A stretch of DNA of 45,917 nt from Candidatus Methanomethylophilaceae archaeon (GTDB lineage Archaea > Thermoplasmatota > Thermoplasmata > Methanomassiliicoccales > Methanomethylophilaceae), in assembly GCA_944321985.1 (NCBI GenBank), contig CALUNK010000004.1:1-45917 (forward strand), in the 5' to 3' direction. A program made the position numbers and the translations under genes. Positions 1-45,917 of this stretch are shown here, piece after piece. The notes beneath the pieces were generated by a model. It was given only the letters and a program-made list of their open reading frames with translations. It made no database searches and was not told the origin of the DNA. Position 1 is the stretch's first letter. Each line of letters begins with the position of its first letter.

Positions 1-6
1 TGCTCG

Positions 7-34
7 AACGACGTCAATTATAATTAACGTCGTT
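7..34. promoter_or_regulatory. Palindromic operator over a TATA box
   Basis: The arms AACGACGT (7-14) and ACGTCGTT (27-34) are perfect inverted copies, and the spacer holds the palindrome AATTATAATT (16-25), which is also the likely TATA box. The box lies about 28 bases before the ATG at 50, the spacing expected for a leaderless archaeal transcript. A dimeric repressor bound here would block TBP. The regulator is not identifiable from the window. Confidence 0.6.
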
Positions 35-49
35 AAATTACCCCTCGTC

Positions 50-457
50 ATGGCTATGATAGATATCGAATACAGGCACACCTCCCAGGACCCGGACGAC
101 CCGACCATCCGCAGGAGGACCAACGCCGTGATGGCCTCGTACATCAAGGACCTGGTCTTCGAGATGCAGATGGCCGACATCTCATGCAGGTTCACGGACA
201 CCGTCATCGACGAGGGGAAGAGCGAGGTCTACATCAACGGCAGGACAATCCCCGAGATCATAGAGGGGCTGGAGATCAAGATGCTGGATGCAGAGGAATC
301 CTGCGACTTCGGCAAACCCGGCATGGTCAAGTTCGGGAGACCCACCCTCGACTGGAAGAGGGAGTATGTGGAGGACGTCCCGGACACGATAATGAAGAAC
401 GCCATCGCCAAGGTGTTCGCCGACTGCAACAAGAACAAGATCGATCTGATTGAGTGA
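50..457 (+). CDS. Small conserved-looking acidic protein of unknown function
   Basis: I do not recognise this 135-residue protein with confidence. It is acidic and soluble, with no signal peptide or membrane segment. The middle reads EVYINGRTIPEIIEGLEI, a layout that weakly recalls DUF2703/thioredoxin-like proteins in which a short NG(R/K) strand-turn precedes a helix, but the cysteine pair of that family is not clear (only two Cys, near residues 46 and 84-127, not a CXXC). The ATG at 50 fits the palindromic TATA element at 16-25; an ATG two codons later (56) is an alternative. It stands alone, 60 bases before tgtA. The strong operator suggests regulated rather than housekeeping expression. 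Confidence 0.6.
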   Translation: MAMIDIEYRHTSQDPDDPTIRRRTNAVMASYIKDLVFEMQMADISCRFTDTVIDEGKSEVYINGRTIPEIIEGLEIKMLDAEESCDFGKPGMVKFGRPTLDWKREYVEDVPDTIMKNAIAKVFADCNKNKIDLIE

Positions 458-486
458 CATAAAAAGGGCCACGGCCCCATCCCCTC

Positions 487-496
487 TTTTTATATC
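487..496 (+). promoter_or_regulatory. TATA-like box of tgtA
   Basis: TTTTTATATC sits about 25-30 bases before the ATG at 519. That spacing predicts a leaderless or nearly leaderless mRNA and supports the start at 519 over the in-frame ATG at 450, which lies inside the preceding gene. Confidence 0.55.
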
Positions 497-518
497 ATCC
501 CTCCGTATCCCACCCTTG

Positions 519-2450
519 ATGTTCGAGATTATCAGAAGGGACGGACTCGCGAGGATAGGAAAGTTCACGACCAAATCCGGTAAGACCCTGGAGACACCGG
601 CGCTCCTGCCTGTGGTCAACCCCAAGATCAGGACCGTCGAGCCCAGAGAGCTCTACGACAGGTTCGGCTTCCGCGCCCTAATCACTAACTCATACATCAT
701 TCGCAACACGCCCAAACTCAGGGAGGAGGCGCAGGAGAAGGGCCTGCACGAGCTCCTGGACTTCCCTGGTGTTATCATGACCGACTCCGGTACCTTCCAG
801 AGCCATATGTACGGCGAGGTGGAGGTCACCAACGAGGAGATAGTCGAGTTCCAGAAGTCGATCGGAACCGACATCGGCACGACCTTGGACATATTCACCG
901 AGCCCGACTGGTCCCATGAGAAGACCAGGAGGTCCCTTGAGACCACCCTCGAACGCACCCAGCAGGCCTGCGAGATGAAGGGCGACATGATGATCAACGG
1001 TGTGGTGCAGGGATCCGTGTACACCGACCTCAGGGAGTACAGCGCGTCCGCCATGGCGTCCATGGACGTCGACGTCCACCCCATCGGTGGAGTCGTGCCC
1101 CTGATGGAGCAGTACCGCTACGCCGAACTCGTGGACGTCGTCATGTCCTCGAAAAAGGGCCTCAACCCTAGCCGCCCCGTCCACCTCTTCGGATGCGGGC
1201 ACCCAATGCTTCTCGCCCTGGCCACCCTGATGGGATGCGACCTCTTCGACTCCGCGTCATACGCCCTGTACGCCCGCGATGACCGTCTGATGGATGTCAT
1301 GGGGACCCACCGCCTGCAGGACATGCAGTCCCTGAACTGCAACTGTCCCGCCTGCCGCGGCATCACCATCGAAGAGCTCAGGAGGATGGACAAGAGCAAG
1401 CGCAGCAAAATCATCGCCGAGCACAACCTCTACCAGATCACCGAAGAGCTGGCGACGGTCAGGAGATACCTCAATGAGGGGAGGCTGTGGGAACTCGCCG
1501 AGATCAGATGCAGGTCCCACCCCGCACTGCTAGACGGCCTCAGGAGACTTAAGGAATACCAGGGCCAGATGGAGCTCTACGACCCCATAAGCAGAGAGGG
1601 GGCGGTGTTCTACACCGGTCCCGAGAGCAGGGGCAGACCCGTCTACAAGAGATATCTGGACAGACTCGGCACCAGGTACGTCCCGCCCACACGCAAGGCT
1701 GCCCTGTTCGAAGACACACAGGGCAAACCCTACAGCCGCCCCTACGCCGAGCAGTTCGCCAGGGCGAGACGCGCCGGATACACACCCATCGTGGTCTCGC
1801 CCTGGGGCCCAGTACCGGCGGAGCTCGACGAGATGTACCCACTCGCACAGTCGCTGTTCCCCACGATCCCAGACGCAGAGACGGAGACTGAGTCGGAGAG
1901 GCTCACGTTCGGGTTCCTCAGCATGGCGGGCTTCGAGACAGCGATCGAGGGCGACAAGGTCCCAGAGGGCGGTACCGAGGAGTTCGACGCCGACAAGCTC
2001 AGGGCGATGGCCGTGGCAAGGTACCAGTTTGGGATTGAGGCGGCTGACGCCCTCTTCAGGGAGCCGGTGGAACTCGTCACTAGCAGGAAAACCGGCAAGA
2101 TCAGGAACGTGATCTCGGACGGGGAGCATGTGCTCTCCATGCGTGCAGGAGACGGGATGTACACCCTCAGGATGGAGGGTGCGAAGAGGATCGTCTCCTC
2201 GGTTCCGGCACCTCACATGAGAGTCGCAGTGACGGATGACGCCGTACCCTTCGTCTCAGAGGGTAAGAACGTCTTCTGCCAGTTCGTCATCTCGTGCGAC
2301 CCCGACATCAGACCGATGGAGGAGGTCATTGTCACAGACAAGGACGACAGGCCCATCGCCACCGGCCGTGCGTTCCTCATCGAGTCAGAGATGAGGCAGA
2401 TGAAGAGAGGCATGGCCGTCAAGGTCAGGTCCGGATCGGACGACGAGTGA
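519..2450 (+). CDS. tgtA: Archaeosine tRNA-guanine(15) transglycosylase
   Basis: It exchanges guanine-15 in the D-loop of archaeal tRNAs for preQ0, the first tRNA-bound step of archaeosine synthesis. The protein is 643 residues, the full length of archaeal TGT. The N-terminal TIM-barrel catalytic domain carries the DSGTFQ motif with catalytic Asp89 and a second conserved Asp in the GCDLFDSASYA motif (about 240-248). The structural zinc site is Cys274, Cys276, Cys279 and His302. Long linker domains follow, and residues of about 560-640 form the PUA RNA-binding domain (VTDKDDRPIATGRA strands). Start chosen at 519 because the family begins with a short strand right before the barrel and a TATA box is correctly spaced. 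It is transcribed alone and converges on the small gene at 2462-2740. Confidence 0.95.
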   Translation: MFEIIRRDGLARIGKFTTKSGKTLETPALLPVVNPKIRTVEPRELYDRFGFRALITNSYIIRNTPKLREEAQEKGLHELLDFPGVIMTDSGTFQSHMYGEVEVTNEEIVEFQKSIGTDIGTTLDIFTEPDWSHEKTRRSLETTLERTQQACEMKGDMMINGVVQGSVYTDLREYSASAMASMDVDVHPIGGVVPLMEQYRYAELVDVVMSSKKGLNPSRPVHLFGCGHPMLLALATLMGCDLFDSASYALYARDDRLMDVMGTHRLQDMQSLNCNCPACRGITIEELRRMDKSKRSKIIAEHNLYQITEELATVRRYLNEGRLWELAEIRCRSHPALLDGLRRLKEYQGQMELYDPISREGAVFYTGPESRGRPVYKRYLDRLGTRYVPPTRKAALFEDTQGKPYSRPYAEQFARARRAGYTPIVVSPWGPVPAELDEMYPLAQSLFPTIPDAETETESERLTFGFLSMAGFETAIEGDKVPEGGTEEFDADKLRAMAVARYQFGIEAADALFREPVELVTSRKTGKIRNVISDGEHVLSMRAGDGMYTLRMEGAKRIVSSVPAPHMRVAVTDDAVPFVSEGKNVFCQFVISCDPDIRPMEEVIVTDKDDRPIATGRAFLIESEMRQMKRGMAVKVRSGSDDE

Positions 2451-2461
2451 TGCGGGGGAGC

Positions 2462-2740
2462 TCAGCTCCTTCCGCTGAACTCGCTGATGTTGGTGCCACC
2501 GTCTATTCTGATGGCCTTGCAGACGTGGTGTTCACGCTCGGAGAAAAGCCCCCCTTTGCGGGGCGCATAGTCCCATTCGAACTCCGAACGATGTATTAAT
2601 GCCGCTGTTTTGCAATCTCCGGGTTTGTACCCATGAGCCAGAGCCCATGATGTAATTACCTTGTGGGGATCCGGGCGAAACAGCACTATGTCTTCAGGTT
2701 CGCCGTCGTCCATAGTGACTCTGTACACAACCTTAGGCAT
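2462..2740 (-). CDS. Small hypothetical protein, 92 residues
   Basis: I do not recognise this protein. It begins MPKVVYRVTMDDGEPEDIVLF, then contains a helix-rich middle and a basic, glycine-containing segment (YAPRKGGLFSEREHH), with no membrane segment and only two cysteines. The ATG at 2740 is preferred over the upstream in-frame starts because a symmetrical TATA box (TTTAAATA at 2766-2773) lies about 28 bases upstream. Codon use matches the GC-rich neighbours while the promoter lies in AT-rich DNA. It converges with tgtA, 11 bases apart. Confidence 0.6.
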   Translation of the reverse strand: MPKVVYRVTMDDGEPEDIVLFRPDPHKVITSWALAHGYKPGDCKTAALIHRSEFEWDYAPRKGGLFSEREHHVCKAIRIDGGTNISEFSGRS

Positions 2741-3299
2741 GAGAACGAGAAAAATTGGTACGATATTTAAATATTTCAACATTAACAGACTAATTCTCCA
2801 CGATACTGGCTTGTGTGTATTATCGTCGATTGGACGCGTATCGGCATGGATTTGATTTTTCACAATGAACATTCGTCTACTTACGGCGCTTGGAACGAAA
2901 CAGAGACCTGGACATCCACTCGGATTCTTAGAATATTACAATATTGTAAATATTCGTATAAGAATATTATTTCGATTCTGAAAGACCTGTTTTCGATACT
3001 GGATTATCCTTAAAGATAATACCCCATCCAGATGTCTGGAGCCCAGAGACCATCCCGTTACCAGACCCGTTACACAATGGGGTCGTCATATGCCGCATAC
3101 CCCCCGAGGATTGAAAGAGACTCACCTATTCCTGGGGAATACAGGTGTCGGAGAGAAAGGACTCTCGAACAACCTAACCACGACAGTCGCGGCATTCATC
3201 CGCGGATGAGTCGATAATGACGGCTCCAGCAGACGATATTGAGCCTCTGAAGCTCTTGAACCCAACGTTTATCTATCTCCCCCAGATAACTACGAATAA
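2741..3299. other. Gene-poor region with possible structured RNA
   Basis: About 560 bases with no convincing gene. The first 270 are very AT-rich and hold the promoter of the minus-strand gene at 2740. From about 3027 to 3215 the DNA changes to mixed composition and shows several hairpins: CCAGATGTCTGG (about 3028), a bulged stem joining CACCT-ATTCC to GGAAT-ACAGGTG (about 3124-3148), GAGAG...CTCTC (about 3152-3167) and CATCCGCGGATG (about 3196-3207). An AT-rich TTAAAGATAATA element lies at about 3011. TTTATCTA at about 3269 fits as the TATA box of the gene at 3300. I cannot match the structured part to RNase P, SRP RNA or a tRNA. Confidence 0.35.
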
Positions 3300-4082
3300 A
3301 TGCCATTCGCAAACATCAACGGAATCGAAATGCATTATCACGAGGAGGGGGAGGGGAACCCCGTCGTACTCATCAACGGATTCTCCGGAGACACCTCCTT
3401 CTTCAAACAGATGATACCCGACCTGTCTTCGAGATACAAGGTGATCACGTTCGACAACAGGGGAGCAGGACTGACCAGATACCCTGGAAAGGGCATCAGG
3501 AAGCAGGATTTCGTGGATGACGTCCTGGCACTGATGGATTACCTCCATGTGTTCAAGGCGCACATGCTCGGATGGTCGATGGGAGCACACATAGCGCAGG
3601 AGTTCGCCATCCAGCATCCCGAGAGGCTCAAATCGCTCACACTGGTCTCCGCATATCCGTACAGGCCCGCCAGATCCAGCTACTTCATGAACGGCATAGT
3701 GGACTGCGCACTGAAAGGAGCGGACCCGGAGTACATCAGCATGATGACCAATGCGTTCTGCTTCACCGAGGGCTTCTTCTCCGACCACGAAGCGAAGGGA
3801 AAGCCTGTCAGGTCCCTGAAAAACCTGGATCCGCGCGGTCTGAAGGATCAGATGGGAGCGCTGGACGAGTTCGACACCCGCGATACCGTAGGGAGCATCT
3901 GTGTCCCCACGCTGTCGGTCCACGGCCTCAGCGACATAATGGTGGAACCCAAACTCGGCGATTTCATTTCGGACAGGATCCCGGGTTGCAAGGTGCTGAG
4001 GATACCTGATGTGGGACACATCATCAGGACCGACCTCTATTACAAGGAGTTCCTGGAGCATATCAGGGCCAACGACTGCTGA
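3300..4082 (+). CDS. Alpha/beta hydrolase (esterase-like)
   Basis: A 260-residue cytosolic hydrolase of the alpha/beta fold. The oxyanion-side HG-type loop is NGFSGD near residue 26, the nucleophile elbow is GWSMG (Ser near residue 93), an acidic residue follows in LSDIMVEPK (about residue 215), and the catalytic His is in VGHI (about residue 240). The DNRGAGLT stretch is typical of the epoxide hydrolase/lactonase-esterase branch. The substrate is unknown. A TATA box at about 3269 places the transcript start at or near the ATG. It is the first gene of an apparent operon with an HTH-cupin regulator (33 bases later) and an acyl-CoA synthetase, so release of an acyl group for later activation is a reasonable inference, not shown. 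Confidence 0.85.
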   Translation: MPFANINGIEMHYHEEGEGNPVVLINGFSGDTSFFKQMIPDLSSRYKVITFDNRGAGLTRYPGKGIRKQDFVDDVLALMDYLHVFKAHMLGWSMGAHIAQEFAIQHPERLKSLTLVSAYPYRPARSSYFMNGIVDCALKGADPEYISMMTNAFCFTEGFFSDHEAKGKPVRSLKNLDPRGLKDQMGALDEFDTRDTVGSICVPTLSVHGLSDIMVEPKLGDFISDRIPGCKVLRIPDVGHIIRTDLYYKEFLEHIRANDC

Positions 4083-4115
4083 TATCACATTTAACTGAGA
4101 AAGGAGAGAAATTCA

Positions 4116-4670
4116 ATGACAGACGCTAACAAGCTCGGAAAGAGGGTCATGAAGTACAGGGAGGAACTCGGCCTCACACAGGAACAGCTGGCCACCAACT
4201 CGGGTCTCGACGTCGGATACCTGAAAGACGTGGAGGAGGGTCGCATCTACCCCCCGATAGGAACAATCATAAGGCTGTCCCGCGCCCTCGGACAGAGGGT
4301 GGGCACATTCATGGACGACCAGTTCCGTCCCGACCCGATAGTCGTCAAGAAGAAGGACAGGATAGAGGAGACCTCGTCCAAGGCCGCAGACGGCCAGTAC
4401 CACTACTTCCCGTTGGGGAAGGGGAAGACGGACAGGCACATGGAGCCCATGTTCATCAGGATCGAGCCCGACGTCGTCCACAAGACCTCATCCCATGAGG
4501 GAGAGGAGTTCATCATCGTCGTCACCGGGAAGATCCTGGTAAAATACGGCAAGGAGGAGAAGACCCTCGAGGAGGGCGACACGGTCTACTACAACTCCGT
4601 CGTCCCCCACTACATCGGCGCCATCGACGGACCCGCCGAGATCTACGCGGTCCTCTACACCCCGTTCTGA
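4116..4670 (+). CDS. XRE-family HTH regulator with cupin domain
   Basis: This 184-residue protein has an N-terminal XRE-type helix-turn-helix (about residues 6-62: LGLTQEQLATNSGLDVGYLKDVE) and a C-terminal cupin beta-barrel (about 105-180) with the segments HEGEEFIIVVTGKI and EEGDTVYYNSVVPH. Such proteins usually sense a small ligand through the cupin and regulate the adjacent operon. A good Shine-Dalgarno site (AAAGGAGAG) sits seven or so bases before the ATG. It lies between the hydrolase and an acyl-CoA synthetase, and a second HTH-cupin at 9873-10439 stands in the same position relative to another acyl-CoA synthetase, so an acyl or acyl-CoA ligand is the natural guess. Confidence 0.88.
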   Translation: MTDANKLGKRVMKYREELGLTQEQLATNSGLDVGYLKDVEEGRIYPPIGTIIRLSRALGQRVGTFMDDQFRPDPIVVKKKDRIEETSSKAADGQYHYFPLGKGKTDRHMEPMFIRIEPDVVHKTSSHEGEEFIIVVTGKILVKYGKEEKTLEEGDTVYYNSVVPHYIGAIDGPAEIYAVLYTPF

Positions 4671-4679
4671 GGCGATACA

Positions 4680-6341
4680 GTGGTGTGCATCCCCAGGAAT
4701 AACATCACCAGCGACGAGAGGCTCGGGGACCTGCTGGACAAATGCATCAGGAACCACCCGGACAACGACGCCATCGTCTATGTCGACAGGGACATCCGCC
4801 TCTCCTGGAGGGAGTGGGGGGTCGAGGTCGACCGCGTCGCCAAGGGCATGATGGCCATGGGCGTCCAGAAGGGCGAGAAGGTGGCTGTCTGGGCGACCAA
4901 CGTCCCTGACTGGATCACGATCATGTTCGCCACCGCCAAGATCGGAGCGATCATGCTCACCATCAACACCAACTACAGGAGTGCTGAACTAGACTACGTC
5001 CTCAGGCAGTCGGACATGGAGAACCTCTACCTGATCGACGGCGTCAGGGACGTGGACTACGTCCAGACCGTCTATGACCTGATTCCTGAGCTGAAGACAC
5101 AGCCCAGGGACAACTTCCACAGCGAGAAGTACCCGCATCTCAGGAGGGTCGTCCACCTCGGTCCGGAGAAGTACCGCGGCATGTACTCGATGAACGAGGT
5201 CAAGTCCCTCGCCTGCCAGATCTCCGACGAGGAGTACCAGGAGAGGAAGGACTCCGTGGATGTGCACGACGTCACCATGATGCAGTACACCTCTGGGACC
5301 ACGGGGTTCCCAAAGGGTGTCATGCTCACCCACTACAACATAGCCAACGACGGGTACTGGCTCGGAGCCAACATGAACTACGGTCCCACCGACCGCCTTT
5401 GCATCAACGTGCCCCTGTTCCACTGCTTCGGATGCGTCCTCGGAGTAATGGCCTGCATCAACCACGGGGTCACCATGTGTTTCGTCGAGGTTTTCGACCC
5501 CATCAAGGTCATGACGACCATCGAGACCGAGAAATGCACTGCCGTCTACGGTGTCCCGACCATGTTCATAAGCATCCTGAACAACAAGCTGTTCGACAAA
5601 TTCGACTTCTCCTCGCTCAGGACCGGCATCATGGCTGGATCGCCCTGCCCCATCAAAGCCATGGAGGAGGTTGTCGACAAGATGAACATGAAGGAGATCA
5701 CCATCGTCTACGGACTCACCGAGGCGTCCCCCGGCATGACACAAACCAGGTACGACGAACCGTCCATCGAGAAGAAGTGCTCCTCCGTCGGAAAGAAGCT
5801 GCAGGGCGTGGACACGGTGATCCTCGACCCTGAGACCAACGAGCCCTGCCCCGACGGGGTCATCGGCGAGTTCTGTTGCAAGGGATACAACGTCATGAAG
5901 GGATACTACAAGATGCCCGAGGAGACCGCGAAGATCATCGACTCCAACGGCTATCTGCACTCCGGGGACCTGGGATACAGGGACTCGGAGGGCTACTTCT
6001 ACGTCACCGGCAGGATCAAGGACATGATCATCCGCGGAGGCGAGAACGTCTACCCCAAGGAGGTCGAGGACTACATCTACCACTGCCCCGGGGTCAGGGA
6101 CGTCCAGGTGGTCGGGGTCAAGAGCAAGAAGTACGGCGAACAGGTGGGTGCCTTCGTCATCAAAGAGCCGGGATCCGACCTGATCGAGCAGGACATCATC
6201 GACTACTGCAAGAAGGGCATCGCCTGGTACAAGACGCCGAAGTACATCCAGTTCATCGACGAGTTCCCGATGAACGCGGCTGGGAAGATCCTGAAGTACG
6301 AACTGAGACAGACGGCCGAGAAGCTCTGGCCAGACGCCTGA
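4680..6341 (+). CDS. AMP-forming acyl-CoA synthetase (FadD-like)
   Basis: This 553-residue enzyme of the ANL superfamily activates a carboxylic acid with ATP to an acyl-adenylate and then to acyl-CoA. The ATP-binding P-loop motif is YTSGTTGFPKGVMLTH (about residues 201-216), the YGLTE motif comes at about 343, the hinge-region GYLHSGDLGYRD and RIKDMIIRGGENVYPKE at about 420-460, and the catalytic Lys of the mobile C-domain in NAAGKILK (about 535). It starts with GTG at 4680, nine bases after the HTH-cupin stop. It differs from the two paralogues at 6402 and 8221 and is closer to the FadD/medium- to long-chain group. The exact acid cannot be read from the sequence. Confidence 0.9.
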   Translation: MVCIPRNNITSDERLGDLLDKCIRNHPDNDAIVYVDRDIRLSWREWGVEVDRVAKGMMAMGVQKGEKVAVWATNVPDWITIMFATAKIGAIMLTINTNYRSAELDYVLRQSDMENLYLIDGVRDVDYVQTVYDLIPELKTQPRDNFHSEKYPHLRRVVHLGPEKYRGMYSMNEVKSLACQISDEEYQERKDSVDVHDVTMMQYTSGTTGFPKGVMLTHYNIANDGYWLGANMNYGPTDRLCINVPLFHCFGCVLGVMACINHGVTMCFVEVFDPIKVMTTIETEKCTAVYGVPTMFISILNNKLFDKFDFSSLRTGIMAGSPCPIKAMEEVVDKMNMKEITIVYGLTEASPGMTQTRYDEPSIEKKCSSVGKKLQGVDTVILDPETNEPCPDGVIGEFCCKGYNVMKGYYKMPEETAKIIDSNGYLHSGDLGYRDSEGYFYVTGRIKDMIIRGGENVYPKEVEDYIYHCPGVRDVQVVGVKSKKYGEQVGAFVIKEPGSDLIEQDIIDYCKKGIAWYKTPKYIQFIDEFPMNAAGKILKYELRQTAEKLWPDA

Positions 6342-6349
6342 ATATTAAA

Positions 6350-6371
6350 CAGGTGCCCTTCCGGGCACCTG
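6350..6371. terminator. Bidirectional terminator hairpin
   Basis: A perfect 9-bp stem (CAGGTGCCC / GGGCACCTG) closes a TTCC loop and is followed on the plus strand by ATTTTTATTAATTTTT. It lies between two convergent genes and can serve both. Confidence 0.7.
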
Positions 6372-6401
6372 ATTTTTATTAATTTTTCACGGAACCCTGA
6401 C

Positions 6402-8078
6402 TCAGGCCTTGTCCTCGGGATCCGGTATCAGGTCCTTTATGTCCTGATTGCGGATGACGACCCTGCGGACCTTCCCGCTGATAGACTTGGGGATGGCATC
6501 CACGAACTCTATTATGCGGGGATACTTGTACGGTGCCGTCTTCTCCTTGGCGAACTGCTGCAGCTCCTTCTTCAGCTCATCGGTCGGCTTGTAGGCCTCT
6601 CTGAGGATGATCGTTGCCTTCACCAGCTGTCCCCTTATCGGGTCGGGGACTCCGGTGACCGCGACCTCCAGAACCGCCGGATGCTCCACCATGACGCTCT
6701 CGATCTCGAAGGGGCTGATCCTGTAACCGGAGGACTTGATGATGTCGTCGTTCCTGCCGAGATACCAGAAATAGCCGTCCTCGTCCTTCCATGCGACGTC
6801 GCCGGTGTGGTGCCATCCGTCCTTGAGCGTCTCCTTCGTCTTCTCCTCGTTCCTGTAGTACTCGACGAAGATACCAGGCACCCTCGGGGAAATCGAGACG
6901 CAGATCTCACCCTCCTCTCCGGGATGGACCGGCTTCCCGTCCTTATCCAGGAGCTCGACACGGAACTGGGGCGAGGGCTTGCCCATGGATCCGGGCTTGG
7001 GCTCCATCCCCTTCAGGGTGCCGACGATGACCGAGGATTCGGTCTGACCGAAGGCCTCCATGAGCTTGAGCCCCGTCGCCTTGTACCATGTATTGAAGGT
7101 GTCCGGACTGAGCGCCTCGCCGGCTATGCAACAGTTCTTCAGCGAGGACAGATCGTGACCCTCGATCCCGGCGTTGAGGTACAGCCTGAACATGGTGGGA
7201 GGGCAGCAGAACGTCGTGATCCTGTGCTTCTCGATCATGTCCATGATGTGGTGGGGCTCGAACCTGTCGTACTCGTACACGAAGATAGCCGCCTCCATGA
7301 TCCACTGCCCGTAGATCTTGCCCCAGGCGTTCTTCGCCCAGCCTGTGTCCGCCACGGTCCAGTGCAAACCGTCTGGCTCCACCTGCTGCCAATGCTTCGC
7401 CAGCAGAATGTGCCCCAGCGGATAGCTGTAGTCATGGACCGCCATCTTCGGATTGCCAGAGGTCCCAGAGGTGAAATACATCAGGAACCTATCGGTGCGC
7501 TTTGTGGGAACCCTCTCCCACACATCGGAGCACTGCTCCATCTCCTTGTCGAAGTCCAGCCAACCGTCCCTGTGTCCGTTGACCGTGAACCTGCAGGCGA
7601 GCTTGCCGATGTTGCCCGCGCCTTCGAAGGATTCCACGATGTCATCATCATCCGTGACGATCGCTGCCTTGAGGCCGGCGGCATCGATCCTGTACTCTAT
7701 GTCGTGGGATTTGAGCATGAATGTGGCCGGGACGGCAATGGCACCCATCTTGTGGAGTGCCACCGCGATGTACCAGAACTGGTAACTGTGCTTGAGGACC
7801 AGCATGACGAAATCGCCTTTGCCGATGCCCTTGGAGGAGAGATAGTTGCAGGTCTTGTCGCTGAGCCTCTTGATGTCCGCGAATGTGAACTTCCTGCACT
7901 CGCCGTTCTCATGCTCCCATACCATGGCTACCCTTTCGGGATCGTTGACCGCGATGTCATCCACGATGTCGTAACCAAAGTTGAAGTCATCCGGACATTC
8001 GATGTCAAGATGCTTGAGGAGACCGTTCTCGTCGTAGGTCTCCTTGACGTACCTCAGATTGATGTTCCTCATAGCCAC
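6402..8078 (-). CDS. Medium-chain acyl-CoA synthetase (MACS family), paralogue 1
   Basis: 558-residue ANL-superfamily enzyme of the AMP-forming acetyl/medium-chain acyl-CoA synthetase type. The P-loop motif is YFTSGTSGNPKMAVHD (about 201-216), followed by the TVADTGWAKNAWGKIYG segment, FGQTES (about 343), HHTGDVAWKDEDGYFWYLGRNDD (hinge region) and the catalytic Lys in SISGKVRR. It shares most of its sequence with the gene at 8221-9870, so the two are tandem duplicates. Archaeal MACS enzymes are known to favour short or branched acids such as 2-methylbutyrate; whether that applies here is inference. The ATG at 8078 or 8072 may be the start (the paralogue begins at the second). A TTAAATAT box at 8111-8118 and a cluster of GGAATC elements lie upstream. 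Confidence 0.9.
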   Translation of the reverse strand: MAMRNINLRYVKETYDENGLLKHLDIECPDDFNFGYDIVDDIAVNDPERVAMVWEHENGECRKFTFADIKRLSDKTCNYLSSKGIGKGDFVMLVLKHSYQFWYIAVALHKMGAIAVPATFMLKSHDIEYRIDAAGLKAAIVTDDDDIVESFEGAGNIGKLACRFTVNGHRDGWLDFDKEMEQCSDVWERVPTKRTDRFLMYFTSGTSGNPKMAVHDYSYPLGHILLAKHWQQVEPDGLHWTVADTGWAKNAWGKIYGQWIMEAAIFVYEYDRFEPHHIMDMIEKHRITTFCCPPTMFRLYLNAGIEGHDLSSLKNCCIAGEALSPDTFNTWYKATGLKLMEAFGQTESSVIVGTLKGMEPKPGSMGKPSPQFRVELLDKDGKPVHPGEEGEICVSISPRVPGIFVEYYRNEEKTKETLKDGWHHTGDVAWKDEDGYFWYLGRNDDIIKSSGYRISPFEIESVMVEHPAVLEVAVTGVPDPIRGQLVKATIILREAYKPTDELKKELQQFAKEKTAPYKYPRIIEFVDAIPKSISGKVRRVVIRNQDIKDLIPDPEDKA

Positions 8079-8110
8079 TCACGCGTATACTCAGGAACAG
8101 AAAAAATCCA

Positions 8111-8218
8111 TATTTAATGGAATCGTAGAAGATTTCGGATTCCGTAGTTTTATATAAATATAAACTTCGGAATCCGAATTATAGTTTAAATACTAGGTTT
8201 CGGAATCGATGGGATTCG
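8111..8218. promoter_or_regulatory. Promoter with clustered GGAATC operator copies
   Basis: The 140-base gap between the two acyl-CoA synthetase genes holds TTAAATAT (8111-8118, minus-strand TATA box about 33-40 bases before the 6402-8078 start) and repeated copies of one element: GGAATCG at 8119, CGGATTCCG at 8136-8144, the perfect palindrome TTCGGAATCCGAA at 8166-8178, TTTCGGAATCG at 8198-8208 and GGGATTCG at 8211-8218. A second AT-rich TATA-like block (TTTTATATAAATA, 8148-8160) lies among them. Multiple phased half-sites point to a regulator binding site, possibly for the adjacent HTH-cupin protein. Confidence 0.6.
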
Positions 8219-8220
8219 TA

Positions 8221-9870
8221 TCACGCCGACTTGTACTTCTCGATATCCTTGTTACGGATCTCGACCCTGCGGACCTTCCCGCTGATGGTCTTCGGCATGG
8301 TCTCAGCGAATTCTACCACACGGGGGTATTTGTACGGGGCGGTCTCCTTCTTCGTGAAGTTCTGGATCTCCTTCTTGAGCTCGTCCGTGGGCTCGAAACC
8401 AGACCTGAGTATGATCGTGGCCTTCACGAGCTGCCCTCTGACCGGATCGGGGACCCCGGTGACGGCGCATTCGAGTACCGCAGGATGAAGCATCAGGGCG
8501 CTCTCGATCTCGAAGGGGCTGATCCTGTAACCGGAGGACTTGATGATGTCATCGTTCCTACCGACGAACCAATAGTAGCCGTCCTCGTCCTTCCATGCGA
8601 CGTCGCCGGTGTGGTGCCATCCTCCCTTGAGGGTCTCCTTGGTCTTCGCCTCGTCCCTGTAGTAGCCGATCATGATGCCGAAGCCATCGGCCTTGACGAC
8701 GATCTCCCCGTTGACTCCGGGAGGACAGGGGTTTCCGTCCTCGTCGACGATGTCGACCTCGAACTGGGGCGAGGGCTTGCCCATGGATCCGGGCTTGGGC
8801 TCCATCCCCTTCAGGGTGCCGACGACCATCGTGGTCTCCGTCTGTCCATAACCCTCCATCAGCTTGAGACCGGTGGCATCGTACCACGTCTGGAACGTGT
8901 CGGGGTTCAGAGCCTCACCTGCGATGCAGCAGTTCTTCAGGGTGGACAGGTCATGCCCCTCCAGGCCCGCGTTGAGGTAGAGCCTGAACATGGTGGGAGG
9001 ACAGCAGAACGTCGTGATCCTATGCTTCTCAATCATGTCCATGATCTCATGTGGCTCGAACTTATCGTACTCGTAGACGAACACAGCCGACTCCATGATC
9101 CACTGCCCGTAGAGTGCACCCCAGACGGACTTCCCCCACCCTGTGTCGCTTACGGTATAATGGAGACCGTCCGAATCGACCTGATGCCAGTGTTTGGCGG
9201 TCATCAGGTGCCCCAGAGCATAGCGATGGCTGTGGAGGACCATCTTCGGGTTGTCGGAGGTTCCAGAGGTGAAATACATCAGCATCGGATCGGTGACCTT
9301 CGTGTCGATCCTCTCGAGGATGTCGGATGCCTTCTCGACCTCTGCGTCGAAGTCGATCCATCCCTCCCTCTTCTCGCCCACCAGGGCCCTGAGCTGCAGG
9401 GATGGTATGTTTTCAGCGCTCTCGACAGACCCGCTGATGTTGGACTGGTCGGTGCAGATGACCGCTTTGACGCTGGCGGCGTTGATCCTGTACTCGATGT
9501 CATGCTTGGTCAGCATGTGGGTCGCCGGTGCGGCTATGGCACCGATCTTGTGGAGGGCCACCATGCAGAACCAGAACTGGTACCTCTGCTTCAGGATCAG
9601 CATGACCACATCGCCCTTCCCGATCCCCTGGGAGAGAAGGTAGTTGGCGACCTTGTTGCTCATCCTGCTGATGTCGGAGAACGTGAACGTGTGCTGCTCC
9701 CCGGACTGACTGTCCCATACGAGGGCGATCCTGTCGGGCTCTGCGACGGCGATGTCGTCCACTATGTCGTACCCGAAGTTGAAATTGTCAGGGCTTTTGA
9801 GTTTGTACGTCTTCAGGAGACCATTTTCGTCATAGGTCTCGTCGACGTATCTCAGATTGATGTTCCTCAT
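8221..9870 (-). CDS. Medium-chain acyl-CoA synthetase (MACS family), paralogue 2
   Basis: 549-residue paralogue of the 6402-8078 enzyme, with the same start (MRNINLRYVDETYDENGLLK), P-loop motif YFTSGTSDNPKMVLHS, GYGQTET motif, GDVAWKDEDGYYWFVGRND hinge and catalytic Lys in TISGKVRR. One difference in the P-loop is TSD where the sister has TSG. The two diverge most in residues of about 130-200 and 365-410, which include parts of the acyl-binding region, so they may have different acids as substrates. The start is set at 9870 because the preceding HTH-cupin gene stops two bases earlier, which also shows that both are on one mRNA. No separate promoter is needed for it. Confidence 0.9.
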   Translation of the reverse strand: MRNINLRYVDETYDENGLLKTYKLKSPDNFNFGYDIVDDIAVAEPDRIALVWDSQSGEQHTFTFSDISRMSNKVANYLLSQGIGKGDVVMLILKQRYQFWFCMVALHKIGAIAAPATHMLTKHDIEYRINAASVKAVICTDQSNISGSVESAENIPSLQLRALVGEKREGWIDFDAEVEKASDILERIDTKVTDPMLMYFTSGTSDNPKMVLHSHRYALGHLMTAKHWHQVDSDGLHYTVSDTGWGKSVWGALYGQWIMESAVFVYEYDKFEPHEIMDMIEKHRITTFCCPPTMFRLYLNAGLEGHDLSTLKNCCIAGEALNPDTFQTWYDATGLKLMEGYGQTETTMVVGTLKGMEPKPGSMGKPSPQFEVDIVDEDGNPCPPGVNGEIVVKADGFGIMIGYYRDEAKTKETLKGGWHHTGDVAWKDEDGYYWFVGRNDDIIKSSGYRISPFEIESALMLHPAVLECAVTGVPDPVRGQLVKATIILRSGFEPTDELKKEIQNFTKKETAPYKYPRVVEFAETMPKTISGKVRRVEIRNKDIEKYKSA

Positions 9871-9872
9871 CT

Positions 9873-10439
9873 TCAGCCCTTCATTACTACGGCGATGAAC
9901 CTGCATCCTTCCTTGGATGTGGCGTACATCCCGTGGGGCTTGCCCGAGTCGTAGTACACCGAGTCCCCGGGGCCCAGGTCCATGACGTGCCCGTTGTGGG
10001 TGAACCTCAAGGTGCCCTCGAGGATGTAGTCGAACTCCTGGCCCTCGTGCGTGGACACGCGGATGGGGGCGTCCTGGTCCTCCTCGATGTAGGGGGCGAG
10101 GACGACGAAAGTCTCAGCCAGCTTGTTCTTGAAGTTGTAGGCCAGGTGCTGATACTCGAAACCGATGCGCCTCTTGATGGGGAGCCCCTTGCCGTTCCTG
10201 ACGAGGGTGCATCCAGAAAGATGGGGGTTCTCGCCGGTCAGCAGCTCCACGATGTCTATGCCGAACCTCTCGGCACACTTGTGCAGGAATGTGAAAGAGA
10301 AGTCGAGCCTTCCGCTCTCGTACTCGACGTACTCCTCCGGGGTCTTGCCGACAATCTCCGCCATCTCCTCAACCGGTATCTCACACAGTTCGCGCATTGC
10401 CTTGATGCGCTCCGCTATCTCTGCGATGTTGGGCTCCAT
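9873..10439 (-). CDS. HTH-cupin transcriptional regulator
   Basis: 188-residue regulator built like the one at 4116: a helix-turn-helix of the XRE type (about residues 8-62, including IPVEEMAEIVGKTPEEYVEYESGR) and a C-terminal cupin (about 105-185) with HEGQEFDYILEGTLRF and DLGPGDSVYYDSGKPHGM. The start at 10439 is chosen because it puts the HTH at the very N-terminus and because the minus-strand TATA box TGTTTATAAT lies at 10471-10480; upstream in-frame codons look non-coding. It is the first gene of an operon with an acyl-CoA synthetase two bases downstream. A likely role is to control acyl-CoA synthetase expression in response to an acyl ligand. Confidence 0.85.
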   Translation of the reverse strand: MEPNIAEIAERIKAMRELCEIPVEEMAEIVGKTPEEYVEYESGRLDFSFTFLHKCAERFGIDIVELLTGENPHLSGCTLVRNGKGLPIKRRIGFEYQHLAYNFKNKLAETFVVLAPYIEEDQDAPIRVSTHEGQEFDYILEGTLRFTHNGHVMDLGPGDSVYYDSGKPHGMYATSKEGCRFIAVVMKG

Positions 10440-10651
10440 TGACACTCGTGGAGTCGGTAGATTCCCATCGATTATAAACAATACCATATCCGGGCCCCTA
10501 TGTCTGAGCGTCCCTGTTAGCAATGGATACGATTCGGATCAAAACATAGACAAATGTCGTGAATGGGGTTGTCCGCATGATCGCCGTATACGGTCCAGGT
10601 CCGTCTGACTGTAAGAATGTACACACAGGCCATCGGAAGCGCTGAAACTTC

Positions 10652-10668
10652 TTTATAATCTATATATA
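10652..10668 (+). promoter_or_regulatory. Twin TATA boxes of the oxidoreductase operon
   Basis: TTTATAAT (10652-10659) and TATATATA (10661-10668) stand about 25 bases before the GTG at 10680 and the ATG at 10689 respectively, so each could set a different leaderless start. Confidence 0.5.
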
Positions 10669-10688
10669 GCGGGTGCGATGTGGGTTCG

Positions 10689-11357
10689 ATGTTCCCGCTG
10701 GAGAAAAGGGTGACCGTCGTCTGCGGCCACTACGGCACTGGAAAGACGAACCTGTCCATCAACCTGGCGCTCGACTGCGCCAGACGTGGGGAGAGAGTGA
10801 CGCTGGTGGATCTCGACGTGATCAATCCCTACTTCAGATCGGCGGATTACGCCGACGTCCTAACCGATAACGGAGTCAGGGTGGTGGGGCCCAACTTCGC
10901 CAACACGAACCTTGACACACCGTCCCTTCCTGCAGCCGTGAAGAACATCATAGCCGAGGAGTCCAGGGTCATCGTGGACGTGGGAGGGGACGACGCCGGC
11001 GCGACGACGCTGGGCGTGTACTCCAGGACGCTGACCGACGCGGATCCGGACGTCATCTACGTCGTGAACAGGTACAGGTCCCAGACCACGCATGCAGATG
11101 AAGCTGCGCAGATCCTGAGGGAGATCGAGGCCACGTCCCATCTGAGGGCGACATGCGTGGCGAACAACTCCCATCTGAAGCAGGACACCACCGAAGCCAC
11201 GATCCTCGGTTCGATGGCGTTCGCACAGGATGTCGCATCGGCCACGGACCTTCCCCTGAGATTCACGACGGCACCCCGCCGCCTGGATTTCACCCAATTA
11301 AATAAAATCCCTAACATATACCCGGTTGACGTCCTCGTGAGGGCGCCGTGGGAGTGA
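10689..11357 (+). CDS. P-loop ATPase of the MinD/ParA/CobQ group
   Basis: 222 residues with a Walker A loop in CGHYGTGKTNLS near the N-terminus, a VDLDVINPYFRS switch segment and VDVGGDDAGATTLG as Walker B/switch II. The long helical C-half contains TFxxxR-like FTTAPRRLDF. This is the SIMIBI-class fold used by MinD, ParA, nitrogenase-like and cobyrinate amidase proteins; the exact role is unknown. It is the first gene of the operon, 11 bases before the ferredoxin subunit, so a function in assembly or regulation of the 2-oxoacid oxidoreductase is suggested by position only. The start is uncertain: GTG at 10680 is in frame and would add three residues. Confidence 0.8.
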   Translation: MFPLEKRVTVVCGHYGTGKTNLSINLALDCARRGERVTLVDLDVINPYFRSADYADVLTDNGVRVVGPNFANTNLDTPSLPAAVKNIIAEESRVIVDVGGDDAGATTLGVYSRTLTDADPDVIYVVNRYRSQTTHADEAAQILREIEATSHLRATCVANNSHLKQDTTEATILGSMAFAQDVASATDLPLRFTTAPRRLDFTQLNKIPNIYPVDVLVRAPWE

Positions 11358-11368
11358 ATGTGGTACAA

Positions 11369-11575
11369 ATGCCGAAAGTAACAGTTGACAACAACATCTG
11401 CAAAGGCTGCGAGATGTGCGTAATCGCATGCCCGAAGCACATCATCGCGCTCGACAAGAGCATTACGAACAACAAGGGGTACCATCCCGCCCATGTCACG
11501 GATCAGGACGCCTGCACAGGCTGCGGATCCTGCGCGACGATGTGCCCCGACGTGGCAATCCTAATCGAGATGTGA
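11369..11575 (+). CDS. 2-oxoacid:ferredoxin oxidoreductase, ferredoxin (delta) subunit
   Basis: 68-residue 2[4Fe-4S] ferredoxin with two full clusters of cysteines: CKGCEMCVIACP and CTGCGSCATMCP, each giving the CX2CX2CX3CP pattern. It carries electrons between the catalytic TPP site of the complex and soluble ferredoxin. The ATG at 11369 begins MPKVTVDNNICKGC as usual for this subunit; an upstream GTG (11348) would overlap the ATPase gene. It ends two bases before the alpha subunit start. In the KOR/VOR families this subunit is a separate small gene at the head of the gene set, exactly as here. Confidence 0.93.
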   Translation: MPKVTVDNNICKGCEMCVIACPKHIIALDKSITNNKGYHPAHVTDQDACTGCGSCATMCPDVAILIEM

Positions 11576-11577
11576 AC

Positions 11578-12642
11578 ATGAACGAGAAAGTACTCATGAA
11601 GGGAAACGAGGCCATCGCCGAGGCGGCGATCGCCGCTGGCTGCAGGCACTTCTTCGGATACCCCATCACCCCGCAGACCGAGGTGGCGGCATACATGTCC
11701 AAAAGGATGCCCAAGATCGGCGGCGTCTACCTGCAGGCAGAATCGGAGGTCGCGTCGATCAACATGGTCCTCGGAGCCGGGGCTGCCGGAGTCAGGGTCA
11801 TGACATCCACATCCTCCCCCGGGATCAGCCTGATGGCCGAGGGGATATCCTACATCGCAGGTTCCGACGTCCCCTGCCTCATCGTCAACGTCCAGCGCGG
11901 AGGACCCGGCCTCGGAGGGATCCAACCCTCCCAGGCAGACTACTTCCAGGCAACCAAATCCACCGCCCACGGTGACTTCCACATACTAGTGTTCGCACCA
12001 TCTACGGTCCAGGAGACCGTCGATATGATCTCCACCGCGTTCGATCTCGGAGACAAGTACAGGATGCCCGCCATGGTCCTGTCCGACGGAATGCTCGGAC
12101 AGATGATGGAGCCTGTCATCCTTCCCGAGGCCAAGGATCCCGACAAGGACTCCAAGAACTGGGCAGTCAGCGGACACGGCAACAAGAGGGAACACAACGT
12201 GGTCAACTCCCTATACATCAACCCGCAGGAGCTCGAGGACCTGGTCAAGGCAAGGTTCGAGAGGTACAAAATCATCCAGGAGAACCACCAGATGGCCGAG
12301 GAGTACCTCGCCGACGACGCCGACATCATAATCGTCGCCTATGGGTCATCCTCCAGGGTCTCCAGGTCCGCCATCGACGCTGCCAGGGCGCAGGGGATCA
12401 AGGTGGGCATGATCAGGCCCATCACGCTCTGGCCGTTCCCGGAGAAGTTCATCAACAAGCACATCGGCCACACCAAGGCCTTCCTGTCCGTGGAGATGTC
12501 CATGGGACAGATGGTGGACGACGTCAGGCTCGTGGTCAACGGCAGGGCCCCCGTGGAGTTCTACGGACGTACCGGCGGTATTATCCCGACCCCCAAGGAG
12601 GTCCTCGAACAGATCATCAGGATCAACGGAGGTGTTCAGTGA
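11578..12642 (+). CDS. vorB: 2-ketoisovalerate-type ferredoxin oxidoreductase, alpha subunit
   Basis: 354 residues. It has the pyrimidine-binding/core domain with GYPITPQTEVAAYMSKRMP and a QAESEVASINMVLGA motif, followed by MTSTSSPGISLMAEGISY and RGGPGLGGIQPSQADYFQATK, and a C-terminal transketolase-like domain (about 250-340, RPITLWPFP). The QAESEVA and PSQADYFQATK signatures are those I associate with VorB (branched-chain 2-oxoacid) rather than KorA, which usually has QMEDEIAS. The complex converts a 2-oxoacid, CoA and oxidised ferredoxin to acyl-CoA and CO2, and can run in reverse in methanogens. It overlaps the beta gene by one base (TGATG), consistent with coupled translation. Confidence 0.85.
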   Translation: MNEKVLMKGNEAIAEAAIAAGCRHFFGYPITPQTEVAAYMSKRMPKIGGVYLQAESEVASINMVLGAGAAGVRVMTSTSSPGISLMAEGISYIAGSDVPCLIVNVQRGGPGLGGIQPSQADYFQATKSTAHGDFHILVFAPSTVQETVDMISTAFDLGDKYRMPAMVLSDGMLGQMMEPVILPEAKDPDKDSKNWAVSGHGNKREHNVVNSLYINPQELEDLVKARFERYKIIQENHQMAEEYLADDADIIIVAYGSSSRVSRSAIDAARAQGIKVGMIRPITLWPFPEKFINKHIGHTKAFLSVEMSMGQMVDDVRLVVNGRAPVEFYGRTGGIIPTPKEVLEQIIRINGGVQ

Positions 12643-13391
12643 TGACAGTGAAAGGAGAGAGGCCGCACGCACTGACGAAGGCGCCGTTCCACTACTGCCC
12701 CGGATGCACACACGGCATCGTACACAGGCTTGTCGCAGAAGTCATCGACGAGCTGGGGATCGAGGGGAAGACGGTCGGGGTCGCATCGGTCGGATGCTCG
12801 GTCTTCACGTACAACTACTTCAACTGCGACATGGTGCAGGCCCCCCACGGTCGCGCGCCCGCGGTTGCCACCGGAGTCAAGAGGGCCAGGCCCGAGAACG
12901 TGGTGTTCACGTACCAGGGAGACGGGGACCTCGCCGCCATCGGTATGGGCGAGACCGTCCACGCCGCCGCGAGGGGCGAGAACATCGTGGCGATCTTCAT
13001 CAACAACGCGATCTACGGCATGACCGGAGGTCAGATGGCCCCCACCACCCTGCCCGGACAGGTCACCCAGACCACCCCCTACGGGAGGGATGTCAAGACG
13101 GCAGGGAACCCCATCAGGGTCTGCGAGCTTCTGTCCTCCCTGGACGGGGTCGCACTCGCCGAGCGTGTCACCGTTGACAGCGTCAAGAACGTGAGGGTGG
13201 CCAAGAAGGCCATAAAGAAGGCCTTCGAGTACCAGATCGCCGGAAAGGGCTACTGCATCGTGGAGGTCGTGTCCACATGCCCCACCAACTGGGGCATGTC
13301 CCCGGCAGACGCGATCCAGTGGCTGAGGGACAACATGCTGCCCTACTATCCGCTCGGAGTCTACAAGGACGTCGGGGAGGGAGAGCAGTGA
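12642..13391 (+). CDS. 2-ketoisovalerate-type ferredoxin oxidoreductase, beta (TPP) subunit
   Basis: 249-residue TPP-binding subunit. CPGCTHG near residue 20 and the GDGDLAAIGMGE...NNAIYGMTGGQ stretch (about 100-135) form the TPP-diphosphate and Mg2+ binding motif. It pairs with the alpha subunit upstream and the gamma subunit downstream, with a four-base GTGA overlap at its 3' end. In Methanothermobacter-type VOR, beta and gamma are fused in VorA; here they are separate, as in KorB/KorC. The start is the ATG at 12642; a GTG one codon earlier is possible. Confidence 0.9.
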   Translation: MTVKGERPHALTKAPFHYCPGCTHGIVHRLVAEVIDELGIEGKTVGVASVGCSVFTYNYFNCDMVQAPHGRAPAVATGVKRARPENVVFTYQGDGDLAAIGMGETVHAAARGENIVAIFINNAIYGMTGGQMAPTTLPGQVTQTTPYGRDVKTAGNPIRVCELLSSLDGVALAERVTVDSVKNVRVAKKAIKKAFEYQIAGKGYCIVEVVSTCPTNWGMSPADAIQWLRDNMLPYYPLGVYKDVGEGEQ

Positions 13392-13927
13392 GCGACCTCA
13401 ACGTACTCTTCGCCGGGTTCGGCGGACAGGGGATCCTGTTCTCCGGAAAGGTCATGGCATATGCCGCATTGATGGAAGGCAAGGAGCTCTCCTGGCTCCC
13501 CTCATACGGTCCGGAGATGCGTGGCGGAACAGCATCATGCAGCGTCTGCATTTCCGACAAAGCAATCGGTTCCCCGCTCGTGGTCAACCCGGACGTGCTC
13601 GTGGTCATGAACCTCCCCTCTCTGGAGAAGTTCGAGAAAGACGTCGTCCCAGGAGGACTCATCATCGTCGACAGCTCCATAGTCAAGAAGGATGTCACCA
13701 GAACCGACGTAAGGGTCGTCCGCATCGACGCTTCCAGGATCGCCGAGGACAACGGCCTCAAAGGGGCAGCAAACATGGTTATCCTGGGCAGGCTGTTCAA
13801 AGAGACCGGATTCTGTTCCGCAGAGAACTTGGATCTGGGACTTCAGAAGAGCGTTCCAACCAAGAAGGCGTTCCTTCTGGACAACAACAGGAAGGCCATA
13901 TCTCTCGGAATAGAAAGCGAATATTGA
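13388..13927 (+). CDS. 2-ketoisovalerate-type ferredoxin oxidoreductase, gamma subunit
   Basis: 179-residue gamma domain starting with GTG that overlaps the beta stop. It begins with the diagnostic FAGFGGQGILFSGKVMAYAA loop and continues with SYGPEMRGGTASCSV, which contacts CoA and the beta subunit in related enzymes, and LVVNPDVLVVMNLPSLEKFE. Last gene of the operon, followed nine bases later by a strong hairpin. The GC-rich DNA ends with this gene: the next kilobases are markedly richer in A and T. Confidence 0.92.
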   Translation: MSDLNVLFAGFGGQGILFSGKVMAYAALMEGKELSWLPSYGPEMRGGTASCSVCISDKAIGSPLVVNPDVLVVMNLPSLEKFEKDVVPGGLIIVDSSIVKKDVTRTDVRVVRIDASRIAEDNGLKGAANMVILGRLFKETGFCSAENLDLGLQKSVPTKKAFLLDNNRKAISLGIESEY

Positions 13928-13936
13928 TTAAAATAA

Positions 13937-13953
13937 GGGGGATTATATCCCCC
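13937..13953 (+). terminator. Terminator hairpin of the oxidoreductase operon
   Basis: A perfect 7-bp stem (GGGGGAT / ATCCCCC) with a three-base loop lies ten bases after the gamma subunit stop. No long T-run follows. Confidence 0.55.
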
Positions 13954-14041
13954 ACATCAAAATCCAACTCTGTAGGTAGTATAGTAGGTTCTTCCTTTCC
14001 ACCTTTGACGCAATGAAAACTGTATGATTAAAATATTTAGA

Positions 14042-14932
14042 TTAAAGCGAAATCATTACACTGCAGTTGTCGAGTCTCTCTGCTATTAGTTTCTTACGTT
14101 CAGTAAAAGGAGATACTCCATCCAATCCTCTGAGCTTAATACGGCTCTTTGAACATATTGACATCCCAGATGCACATTTGGATATTACTAATGTCTTGTA
14201 ATCTGGACTGATTAGCACCTTACAACGCCCATCAACTATTGAATCACAATAAATCGTGTCTGCAGATATTCTCTCAGCTATGGGCTGTAACTGCTCAACA
14301 TGCAATAAATCAGAACTTGTGTGTTCACCAACAATCACATCTGGGTATGATACATTATTCACAAGTCTGTTTGAATTATTGGATTGTCCGACATATGAAT
14401 CTGATGTTAAGACAATCTCATCTTCATCAGAATTCTTTAACAAATAATTAGTTTGTTCCACCTGTTTCATAAGTGTATCGATTCTTGCCTGCATCCTGCT
14501 AACTATCTGACGATTTTCCTTGTTTGCCTCCTCTAATGCCTGACTATGAATCTCCGACTTGTACCTTTCCTCAAACAACCTCTCATAATCTTTACGATTA
14601 GTATTCCATAAAGCATCTACCACATCGTTACGGAGACTTTCACTCATGCCTATGATCATATCTACCGTAATTTTCTTCATAGGCATAGCATGATAAACCG
14701 TACCTGTGTATCTTACAGAACATAACCACATGTCTCCGACATTGACTTTCTCCCCAGAATACCACCGGTCAACAAATACAATTGTTCCGTTTATACTGGA
14801 AACTACATTCTCCCCACGACCGTCCAACCTAAACACAAGAATCTGAAGTTTACTTATTTCAGACTCAATATCTGATTCCGAATACGGCGTCCCTTCAACA
14901 GTCATTTTCTTCCAATCGTTGGAGTTAGTCAT
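14042..14932 (-). CDS. Coiled-coil protein with beta-rich ends, partner of NYN nuclease
   Basis: I do not recognise this 296-residue protein. Residues of about 40-90 look like a small beta-barrel (NGTIVFVD, VNVGDMWLCSV, GTVYHAMPMKKI), possibly OB- or TRAM-like. Residues of about 105-175 are charged and helical, with a predicted coiled coil (RLFEERYKSEIHSQALEEANKENRQIV in overlapping parts). The last 72 residues form a beta-rich domain that aligns without gaps to the C-terminus of the divergent gene at 15594-16370. The ATG at 14932 overlaps the end of the NYN gene by eight bases, so the two are translationally coupled; an ATG at 14956 is also in frame. Base composition is AT-rich, unlike the oxidoreductase operon. 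Confidence 0.75.
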   Translation of the reverse strand: MTNSNDWKKMTVEGTPYSESDIESEISKLQILVFRLDGRGENVVSSINGTIVFVDRWYSGEKVNVGDMWLCSVRYTGTVYHAMPMKKITVDMIIGMSESLRNDVVDALWNTNRKDYERLFEERYKSEIHSQALEEANKENRQIVSRMQARIDTLMKQVEQTNYLLKNSDEDEIVLTSDSYVGQSNNSNRLVNNVSYPDVIVGEHTSSDLLHVEQLQPIAERISADTIYCDSIVDGRCKVLISPDYKTLVISKCASGMSICSKSRIKLRGLDGVSPFTERKKLIAERLDNCSVMISL

Positions 14933-15488
14933 CGACACCACCTTCTTCGTGTTCAAATGGACTGATCATTTCCATAAATGGTATCTCATTAAGCCTAAAG
15001 AAACGGTCAGCCGAACGTCTAGATTCCTCGTTAAATACATCATCAAAAGCTGCAACCTCTACTCTTTTTCCAGCAGTTTGGACTTTTTGAATAGCTGGAA
15101 CAAAATCCCGATCACCACTAACCACTATCGCTACATCATAATGATTGTTCAAAGCATGTTCCAACATTTCACATGCCATCGAAACATCAACCTCTTTCTG
15201 CTCAGTATGACCGTCTTTCAGAGTGAGTGACTCACGTGCAATCACACGAAATCCCTGCTCCCGCAAACTGTTGTGCATGGCAATAGTTTCATCAGAACTG
15301 TCTGTGTACATCTTCCGAGCATCGAATACATAAGCTCCGACCAGATTACGTTTTCCTACTAATTTCTTCACCAAAGCAGCCAGGTCCATAGTTAGACTGT
15401 CGTCGAGATACCTAACGCTGTTGTTTATATTGCGATAATCTATGAATACCATGACCCGACTGTAACTCGGGTCTGTGTACAGCGTCAT
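14925..15488 (-). CDS. NYN/LabA-like PIN-fold nuclease
   Basis: 187-residue protein of the NYN domain group (PIN-like RNase fold, also called LabA/DUF88). The acidic active-site residues are visible: Asp17 in VMVFIDYRNIN, Asp101 in KEVDVSMACEML, and Asp126/Asp128 in VVSGDRDFVPAIQ, followed by the family's GKRVEVAAF strand. Family members are Mg2+-dependent RNases; the target here is unknown. The start at 15488 is chosen because TGAATATAGT (15511-15520) forms a TATA box about 27 bases upstream; the ATG at 15521 would lie inside the promoter. The downstream coiled-coil gene overlaps it, and a related coiled-coil gene is divergently transcribed 105 bases away. Confidence 0.85.
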   Translation of the reverse strand: MTLYTDPSYSRVMVFIDYRNINNSVRYLDDSLTMDLAALVKKLVGKRNLVGAYVFDARKMYTDSSDETIAMHNSLREQGFRVIARESLTLKDGHTEQKEVDVSMACEMLEHALNNHYDVAIVVSGDRDFVPAIQKVQTAGKRVEVAAFDDVFNEESRRSADRFFRLNEIPFMEMISPFEHEEGGVDD

Positions 15489-15510
15489 AATTATACAATA
15501 ATAGATACGC

Positions 15511-15520
15511 ACTATATTCA
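15511..15520 (-). promoter_or_regulatory. TATA-like box of the NYN gene
   Basis: The minus strand reads TGAATATAGT about 25-30 bases before the ATG at 15488. On the opposite strand, ATATACTTTATTAG at about 15552-15565 may serve the divergent gene at 15594. Confidence 0.45.
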
Positions 15521-15593
15521 ATTTGCTGGATGTTCTAAAAGATCTGATGCAAATATACTTTATTAGGAATGACTTTCCTTATTCCGTATTTCT

Positions 15594-16370
15594 ATGCCTC
15601 GTAAAAAATCAGAAACCGATATCACTCAAAAAGTCAATGATGTTGACTGTACCGAGGTTCTTTACAAAACAAAAACTCTCGAGAAGAACCCGAACAACCC
15701 ATCGAGTGCGGATGAAACTGGTTTAGAAAACGGAACCAAAATATCTAGTGACAGAACTGTTGGTAAATTAGATTCAATAGATTTTTATAGAACGCAGCTC
15801 AAACTTGAAGGTTTGGAATCAGACATAGCAAAAACTGATAAAGAAGCCAGTGAAATCAACAATCAGATACTTGAAATCGTAAAACGGGAAAATAAGATGG
15901 GAAACAGCATCCCCAGCATGGATGGAATCTGCCCTGATTAGGAAGTGAAATACCACGAAGAAGATCTGGCAAAAGCACAAGAACACATCCAAGAATTATA
16001 TAAGAAATTAGAGAATACAAGAGTTGAAAAAGATGCATTAAATCATGAAGTAGCACAACTTCGTGATGAGCTTGTCCGCTCATATCATGAATCCAGAATT
16101 ACTGACGATGTTTCAAATATGACATATGGCACAGTAGTTCGTATTTCAGAAGATACATTTGTCTCATCATTTTTCCGTGACGGAAGATATGATGTTCGTT
16201 TAGCCAGAGATGGAAGTTACATCAAATTTAAACAAGATGTAGAAGGATTGGCTGTTTGTTTGAATGGCGCAATTCAAATTCCAATACTTCCTAATTATAT
16301 ACCTTTCAAAGGAACAAGAGAATTTGGAGTGATTCCTGTTAATGGAAATACCATAATGATCCGTCTCTAA
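15594..16370 (+). CDS. Coiled-coil protein with internal UAG codon
   Basis: One continuous frame of 258 sense-like codons is interrupted only by TAG at 15939-15941 (codon 116, context GAT TAG GAA). Before it lies a charged N-terminus and a helical segment (IDFYRTQLKLEGLESDIAKTD); after it comes a coiled coil (DLAKAQEHIQELYKKLENTR) and then a 75-residue beta-rich C-terminal domain related to that of the 14042-14932 protein. In an organism that decodes UAG as pyrrolysine the codon could be read through. Alternatives are a real stop with a second gene starting at GTG 15945, whose purine-rich GGAA lies only a few bases upstream, or a pseudogene. I do not recognise the family; a coiled coil plus beta domain recalls the N-terminal part of PAN/ARC ATPases, but no ATPase follows. 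Confidence 0.6.
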
Positions 16371-16389
16371 ATTCTCAATTTAAAAAGAA

Positions 16390-16422
16390 GGGCTGTCGAA
16401 GATTGACCCTCCGACATTGCCC
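16390..16422. terminator. Terminator hairpin between convergent genes
   Basis: GGGC-TGTCG pairs with CGACA-TT-GCCC (two-base bulge), followed on the plus strand by GAATTTTATTATTTG. It lies between the coiled-coil gene and the symporter gene. Confidence 0.5.
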
Positions 16423-16459
16423 GAATTTTATTATTTGAATTTAGACAAACATATTTTGC

Positions 16460-17902
16460 TTATTCCCACTCCGTAATTACAGTCTTCCTATTATACAAAT
16501 CGCGAACTGTCTCACGATGAAATACTGGCTCCTCTACACCCTTATCTTTTTGATATCTCCAGTCAGAATATGCACGGAAAACAAATTTACTCAAAAGAAA
16601 CACTGCAACCATATTTACTGCGCCCATCGCTGCCATGAACGTATCACAAATAATCTCCATCTGCCCAGTACTAATGATGCAAGACAGGAATGCAACGGCA
16701 ATAACTAAGATACGAACACCAAAGATTACCACTTTCCGATCAGCAATGAATCTAATGTTAGACTCGCTCATAGTATAATATCCAATCAGACTGGTAAACG
16801 CGAATACCAGCATAAACATCGAAATAATGATTGGCCCAGCTTCACCCATGAACGTAGCCTCGGCAATATTCTGCACGAGATTAGCGTTTCCGACATCTGT
16901 TACACCGCCATTATACACCTCAATGATGTAATCATATGTTCCAGAAGACAAAATGACAAAGGCTGTGAAGGAACAAACCACTAATGTGTCTACAAGAGTT
17001 CCAAAAGACTGAATCATACCTTGTTTGACTGGATGTTTCACATTTGCTGTTCCGGCTATATTGGCGATAGATCCAAGACCTGCCTCATTAGAAAACACAC
17101 CACGCTTGAGACCCATCATCATAACAGCCCCCAGTGCTCCTCCACCTATGGATTGGATACCGAAAGCATTAGTAAAAATCATCTCTATAGCATGGATAAC
17201 GCCATTGATGTTCGATATAATGATAATTGCACAGAATACGAACCATATTAAAGCCATCAAAGGGACAATTCTTGATGAGAACTTGGCAATCCTCTTGACC
17301 CCTCCAAAAATAATGATTGCCGCTGCAATGGCAATGATAATACCAAAAATGAGTTTATTGTTTTCGAACTCAAATGCTCCTGCTAAGGCAGTGGCAGAAT
17401 TAGTTGCCTGTACGCCTACAAACCCAATTCCGAAGGTTATGACAATAAGAAACGCCAAGAGTATTGCTAATGGACGACTACCAAGACCTTTCTGAGCATA
17501 GTATGCAGGACCGCTATGATATTGTCCATCGGATTTTTTCTCCTTGAACATCTGAGATAAAGTAGATTCCATGAAACTACTTGCTGATCCTATTATGGCA
17601 AAAATCCACATCCAGAAGACCGCTCCAGGTCCGCCAACCACAATTGCACTAGCAACTCCGGCAATATTTCCAACACCCACACGGGCGCCTAGTCCTATAC
17701 AGAAGGCCTCGAACGATGAAACCATATGACTGTGTTCGCCATCTTTTGTTCCAGACACTGCCAGTTTGAATGTCTCGTTAATACGCAAAATAGGCATTCC
17801 TTTCAACTTTATCATGAAATAAATGCCTAGGCCAACAAGAAACACGAAAGCTATGTACCATACATACGTGTTAATGATTCCGATAATAGATGTTATATCG
17901 AT
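16460..17902 (-). CDS. AGCS-family sodium:amino-acid symporter, start codon unclear
   Basis: Membrane transporter of the alanine/glycine:cation symporter (AGCS) family with about ten hydrophobic segments. The signature is GARVGVGNIAGVASAIVVGGPGAVFWMW near the first third, followed by YHSGPAYYAQKGLG. It probably imports a small amine or amino acid with Na+. The first ATG-like start in frame is GTG at 17845, but that would cut the first membrane helix (IIGIINTYVWYIAFVFLVGLGIY). The frame is open up to the stop at 18005-18007 and contains no ATG, GTG or TTG before 17845. A Shine-Dalgarno-like AGGAG at 17911-17915 is correctly spaced from an ATC at 17900-17902, which would give the usual family N-terminus, so I set the start there. 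The gene may use a non-canonical start or be damaged. Confidence 0.7.
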   Translation of the reverse strand: MDITSIIGIINTYVWYIAFVFLVGLGIYFMIKLKGMPILRINETFKLAVSGTKDGEHSHMVSSFEAFCIGLGARVGVGNIAGVASAIVVGGPGAVFWMWIFAIIGSASSFMESTLSQMFKEKKSDGQYHSGPAYYAQKGLGSRPLAILLAFLIVITFGIGFVGVQATNSATALAGAFEFENNKLIFGIIIAIAAAIIIFGGVKRIAKFSSRIVPLMALIWFVFCAIIIISNINGVIHAIEMIFTNAFGIQSIGGGALGAVMMMGLKRGVFSNEAGLGSIANIAGTANVKHPVKQGMIQSFGTLVDTLVVCSFTAFVILSSGTYDYIIEVYNGGVTDVGNANLVQNIAEATFMGEAGPIIISMFMLVFAFTSLIGYYTMSESNIRFIADRKVVIFGVRILVIAVAFLSCIISTGQMEIICDTFMAAMGAVNMVAVFLLSKFVFRAYSDWRYQKDKGVEEPVFHRETVRDLYNRKTVITEWE

Positions 17903-17930
17903 ATTATCAACTCCTGATGATGAAATAATA

Positions 17931-17999
17931 CCGCCCGCATAGCGGGCGGCAGGGGTTTGTAAACCCCATATAACGAACCCTCGGAGGAAAATAGGGTTC
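17931..17999 (-). terminator. Three tandem hairpins after the TSUP permease gene
   Basis: In minus-strand order: GAACCCT/AGGGTTC (17999-17975, 11-base loop), GGGGTTT/AAACCCC (17967-17952) and an 8-bp GC stem CCGCCCGC/GCGGGCGG with a three-base loop (17949-17931) followed by TATTATT. The last one looks like a terminator for the mtbC-mtbB-permease operon. All three lie in the region just upstream of the symporter frame. Confidence 0.5.
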
Positions 18000-18025
18000 T
18001 TGTTTCACTTCAGGTTAGATTCAGA

Positions 18026-18985
18026 TCATTCATTGTTGGTTAATCCCATTTCTGCATCTTCCATCTCCGCTACCTTGTCCGCTGTCTTCTTGAAACCCTG
18101 ATAAATCATCATGAATGCAGTATAGAAGATGACAATCACAATGACTATCTTGAGCGTATCAAGAGAGATTGATGTAACAACAGAATATCCTGCAATCACT
18201 GCAGCCCAACCTGTGAGCATTATCCAAAGAGCAGTCTTTCTGTCATACAAAGGCCTCTCGGATCTCCTACTCTCCTGAGCAAAGTGAATTGCAGTAACTG
18301 TTGTCACAATAGAGCTACATCCCATCATCAAAGGATATGCGAAATCAGCCTGCATTCCAAACAAGGTCACAACAGCAAGCATCGGAGCATAGACTCCAAT
18401 ACCGATGTTCGTCAAAATACCCAGAGCGAATGCAATTGCTGCCAATGCAACGAGATAGATTCCCTCGACTCCGTTACTATCACCACCGACACCTGTAATT
18501 CCAAGCAAACCAAGCACCATGATGATAGCAACAATAAACAGGACAAATCCCATCCCTAGACGGAGCTTATTAACATCTAGCTTGTAAATGAAGAATCCAC
18601 CAACATATGCTCCAATCGCTGATACTATCAATGTAACTGCGAGTGTCACAGAGTCTACACTAATTCCCTGGATATACATCAAAGCACTCAGAGCATTCCA
18701 CCCAAAGCAACCCATCATAAGAGTACCTGGAATGTACTTGTCACGAGTGACCTTGAAAATCTTAAAGCATGCTGTCATTGGTGCATAGCACCCTATTCCA
18801 ATTGTATCCAGGAATGTAAACACTAGACTGATTATAATAGACTTAATCGTCTTACCTGAACCACCAACCTTCATCTCGGCCTTAAATTGACTCTTGTTGT
18901 CCTTAAAGTCAAGAATTGTGAATATGAGGGCGATAATGAATAAGATGATTAGAATCGCATCTATCATCAATACTAATGGATCCAT
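18026..18985 (-). CDS. TSUP/TauE-like membrane permease
   Basis: 319 residues with about eight hydrophobic helices and two repeated halves: TIGIGCYAPMTACFKIF near residue 60 and TNIGIGVYAPMLAVVTLFG near residue 200 are internal homologues, the pattern of TSUP (sulfite exporter TauE/SafE) proteins, which are built from two similar four-helix halves. The C-terminal tail is acidic. It follows mtbB in the same direction, with a Shine-Dalgarno-like GATGTGAT before the ATG and a gap of 30 bases, so it is probably part of the dimethylamine operon and may move methylamine or another substrate. That role is inferred from position. Confidence 0.78.
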   Translation of the reverse strand: MDPLVLMIDAILIILFIIALIFTILDFKDNKSQFKAEMKVGGSGKTIKSIIISLVFTFLDTIGIGCYAPMTACFKIFKVTRDKYIPGTLMMGCFGWNALSALMYIQGISVDSVTLAVTLIVSAIGAYVGGFFIYKLDVNKLRLGMGFVLFIVAIIMVLGLLGITGVGGDSNGVEGIYLVALAAIAFALGILTNIGIGVYAPMLAVVTLFGMQADFAYPLMMGCSSIVTTVTAIHFAQESRRSERPLYDRKTALWIMLTGWAAVIAGYSVVTSISLDTLKIVIVIVIFYTAFMMIYQGFKKTADKVAEMEDAEMGLTNNE

Positions 18986-19015
18986 AGTATCACATCTTTA
19001 CAAATGCTGCATCAT

Positions 19016-20422
19016 TTACCTCTTCAGTTGATTCCTGAAATGCTCACAGTTCTTGATCTTGATTCCAAGAAGATCTTCCATATTCATCTTAGCGGACATA
19101 CCCATCGCAGACCCAGGAAGGCCTGTGATTATTCCTATTCCTAGCTTGTCCCTGATATCCCTAATGTAATTCTCTTCTGTTAACTGGAATGGATCGACTT
19201 CGAGCTTGTCAGCAACATACTTCTTAGCCTCGTCAATCTTCATGTTCTTTGCAAACTGCATCCTTGCAACAAGATCTCCAGCAGTTCTAATTCCACCCAT
19301 TCCATTCGTGAGGCCCTGGGAAATAGCCATTCCCTGCAGGTCCCCACACCCAACCTATATGCCATCCACATTAGCGATTTCAATGAGAATCTTTCCAGAC
19401 CTTCCAACTATGTCAGTAGGTGGTAATTCACACATTGGTATTCCCCCTACACCCATGCCGAGGTTAACATGAACAGGGATGTTGGAAACCTTCTCACATT
19501 CCTTCACAATGACAGCAGAACGTGCAACATTCCATGCAAAACTTCTGGAAGAGTTTGTATTTACGACTGGTCCAAAGATATTAGCACCTGCCTTCTCAAC
19601 CAACTTAACCTGTTCATGAGGGTACATGCCTGCTACAATCTTACCGTCGTACTCCATACTTCCATGAATCCCTAGAACATTCTCAGCAGACATACCACAC
19701 TCGATGTATGCCTCAGGATCTATCTTTCTATAGTTCTCGATACCTCTAAGTGTTGCAACAAACTCAGCATCTCCGGCAGAAGCGGTGGTATCGAAATCAA
19801 ATCCTTCGCATCCAACTTCCCCGATTCTCTCGCAGATGTATCCAATATCGTTCGTTAATTGGTCAGCAGCAGCCTCAGAAGCGGCCATTGATTCCTCAAT
19901 CTTGAATTCTCTCATAAGATCAGTTGGGTTTGCATGAGGTCCATCAGGAGCAAAATATAGTCCCATGTTGGGCATCGCACCCATAACCAGAGGCATAGTG
20001 GTCATTTGACTCATCTGTTCGTAGTTAATAAGCATGAAATCTATGACAGCCTTGGTTGGCTTAATGGAGTAATCCATCCAGGCAAATTCCATTGAGTCAA
20101 AAGCGAAACATCTCTCGTAAATCAGTTGTCCATCAAGAAGTCCAGTGCTAGGAATTCCAACACCGCACCCATTGTTGGCCATATTGAACTTGGTAGTTCC
20201 TGCATCCTTGGAAAGAACAACTTCCTTTCCTGGTTCAACACTTACAATCTTGTTCTTGTCACATACAATCTCACAAATCCTCTCCATTTCTTCCTCAGAG
20301 AGTTCAGGAACCCTAGCTGCATCGGCCCCATCTGCCATTCCAGCATGAATATCATCGATAATCTGTTGCTTGGTCATCCTGACTCTTCTGCCGTCCCCCA
20401 TTCTAGTTACATAATCTTCCAT
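19016..20422 (-). CDS. mtbB: Dimethylamine:corrinoid methyltransferase with pyrrolysine
   Basis: MtbB transfers a methyl group from dimethylamine to the Co(I) corrinoid of MtbC in methanogenesis. The frame is 468 residues once the TAG at 19355-19357 is read as pyrrolysine. The amber is codon 356, the position known for MtbB, in the conserved context VDGI-Pyl-VG. Recognisable stretches are YVTRMGDGRRVRMTK at the N-terminus, GVGIPSTGLLDG, GAMPNMGLYFAPDGPHANP, FDFDTTASAGD, NIFGPVVNTNSSRSFAWN and, after the Pyl, NGMGGIRTAGDLVARMQFAKNM and IITGLPGSAMGMSAKMNMEDLL. Shine-Dalgarno GGTGAT precedes the ATG. Left as two pieces by ordinary gene finders. The pyrrolysine biosynthesis and tRNA genes are not in this window. 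Confidence 0.97.
19355..19357 (-). other. In-frame UAG read as pyrrolysine
   Basis: Codon 356 of mtbB, within ATA TAG GTT on the minus strand. Homology runs unbroken across it, and the position matches the catalytic pyrrolysine of characterised MtbB proteins. Confidence 0.95.
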
Positions 20423-20481
20423 CTTATCACCAGTTTTTTATAGCTCGCGCTGAAATATTATGTTAAATTATTTTGAACTAA

Positions 20482-21129
20482 TCAGCTATTGAGAATGGCT
20501 TTAGCTTTCTCAGTAGTTTCAGATGCACTTTCACCGTAGATGTCCGCACCAATCTTGTCAGCAAAAACTTGGGTTATGGGAGCTCCACCCACCATCACAG
20601 TAACGTTGTCTCTTAACCCCTGTTCCACAATGATATCTATAGTATCCTTCATGACCATCATAGTTGAGGTCATAAGAGCGGACATGCCACAAAATGTGGC
20701 ACCATTTTTGATTTCGTCGATAAAAAGTTGCTTAGGTACATCTCTACCAAGATCATGGATGTCAAATCCGCCACACTGAAGCATGGTAGAACAGATTGAT
20801 TTTCCGATGTCGTGAACATCTCCCTCGACAGTACCGATAACTACTATTGCACTCTTTTCGTTCCCAGTACTATTAGCTTTAAGTTCAGGTCCAAGAATTT
20901 CCATTGTCTTGTTCATTCCTGCAGCGGCAGATAGAACATGTGGGAGGAAAATCCTGCCTCTCTCGAAAAGAACTCCTACCTCACCCATGGCTTCGCTCAT
21001 TATTTCAATGATCGGAACCGCTTCCATACCATCAGCCTTGGCATCTTCAACGGCCTTTAGTATCTCGGGCACTTTACAACTTATTACTGCATCCTTGAGA
21101 GCTTTCGCTCTCACATCATATTCGGTCAT
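20482..21129 (-). CDS. mtbC: Dimethylamine corrinoid protein
   Basis: 215-residue methyl carrier that binds a cobamide. Residues 1-85 form the four-helix cap (AMGEVGVLFERGRIFLPHV), and the Rossmann-like B12 domain follows with the GDVHDIGK motif: Asp104, His106 and Gly109 of DxHxxG, His106 being the lower cobalt ligand. MSALMTSTMMVMKD and MVGGAPITQVFADKIGADIYGESASE complete the family pattern. HDLGRDVP is typical of MtbC rather than MtmC. It is 59 bases before mtbB and begins the operon. AGGTGA is a clear Shine-Dalgarno sequence. Three GNRA-capped hairpins lie between 21143 and 21204, just upstream. Confidence 0.93.
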   Translation of the reverse strand: MTEYDVRAKALKDAVISCKVPEILKAVEDAKADGMEAVPIIEIMSEAMGEVGVLFERGRIFLPHVLSAAAGMNKTMEILGPELKANSTGNEKSAIVVIGTVEGDVHDIGKSICSTMLQCGGFDIHDLGRDVPKQLFIDEIKNGATFCGMSALMTSTMMVMKDTIDIIVEQGLRDNVTVMVGGAPITQVFADKIGADIYGESASETTEKAKAILNS

Positions 21130-21142
21130 GCTATCACCTATT

Positions 21143-21204
21143 TCCGGTTTCCCGGATCTATTCAGATTCGGTTTCCCGAACCCATACTGTCCAATTGCTT
21201 GGAC
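21143..21204 (-). promoter_or_regulatory. mtbC leader: three GNRA-tetraloop hairpins
   Basis: Read on the minus strand the leader contains GTCCAA-GCAA-TTGGAC (21204-21189), TTCGG-GAAA-CCGAA (21180-21167, plus a flanking G-U pair) and TCCGG-GAAA-CCGGA (21156-21143), then AGGTGA and the ATG of mtbC at 21129. The hairpin centres are 23-24 bases apart and all three loops are GNRA. AT-rich TATA candidates lie around 21225-21258, so the hairpins should be in the mRNA. As DNA they are also inverted repeats with a four-base spacer, so a protein operator cannot be excluded. Confidence 0.6.
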
Positions 21205-21271
21205 ATAAAATGTAACGAATTATCTATATTTAATATTAACAGAAATATATTTATAGAACTGGATACACGAT

Positions 21272-21351
21272 TACGATACATTGGTGTTAAAAAACATAAG
21301 AATCTTCTAAAATACTGATAATAAAGAATTTTAACACAATATACGATACAT
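21272..21351. repeat. Direct repeat enclosing an inverted repeat
   Basis: TACGATACAT occurs at 21272-21281 and 21342-21351. Between the copies lie GTGTTAAAA (21284-21292) and its perfect inverse TTTTAACAC (21329-21337). The unit is too small to encode anything. It could be a regulatory site for the divergent flanks or a MITE-like relic with a 10-base target duplication. Confidence 0.5.
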
Positions 21352-21422
21352 TTTTAAGAAAAAATTGAAATTGATGAAATTATCATCCTTGGAAACATTA
21401 CTACAATGGGTGTATGTCTCAT

Positions 21423-22106
21423 TCATTTTTTTTCTTTGTTCAATGAATCATTCTCCATCATATCTGATAACCATTGACTAGCTTTACGCGTGGTTTCTGA
21501 TGCTGTAACTCCATAAATATCTGCCCCAATCCTATCAGCATACGTCTGAGTTACTGGTGCTCCCCCCACCATGATTACAACTTTATCACGAAGTCCTGCC
21601 TTATCAATCAACTCTATAACATCTTTCATCACAGTCATTGTTGAAGTCATAATGGCAGACATCCCAATAAATTGGCTTCCTTCATCGATCTTATTAAGAA
21701 ATGCATCATTAGGTACATCTGTTCCTAAATCGATTACATTAAAGCCTGCGCACATGAGCATAGTAGAACAAATCGACTTCCCTATATCATGAACATCTCC
21801 TTTTACAGAGCCTATGGCAACTGTTCCCCTCATATTGCCCATGTTATTGATATCATAACCAAGATCATCTTTCATCATGCTAACGGCTTTTTTAATACCT
21901 GCAGCAGCCGAAAGTACATGTGGCAAATATAGACGACCACGTTCGAAAAGTACGCTGACTTCAGACATTCCTTCGTTTAATTCATGAACAATCTCTTCAG
22001 CAGGCATGCCATCCGCTAAAGCTATATTGACAGCATATTGAATTTCCGCAATTCTGCAACCTGTCATTGCAAGACGAATTAGTTTTCTGTTTCCTTCATA
22101 GCCCAT
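21423..22106 (-). CDS. Second MtbC-like methylamine corrinoid protein
   Basis: 227-residue paralogue of MtbC with the same layout: cap domain with MSEVSVLFERGRLYLPHVLSAAAG, then GDVHDIGKSICSTML carrying Asp104, His106 and Gly109, then MSAIMTSTMTVMKD and MVGGAPVTQTYADRIGADIYG. It has a charged C-terminal tail (NDSLNKEKK) that the first copy lacks. It lies upstream of mtbC in the same direction, separated by a 293-base regulatory region, and 36 bases after a zinc-ribbon gene with which it may be co-transcribed. No methyltransferase gene of its own lies beside it, so it may serve MtbB, or another methyltransferase elsewhere. Confidence 0.88.
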   Translation of the reverse strand: MGYEGNRKLIRLAMTGCRIAEIQYAVNIALADGMPAEEIVHELNEGMSEVSVLFERGRLYLPHVLSAAAGIKKAVSMMKDDLGYDINNMGNMRGTVAIGSVKGDVHDIGKSICSTMLMCAGFNVIDLGTDVPNDAFLNKIDEGSQFIGMSAIMTSTMTVMKDVIELIDKAGLRDKVVIMVGGAPVTQTYADRIGADIYGVTASETTRKASQWLSDMMENDSLNKEKK

Positions 22107-22142
22107 TTTATCCTGTCGCTTCGCGTCTCCTATCTCTTTCTA

Positions 22143-23060
22143 TTATATTTTTCTTACACATACTGGATAAATTTTGTATAATTTACAAATCAATGCATTA
22201 TCATTTCCTACTACAATAGAAGACAAAATGAGATTGCATCGCTTCCGCATGGTTTTAAATGGCGTGCTGAAATACTCATCTAAGAAAGCATCAATCTTAT
22301 CATTTGCAACTGCATAACGCGCAGAAGATTCCTTTCTAGTCAATTTGATTTTTGAATAGGCTTTGGCAGCATCAATTGCTTTTTCTGCATAACATAGTTG
22401 CCCTTGCGATTCCCAAAATGATACTATGGTTGCTAAACGATCCCGTCCTTCTCTGTATATCCGATTGTTCATCTTTTCTGCTATTAAATCAGTATACCTC
22501 AAATAAAAATCCAAATCTGCATCCAAATTTTTATCCACACCTGATAATGTTGGAACAATTTTCTTAAAATCCAACATAACTCCATGGGCCTTATTCATTA
22601 CACACACCATATCTCTCAAATCAAAACGTATATTATACGAGTCGAAAGCAAAAAACATGTATTCTCCCGCTAGTCTAGAAAGCTGACTTTTTGTGTTGAC
22701 ATATGATAAAGAATTGCCCAATTCAGAAAGCAGATCATCCATCAAATTTTTATCCAACTCACGTGTTAATTCTGAAACACCTTCACGACTGTAGTAATTG
22801 TTATCAGACAAATGCAACCTTATACAGTCAACTGTAGATTCTAACATACGTGAATACTGTTCATCATCCGGCATTTCCCCATTTCTAACAGCAACAACCC
22901 ACCTGTACATAGCCTCTGCAAAATTATGCTCGGACATTGCTTCGAGTCCACCTTTGATTGTACATCTTTCACCCCTTTTTGTATTCAAAGGACTTCCACA
23001 TTTAGTACACATCAAATTCTTTCCAATATTGATCTTTCCACAGATTCTACATATTTTCAT
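22143..23060 (-). CDS. N-terminal zinc-ribbon protein with helical body
   Basis: 305 residues. The N-terminus has a rubredoxin-like zinc ribbon, CRICGKINIGKNLMCTKCG, and the rest is predicted mainly helical, without membrane segments or catalytic motifs that I recognise. Ribbon plus helical-repeat proteins of this type occur in methanogens, but no function can be named. Very AT-rich like its neighbours. It is the first gene of a possible unit with the second corrinoid protein. The ATG at 23060 puts the ribbon at residue 3, as expected. Confidence 0.7.
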   Translation of the reverse strand: MKICRICGKINIGKNLMCTKCGSPLNTKRGERCTIKGGLEAMSEHNFAEAMYRWVVAVRNGEMPDDEQYSRMLESTVDCIRLHLSDNNYYSREGVSELTRELDKNLMDDLLSELGNSLSYVNTKSQLSRLAGEYMFFAFDSYNIRFDLRDMVCVMNKAHGVMLDFKKIVPTLSGVDKNLDADLDFYLRYTDLIAEKMNNRIYREGRDRLATIVSFWESQGQLCYAEKAIDAAKAYSKIKLTRKESSARYAVANDKIDAFLDEYFSTPFKTMRKRCNLILSSIVVGNDNALICKLYKIYPVCVRKI

Positions 23061-23510
23061 GTAACCACCATGTTATCTGAACCCAATGACAGATTACAGT
23101 AGACAATCTGATTTCAATGTCCAACCATCAAATGTGTAGAAATCAAATCCTATAGTTACACTCATTATCACATATGATTACAATCAATTTGCCAGGCATC
23201 TGACATAAATGACATAGTATTCATTGTATCGATAATAGTCTGAATATCATATTGCATCATCATATCACCAAGTAATCAGATTTGTTCGGTTCTAAACCGA
23301 ATTATCACATCAGATTGTATGCATTTCACGTATCCTGCATTATATAATACTATTGAAAGAAACAGTCAGCAGTCGCATTGAAAATAAAAACTCCTTCGCA
23401 TACCAGATCTATTAATTTAAAATCTTCGATACGAATGTCATGAAGAAAGTATGTGGAATCAATATCCAATACTTCATAGGTAACTATTCTTTACAAATTT
23501 TAGAATAAGA
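23061..23510. other. 450-base AT-rich intergenic region
   Basis: No gene is supported here. It has the 3' flank of pcc1 and presumably the promoter of the zinc-ribbon gene. A palindrome at 23285-23301 (TTCGGTT-CTA-AACCGAA) resembles a tRNA anticodon arm with CUA, but no T-arm or acceptor stem can be built around it. ATTATATAATA at about 23341 is a possible TATA element. Nothing else stands out. Confidence 0.4.
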
Positions 23511-23759
23511 TCAAACACTGCCTTCATACGCTAATCCATTAGTAATTCCTACTGACTCCTCGGCAACCTTTATACATGCCATGAGGTCATCAGCAGTGTT
23601 CCTCATAGTTCCTGCTGATTTGGCCTCGATTCTGAAAATAATTTGTGATCCCTGGAGCTCTGATTGAACATATCCTTCGTTATCAGGACCCAGTGCATTC
23701 ATGACTGATTCTGCAATATAGATGTCCGTATATGTAATTTCGAGCTCCAAGGTAATCAT
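23511..23759 (-). CDS. pcc1: KEOPS complex subunit Pcc1-like
   Basis: 82 residues with the Pcc1/CTAG-like pattern: ITLELEITY strand, a helix with AESVMNALGPDNEGYV, two strands (SELQGSQIIFRIEAKSAG) and a long C-terminal helix (TMRNTADDLMACIKVAEESV). Pcc1 dimerises and holds Kae1 in the KEOPS complex that makes the t6A modification of ANN-decoding tRNAs. The start at 23759 lies five bases after the leuB stop, so it is the last gene of the leucine operon. Its AT content is intermediate, marking the junction between the GC-rich backbone and the AT-rich block. Short length makes this assignment less secure than its neighbours. Confidence 0.75.
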   Translation of the reverse strand: MITLELEITYTDIYIAESVMNALGPDNEGYVQSELQGSQIIFRIEAKSAGTMRNTADDLMACIKVAEESVGITNGLAYEGSV

Positions 23760-23764
23760 GATAA

Positions 23765-24889
23765 TCAGTTCCTCCCATTCCTGATCAGGTCGGCGATATG
23801 CCTTCCAACTTCCGAAGTGGACATCTTCCCGCCCAGGTCGGGCGTGGTCGAACCTGTGTCCAGACATGCCCTGACGGCCTTGTGGATCATCCTACCCTCT
23901 TCGGGGTAGCCCTGCTCCTCCAGGAGCATCTGGGCAGCGAGGACGGCGGCGATGGGGTTGGCGACGCCCCTTCCAGCGATGTCCGGCGCTGACCCGTGTA
24001 TGGGTTCGAACATGCTGACCCCCTCGGGGTTGATGTTCCCGCTGCCCCCCATCCCCAGCCCTCCCTGGAGCTGGGCTCCGAGATCGGTGAGAATGTCCCC
24101 GAACAGGTTGGGGACAGCGACGGTGCCGAAAGTCTCCGGCCTGACGATCATAGCCATGGCCATCGCATCGACGAACATGAACTCCAGGTCGAGGCCGTAC
24201 TCCTCCGTCTTCTCCTGGAAGATCTGCCTCTGCATGCCGTAGTTCTTGGTGATGACGTTCGCCTTGTCGACCAGGGTGACCTTCCCGTCCCCCCTGCTCA
24301 GTGCGTACCTGCACGCATAATCGGCGAACCTGGTGACCGCCGTCCTGGAGAGCAGGCCGATCTCGAACGCGAAGTCATCGTTGTTCGTGGATCTGGCATC
24401 GAGATCTATGTCCAGGCTGTAGAGCTCCCTGTCCACATGGACGTGTGCCCTGGAACCTCCGTTGTTCGGTCCGAAGAACCCGTTTGCCCCCATGTAGAAG
24501 TCCTCGGTGTTCTCCCTCAGGAAGTGGATGTCGAACGGCACCTCCCTCTTCAGAGGGACCAGCGGGAACCAGGATGTGACTGGACGGAGGTTGATGTACT
24601 GGTCGAATACCGCCCTCATCTTCAGCAGGATCCCCTGCTCCAAGATGCCGGGCTTGACCCTGGGATCGCCGATGGCTCCGAAGTAGATGGCGTCCTTCCT
24701 CTTCAGGGCGGAGATGTCGTCGTCAGTGAGAAGCTCGCCGGTTCTCAGATACCTGTCCGAACCGATGTCGAAAAACTCAGGGTCGTACTGGAACGAGGAT
24801 ATCTCGGACACGGCGTCAAGCACATCCATGCCCGCAGCTATCACCTCCTTGCCTATGCCGTCGCCGGGGATGATCGCCAGGTGCTTCAT
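23765..24889 (-). CDS. leuB: 3-isopropylmalate dehydrogenase (beta-decarboxylating family)
   Basis: 374-residue NAD(P)-dependent enzyme that oxidises and decarboxylates 3-isopropylmalate to 2-oxoisocaproate. It opens AIIPGDGIGKEV, has the substrate loop LRENTEDFYMGANG, the catalytic KANVITKNYG segment with its lysine, FVDAMAMAMIVRPETFGTV, the metal-binding Asp in NLFGDILTDLGA, and the C-terminal FEPIHGSAPDIAG nucleotide loop. The ATG at 24889 overlaps the leuD stop by one base. A homologue used in coenzyme B synthesis (AksF) has a similar sequence, but the position in a leuACDB set favours leucine. Confidence 0.9.
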   Translation of the reverse strand: MKHLAIIPGDGIGKEVIAAGMDVLDAVSEISSFQYDPEFFDIGSDRYLRTGELLTDDDISALKRKDAIYFGAIGDPRVKPGILEQGILLKMRAVFDQYINLRPVTSWFPLVPLKREVPFDIHFLRENTEDFYMGANGFFGPNNGGSRAHVHVDRELYSLDIDLDARSTNNDDFAFEIGLLSRTAVTRFADYACRYALSRGDGKVTLVDKANVITKNYGMQRQIFQEKTEEYGLDLEFMFVDAMAMAMIVRPETFGTVAVPNLFGDILTDLGAQLQGGLGMGGSGNINPEGVSMFEPIHGSAPDIAGRGVANPIAAVLAAQMLLEEQGYPEEGRMIHKAVRACLDTGSTTPDLGGKMSTSEVGRHIADLIRNGRN

Positions 24890-25368
24890 CAGAACCTGCC
24901 CTCCCTGATGAGGTTCATCAGACCGCCGGCCTTGACCAGCTCGGTGATGAACGGCGGGTACTCCGGGAAGGCGTACTCCCTCCCCTCCGCGATCACCTTG
25001 CCGCCGTCCGGATCGACCTCCACTGTCTCCCCCTCCTTCACATCCACCTTGCACTCCACCAGGAGAAGCCCGATGTTCATGGAGTTCCTGTAGAAGATGC
25101 GCGCGAACGACTCGGCGATGATGCATGAGAACCCTGCCTCGATGAGGGAGAGAGGCGCATGCTCCCTCGATGATCCGCATCCGAAGTTCCTTCCGGCCAC
25201 CAGTATGTCGCCCTTCTGGACCTGTTGGGCGAACCCGGGTCTGACCTTCTCGAAGATGTAGTCGTTGAGATGGTCGAGATTCGCCGCCACCAGCCTCTCT
25301 GCCGGGATGATCTGGTCGGTGTCGACGTTGTCGCCGAACACCCACACCCTTCCTTTGAACTTGTCCAT
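24889..25368 (-). CDS. leuD: 3-isopropylmalate dehydratase small subunit
   Basis: 159-residue swivelling domain of the isopropylmalate isomerase. It has GDNVDTDQIIPAERL at the N-terminus, FGCGSSREHAP (the substrate-binding loop typical of LeuD/HacB), ARIFYRNSMNIGL and a C-terminal VIAEGREYAFPEYPP. It starts immediately after the stop of leuC (no gap), so the two subunits are made together. In methanogens closely similar HacB pairs with HacA for coenzyme B; the operon context speaks for leucine. Confidence 0.92.
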   Translation of the reverse strand: MDKFKGRVWVFGDNVDTDQIIPAERLVAANLDHLNDYIFEKVRPGFAQQVQKGDILVAGRNFGCGSSREHAPLSLIEAGFSCIIAESFARIFYRNSMNIGLLLVECKVDVKEGETVEVDPDGGKVIAEGREYAFPEYPPFITELVKAGGLMNLIREGRF

Positions 25369-26634
25369 TCAGTTCCCCTCCAGCTGGTCGGGGGTGACGA
25401 TCCTCCCCGCGATGGCCGATGCGGCCACGGTGGCGGGTCCTGCGAGGTAGACCTCGGAGGCCTTGTCGCCCATCCTCCCGATGAAGTTCCTGTTGGTTGA
25501 GGACACGGCCTTCTCGCCGGCGGCGAGAATACCCATGTATCCTCCGAGACAGGCACCGCAGGTAGGCCCGGAAATAAACGCTCCCGCATCGAGGAAGATC
25601 TGCATGAGGCCCTCCTCGACCATCTGCCTGTACACCTTCTGGGATGCAGGCACCACGAGGAACCTGACACCCGGCGCGACCTTCCTTCCCTTGACGATCT
25701 CCGCGCCGATCCTCATGTCCTCTATCCTGCCGTTGGTGCAGCTGCCTAGATACGCCTGGTCGATCCTGACGTCGGCCTCCCTCACGGGACGGCCGTTGCT
25801 GGGCAGGTGCGGGTACGACACCATGGGTTCGATCTGATACAGGTCGTACTCGAGAACCCTGCAGTACTTCGCGTCGGGGTCGGCGTCCACGGGGGTGTAT
25901 TCCCCGCGGACGGTGTCCTCGATGTACTTGCGAGTCAGTTCGTCGCAGGGGAATATGCCTGCCTTGCCACCAGCCTCGATTGCCATGTTGGAGATGGCCA
26001 GCCTGTCCGCCACCGATATGTTGCAGACGTCTCCGTGGAACTCCAGGGCCTTGTAGTTTGCCCCGTCCACGCCTATGTCGGTTATGATCTTGAGGATGAG
26101 GTCCTTGCCGCCGACGTTCCTCCTGAACTTGCCCTTGACGACGACCTTGATGGTCTCCGGAACCTTGAACCACAGCTTGCCGGTGGCGAAAGCCGCCGCG
26201 GCCTCCGTGGATCCGATTCCGGTGGAGAAGGCGTTTATTCCACCGTAGGTGCACGTGTGGGAGTCGGCTCCGACGATGAGTCTGCCCGGAGCGGCGAAGC
26301 CCTCCTCGACCATGAGCTGGTGGCAGACCCCGCTCTTCCCGATCTCGTAGTAGTTTGGGAGCTCGTGCTTATGGGCGAACTCCCTCATCTCCTTCGCCTG
26401 CTCGGCGGAGGCGATGTCCTTGGCGGGGACGTAATGGTCCGGGATGAGGACCATGCGGTCCTTGTACATCTTGTCGGTTCCGAGCTTGGCGTACTCTCTG
26501 AACGCTATGGGTCCGGTGACGTCGTTGACCATGACGTAGTCGATGTTGGCCATGACGATCTGCCCGGCGTAGGCGTCGGTGCCCGATTTCTCCGAGAGGA
26601 TCTTCTCTGCTATCGTTTTGCCCATTTCACTCAC
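25369..26634 (-). CDS. leuC: 3-isopropylmalate dehydratase large subunit
   Basis: 421-residue aconitase-like catalytic subunit of the archaeal LeuC/HacA type. It carries the [4Fe-4S] ligands in GSCTNGR (about residue 290), GPTCGACLGG and the ADSHTCTYGGINAFSTGIGSTE motif. It isomerises 2-isopropylmalate to 3-isopropylmalate with LeuD. The ATG at 26634 overlaps leuA by eight bases; an ATG three codons later (26625) gives MGKTIAEKIL, which is closer to the usual N-terminus, so the precise start is open. Confidence 0.92.
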   Translation of the reverse strand: MSEMGKTIAEKILSEKSGTDAYAGQIVMANIDYVMVNDVTGPIAFREYAKLGTDKMYKDRMVLIPDHYVPAKDIASAEQAKEMREFAHKHELPNYYEIGKSGVCHQLMVEEGFAAPGRLIVGADSHTCTYGGINAFSTGIGSTEAAAAFATGKLWFKVPETIKVVVKGKFRRNVGGKDLILKIITDIGVDGANYKALEFHGDVCNISVADRLAISNMAIEAGGKAGIFPCDELTRKYIEDTVRGEYTPVDADPDAKYCRVLEYDLYQIEPMVSYPHLPSNGRPVREADVRIDQAYLGSCTNGRIEDMRIGAEIVKGRKVAPGVRFLVVPASQKVYRQMVEEGLMQIFLDAGAFISGPTCGACLGGYMGILAAGEKAVSSTNRNFIGRMGDKASEVYLAGPATVAASAIAGRIVTPDQLEGN

Positions 26635-28213
26635 TCTTCTGTCTCGCGAAGTCCCTGTTTATGGCTGCCATCATGGCGTCCACGGACGTCTGGACGACGT
26701 CCAGGCCAACAGCCTTGCCGACGGACAGGTTGCCGTCATTCTGAACGTTCTTGATCATCACGGTGGCCTCGCATATGGAGTCGCTGCCACCGGTCACCGC
26801 CGCCAGCTTGTACTCCTCCAGCGTGATGTTGTCGTTTACTGCCTCGCTGATGGCCTTGAGCGCGGCGTCGACCGGACCGACACCGATCTCGGACTTGACC
26901 CTCTTCTCGCCGTTGATGGCGATGGTCACCGTCGCCGTGGATGTGACGCTCTTTCCTGTTATGACCGCGATGCCTTCGAGGACCGCGGTCTGAATCTTGG
27001 TCTCCTTCTTCCACAGCACGTTCTCGGCTATGGCGACCAACTCGGCGTCATCGATCTCCTTCCCTCCGATGGCGATCTCCTTGATGGCCGTCATCAACTC
27101 CGGCATGTGCTCCTCCGGGAACCTGACGTTGAGCGCGTCGAGCCTCCCTCTTACAGAGTGCTCTCCCGAGTGCTTCCCTATGACGATGTGCCTCTCCACG
27201 CCGACCATCTCGGGCTTGAATGGCTCATAGGTCAGGCTGTTGGCCATCACCCCGTGCACGTGGATTCCTGACTCGTGGGCGAAGGCGTTACTCCCAACGA
27301 TGGCCTTGTTGTAAGCTATCGGGAACCCTGTGATCCTCTCGACCATCTTGGACGTCGGACCCAGTTTGGTGAGGTCGACGGTCTCGACGCCGTAGTTGGC
27401 GAACAGATTGACGGCCACCTCCTCCAACGCCGCGTTACCGGTCCTCTCACCGATTCCGTTGACTGTGACCTGGCAGATCTCCGCGCCTGCCTCCACACCC
27501 GCGAGGGTGTTTGCCACGGCCAGCCCCATGTCGTTGTGACAGTGCATGGAGATCGGGACCCTCAGCACCTTGTGCATCTCCGAGACTATGTGCGCCATCC
27601 CCTGAGGGATGATGACCCCCACGGTGTCGGGAAGGTTGATGGATTCCGCGCCGGCATCCTGGGCGGCGACGCAGATCCTCTTCATGAAATCGAGATCCGT
27701 CCTGGTGGCGTCCTCGCAGGAGAACATCACCCTCAGACCGTGTTCCCTGGCGTACTCGATGGTGGAGACCGCCTTCTCGACCACCTGGTCGGGGGTCATC
27801 TTGAGCTTGTACTTCATATGGAGGTCGCTTGTCGCGATGAACGTGTGTATGTAGTCCACGCCGGTCTGCAGTACGGCGTCTACATCACTCTTCACAGACC
27901 TGGAGAGACTGCACACTGTGCACTTCGTTCCCGCATCCATGATCTTCTTCAGCGTCTCCCTCTCTGTCTCGGAGGACACCGCGAAGCCCGCCTCCATTAT
28001 GTCCACGCCGAGGTCGTCCAACGCCATCGCTATGCGGACCTTGTCGTCCGAGCTGAGTGCGATGCCCGGGGCCTGCTCCCCGTCCCTGAGCGTGGTATCA
28101 AAGATCTGGATCCGGTCCTTGTGGGGTAGGGACTTGAGCGCAAGCTGGTTGTAGGGACTCACTGCCAACATATCTTTCAGCCTAGCGTTCTCACTGGTTT
28201 GGGTAGCTTCCAT
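26627..28213 (-). CDS. leuA: 2-isopropylmalate synthase family enzyme
   Basis: 528 residues, with a DRE-TIM catalytic barrel (IQIFDTTLRDGEQAPGIALS, HCHNDMGLAVAN as metal-binding motif, NGIGERTGNAALEE) and a C-terminal LeuA regulatory dimer domain (about 385-510) of the kind that binds leucine or isoleucine for feedback. Gene order with leuCDB and the leader peptide rich in Leu codons favour 2-isopropylmalate synthase; (R)-citramalate synthase (CimA) and homocitrate synthase (AksA) belong to the same family and cannot be excluded from motifs alone. The ATG at 28213 follows the Shine-Dalgarno GAGGTG by five bases. Confidence 0.9.
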   Translation of the reverse strand: MEATQTSENARLKDMLAVSPYNQLALKSLPHKDRIQIFDTTLRDGEQAPGIALSSDDKVRIAMALDDLGVDIMEAGFAVSSETERETLKKIMDAGTKCTVCSLSRSVKSDVDAVLQTGVDYIHTFIATSDLHMKYKLKMTPDQVVEKAVSTIEYAREHGLRVMFSCEDATRTDLDFMKRICVAAQDAGAESINLPDTVGVIIPQGMAHIVSEMHKVLRVPISMHCHNDMGLAVANTLAGVEAGAEICQVTVNGIGERTGNAALEEVAVNLFANYGVETVDLTKLGPTSKMVERITGFPIAYNKAIVGSNAFAHESGIHVHGVMANSLTYEPFKPEMVGVERHIVIGKHSGEHSVRGRLDALNVRFPEEHMPELMTAIKEIAIGGKEIDDAELVAIAENVLWKKETKIQTAVLEGIAVITGKSVTSTATVTIAINGEKRVKSEIGVGPVDAALKAISEAVNDNITLEEYKLAAVTGGSDSICEATVMIKNVQNDGNLSVGKAVGLDVVQTSVDAMMAAINRDFARQKSE

Positions 28214-28248
28214 ATAAACACCTCAAACCGTCCTAGCTCTCACTGGAT

Positions 28249-28293
28249 TCACTCAAGAAGAAGGAGTAGTCCAATGACAGCGTTACAGATCAT
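28249..28293 (-). CDS. Leader peptide MICNAVIGLLLLLE upstream of leuA
   Basis: A 14-codon ORF from ATG 28293 to TGA at 28249, 35 bases before leuA. Residues 9-13 are five leucines in a row (CTA CTC CTT CTT CTT), and the rest includes Val and two Ile. Shine-Dalgarno GAGGT lies at 28300-28304, six bases before the ATG. In the RNA, CATTGGA (28276-28270) can pair with TCCAGTG (28247-28241), and ACTC with GAGT inside it, leaving a nine-base loop made exactly of the last three Leu codons. This is the architecture of a leucine attenuation leader. Too short for standard gene finding. Confidence 0.7.
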   Translation of the reverse strand: MICNAVIGLLLLLE

Positions 28294-28305
28294 TTTGTGA
28301 CCTCT

Positions 28306-28340
28306 GACGGTGGCACTCCCTATCCACTGATTCTATAAAA
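28306..28340 (-). promoter_or_regulatory. leuA promoter and leader-RNA pairing arm
   Basis: TTTTATAGAA on the minus strand (28331-28340) is a TATA box that would start transcription near 28310, giving a leader of about 100 bases with the small ORF inside. ACCGTC (28311-28306), at the beginning of that leader, is perfectly complementary to GACGGT (28232-28227), which lies just before the leuA Shine-Dalgarno site GAGGTG (28224-28219); this gives an alternative RNA fold. Confidence 0.55.
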
Positions 28341-28418
28341 ACTCTATCAGACGGCTGAACACCGGCGTAAAACATCGCCTTTTGCTAGGGCAGTCGTTAA
28401 TACTATTATCCAGATTAC

Positions 28419-28918
28419 ATGGGCATGGCATGGTTCTTAGGTAAGAAAGAGGAGAAGCCGGTGGAGAACAAGATGCCCGAGCAATCCGAGAGGCAGTACA
28501 ACCTCTACTGGATGATCCGCATGAGCCCTTCGCCGACTACACTGACGAACAGATCCAGGAGGCCATTGAGAAGAAGGTCAAGGAAGTCAACAGGACGCTG
28601 AAGACCCAGCCCGTGGAGATGGTCAGGGTCAAGAGCGAGAAGAAGGTCGCCAAGCTCGAGTCTCTCTCCGGAGACAGGGAAGCCATCGAGGCAGAGAAAG
28701 ACCAGGCCATCCTGCACTTCAACAGGAACATGATAGAGGACAACAACGGCGAGGTCCCCACCGATGCCGCCAAGATCGACGCCACCATCGCCAGGGAGGG
28801 CTGGGCCGACGGGACCGGACTTGTAAAGGTCGATGGCATGCCACACTGCCCCAAGTGCGGGTACATCAACAGAAAGACCAAGCACTGCGTGAACTGCGGC
28901 AACAAGCTCAAGTTCTGA
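28419..28918 (+). pseudogene. Zinc-ribbon protein gene, frameshifted
   Basis: The first 34 codons (MGMAWFLGKKEEKPVENKMP and so on to YNLYW) lie in one frame, whose codons then turn improbable. The coding signal moves to the next frame near 28516-28520, where it reads DDPHEPFADYTDEQIQEAIE and runs to the C-terminal ribbon CPKCGYINRKTKHCVNCGNK. Adding one base after the TGG at about 28516-28518 would join them as LYW-DDPH and give roughly 166 residues. The frame of the second part has no ATG for the missing 30 residues. This may be a mutation, a sequencing error or programmed frameshifting. A TTAATACTATTAT element at 28397-28409 may be the promoter. Function unknown; the ribbon suggests nucleic-acid or protein binding. 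Confidence 0.55.
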
Positions 28919-28925
28919 ATCATCC

Positions 28926-28950
28926 GGGAGGGGCCCCGCAGGGCCCTCCC
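28926..28950 (+). terminator. Strong GC-rich terminator hairpin
   Basis: GGGAGGGGCCC and GGGCCCTCCC pair over ten bases around the loop CGCA, eight bases after the zinc-ribbon stop. Pyrimidine-rich CTGTTCCCTTCG follows. Confidence 0.6.
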
Positions 28951-29159
28951 CTGTTCCCTTCGTTCTGAAACACGCCATCCGATGCCCGGATACGCCCGGC
29001 ATCATCGTTCCCCTATCGGACGGGTGCGAACAGGACGCGTTGCAATGGGTTGCAATCGGCGGCTGAGACCGCTCACTCGCATGCACCGATGGACCCCGAA
29101 CGTACGGCGATGTCTGTCGCTGGTCATGACAGGACCTGGCAGATCGATTGTAAGAATTG

Positions 29160-29178
29160 CCCCGGGGTGTCCCCCGGG
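29160..29178 (-). terminator. Terminator hairpin of the P-type ATPase gene
   Basis: CCCGGGG and CCCCGGG pair around a four-base loop, ten bases beyond the mgtA stop. The rest of 28951-29159 shows no gene or recognisable RNA. Confidence 0.55.
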
Positions 29179-29188
29179 TAAGTGATTT

Positions 29189-31945
29189 TCAGCACGCGAA
29201 GTAGCCGTACTTCTTCAGCATGTGCTTCTTGATCGCATGTGCACCGAAGAAGTACACGCATGCGATGAAGGGCATCCAGATCAGAGCCCACAGAGGCACA
29301 CCGATGAGGTCTGTGCAACCGGATATGGCCTCCCACAGCGGACCGCTGAACGGAAGCAGTGTGCCGACGCACAGAGCCACGATCGTGGTGACGACCAGAG
29401 GCTTGGCTGACCAGGCCTGGAAGAACGGCAGCTTGTTGGTTCTGACTATGTGTATTGCCCACACCTGCATCCAGTACTGCTCGATGACCCAGAGGGACTG
29501 GAACAGCACCACGTACGGCAGGAGCTCGGTGAAGTCGCCCAGAGGCGCTCCGCTCAGGATCAGCTGGGAGGCGTTGGTGACTCCCGTCAGGTCGTATCCG
29601 ATTGAGGACATCTCGGAGATTATCTCCGGAGACAGCGAAACAGCCACGGTCGGAAGAACGATCCATATGAAGAACGCCCACGACATCAGATCTGTGACGA
29701 CGCACATCGGCCCGTAACGAGACATGACCTTTGTGAGGTTCTTCGCATCCCATTTCCGTGGTTCCTTGACGAACTCGTCGTCGACGGTATCCCAGATGAT
29801 GAAGATGCAGGCGAAGTCGTTGATCAGGTTGAAGATCAGGATCATGATGCCGCCCATCGGCTCGAAGTTGAAGAACAGGGAACCGAGGATCAGCGAGAAC
29901 ATGTATCCGAAGTTGATCGATCCGATCATCTTCACGTACTTGATGGAGTTGACATAGACCTTCCTGCCCTCGATGGCTCCCGTCTTGAGGACCCCCAGGT
30001 CCTTCTCCAGGAGGATCATGCTGGCGGTCTCCTTGGCGATGTCGGTTCCGGTGTCGACCGAGATGCTCACGTCGGCGTTCTTCATGGCGACGACGTCGTT
30101 GATTCCGTCTCCCATCACACCCACGGTGTGACCGTTGGCCTTCAGAGCCAGAGCGACCCTGGACTTGTTGTCGGGGCTCAGGCGGGCGAAGATGCAGCTG
30201 TTCTCGACCGCATCCTTCAGCTCCTCGTCTGACATCGCGTCAATCTGCGGACCCACCAGGATGTTCTCGGTGGAGATGCCTATCTGCTCACACACATGAC
30301 GAGATACGTACTCGTTGTCTCCTGTGAGGACCTTGACTGTGATTCCATAGTCCTTCATGTCCTCGATGGCCTGCTTAGCGGTGGGCTTGACCGGATCCGT
30401 GAACACCAGGAACCCCGCGATGATGAGATCGCTCTCATCCATCTCAGTGAACTCGGTCCTGCCTGAAGGGAGATACTTGTGGGTGATACCCAGGACGCGC
30501 ATCCCCTTCATGCTGTACCACTCGACGAGTCCCATCATGTCGTTGATGGTCTTCTGGTCGAGAGGCTGGATGTTCCTGTCCTGGTCAAGGTAACCTGTTG
30601 AAATGGAGAGGATCTCGGGCATGGCGCCTTTGGAGATCATGATGTTGACGTCCTCGTCCTGCTTGACGACGACGGTCGCCCTCCTCCTGACGAAGTCGAA
30701 GGGCACATCCCCGACGTACTCGTACTGCTCTACCTCGTCCAGCAGCCCGTCCTCCTCGGCGTACTCGTCGAGGGCCCAATCGATCTGGTTGGTGGCGGAT
30801 TTCAGGTTGTGGGCGTTAAGACACGACAGCAGCTCCACCGAGTGGCTCGGGTTCCCGTAGATGTCGTTGCACGATTCGACGGAGATGCGGTTCTGCGTGA
30901 GGGTCCCGGTCTTGTCGGAACAAAGGACATCCATGGCACCGAAGTTCTGGATGGCGGTCACGTCCTTGACGATGACCTTCTTCTTCGACATGTCTATGGA
31001 TCCCTTGGCGAGATTGGCGGAGACAATAGTCGCCAACATCTCCGGCATCAGACCGATCGCCAGGGTTAGGGCGAAGACGACCGCGCTGAGCACCCCGTCG
31101 ACGGTGAAGCTCCCGTAAGACATGTAGTCCTTGATCAGCATGATCAGGAACACCGGCGGGACCATGCAGTACATGATCCTGAGAAGGACGTTGACGATGG
31201 ACTTGGTACCCTTGTCGTAGGTGGTCGATGGCTTCTTGCGGGTGAGCTTCTCGGCCATGGAGCCGAAGATCGTGTCGTCACCCACTGCGATGACGATGGC
31301 CTCGGCGGAACCGCCGACGACGTTGGTGCCCATGAAGGCCAGGTTGTTGCAGCCAAGGATCTCGGTGTCCTGCACCGGATCGGAGAATTTGGTGACCCCG
31401 CCCGACTCCCCCGTCAGGGCGGATTGGTCTACCTTGAGATGGTTGGAGCTTATGATCCTGACATCCACGGGGACCATGTCTCCCGTGTCCAGGATGATTA
31501 TGTCGCCCACCACGAGTTCCTTGGAGTCGATCTCTATCTCGACCCCCTCGCGGCGGACGGTGATGATGGTCGTCACCATGCTAACCAGTTGAGCCGCTGC
31601 TTTGGAACTGCGGGTCTCCTGGACGAATGTGACGATACCGCTTACAAGGATAAGCGTCGTGAGAATTACGAAGTAGATTATGTCCGGCTCGAGGACCATC
31701 CACAGTATGTCGATGATCGCGAGCGTGATGATGAATATGTTTCCGAACGCCCTGGCCAGCCTCTTGAGTACCACGTGTTTGTTGTGGCTGGTGACCTCAT
31801 TCTTCCCGTACTGGATACGGGACGTGGTCACCTCCTCGTTGTAGTGCCCCTCGGGTCTGCTGTTAAACTCTTTGATGACGCTATCGACATCCGAGGATGC
31901 CGCATAACGCATTCTTTCTTCCGGTGTCGTCGAACCATTTACCAC
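29189..31945 (-). CDS. mgtA: Mg2+-transporting P-type ATPase (MgtA-like)
   Basis: 918-residue P3-type ATPase. Motifs in order: cation-transporter N-domain; two helices; actuator domain with LTGES; GLMPEMLATIVSANLAKGS in transmembrane segment 4, characteristic of MgtA/MgtB; the phosphorylation site CSDKTGTLTQN; the ATP-binding SKGA; LTGDN; GDGINDV hinge; then six further helices. It brings Mg2+ (or Ni2+) into the cell. The start is a GTG at 31945, chosen because TTTTAAATA (31967-31975) sits at leaderless spacing; ATG at codon 12 is the alternative. It is transcribed alone. Confidence 0.92.
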   Translation of the reverse strand: MVNGSTTPEERMRYAASSDVDSVIKEFNSRPEGHYNEEVTTSRIQYGKNEVTSHNKHVVLKRLARAFGNIFIITLAIIDILWMVLEPDIIYFVILTTLILVSGIVTFVQETRSSKAAAQLVSMVTTIITVRREGVEIEIDSKELVVGDIIILDTGDMVPVDVRIISSNHLKVDQSALTGESGGVTKFSDPVQDTEILGCNNLAFMGTNVVGGSAEAIVIAVGDDTIFGSMAEKLTRKKPSTTYDKGTKSIVNVLLRIMYCMVPPVFLIMLIKDYMSYGSFTVDGVLSAVVFALTLAIGLMPEMLATIVSANLAKGSIDMSKKKVIVKDVTAIQNFGAMDVLCSDKTGTLTQNRISVESCNDIYGNPSHSVELLSCLNAHNLKSATNQIDWALDEYAEEDGLLDEVEQYEYVGDVPFDFVRRRATVVVKQDEDVNIMISKGAMPEILSISTGYLDQDRNIQPLDQKTINDMMGLVEWYSMKGMRVLGITHKYLPSGRTEFTEMDESDLIIAGFLVFTDPVKPTAKQAIEDMKDYGITVKVLTGDNEYVSRHVCEQIGISTENILVGPQIDAMSDEELKDAVENSCIFARLSPDNKSRVALALKANGHTVGVMGDGINDVVAMKNADVSISVDTGTDIAKETASMILLEKDLGVLKTGAIEGRKVYVNSIKYVKMIGSINFGYMFSLILGSLFFNFEPMGGIMILIFNLINDFACIFIIWDTVDDEFVKEPRKWDAKNLTKVMSRYGPMCVVTDLMSWAFFIWIVLPTVAVSLSPEIISEMSSIGYDLTGVTNASQLILSGAPLGDFTELLPYVVLFQSLWVIEQYWMQVWAIHIVRTNKLPFFQAWSAKPLVVTTIVALCVGTLLPFSGPLWEAISGCTDLIGVPLWALIWMPFIACVYFFGAHAIKKHMLKKYGYFAC

Positions 31946-31966
31946 ACTGAGGGGACGGACTTTAGG

Positions 31967-31975
31967 TATTTAAAA
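31967..31975 (-). promoter_or_regulatory. TATA box of the P-type ATPase gene
   Basis: The minus strand reads TTTTAAATA about 25 bases ahead of the GTG start, so the mRNA is probably leaderless. Confidence 0.5.
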
Positions 31976-32046
31976 GACCCCCCATGCTGGCCATTTCTGG
32001 AGCACGGGGGGATGGGGACGGGGGCGTCGTGGACGCCCGACTGTGT

Positions 32047-32583
32047 TCAGTCCTTCTTCTCGGGGGCTTCGCCATCCCCTTCGGGGACCTCGACGTTCTC
32101 CGCCGGGATCTCGCCGGGAACACCCTCGCTGTGCTCGGTCGGCGCGACGGCATCCTGGACCTGCTCGGCTATCTCCTCGGTCCTGACAGCCTCTGCCGAC
32201 TCGGACCTCTCGGACTGCTGGATGGCTTCCTCGACCTCCTGCTTCTCGTGGGCGACGACACCGGCCGCCCTGGCCTGGGCCTCCTTCTTCTCGGCCTCGC
32301 GCTTGGACCTCTCCTTCTCCTTCATTTCCTTCTTCTGCTGCTTCTCAACATCTTTGCGATGCTTGATCTGCTCTTTCAGTTCCTTCCTGGCGGCGGAGCG
32401 CTCCTCTCTGGGAAGCTTCTTGATTTCCTCCTTGCGCCTCTCCTCCGCGCGGATGGCCTTCCACTTGTCGTCGGAGATCTTTGCCCTGGCCTTCTCTTCG
32501 GCCTCCTTCTTCTCGTTGGCGATCTTGGCGTGCCTTGCCTTCGCTTTGGCATCGTCACCACTGGACTCTACAATCTTGGCCAT
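32047..32583 (-). CDS. Highly charged Lys/Glu-rich coiled-coil protein
   Basis: 178 residues. About 100 N-terminal residues are almost wholly Lys, Glu, Arg and Ala (for example KAKARHAKIANEKKEAEEKA) and are predicted as one long helix or coiled coil. The last 60 residues are acidic and rich in Pro, Glu and Gly, hence probably disordered. There is no catalytic motif. Proteins of this composition often bind nucleic acid or ribosomes, but I cannot assign it. The ATG at 32583 gives MAKIVESSGDD. It is alone between desulfoferrodoxin and the ATPase gene. Confidence 0.65.
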   Translation of the reverse strand: MAKIVESSGDDAKAKARHAKIANEKKEAEEKARAKISDDKWKAIRAEERRKEEIKKLPREERSAARKELKEQIKHRKDVEKQQKKEMKEKERSKREAEKKEAQARAAGVVAHEKQEVEEAIQQSERSESAEAVRTEEIAEQVQDAVAPTEHSEGVPGEIPAENVEVPEGDGEAPEKKD

Positions 32584-32693
32584 GGTGTGAACCTCTGAAT
32601 GTCAGCCGTTATCCATTCCTTTCATAAATACTATGGATTGGGATGTTCGGTGAAACGGTTTGATGGTAAGGGGTTTTAAGAAGAGGGCGGACC

Positions 32694-33068
32694 TCACTGG
32701 TTGGACTTCCAGAGTCCGTGCTTGTTGCAGTACTCCCAGGCCTGGACCTTGTCGGCATCGGTCTTGAAGAAAGCCTCCGGTGCGTCTCCGGGTTTGAGAT
32801 ACTTCCTCATCTGGACGCCGTCGGCGCAGATCTCGATGTACACGACATAGTGGTCTTCCACCATGGGATGCGCGGTCTCCTTGCCGATCTTCACGAGGAA
32901 TCCCCCGTTCTGCTTCTCGATGTAGGGGACGTGTTTCTCCTTCACGAAGTCCTCGGTCTTGGCCTCCAGCAGCTTCATCGGCTCCCCGCAGCACGAGGGG
33001 ATGCTTCCCCCCTTGTAGAGCAGCTCGACGGCGGTACCGCATTTAGCGCAGACGTATTTCTGTGACAT
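32694..33068 (-). CDS. dfx: Desulfoferrodoxin (superoxide reductase, two-iron class)
   Basis: 124 residues. The N-terminal desulforedoxin domain has the four-cysteine Fe site: Cys7 and Cys10 (CAKC) with Cys26 and Cys27 (CC). The C-terminal superoxide reductase domain has its centre II ligands His46 (EKHVPY, with the conserved Glu-Lys pair), His67, His73, Cys114 and His117 (EYCNKHGLW). It reduces superoxide to hydrogen peroxide without making oxygen, a standard defence in strict anaerobes. The minus strand carries ATTATATATCC (about 33101-33111) as the likely promoter. Confidence 0.95.
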   Translation of the reverse strand: MSQKYVCAKCGTAVELLYKGGSIPSCCGEPMKLLEAKTEDFVKEKHVPYIEKQNGGFLVKIGKETAHPMVEDHYVVYIEICADGVQMRKYLKPGDAPEAFFKTDADKVQAWEYCNKHGLWKSNQ

Positions 33069-33197
33069 TAGTAAACCTCTGAAGACGGGTTGGGTATTGT
33101 CAGGATATATAATTTTCTTAACGGCGTTTAGAAATTAAGCACCTCTAAAGAACTACCCTCCGTGAACCCATTATAGGTGTTCGACCATCCACCCGGC

Positions 33198-33839
33198 ATG
33201 GAAATACCCGCGATCTTCGCCTCGTGTCCCGGCTCGGGCATGACGGCTTCGGAGACATGGTTCCAGGGAACACGCCCCCGCATCACCGGAAGGACCGTCC
33301 CGTTCGGACAGGCGACCGCTGACATCCCTCGTCACGAGAACAGGACCCCGGTGGTCGTCGTCGATGCCGACAGCCTGTCCGACCGCACCTTCAGAGGGGA
33401 CGTCGTCAAGGACATGAAGGTACGCGGATTCGACATATGGCTCATGACCTGGATCGAGAACGCGGACGACCTCTTCGACGCTTTCAACACCAACGCCGAC
33501 ATGGTGCTTGGGCCACTGCACGCCACGAGGTCGGACAAGGACCTGTCCGACATACTGTCAGTCTCTGACAGCTTCGTACCGACCGTGTTCGCGGTCGGCG
33601 GGAAGGCCGTGCTCAGGAAGGCGGGCCGCGACTCGGTCGATGGGGTGCTGGCACGTCTCACGGAGATGGGGTTCTACCGCACCTGCGTGGTGGACACCGA
33701 CGGCTCCCTGGACGGTGCCTGGGAATCCCTCAGGAGCGACTACCCGTCCCTGATGCCCTTCACTCGTTCCGTTGAGAGCACGGAGGCCCTGTCCGGGCAG
33801 AGGATAGGCTGCCTCTGGCCGCCAAGATTCTCCCTATGA
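33198..33839 (+). CDS. Hypothetical protein, possibly HisA-like barrel
   Basis: 213 residues that I cannot assign with confidence. The alternation of strands and helices (VVVVDADSL, GFDIWLMTWI, ADMVLGPLHA, TVFAVGG, TCVVDTDG) looks like part of a TIM barrel, and the DADSL/DTDG spacing faintly recalls HisA-related proteins of methanogens. The ATG at 33198 is preferred because TTATAG (33171-33176) lies about 25 bases upstream; an in-frame GTG at 33177 would fall inside that box. Its last 80 bases overlap the 3' end of the convergent iron-sulfur flavoprotein gene. Confidence 0.6.
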   Translation: MEIPAIFASCPGSGMTASETWFQGTRPRITGRTVPFGQATADIPRHENRTPVVVVDADSLSDRTFRGDVVKDMKVRGFDIWLMTWIENADDLFDAFNTNADMVLGPLHATRSDKDLSDILSVSDSFVPTVFAVGGKAVLRKAGRDSVDGVLARLTEMGFYRTCVVDTDGSLDGAWESLRSDYPSLMPFTRSVESTEALSGQRIGCLWPPRFSL

Positions 33840-34347
33840 ACTCGGATACTGCCTCCCCGACACCCTCTTCCCCTCTCCTGTCTGTGTCTGGGAACTCCAA
33901 GTGACCCGCCCATGCCATATTCGTCGTGATGGAGAAGGCCTTCAGTATGGACACTGTGGGCTTGAAGTTCGGCTCCGGGCTGCCGGCGCAGAGCATCGCC
34001 CCGCATGCCAGCGGATGGGGCAGAGCCGTGTTGTGCCAGTAGACCTGGAAACGGTCGATGACCGTCTTGAGTAGGGAGGAGGGGCCACTGAAATGCAGAG
34101 GCGTGGACAAGATCAGCAGGTCTGATTCCCCGAAGATCTCGTAGATGGCGTTCATGTCGTCGTCTAAGACGCACTCCCCTTTCGCACAGGCGTCGCATCC
34201 GGTGCAGTGGCGTATGTCCATCTCGGACGGGAACAGCAAGCACACGTCGTAGCCTTCTGACCTCAGCAAATCTGCGGCGGTCTGACACATTGCCTCGGTG
34301 ACCCCTCCGCGTCCGGCACTTCCGCAGATGATGAGCGCCCTGTTCAT
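33760..34347 (-). CDS. Iron-sulfur flavoprotein / NADPH-FMN reductase family
   Basis: 195 residues with a flavodoxin-like fold: LIICGSAGRGGVTEAM for FMN phosphate binding and LLILSTPLHFSGPSSLLKTVIDR (in overlapping parts) for the flavin ring region. A compact cysteine cluster, Cys48, Cys51, Cys54 and Cys59 (CX2CX2CX4C), matches the [4Fe-4S] motif of archaeal iron-sulfur flavoprotein (Isf), which passes electrons from ferredoxin to oxidants. It is therefore more likely Isf than a plain FMN reductase. Start at 34347; the frame is open further upstream but those codons look non-coding. It overlaps the convergent gene by 80 bases. Confidence 0.85.
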   Translation of the reverse strand: MNRALIICGSAGRGGVTEAMCQTAADLLRSEGYDVCLLFPSEMDIRHCTGCDACAKGECVLDDDMNAIYEIFGESDLLILSTPLHFSGPSSLLKTVIDRFQVYWHNTALPHPLACGAMLCAGSPEPNFKPTVSILKAFSITTNMAWAGHLEFPDTDRRGEEGVGEAVSEFIGRILAARGSLSSARTGPPCSQRNE

Positions 34348-34853
34348 GCCGTTTGGAATCGAGTACTCGGTTGAATAGTTAATCCTGACGATCGGGCCTG
34401 GATCTTCCCCTTCAACCTTACTGATTGCCGACAGAAACGGTCTGTTTCCTGAGACGCCAGATTCTTCTGCCCATTGAACCACGTTCGAGACATCATGAAC
34501 GGTGTGAGGATGATTCGGCCTCCGTTCGGGTTCAGAGTCTCGGTGCTGTGCTGATCGGTCCCTCCCGAGTATTCGGAAGACAACGTTGCTCTCTGCTCCA
34601 CGCATTCTCTGCCGCAGTCGCATTGCCGATCGTCCCTGCCACCGCTGCCCGGCCGATGCCGACGCGGCTCCACAAACGGAACTGCCCGAGTGATCTTCTC
34701 CAGAGCGCTTCCCTCGGCACATGAAGATTCATCGGACTCTGATTCCGAAGAACGCTGGCAAAGGTGTGACGACAGGTTTGCAATATTGCGGAATCGGACC
34801 GCGCCACCCTTTATAATCTGCTCCGACAATAGCCTTCGGCAGGAGAACGGGAG
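34348..34853. other. 506-base intergenic region
   Basis: Between divergent genes for the iron-sulfur flavoprotein and egsA. AACTATT around 34373-34380 may be the minus-strand promoter, and CTTTATAATC (34809-34818) the plus-strand TATA box of egsA. The rest is GC-mixed, with a hairpin near 34428-34450 (CAGAAAC ... GTTTC). No tRNA, RNase P RNA or SRP RNA signature was found on either strand, and the open frames across it have no coding character. Confidence 0.4.
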
Positions 34854-35909
34854 ATGGAGGACTTCACGAAGTTCAAAATGGTCGAGGTTCCCAGGAACGT
34901 CGTGGCGGGTCATGATGCGCTCACCAGCGTCAGGGACATGTGCGGAAGCGTACACTTCGGCAGGACCGGCACGATCATAACCGGCACTAAGACCATGGAC
35001 GCCGCCGCCAAGGACATCCTGGGTTACATGGACGGATACGACATGGACGTCGTCCAGGTCGGCGAGGCGAGCATCGACAACGCCCGCATGACCGAAGAGC
35101 GCATCAGGGAGTTCGGATCCAAGTTCATACTCGCAGTCGGCGGAGGAAGCAAGATCGATCTGGCGAAGATCGTCTCCAACGAACTCAACATCCCGTTCAT
35201 CAGCATTCCGACGTCGGCTGCCCACGACGGCATAGCGTCCAACAGGGCGTCCCTCAAGTCGGAGACCGGCTCCCGCTCCATAGCTTCCGCGTCCCCTGTC
35301 GGGGTGATTGCGGACACGGGCGTCATCGCCAAGGCACCCTACCGCCTTCTGGCATCCGGATGTGCGGATGTCATATCCAACTTCACGGCGCTCATGGACT
35401 GGGATTTCGCAAGAAGGCTCAAGAACGTCGACTTCAGCAGGACCGCGTACACCATATCGAAGTACGCAGCCGAGTCCATCATGGAGAACAGCAGCCTCAT
35501 CAGGCCCAACCTGGAGGACAGCGTCTGGATAGCCATCAAGCCCATCATAATGTCGGGGGTGTCGATGTGCATCGCCGGAAGCTCCAGACCCACCAGCGGC
35601 GCGGAGCACATGTTCTCCCATATGCTGGACCTCAGGTGCCCGGGGAAGGCACTGCACGGCGAGCAGTGCGGCGTGGGTTCCATCATGACCATGTATCTCC
35701 ACGGAGGGGACTGGGAGAAGGTCAGGGATGCGCTCAAGGAGATAGGCGCCCCGACCACCGCGAGGGAACTTGGCATCACCTCAGAGGAGGTGATATACGC
35801 CATGTCCCACGCCCATGAGATAAGATCCGACAGGTTCACCATCCTCGGCGACCAGGGGATTAGCGAGGAGGTCGCGGAGAAGGTCGCCCGCGCCACCGGC
35901 GTTATTTGA
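34854..35909 (+). CDS. egsA: sn-glycerol-1-phosphate dehydrogenase
   Basis: 351-residue NAD(P)H-dependent enzyme of the Fe/Zn alcohol dehydrogenase superfamily that reduces dihydroxyacetone phosphate to sn-glycerol-1-phosphate, the backbone of archaeal ether lipids. The nucleotide loop is AVGGGSKIDLAKI (about residue 93), followed by the family's PTSAAHDGIASNRASL, with metal ligands from Asp in HDGIAS, His in SGAEHMFSH and His in GKALHGEQ. The C-terminal half is helical. Preceded by TATA at 34809-34818 and a purine-rich leader. It lies 19 bases before the UPF0179 gene. Confidence 0.95.
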   Translation: MEDFTKFKMVEVPRNVVAGHDALTSVRDMCGSVHFGRTGTIITGTKTMDAAAKDILGYMDGYDMDVVQVGEASIDNARMTEERIREFGSKFILAVGGGSKIDLAKIVSNELNIPFISIPTSAAHDGIASNRASLKSETGSRSIASASPVGVIADTGVIAKAPYRLLASGCADVISNFTALMDWDFARRLKNVDFSRTAYTISKYAAESIMENSSLIRPNLEDSVWIAIKPIIMSGVSMCIAGSSRPTSGAEHMFSHMLDLRCPGKALHGEQCGVGSIMTMYLHGGDWEKVRDALKEIGAPTTARELGITSEEVIYAMSHAHEIRSDRFTILGDQGISEEVAEKVARATGVI

Positions 35910-35928
35910 ATTCGATAGAGATGATAGA

Positions 35929-36354
35929 ATGGCATTGATCACTCTGCTCAGCGAGCCGCAGGCCAAGGTCGGCGGCGAATTCTACTTCATGGGACCGCTC
36001 ACGGACTGCAAGGATTGCAGGCTCAAGGGCGTATGCTTCAACCTCGAACCCGGTGCGAGGTACAGGGTTGTGGAAGTCAGGAGCCAACGGCATGCCTGCG
36101 AGGAGTGCGAAGGCGAGGTCGTCGCCGTAGAGGTCGAGAAGGTCTCCACCCCCGGCGCCATACCGAAGAAAGGCGCCATGGACGGCGTCACGATCACCTA
36201 CACCGAGCCGAAATGCCATGAGGTCTCCTGCCCCAACTACTGGAGATGCCACGCTGTCGGCAAGAGGGAGGGGCAGAAGTACACGGTCACCGACCTCGGC
36301 AAGGACCTGGAGTGCCCCATCGGCGAGAAGATGGTGGCGGCGAACCTGCTCTGA
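35929..36354 (+). CDS. UPF0179 family protein
   Basis: 141 residues, an archaeal protein of unknown function. Cysteines are placed as in UPF0179: CKDCRLKGVC at about residue 27, CEECEG at about 59, and CHEVSCPNYWRC at about 97, plus CP near the end, which probably bind zinc or an iron-sulfur cluster. LEPGARYRVVEVR is the typical family segment. It is in the same direction as egsA with a short gap and is probably co-transcribed. Confidence 0.88.
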   Translation: MALITLLSEPQAKVGGEFYFMGPLTDCKDCRLKGVCFNLEPGARYRVVEVRSQRHACEECEGEVVAVEVEKVSTPGAIPKKGAMDGVTITYTEPKCHEVSCPNYWRCHAVGKREGQKYTVTDLGKDLECPIGEKMVAANLL

Positions 36355-36426
36355 TTTTTCAGCACCGCCGGATGGGGCTTCCGAACCCCGTCCGATACGA
36401 CGGATCCTGTGCGGCAGGACGGCATC

Positions 36427-36485
36427 GTTCCTGCGACAGCGGCAGGAACCGGGATGATTACAAGTGGGGCCCGAGGACGGGCCCC
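36427..36485. terminator. Two hairpins between convergent genes
   Basis: GTTCCTGC / GCAGGAAC (36427-36449, seven-base loop) and GGGGCCC / GGGCCCC (36466-36485, six-base loop) follow each other between UPF0179 and purC. The second is close to the purC stop at 36499 and is followed on the plus strand by GTTTGG. Confidence 0.55.
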
Positions 36486-36498
36486 GTTTGGAGTTTGA

Positions 36499-37401
36499 TC
36501 AGAACTTCTCGCCGGTGATGCGCTCGTACATGTCGACGTAGAGCTTGCTCACGCGGTCGATGATTTCCTGGGGGAGGGCTGGTATGTCGGGCTCGGGCTT
36601 GCCGGCATCCCTGGCGGCGTAGAGCTCGTCATGGTACCCTGTCTCGCGGTAGTACTGGCGAACGAACTCCTTGGAGAGCTCGACGATGTTTCCCTTGGCG
36701 TACTCCTCAGCGTCCCACCAGCGGTCCTCGTCCAGGGTCCCGAAAGTGTCGACGACCATGAGCTTCCTCTCCTTGTCGTATCCGAACTCCTTCTTGCCGT
36801 CGCAGTGGATGAGCCCACGCTTGCCGGCCTCCTCCGCTATGATCTGATCGATCCTGAGGACTGTGTCCACGATCTCCTGGTACTCGGCATCGCTCAGTCC
36901 AGCCATCTCCTTTGCCTCGGCCTCAGTGAGGTTCTCATCGTGCTCCTCCAGCTTTGTGGTGCACTCTACGAAGGGCTTCGGGAGCTTCTCCCCTCTCTTG
37001 ACCTCGTGTCCAGCGGGGAATCCCAGGTCCTCGGGCTTGACCTTGCCGGACTTGAGCCTGTCCAGGAGGGATCCGGCGGCGTAGTACCTGCAGATGACCT
37101 CCAGAGGGATCAGGTAGTTGGTGGTGGTGCCGTCGATCTTGCTGTAGTCGCGGATGACGTTGACCCTCTTGACCCTCATCCTGTCCTTGGAGGGCTCGCT
37201 GATGTAATGGTTGCTGATGCCGGCCTCGTTGAGCTTGCCGAACCAGTACTTCGCTGTCCTGCAAAGAGTCTCCCCCTTGTGGGGGATCTTTGAGGGGATG
37301 ATCTTGTCGAAAACCGAGATGTTGTCGGTGTACGCGAACTCGAGGGTGTCATCGTCCACTTCGTAAACCTCTTTGACCTTTCCGGTCATAATCTTCTGCA
37401 T
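36499..37401 (-). CDS. purC: SAICAR synthetase (purine biosynthesis)
   Basis: 300-residue enzyme that joins CAIR and aspartate with ATP to form SAICAR. It has the family opening TGKVKEVYEVDDDTLEFAYTD, SVFDKIIPSKIPHKGE (nucleotide and CAIR contact), the central GTTTNYLIPLEVICRYYAAGS, VECTTKLEEHDENLT, DQIIAEEAGKRGL and the DTFGTLDEDRWWD metal/ATP site. Slightly longer than bacterial PurC (about 240), as in several archaea. A minus-strand AT box (AAAAATAG, about 37429-37436) lies about 30 bases ahead. The 287 bases between this gene and the next contain no gene that I can support. Confidence 0.95.
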   Translation of the reverse strand: MQKIMTGKVKEVYEVDDDTLEFAYTDNISVFDKIIPSKIPHKGETLCRTAKYWFGKLNEAGISNHYISEPSKDRMRVKRVNVIRDYSKIDGTTTNYLIPLEVICRYYAAGSLLDRLKSGKVKPEDLGFPAGHEVKRGEKLPKPFVECTTKLEEHDENLTEAEAKEMAGLSDAEYQEIVDTVLRIDQIIAEEAGKRGLIHCDGKKEFGYDKERKLMVVDTFGTLDEDRWWDAEEYAKGNIVELSKEFVRQYYRETGYHDELYAARDAGKPEPDIPALPQEIIDRVSKLYVDMYERITGEKF

Positions 37402-37688
37402 GACACGACGATTGATGCACGGGTATTACTATTTTTACTGCCTCGATCCACATCGAATCGTCCTCGGTGACGCTCCGCGATGCCGCCGCGCTCCCGGCAA
37501 ACCTGGAACCTGTACGTTTGTATGTTGACGGCCGGAGAAGGCCCATGTCTCCGGGTCTCTTCGGAACTGGGGGACGTCATGCAAACGGATTACACGGAAT
37601 CTTCCAGATGAGGGCTGGAATAACATAACATGCGGAAGACATGGTCGGCACCGATCCGTCTGTTTCGACCTGCGTCCCCTGACACGTT

Positions 37689-38396
37689 TCAACTCCTCGG
37701 TTCGGAGCATGAACAGCTGGAATCCCTCTCTATTTTCACCCTCTCCGTACGCATGGTGGAGAGGTCCACGGTCGTCAGCACCCCTTCGCATGCTGATCCA
37801 AGTCCGGAGACGATCCTCAAAGTCTCAAGCGCCTCCATTCCGGCTATCGCCCCGACCGCCGCACCGACCGATGGGACCGGCCCCTCGGGATCCCTGGCTG
37901 TTCCGAGAACACATCTCAGACAGGGCGTCCTCCCGGGAACGGAGACGTACAACTGTCCGCTGAACCCCGAGACGCCTGCATGGACCAGCGGGATCCCCAG
38001 CCTCTGGGAGTGGTCGTTCAGGGCCATCCTGGCCTCGAATGAGTCGAGGCAGTCCACGATCACGTCGCATCCTGCGAACATGTCCCCGTTCTCGGAGGTC
38101 ACCGGCTCGCTGACCGCCTCCACATCGGCGGCCGGGTTCAGCGCCAGGATCCACTCCGCCGAAATGACGGACTTGGGACGGGGGTCCCCGGCAGAGTATA
38201 TGTACTGACGGTTGAGGTTGGTCACGTCGGGAACGTCGTTGTCGCAAACGATGTATCTGCAGACGCCGGCCTCCGCCAGGGCTGTTATCACGTTGACCCC
38301 GAGTCCTCCGCACCCGGCGATTCCGACCTTGGCCTCCATTATCCTCTGCTGGCCCTCCTCCCCGAATATGGGGAGCTGCCTCTCGAACCTGCTCAC
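37689..38396 (-). CDS. ThiF/MoeB/HesA-type adenylyltransferase
   Basis: 235-residue E1-like enzyme that adenylates the C-terminus of a ubiquitin-like sulfur carrier. VGIAGCGGLGVNVITALAEAG is the nucleotide-binding loop, DNDVPDVTNLNRQYIY holds the catalytic Arg and Asp, and VDCLDSFEARMALND follows. CLRC (about residue 160) and a shortened CSC near the C-terminus may form the zinc site. It starts with GTG, overlapping the CinA-like gene by four bases. Partner sulfur carrier not in the window. Confidence 0.9.
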   Translation of the reverse strand: MSRFERQLPIFGEEGQQRIMEAKVGIAGCGGLGVNVITALAEAGVCRYIVCDNDVPDVTNLNRQYIYSAGDPRPKSVISAEWILALNPAADVEAVSEPVTSENGDMFAGCDVIVDCLDSFEARMALNDHSQRLGIPLVHAGVSGFSGQLYVSVPGRTPCLRCVLGTARDPEGPVPSVGAAVGAIAGMEALETLRIVSGLGSACEGVLTTVDLSTMRTERVKIERDSSCSCSEPRS

Positions 38397-38875
38397 AATA
38401 TCCCCTCGATGAAATCCCTCAGGAGGCCGCATGCCTCCCTGACCGTGCTGTCGCGCACCTGCTTGCGCCCGCCTTCGAAGACGTTTCTGGACACGACGAC
38501 CCGAGAGCCGTCCGAGACGGCGATGTACACGAGACCGACGGGTTTGGTCTCCGTCGCCCCTCCGGGACCGGCGATGCCTGTGACGGCCACTGCGTAGTCC
38601 GCACCGAACAGGGACACCGCGCCGATGGCCATCTCCCTGGCTGTCTCCTCACTCACCGCACCGTGACTGACGAGGGTCTGCTCACTCACCCCCAGGAGCT
38701 TCACCTTGGCCTCGTTGCTGTAGGTGACCGCACTGCCGAGGAAGTACTCCGACGAGCCCGCCATATCCGTTATCGCGGCCCCTATGAGCCCCCCTGTGCA
38801 TGACTCGGCACAGCACATTGTCCTGTGCTTCGAACAGAGGTCGGACGCCAGTGCCTCCGCTTCACAGAGGCGCAC
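38393..38875 (-). CDS. pncC: CinA C-terminal domain protein (NMN amidohydrolase)
   Basis: 160 residues, the stand-alone CinA C-domain, which deamidates nicotinamide mononucleotide to nicotinate mononucleotide. CCAESCTGGLIGAAITDMAGSS holds the catalytic Ser/Thr region, VTGIAGPGGATETKPVGLVYIAV is the second signature. It begins with GTG at 38875, 14 bases inside the nadM gene, and ends inside the moeB-like gene. Next to nadM, it makes sense as part of NAD recycling. Confidence 0.9.
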   Translation of the reverse strand: MRLCEAEALASDLCSKHRTMCCAESCTGGLIGAAITDMAGSSEYFLGSAVTYSNEAKVKLLGVSEQTLVSHGAVSEETAREMAIGAVSLFGADYAVAVTGIAGPGGATETKPVGLVYIAVSDGSRVVVSRNVFEGGRKQVRDSTVREACGLLRDFIEGIL

Positions 38876-39404
38876 CGACAGAAACCCCCGTGATGTCCTT
38901 GATCCTTCCCACGCCGTCTATGGCGTCTATGACCTCGGCAACCGCCTCCGGAACCAGCGACCTCCACTCCTCCCCCGATGCGATCCTCCTGCGGACCTCG
39001 GTCCCCGAGTATACGGACCTGTTGTACATGGGGGACCTCCTGACCTCGTACCCGGCCTCCTCGAACAGACGGCGGGTCATCGGGTTGTTGGTGTACACCC
39101 TCTTGAACGGCGGGACCATGGACACCACATGGGCGACCCACACCGAGTACCTGTTCAGGTCCTCAACGGGCACTATGCTGAACTCTGTGATGCCATCGTC
39201 CTTCAGGGACTCGGAGATCATCATGTAGCGTTCTCCGGCAGTGAACGGGTTCTCGGGATCGTGGGAGCTCTGGGCGCTGCCGATGCCTACGATGAGGTGC
39301 TCGGACTCCTCGGCGCACTTGCGCAGGACGTCCATGTGACCGTTGTGCAGGGGCTGGAACCTCCCGATGACGAGGGAGTTTCCAGAGTAGTCTTTCCGGG
39401 TCAT
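38862..39404 (-). CDS. nadM: Nicotinamide-nucleotide adenylyltransferase, archaeal type
   Basis: 180-residue enzyme that forms NAD from NMN and ATP. GRFQPLHNGH (residues 14-23) contains the HxGH nucleotidyl-transfer motif, and YSGTEVRRRI (about 133) the second ATP-binding motif of archaeal NadM. A slight N-terminal extension (MTRKDYSGNS) is unusual but short. First gene of a three-gene operon with overlapping stops and starts (nadM-pncC-moeB-like). Confidence 0.94.
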   Translation of the reverse strand: MTRKDYSGNSLVIGRFQPLHNGHMDVLRKCAEESEHLIVGIGSAQSSHDPENPFTAGERYMMISESLKDDGITEFSIVPVEDLNRYSVWVAHVVSMVPPFKRVYTNNPMTRRLFEEAGYEVRRSPMYNRSVYSGTEVRRRIASGEEWRSLVPEAVAEVIDAIDGVGRIKDITGVSVGAPL

Positions 39405-39445
39405 ATGCCTGGATGATGTGTTCCAAACTATAAAAGAAAAAAGAG

Positions 39446-39464
39446 GACGGGGACGGGCCCCGTC
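39446..39464 (-). terminator. lonB terminator hairpin
   Basis: GACGGGG and CCCCGTC pair around a five-base loop, ten bases beyond the lonB stop; on the minus strand it is followed by CTCTTTTTTCTTTTATAG, a T-rich run as expected for an archaeal terminator. Confidence 0.65.
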
Positions 39465-39473
39465 ATTCAGGGT

Positions 39474-41570
39474 TTACTGCGGGGAGGGCACGACCGAGGG
39501 GTTCTCGATGCGCTCTGACTCCTGCACTGCAGGGGCCTCGGAAACAGGTTCCGCAACGGGGGGCTGCGGAGGCGCCTCAGGAGGCTCCTCCTGGATGCGG
39601 TAGTGGTACTCCACCGGCGGCTCCAGTTTCTTCGCGGAGGACACCCCGTCCTTGTTGAGGGGTAGGAGCTTGTCAAGATACTGCTGCTTCATCGGGCAGT
39701 CCACAAAGGCGTACTCGAATACATCGCGGAGAGTCTCCACTGTGTATATCTCCATGGTCCTGTAGTACCTGTTCTCAATCATGACATCCTTGGCGTTGTC
39801 TGCTGGAATCAAGGCCATCTTGATCCCTGATGCGGCCGCAGCTTCTAATTTCGCCGTGACCCCACCAACTGGAAGGACCTTGCCCCTGACGCTCAGGGAA
39901 CCGGTCATCGCCAGATCCTGACGAATCGGGATGTTCTCCAACGCGGAGATGATGACCGTAGCCATAGTGATGGATGCAGAATCTCCCTCGACACCATCGT
40001 ACGTACCGATGTACTGCAGATGGATATCACTGTCTGACAGATTAGTCATGGTGTACTTCTTAATGACCGCGGAGATGTTTTCCACCGCCTCCTTGGCGAT
40101 GGTTCCCAATTGCCCAGTGGCCACAATGTGTCCGGCCCTCTTGACCTGCGAGGGCGAGACCTCAGCCACGATGGGCAGCACGATTCCGGAATACTCGGCC
40201 ATATTGGAACTCGCATTGAGCGCGGCGAGTCCGTTGACCATTCCGACCGCCTCGCCGGAGGTCCTGAACATCTTGTAGGCTTCGTTGGCCTCAATGTACC
40301 TGTCGGCCACCTGCTGCTCCAGGCTTTTAGCGGTCCCCCTTGCCATGATTACGTCGTCCATACTGACGAGCTTCGCCCCTCTCTGAACGGCCATATCACC
40401 AGAGACTCTGATGAGCCCACCGAGCTCCCTCATCCTGAGTGTGAGTTCGCCCTTCCTTCCGGAACGACGCTGCGCCTCACGGAGGATCTCGGCAACGGCA
40501 TACTTATCGAAATGGGGAATCTTGCCATCTTTCCTGACCTCCTGAGCAACGAACCTGGTGATGTTGTCGCGATTCTCATCAGTGTCTGGCATGGAACTGC
40601 GCATATAGACCTCGTAACCATATCCTCTAATCCTCGACCTGAGCGCGGGGTGCATGCCTTGGATGGCGTCCATGTTTCCTGCGCACACCAGAATGAAGTC
40701 ACACGGAACAGGCTCGGACTTAACAAGAGCTCCAGAAGAGCGTTCAGACTGCCCGGTGATAGACATTTTCTTCTCCTGCATCGCAGTAAGGAGGGCCTGC
40801 TGGGACTCCATCTTGAGCATGTTTATCTCGTCAATGTACAGCACCCCCTTGTTCGCCTTGTGGATGTCTCCTGCCTCCAATCTATCATGGGACGGAGTTT
40901 CAAGACCTCCGGACTGGAACGGGTCGTGTCTGACATCTCCGAGCAATGCCCCAGCATGCGTTCCCGTTGCATCAACGAACGGTGGCATGTCACCAGGATC
41001 GTGCCCGACTAGGACTTTAGGCACTATGGCCGTTTCTGTCCTCTGCTGACCCGGTGTCCTGAAGAAAAGCATTATGAGGAGCGCTCCGAGAAGGGCTATC
41101 CATACGACCGTGAAGTTGTTCAGCATAATGGCCGCAAGAAGACCCACCACAATGATTGCCAGAATGGCGTAGATGTACATCGTGTTCTTCTGGTTCTTCT
41201 GCTGTGCCGCAACTGCCTTCTGTTCTGCTACAACCGCTTTGCCCTTGCCCGCAGGGAACACCCTGACTCTAGGCTCGTTGAAGTCCTCAGGATTGTGATA
41301 TGCGACTATATCCTGCAGGTCCTCCTTGGGAAGGTACTCCACCATGGAATTGGCAAGCATGGACTTTCCCGTTCCAGGCTCTCCGATGAGCATCACGTGC
41401 CTCTTCTGAGAGGCAGCTTTGCGCATTACCTCGACCGCATCCTCCTGACCGATGACCCTGTCAGCCATCAAGTCCGGGATCTGGATCTGCTCCGTCGAAG
41501 TGAAGGTCTGCCTGTCCGCCCATTCCTCCACAGAGAGGTCGCATCTCTTCACATCAGCTCTTTTTGTCAT
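39474..41570 (-). CDS. lonB: Membrane-anchored ATP-dependent protease LonB
   Basis: 698-residue archaeal Lon. Walker A GEPGTGKS is near residue 62; two hydrophobic helices at about 130-172 (IYAILAIIVVGLLAAIML and the next segment) are inserted between Walker A and Walker B and anchor the protein to the membrane; Walker B is VLYIDEIN. The protease domain has the Ser-Lys dyad in EGDSASITMA and TAKLEAAAAS. An unusual C-terminal tail of about 55 residues is rich in Pro and Glu (PPEAPPQPPVAEPVSEAP). It degrades unfolded and regulatory proteins. TTATATACA (about 41602-41610) is a candidate TATA box. Confidence 0.95.
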   Translation of the reverse strand: MTKRADVKRCDLSVEEWADRQTFTSTEQIQIPDLMADRVIGQEDAVEVMRKAASQKRHVMLIGEPGTGKSMLANSMVEYLPKEDLQDIVAYHNPEDFNEPRVRVFPAGKGKAVVAEQKAVAAQQKNQKNTMYIYAILAIIVVGLLAAIMLNNFTVVWIALLGALLIMLFFRTPGQQRTETAIVPKVLVGHDPGDMPPFVDATGTHAGALLGDVRHDPFQSGGLETPSHDRLEAGDIHKANKGVLYIDEINMLKMESQQALLTAMQEKKMSITGQSERSSGALVKSEPVPCDFILVCAGNMDAIQGMHPALRSRIRGYGYEVYMRSSMPDTDENRDNITRFVAQEVRKDGKIPHFDKYAVAEILREAQRRSGRKGELTLRMRELGGLIRVSGDMAVQRGAKLVSMDDVIMARGTAKSLEQQVADRYIEANEAYKMFRTSGEAVGMVNGLAALNASSNMAEYSGIVLPIVAEVSPSQVKRAGHIVATGQLGTIAKEAVENISAVIKKYTMTNLSDSDIHLQYIGTYDGVEGDSASITMATVIISALENIPIRQDLAMTGSLSVRGKVLPVGGVTAKLEAAAASGIKMALIPADNAKDVMIENRYYRTMEIYTVETLRDVFEYAFVDCPMKQQYLDKLLPLNKDGVSSAKKLEPPVEYHYRIQEEPPEAPPQPPVAEPVSEAPAVQESERIENPSVVPSPQ

Positions 41571-41642
41571 TGTTCCCCCTTAATTCTCATCCTAGTTTGT
41601 GCTTGTATATAACAGTTCATTGTTTTGATTCGTGAACAGTAA

Positions 41643-42752
41643 TCATACGTTCCCTGTCCTGATAGCGTAGACCAGAACGGCTGCTATGATTGCAATCATT
41701 ATCGTCGCGAACACATGGGTTCCGTACTTCTCGAAGAACGTCCTGTCATCTGGCCAGTCATAACCGATGGCGGAGATCTGTATCGGCCTGAGCGAGTTAT
41801 CGGATCCCAAGTCAAGATCTACTATGTGTACTGCTGAGAACCCGTCGCCAGATGCGTTGACAGATGTAGACGCACCGGCCATCAAAGGCGACCTGTCATC
41901 TCCATTGTACATCGAGATGTCTGTCGCATACCAAGTGCCCGTCTCGTCATCATTCCTGACGACATTCCAGCATCCCGTCTCCTCGGAACCTCCGCTGACG
42001 ATACTGCCCCTGACGGTGTACGCATCCACACCGTTGTACTTGCAGAGGTAGGTAAAGGCGGCCGCTATGCCGTCCGTGGAAGATGCACCAGTCACCAAGG
42101 CATCATAAGCATTACCTACGCTCGTTACCTTGGAATCCTCTGAGGGATTGTCAACGATCTTGACCGAATGAAGCCTGTCGGCGATGGCCTTAACCTTCTC
42201 GCTGACGTTGCCTTCGACCTCGATCCTAGCATCCCTCAAGGCCATGATGAACCTGTATGTCTCGTTCTCGGTTGTGGACGTATCATCCGCCATGTCTTCA
42301 GGCACCGAGACGGAGAACATAACGGACACAGGCGTCACATAGACGGTCGGTTTGTTAGTATTTGAAGACGTGATTTGTGCTTGCGCGCACGTGACCTTGA
42401 TCTCCACAACTGTGATCGGAAGGTCCCAGAGCCACACTGCCTCTGCGTCTGTGTAATATATCGCAGCCAGAGCTGAATTCACCACGTCTGTCGCGTATGC
42501 CTCCGCCTGCTCCTCATTCGAAAACAACATCGGATCGGAAAAAGGAATCAGGAACTGCAGCGTCTTTTGCGGGTTCACGCTGTTAATCTCAGAGACGAAC
42601 CGGTCGCTGACCTCCCCGTAGACCTTCTGGCCGTTGGCATCCAGCTGGAACTGGTACCCGACATCGTTATTGGCGTCCGCCTGAACCGCGGGGACGACCG
42701 TGATGGCAATGAAACAGAATACGGCCAGCGCCGCGATTAGCTTGGTGTTCAT
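41643..42752 (-). CDS. Secreted membrane-anchored protein with degenerate transglutaminase-like domain
   Basis: 369 residues with an N-terminal signal peptide (LIAALAVFCFIAITVVPAVQA) and one C-terminal membrane helix (FATIMIAIIAAVLVYAI), so the body should be outside the cell. Residues of about 215-300 look like a transglutaminase-like fold: DGIAAAFTYLCKYNGVDAYTVRG, GCWNVVRND and GTWYATD. In active members the first motif has a Cys and the second a His; here they appear to be Asp and Cys, so it may be catalytically inactive. Start 42752 is supported by TTTAAAAG at 42774-42785. Transcribed alone, divergently from hel308. Confidence 0.7.
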   Translation of the reverse strand: MNTKLIAALAVFCFIAITVVPAVQADANNDVGYQFQLDANGQKVYGEVSDRFVSEINSVNPQKTLQFLIPFSDPMLFSNEEQAEAYATDVVNSALAAIYYTDAEAVWLWDLPITVVEIKVTCAQAQITSSNTNKPTVYVTPVSVMFSVSVPEDMADDTSTTENETYRFIMALRDARIEVEGNVSEKVKAIADRLHSVKIVDNPSEDSKVTSVGNAYDALVTGASSTDGIAAAFTYLCKYNGVDAYTVRGSIVSGGSEETGCWNVVRNDDETGTWYATDISMYNGDDRSPLMAGASTSVNASGDGFSAVHIVDLDLGSDNSLRPIQISAIGYDWPDDRTFFEKYGTHVFATIMIAIIAAVLVYAIRTGNV

Positions 42753-42773
42753 CCATTCGGGAGTATGCGCGCT

Positions 42774-42848
42774 CTCTTTTAAAGGTAACCATATAACATG
42801 CGATATGGCCGCAACCATATCCTGTGAGACCGACCAAGGAGTTTATCA
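42774..42848. promoter_or_regulatory. Divergent leaderless promoters
   Basis: CCTTTAAAAGAG (minus strand, 42785-42774) is about 28 bases before the ATG at 42752, and GTTTATC (42841-42847) is about 28 bases before the hel308 ATG at 42873. Both spacings fit leaderless mRNAs. Confidence 0.5.
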
Positions 42849-42872
42849 ATACTGGCACTGTTAGCCGATGTC

Positions 42873-45212
42873 ATGAGGATCGACGAGCTGGACGTCCCCG
42901 ACGAGGTTGCTGACGCCCTCATGAGGGCTGGGTTCAGAGAACTGCACCCGCCGCAGGCCGAGGCCATCCCGCTGACACTGGAGGGAAGGAACCTCGTGGT
43001 GGCCATACCTACGGCCAGCGGCAAGTCCCTGATAGGGTACGTCGCGGCACTCAAGACGCTGGTCGAGCACCGTGGCCGCGTCCTCTACATCGTACCGCTC
43101 AAGGCCCTGGCCTCCGAGAAGAGGGACGACTTCATGCAGTTCGCCGACCTGGGGATCAACGTCCACATGAGCACGGGCGACCTTGACTCGGAGGAGAGGG
43201 GCATAGAGAAGGCCGACATCATCGTCGCCACCTCGGAGAAGGCGGATTCCATGATCCGCCACGGCAGCAGGTGGATGGACGAGGTGAAGCTAGTAATCGC
43301 GGACGAGATCCACATGATCCACGACCCCGGCAGAGGGCCCACCCTCGAGATCACGCTCACCAAGCTGATGCGCCGCAGGAGCGACCTGCAGGTCATCGCC
43401 CTCTCCGCCACGATCTCCAACGCGGACGACCTGGCTGATTGGCTCCACGCCGCCCTTGTCAGAAGCGACTGGCGTCCCGTCCCGCTCATGGAGGGGACAT
43501 ACCTCCCGGGAAGGATCGTGTTCGGGGACCGCGAAGAGAAGAAGGTCCCTCCGAGGGAGGACGCGGTGTCGTCGCTCGTCCTGCAGACGATCGATGAGGG
43601 GGGCCAGTGCCTGGTGTTCGTGAACTCGAGGAGGTCCACGGAGGCGGAAGCCGTCAGGCTGGCTGGACACCTCGGTCCGAAGGTCGGCAGGGACCTGCCG
43701 AGAGCAGAGGAGGCGCTGCTGGAGGGGGACTCGGAGTCCACCGCCACCGGCCGCAAGCTCGCGTCATGCGTTAGGTCCGGGACGGCGTTCCACAACGCCG
43801 GCCTCACTTACAGGCAGAGGAAGTACGTCGAGGACTCTTTCAGGGCAGGTACGATCAAGTGCATCGTGGCCACGCCCACACTGGCGGCGGGCATCAACCT
43901 TCCGGCCAGGAGGGTCGTGGTCAGGGACACGTACCGCTACGAGAACGGCACCAACGTCCCCATTTCGGTGATGGAGGTGAAGCAGATGTGCGGCCGCGCC
44001 GGGAGGCCCGGCTACGACCCCTACGGCGAGGCGGTGCTGGTGGCGAAGAACGACCGTGACTTCGAGCACCTGATGACCGACTACATCGACCACGACACCG
44101 AGCGCCTCACGTCCAAGCTGTTCCAGGAGAAGGTCCTGAGGAGCCACATCCTGGGAATCGTCGCCACTGGCGACGCGGAGTCCGACGAGGAGATCGTGGA
44201 CTTCATGAAGGACACCTTCTTCGGTGCCACATCCAGCCTGTTCGGCATCGAGAGCATAGTCGGCGACGTGGTGGACTTCCTGGCCGGGGAGAAGATGGTC
44301 CGCCGTCAGGGGGACTCCGTGGTCATCCTGCCGTTCGGCAAGAGGGTCTCCGACCTGTACATAGACCCCGTCACTGCATCGATCCTCAGGGACGCGGTCC
44401 TGAAGATCGACGACTCCACCGAGACAATGCCGATACTAATCGCCGCGGCCATGACCCCGGACGTCGTTGGGATGTACCCCAAGAAGTGCGACGAGCAGCG
44501 CCTCGACGCGGAGACCGAGCTCTGGGAGGACAAACTGCTGGTGGACCCGGACGACATCGAGGATTATGACTACGAGTACTTCCGCAGCGACCTGAAGACC
44601 GCCGTCCTCATATCGGACTGGATGGAGGAGGTCTCCGAGGAGACGATGACGGACCGCATGGGGATAGGTCCCGGCGACATCCGCGCCAAGGTGGACCGGA
44701 TGGACTGGATAGTGTACGCCATGAGCGAGATCGCGTACATATTCAACCCGGACGCCATCAGGAAGATCAGACCGCTGGCCACCAGGATAAGGTACGGCGT
44801 GAAGGAGGAGCTGTCCGAACTCGTCTCGCTGAGAGGGGTCGGGAGGAGCAGGGCCAGGGTCCTTTTCAACGCCGGATACAGGACGAGGGACGACATCGCG
44901 GCTGCGGGCGAGTCGACCCTGGCGGCCATGCCCAAGATCGGCCCGGCTCTTGCAAGGAGCATGAAGGACCAGACTGGCTCCTCGACCGCGACGGATGAGC
45001 CGGCTTACAGCATGTCACCCTCCGAGGAGGAGGACGCGATGATGGCGGAGATGGCCGCCGCATACGGATACCTGCCGGAGGATGAGCCGGCGGAGCGGGC
45101 CGCCGACGTCAGCGAGCCCCATGGAGGGGCAGAATTGGAGAAGGGTCGTCCCGACAAGAAAAGAAAGGATGAAGGGGCCGGCCCGCGTCAGGCCAGCCTC
45201 TTCGATTTCTGA
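42873..45212 (+). CDS. hel308: Hel308 DNA helicase
   Basis: 779-residue Ski2-like superfamily 2 helicase that unwinds stalled replication forks in archaea. Q-motif HPPQAEAIP, Walker A PTASGKS (near residue 50), ADEIH box (motif II), LSATISN (motif III), VFVNSRRS (motif IV), TPTLAAGINLPAR (motif V) and QMCGRAGRPGYD (motif VI) are all present. A winged-helix, a ratchet domain and a C-terminal helix-hairpin-helix (VGRSRARVLFNAGY, PKIGPALARSM) follow. The protein ends QASLFDF, a PCNA-interacting (PIP) peptide. The C-terminal tail is longer and more acidic than in many Hel308 proteins. Confidence 0.95.
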   Translation: MRIDELDVPDEVADALMRAGFRELHPPQAEAIPLTLEGRNLVVAIPTASGKSLIGYVAALKTLVEHRGRVLYIVPLKALASEKRDDFMQFADLGINVHMSTGDLDSEERGIEKADIIVATSEKADSMIRHGSRWMDEVKLVIADEIHMIHDPGRGPTLEITLTKLMRRRSDLQVIALSATISNADDLADWLHAALVRSDWRPVPLMEGTYLPGRIVFGDREEKKVPPREDAVSSLVLQTIDEGGQCLVFVNSRRSTEAEAVRLAGHLGPKVGRDLPRAEEALLEGDSESTATGRKLASCVRSGTAFHNAGLTYRQRKYVEDSFRAGTIKCIVATPTLAAGINLPARRVVVRDTYRYENGTNVPISVMEVKQMCGRAGRPGYDPYGEAVLVAKNDRDFEHLMTDYIDHDTERLTSKLFQEKVLRSHILGIVATGDAESDEEIVDFMKDTFFGATSSLFGIESIVGDVVDFLAGEKMVRRQGDSVVILPFGKRVSDLYIDPVTASILRDAVLKIDDSTETMPILIAAAMTPDVVGMYPKKCDEQRLDAETELWEDKLLVDPDDIEDYDYEYFRSDLKTAVLISDWMEEVSEETMTDRMGIGPGDIRAKVDRMDWIVYAMSEIAYIFNPDAIRKIRPLATRIRYGVKEELSELVSLRGVGRSRARVLFNAGYRTRDDIAAAGESTLAAMPKIGPALARSMKDQTGSSTATDEPAYSMSPSEEEDAMMAEMAAAYGYLPEDEPAERAADVSEPHGGAELEKGRPDKKRKDEGAGPRQASLFDF

Positions 45213-45221
45213 GGTTTCCGA

Positions 45222-45917
45222 TCACTCGGAGAGGATCCTCTCCACGTCCGCGACGGAGTTCCCGCACCTTATCGGCGGGGCGCAGTTGTTGATGATGGTG
45301 TCGGGGTCCTTCAGGCCGTTTCCGGTGCAGATGCACACCACCCTCTCGTCCCTGTCCACGATGCCCTCCTGGCGGAGCTTCCTGAGTCCGGCGACGGATG
45401 CCGCGGATGCGGGCTCGACGCAGACCCCCTCCTTCCTGCCGAGGAGCTGCTGGGCGCTGATGATCTCCTCGTCCGTGACCGTGGTAGCGAACCCGCCGGT
45501 GGAGTAGATGGCCTTCAGGGCCTTCCTGCCGCTGACGGGGTTGCCGATCCTGATCGCTGTGGCGACGGTCTCGGGGTTCTCCTCGGGGATGAAGTCGTCG
45601 GTGTGCTGCCTGAACGCGCGGGCAACGGGCGATGCGCCCTCTGCCTGGATTCCCGTGAGCATCGGGATCTTGTCGATCCATCCGACCTCCTCGAGCTCGG
45701 TGATGGCTTTGTAGACGGCCCAGATGTTGGCGGCGTTTCCGACGGGCAGGATGATCCTGTCCGGGACGTTGTACCTGAGCTGATCCATGATCTCGAAGAG
45801 GACGGACTTCTGTCCCTCGGGCCTGTATGGGTTGATTGAATTCAGGAGGTACAGCTTCCTCTCGTCGGCCATCTTCCTGGCCAGAGCCAGGGCGTCGTCG
45901 AAGTTCCCGTCGATGGA
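45222..45917 (-). CDS. thrC: Threonine synthase, 5' part outside the window
   Basis: The last 231 codons of a PLP-dependent threonine synthase, which turns O-phosphohomoserine into threonine. The frame is open to the window edge (SIDGNFDDALALARKMADER), so the N-terminal part with the PLP-binding lysine lies beyond it. ILPVGNAANIWAVYKA (phosphate-binding GNAAN loop), MLTGIQAEGASPVARAF, STGGFATTV, VCVEPASAASVAGL and CICTGNGLKDP are the visible family segments. Converges on hel308, nine bases apart. Confidence 0.92.
   Translation of the reverse strand, partial: SIDGNFDDALALARKMADERKLYLLNSINPYRPEGQKSVLFEIMDQLRYNVPDRIILPVGNAANIWAVYKAITELEEVGWIDKIPMLTGIQAEGASPVARAFRQHTDDFIPEENPETVATAIRIGNPVSGRKALKAIYSTGGFATTVTDEEIISAQQLLGRKEGVCVEPASAASVAGLRKLRQEGIVDRDERVVCICTGNGLKDPDTIINNCAPPIRCGNSVADVERILSE

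Follow-up and report, generated by a model that had tools for sequence, protein, structure and literature searches.

A leucine-rich leader peptide and mutually exclusive RNA folds before archaeal leuA: a probable translational attenuator

The leucine operon of a Methanomethylophilaceae archaeon is preceded by a leader that is probably an archaeal leucine attenuator, translational in its output; leader-peptide attenuation itself is known from bacteria. The window is the whole stretch of DNA that was analysed, 45,917 nucleotides of contig CALUNK010000004.1, and leuA and its leader lie on its minus strand, to which the coordinates below refer. It comes from a methanogen of the order Methanomassiliicoccales; among contigs with organism names, its best matches were Candidatus Methanomethylophilaceae and Methanomassiliicoccaceae MAGs. 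We consider it likely that the element acts on the initiation of leuA translation, via the stalling of a ribosome on scarce leucyl-tRNA. Its architecture is well supported by sequence comparison and comprises a putatively translated leader with conserved Leu codons, the helices P1, P2/P3 and P4, and a shared strand. It seems fairly likely that this is an ancient, vertically kept form of archaeal attenuation in which, throughout the class, a ribosome on a Leu-rich peptide controls leuA translation by a switch between P1 and P4.

The leuA gene, coding for 2-isopropylmalate synthase, was located at 26627-28213 (NF002085, 630.9 bits, cut-off 517). On its 3' side follow the leuC, leuD and leuB-like genes (23765-26634) of the same operon, overlapping or tightly spaced, in the order leuA-leuC-leuD-leuB with leuA first. 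The Shine-Dalgarno (SD) sequence of leuA is GAGGTG at 28219-28224, a 6-base match. The TATA-like box TTTTATAGAA of the leuA promoter is at about 28331-28342. In 63 relatives the TATA centre was separated from the start of the leader ORF (uORF) by a median of 44 nt (IQR 43-46), and by this spacing the transcript likely starts at about 28312-28308. In what follows, f1 is the family of the window and f2-f6 are the other five families of the order Methanomassiliicoccales. The leuA promoters of f6 and f3 have a conserved AGCAATG(A/G)TT overlapping or 5' of the TATA box (e.g. L147, L148, L145), which may be an operator or a BRE element. Elsewhere in the window, positions 19258-19357 (-) matched PYLIS_2 of Rfam, the mtbB pyrrolysine insertion element, with 60.5 bits, so that a methylamine methyltransferase gene with a pyrrolysine codon is probably present.

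Between the TATA box and leuA, the original prediction had seen a 14-codon ORF with its own SD, and this ORF is present. It occupies 28249-28293 with the ATG at 28293 and the stop TGA at 28251-28249, encodes MICNAVIGLLLLLE, and is preceded by the SD AGAGG at 28305-28301; its frame and its Leu codons are conserved. The claimed five consecutive Leu codons were confirmed at 28269-28255. They read CTA CTC CTT CTT CTT and are mostly rare, as the Leu codons in the four window genes counted were CTG 70, CTC 60, CTT 12, TTG 6 and CTA 3.

The leuA upstream regions were taken from the searchable genomes of the order, which gave 101 loci with usable upstream sequence in six families. At 90 of these a Leu-rich short ORF was found in the same position; the 90th, L160 (MFVIGNDLASFLREY), was scored by eye. 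Three more families of the class, whose LeuA is about 50% identical, had Leu-rich leaders at all 13 leuA loci (13/13), e.g. MAHGSTGLLFLLPLGLILLA and MDAKRSSASILPLQLLLLLC. These counts agree with the claim that a chance origin is unlikely, and in the comparison of related Methanomassiliicoccales that had been suggested as a check, the short ORF and its Leu codons were retained and the stems had compensatory changes. The peptides of f1 mostly follow MI(C/F)...(G/E)L(I/L)LL and those of the other five families mostly ...(L/I)(L/I)LR..., with different codons (e.g. TTG ATT TTG CGC). The leader was absent or degenerate at L126-L129, L141, L144, L151, L183 and L185. At L113 and L114 (G036, G035), P1 and CAACAAACCAGT are kept and the Leu run is lost from the uORF (GTG start, MRTASRPPAGSAKLSRRR). 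The genome G062 has two leuA copies (L102, L123) with one leader each (MIFKLKTELILIK, MICTLISELRLLI). At L202-L214, from other orders of the class, the leader peptides before leuA are differently designed (...LPLGLLILA and stop; the same 13/13 loci), and in some of them CATYGCTG follows the uORF stop.

The substitution pattern was analysed in 65 non-redundant leaders. In the final four codons of the Leu run, synonymous changes made up 39% of the codon differences in the true frame versus 2-12% in the shifted frames, and 69% of the differences stayed within Leu/Ile/Val versus 1-2%. At L101 the run is recoded as CTA TTA TTG TTG and Leu is retained. In 56/65 of these leaders the Leu run opens at codon 9-11 and closes at codon 12-13; all three stop codons are represented. 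Rare Leu codons (CTT, CTA, TTG, TTA) account for 56 of the 69 Leu codons in the f1 leaders, against 12.4 expected from the leuA codon usage of the same genomes. An attenuator is expected to have a leader ORF with codons for the end product of its operon, and here conservation extends to the frame, the start and stop, and the Leu codons. The uORF therefore appears to encode a translated peptide with conserved Leu codons, and its codon choice appears tuned to stalling.

The RNA of the f1 leader is typically predicted to fold into a three-way junction, in which P1 encloses the whole ORF, P2 and P3. P1 pairs ACCGTC at 28306-28311, 18-13 nt before the uORF ATG and within the footprint of a ribosome initiating there, with GACGGT at 28227-28232, which overlaps the 5' strand of P4. 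The P2 hairpin (28287-28305) contains the uORF SD and start and pairs AGGTCA at 28303-28298 with TGATCT at 28292-28287, the uORF codons 1-3; this pairing would explain the near-constant MI(C/F) of the f1 peptides. In the P3 hairpin (28240-28277), the 5' half of the uORF is paired with a segment 3' of the stop, TCATTGGA at 28277-28270 with TCCAGTGA at 28247-28240, followed by an inner helix of TACTC (28268-28264) with GAGTG (28254-28250). P2 and P3 belong to the predicted minimum free energy (MFE) fold. The stem whose loop had been proposed to comprise exactly the last three Leu codons is identical with this fold, the loop being CUUCUUCUU. The ACCGTC/GACGGT pairing had been proposed to compete with this Leu hairpin, but the two co-exist in the junction. 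A Leu leader peptide and alternative folds do precede the archaeal leuA; the mutually exclusive pair, however, is P1 and P4.

In a structure-aware alignment of 41 distinct sequences, 84% of the cells of the junction were paired. Double-sided changes occurred in 9/18 pairs versus 4.6 in shuffles, with 0/500 shuffles as high, and the covariation score was 0.257 compared to 0.04-0.12 when slid. For P1, 99% of the cells were paired with double-sided changes in 3/6 pairs; P2 had 80% of cells paired and 2 double-sided pairs, and P3 had double-sided changes in 4/6 pairs. An alignment-free swap test was also applied, comparing the pairing energy of each species' own segments with that of segments exchanged between species. 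P1 gave z -10.3 over the order and P2/P3 (the 5' part of the uORF with the post-Leu segment) z -12.3, and control segments with no expected pairing gave z -0.3 to 0.7 on the full set. Because related species are not independent, the values within families matter: P1 and P2/P3 were significant in f1 and f6, and P2/P3 in f5. Pairing between the uORF and leuA was not detected in the swap tests of the order's leaders. The f1 leader was more structured than dinucleotide shuffles (z -1.98); the promoter and the downstream part of leuA in f1 were not.

The element after the Leu codons is conserved as CAGYGNNAGC in f1 and as CATYGCT elsewhere. CATYGCT is kept as sequence in f2-f6 (e.g. L145, L146, L164) and f11, and in f3 it is inside the ORF. 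Pairing accounts for no more than part of its conservation, and it may be a recognition site. Near copies are found in the post-stop sequence TCCAGTGAGAGCTAGG at 28247-28232 and the leuA-coding sequence CCAGTGAGAACGCTAGG at 28197-28181, a likeness that recurs in relatives (CAGTGNNAGC).

The leuA start itself is covered by the predicted hairpin P4 (28196-28229), a part of the MFE fold. Its strands are GGTTTGAGGT at 28229-28220, with most of the leuA SD, and ACCCAAACC at 28204-28196 in leuA codons 4-6; as RNA, GGUUUG-A-GGU pairs with ACC-CAAACC and spans the SD and the AUG. A small hairpin P5 (AGTG/CGCT, 28184-28195, leuA codons 7-10) adjoins it in the fold, with 91% of cells paired. The outer helix of P4 was 100% paired in the 26/26 sequences of f1, and two pairs were changed on both sides. 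In other groups P4 is formed with altered sequence, GGUUCG/CGAACC in L104, GGCUUG/CAAGUC in L131, AUUGGU/ACCAAU in L146, GGCUUGAUCGAGG/CUUCGCAUCAAGCU in L171 and GAAUUU/AAAUUC in L140; this covariation outside f1 comes from few species per family. The swap test for P4 gave z -4.8 (p<=0.0001) overall, -2.7 within f1 and -2.6 outside f1, and was not significant within f5 alone or f6 alone.

The codons of the P4 3' strand, CAA-ACC-AGT, are biased. Ser is encoded by AGT in 30/30 of the f1 leaders with the T/A-S motif, versus 29/553 Ser codons elsewhere in leuA, and Gln by CAA in nearly all of them, with a CAG:CAA ratio of 163:14 elsewhere in leuA. The leuA start region of f1 was also more structured than shuffles (mean z -1.92). 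P1 and P4 are mutually exclusive, since the 3' strand of P1 is common to both; this is the pair of exclusive folds expected of an attenuator, and both have support from covariation and from swap tests. Lying over the SD and AUG, P4 would block the translation of leuA. The extra N-terminal stretch (QTSENA...) of leuA in this family might then consist of codons kept for the RNA.

In our model, the transcript would start just 5' of P1 and a ribosome would translate the 14-codon leader. Strand d, which comprises the P1 3' strand and the leuA SD, would have two possible partners, the leader's 5' end (P1) and the first leuA codons (P4); in the second pairing the leuA SD and AUG would be hidden. With plentiful leucine, repeated initiation at the uORF would keep a footprint over the P1 5' strand, P4 would form and leuA would be shut. 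When charged tRNA-Leu is scarce, the ribosome would stall where the rare Leu codons lie, at positions 9-13, too near to the start for the next one to load. Both strands of P1 would stay free, P1 would form first and prevent P4, and leuA and the leuCDB operon would be translated. We infer that the ribosome stalls, how its footprint acts, the sense of the switch, in which starvation favours P1 and opens leuA, and the translational level of control.

The geometry of the leaders is consistent with this. Across the leaders the P1 5' strand occupies roughly positions -24 to -13 relative to the uORF start (-18 to -13 in the window), so that a ribosome initiating on the uORF would cover it. Measured from the first base of the final Leu codon, the median distance to the P1 3' strand is 22 nt in f1 (20.5 elsewhere), at which a ribosome stalled on Leu would leave this strand free. 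For transcripts that stop at the leuA SD, folding predicts P1 in 97-100% of the leaders (species). When leuA codons are added P4 gains; in the window P1 falls from 7.0 to 0.7 pairs and P4 has 12.4. Equilibrium folding with ribosome masks gave no clear difference in mean SD accessibility from state to state (0.25-0.28). The switch must therefore be kinetic or its sign is wrong, and the sign assigned here rests on strand order and geometry. Since ribosome-free RNA would form P1 co-transcriptionally, the OFF state must come from initiation at the uORF, which is unusual. P1 reaches into the leuA SD in some species and a minority of genomes have no leader, which both count against the attenuator model.

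The switch could also be wired in the opposite direction. In this erm-like arrangement the P1/P2/P3 junction would be the closed state, and a ribosome stalled in the Leu hairpin would open the leuA site. P1 is indeed flush with the leuA SD and extends into it in several species (L145, L087, L088), and stalling would weaken P1 because P3 is inside it. However, in L146 of f2, L171 of f3 and L140 of f6 the SD is largely free of P1 but paired by P4, and the cost of opening the ribosome-binding site in the window rises from 6.0 to 11-12 kcal/mol once P1 is blocked (model ending at leuA +18). We regard the opposite wiring as unlikely. Control might instead be exerted on transcription, if the choice of fold or the loss of uORF translation led to premature termination by the archaeal polymerase. 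A T5 run is found just 5' of the leuA ATG in many f1 relatives, and an untranslated leader could expose the RNA to termination factors. Against this, 0 terminator-like sites were found in the window leader in a search for an intrinsic terminator between the leader ORF and leuA (28100-28420), the window (TTTAT) and most other families lack the T run, and the P4 hairpin includes the leuA SD and start, which makes transcription attenuation quite improbable. Of the original prediction of a classic bacterial leu/ilv design, the leader and the folds hold, but the output to be expected is an effect on translation initiation rather than on the termination of transcription.

Direct binding of a ligand (leucine, tRNA-Leu or a protein) by a structured RNA, with the uORF as a passenger or minor part, would agree with the compact three-way junction and with a post-Leu element that is kept even inside the ORF (f3), and the actinobacterial LEU elements have been argued to bind a protein (PMC1262725). 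But the reading frame with its start, stop and Leu codons is maintained through synonymous changes, rare codons are selected and the stem sequence varies freely, and we find direct ligand binding very improbable. Finally, the leader could be a chance ORF without regulatory function, as short ORFs are common and ilvB, ilvC, ilvD, trpE and hisG of the same genome have no similar one. The conservation in about 100 genomes, the frame test, the codon bias and the swap tests stand against it; the cross-species comparison contradicts this reading, to which we give almost no weight.

The absence of a similar leader at these five genes suggests that, within the genes checked, the element is specific for leuA. 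The ribosome site CCACCGTCAGAGGT upstream of ilvB in the same genome (L196, ~1440-1490) has the same sequence as the P1 5' strand and SD together in the leuA leader, but no uORF. A covariance model searched against 390 genomes of the phylum matched only before leuA, plus one weak extra. The latter, in G214 (E 0.005), was rejected as it looks like chance in a genome without leuA. Rfam 15, including leu leaders, T-box and riboswitches, gave no hit on the leader at gathering thresholds, and none at E<=10 when both strands of 28150-28400 were scanned. Among 8 readable leuA loci of other archaeal phyla, a Leu-rich ORF, MKLPKSMTHSSFLLLLFWKGIPNV, precedes leuA in the Asgard Jordarchaeum (L022, ~577-655), and the Leu run is not kept in its relative L023; these sequences are too few to support a claim.

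In archaea, transcription attenuation and antitermination are not known (PMC8448881). Archaea are named in general terms among the organisms with regulatory uORFs, with no example of the amino-acid attenuator kind given alongside (PMC10219788). A described archaeal amino-acid leader peptide was not found in a literature search confined to papers outside subscription, in line with the claim that no such case had been described. If the proposal is true, it would extend demonstrated trp/leu-type attenuation beyond bacteria for the first time, and the class-wide element would mean that ribosome position senses the amino-acid supply in archaea too. It would also bear on transcription-translation coupling in archaea, and the leuA leader is a ready candidate for a leucine-responsive element in archaeal genetics.

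Like the leader described here, the enterobacterial leuL attenuators open the leu operon with a short ORF in which rare Leu codons follow one another, and have mutually exclusive alternative folds. Their output is a Rho-independent terminator, whereas here no terminator was found, the exclusive fold covers the leuA ribosome site and the machinery is archaeal. The leuA-Halobacteria RNA motif is likewise a candidate structured RNA 5' of leuA in archaea; our leader differs in having no Rfam family match even at E 10. In the actinobacterial LEU element, the Leu codons and the leuA SD together form the basal pairing of a pseudoknot, and the authors of that work doubted that translation of the leader is important (PMC1262725). 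A Leu-codon uORF before leuA, a compact RNA, the lack of a terminator and an involvement of the leuA SD are common to both. Here, in contrast, the Leu codons are in the P3 loop, the SD pairs with leuA codons 4-5 and selection at the codon level is clear; a base stem of the Leu run with the leuA SD and a pseudoknot did not appear in the folds. In the erm-type systems (ermCL), as described in PMC10219788, an antibiotic induces the stalling of a ribosome on the leader, which refolds the RNA and exposes the SD of the main gene. The leuA leader would likewise expose an SD by refolding around a stalled ribosome, with scarce charged tRNA-Leu as the proposed signal and not an antibiotic.
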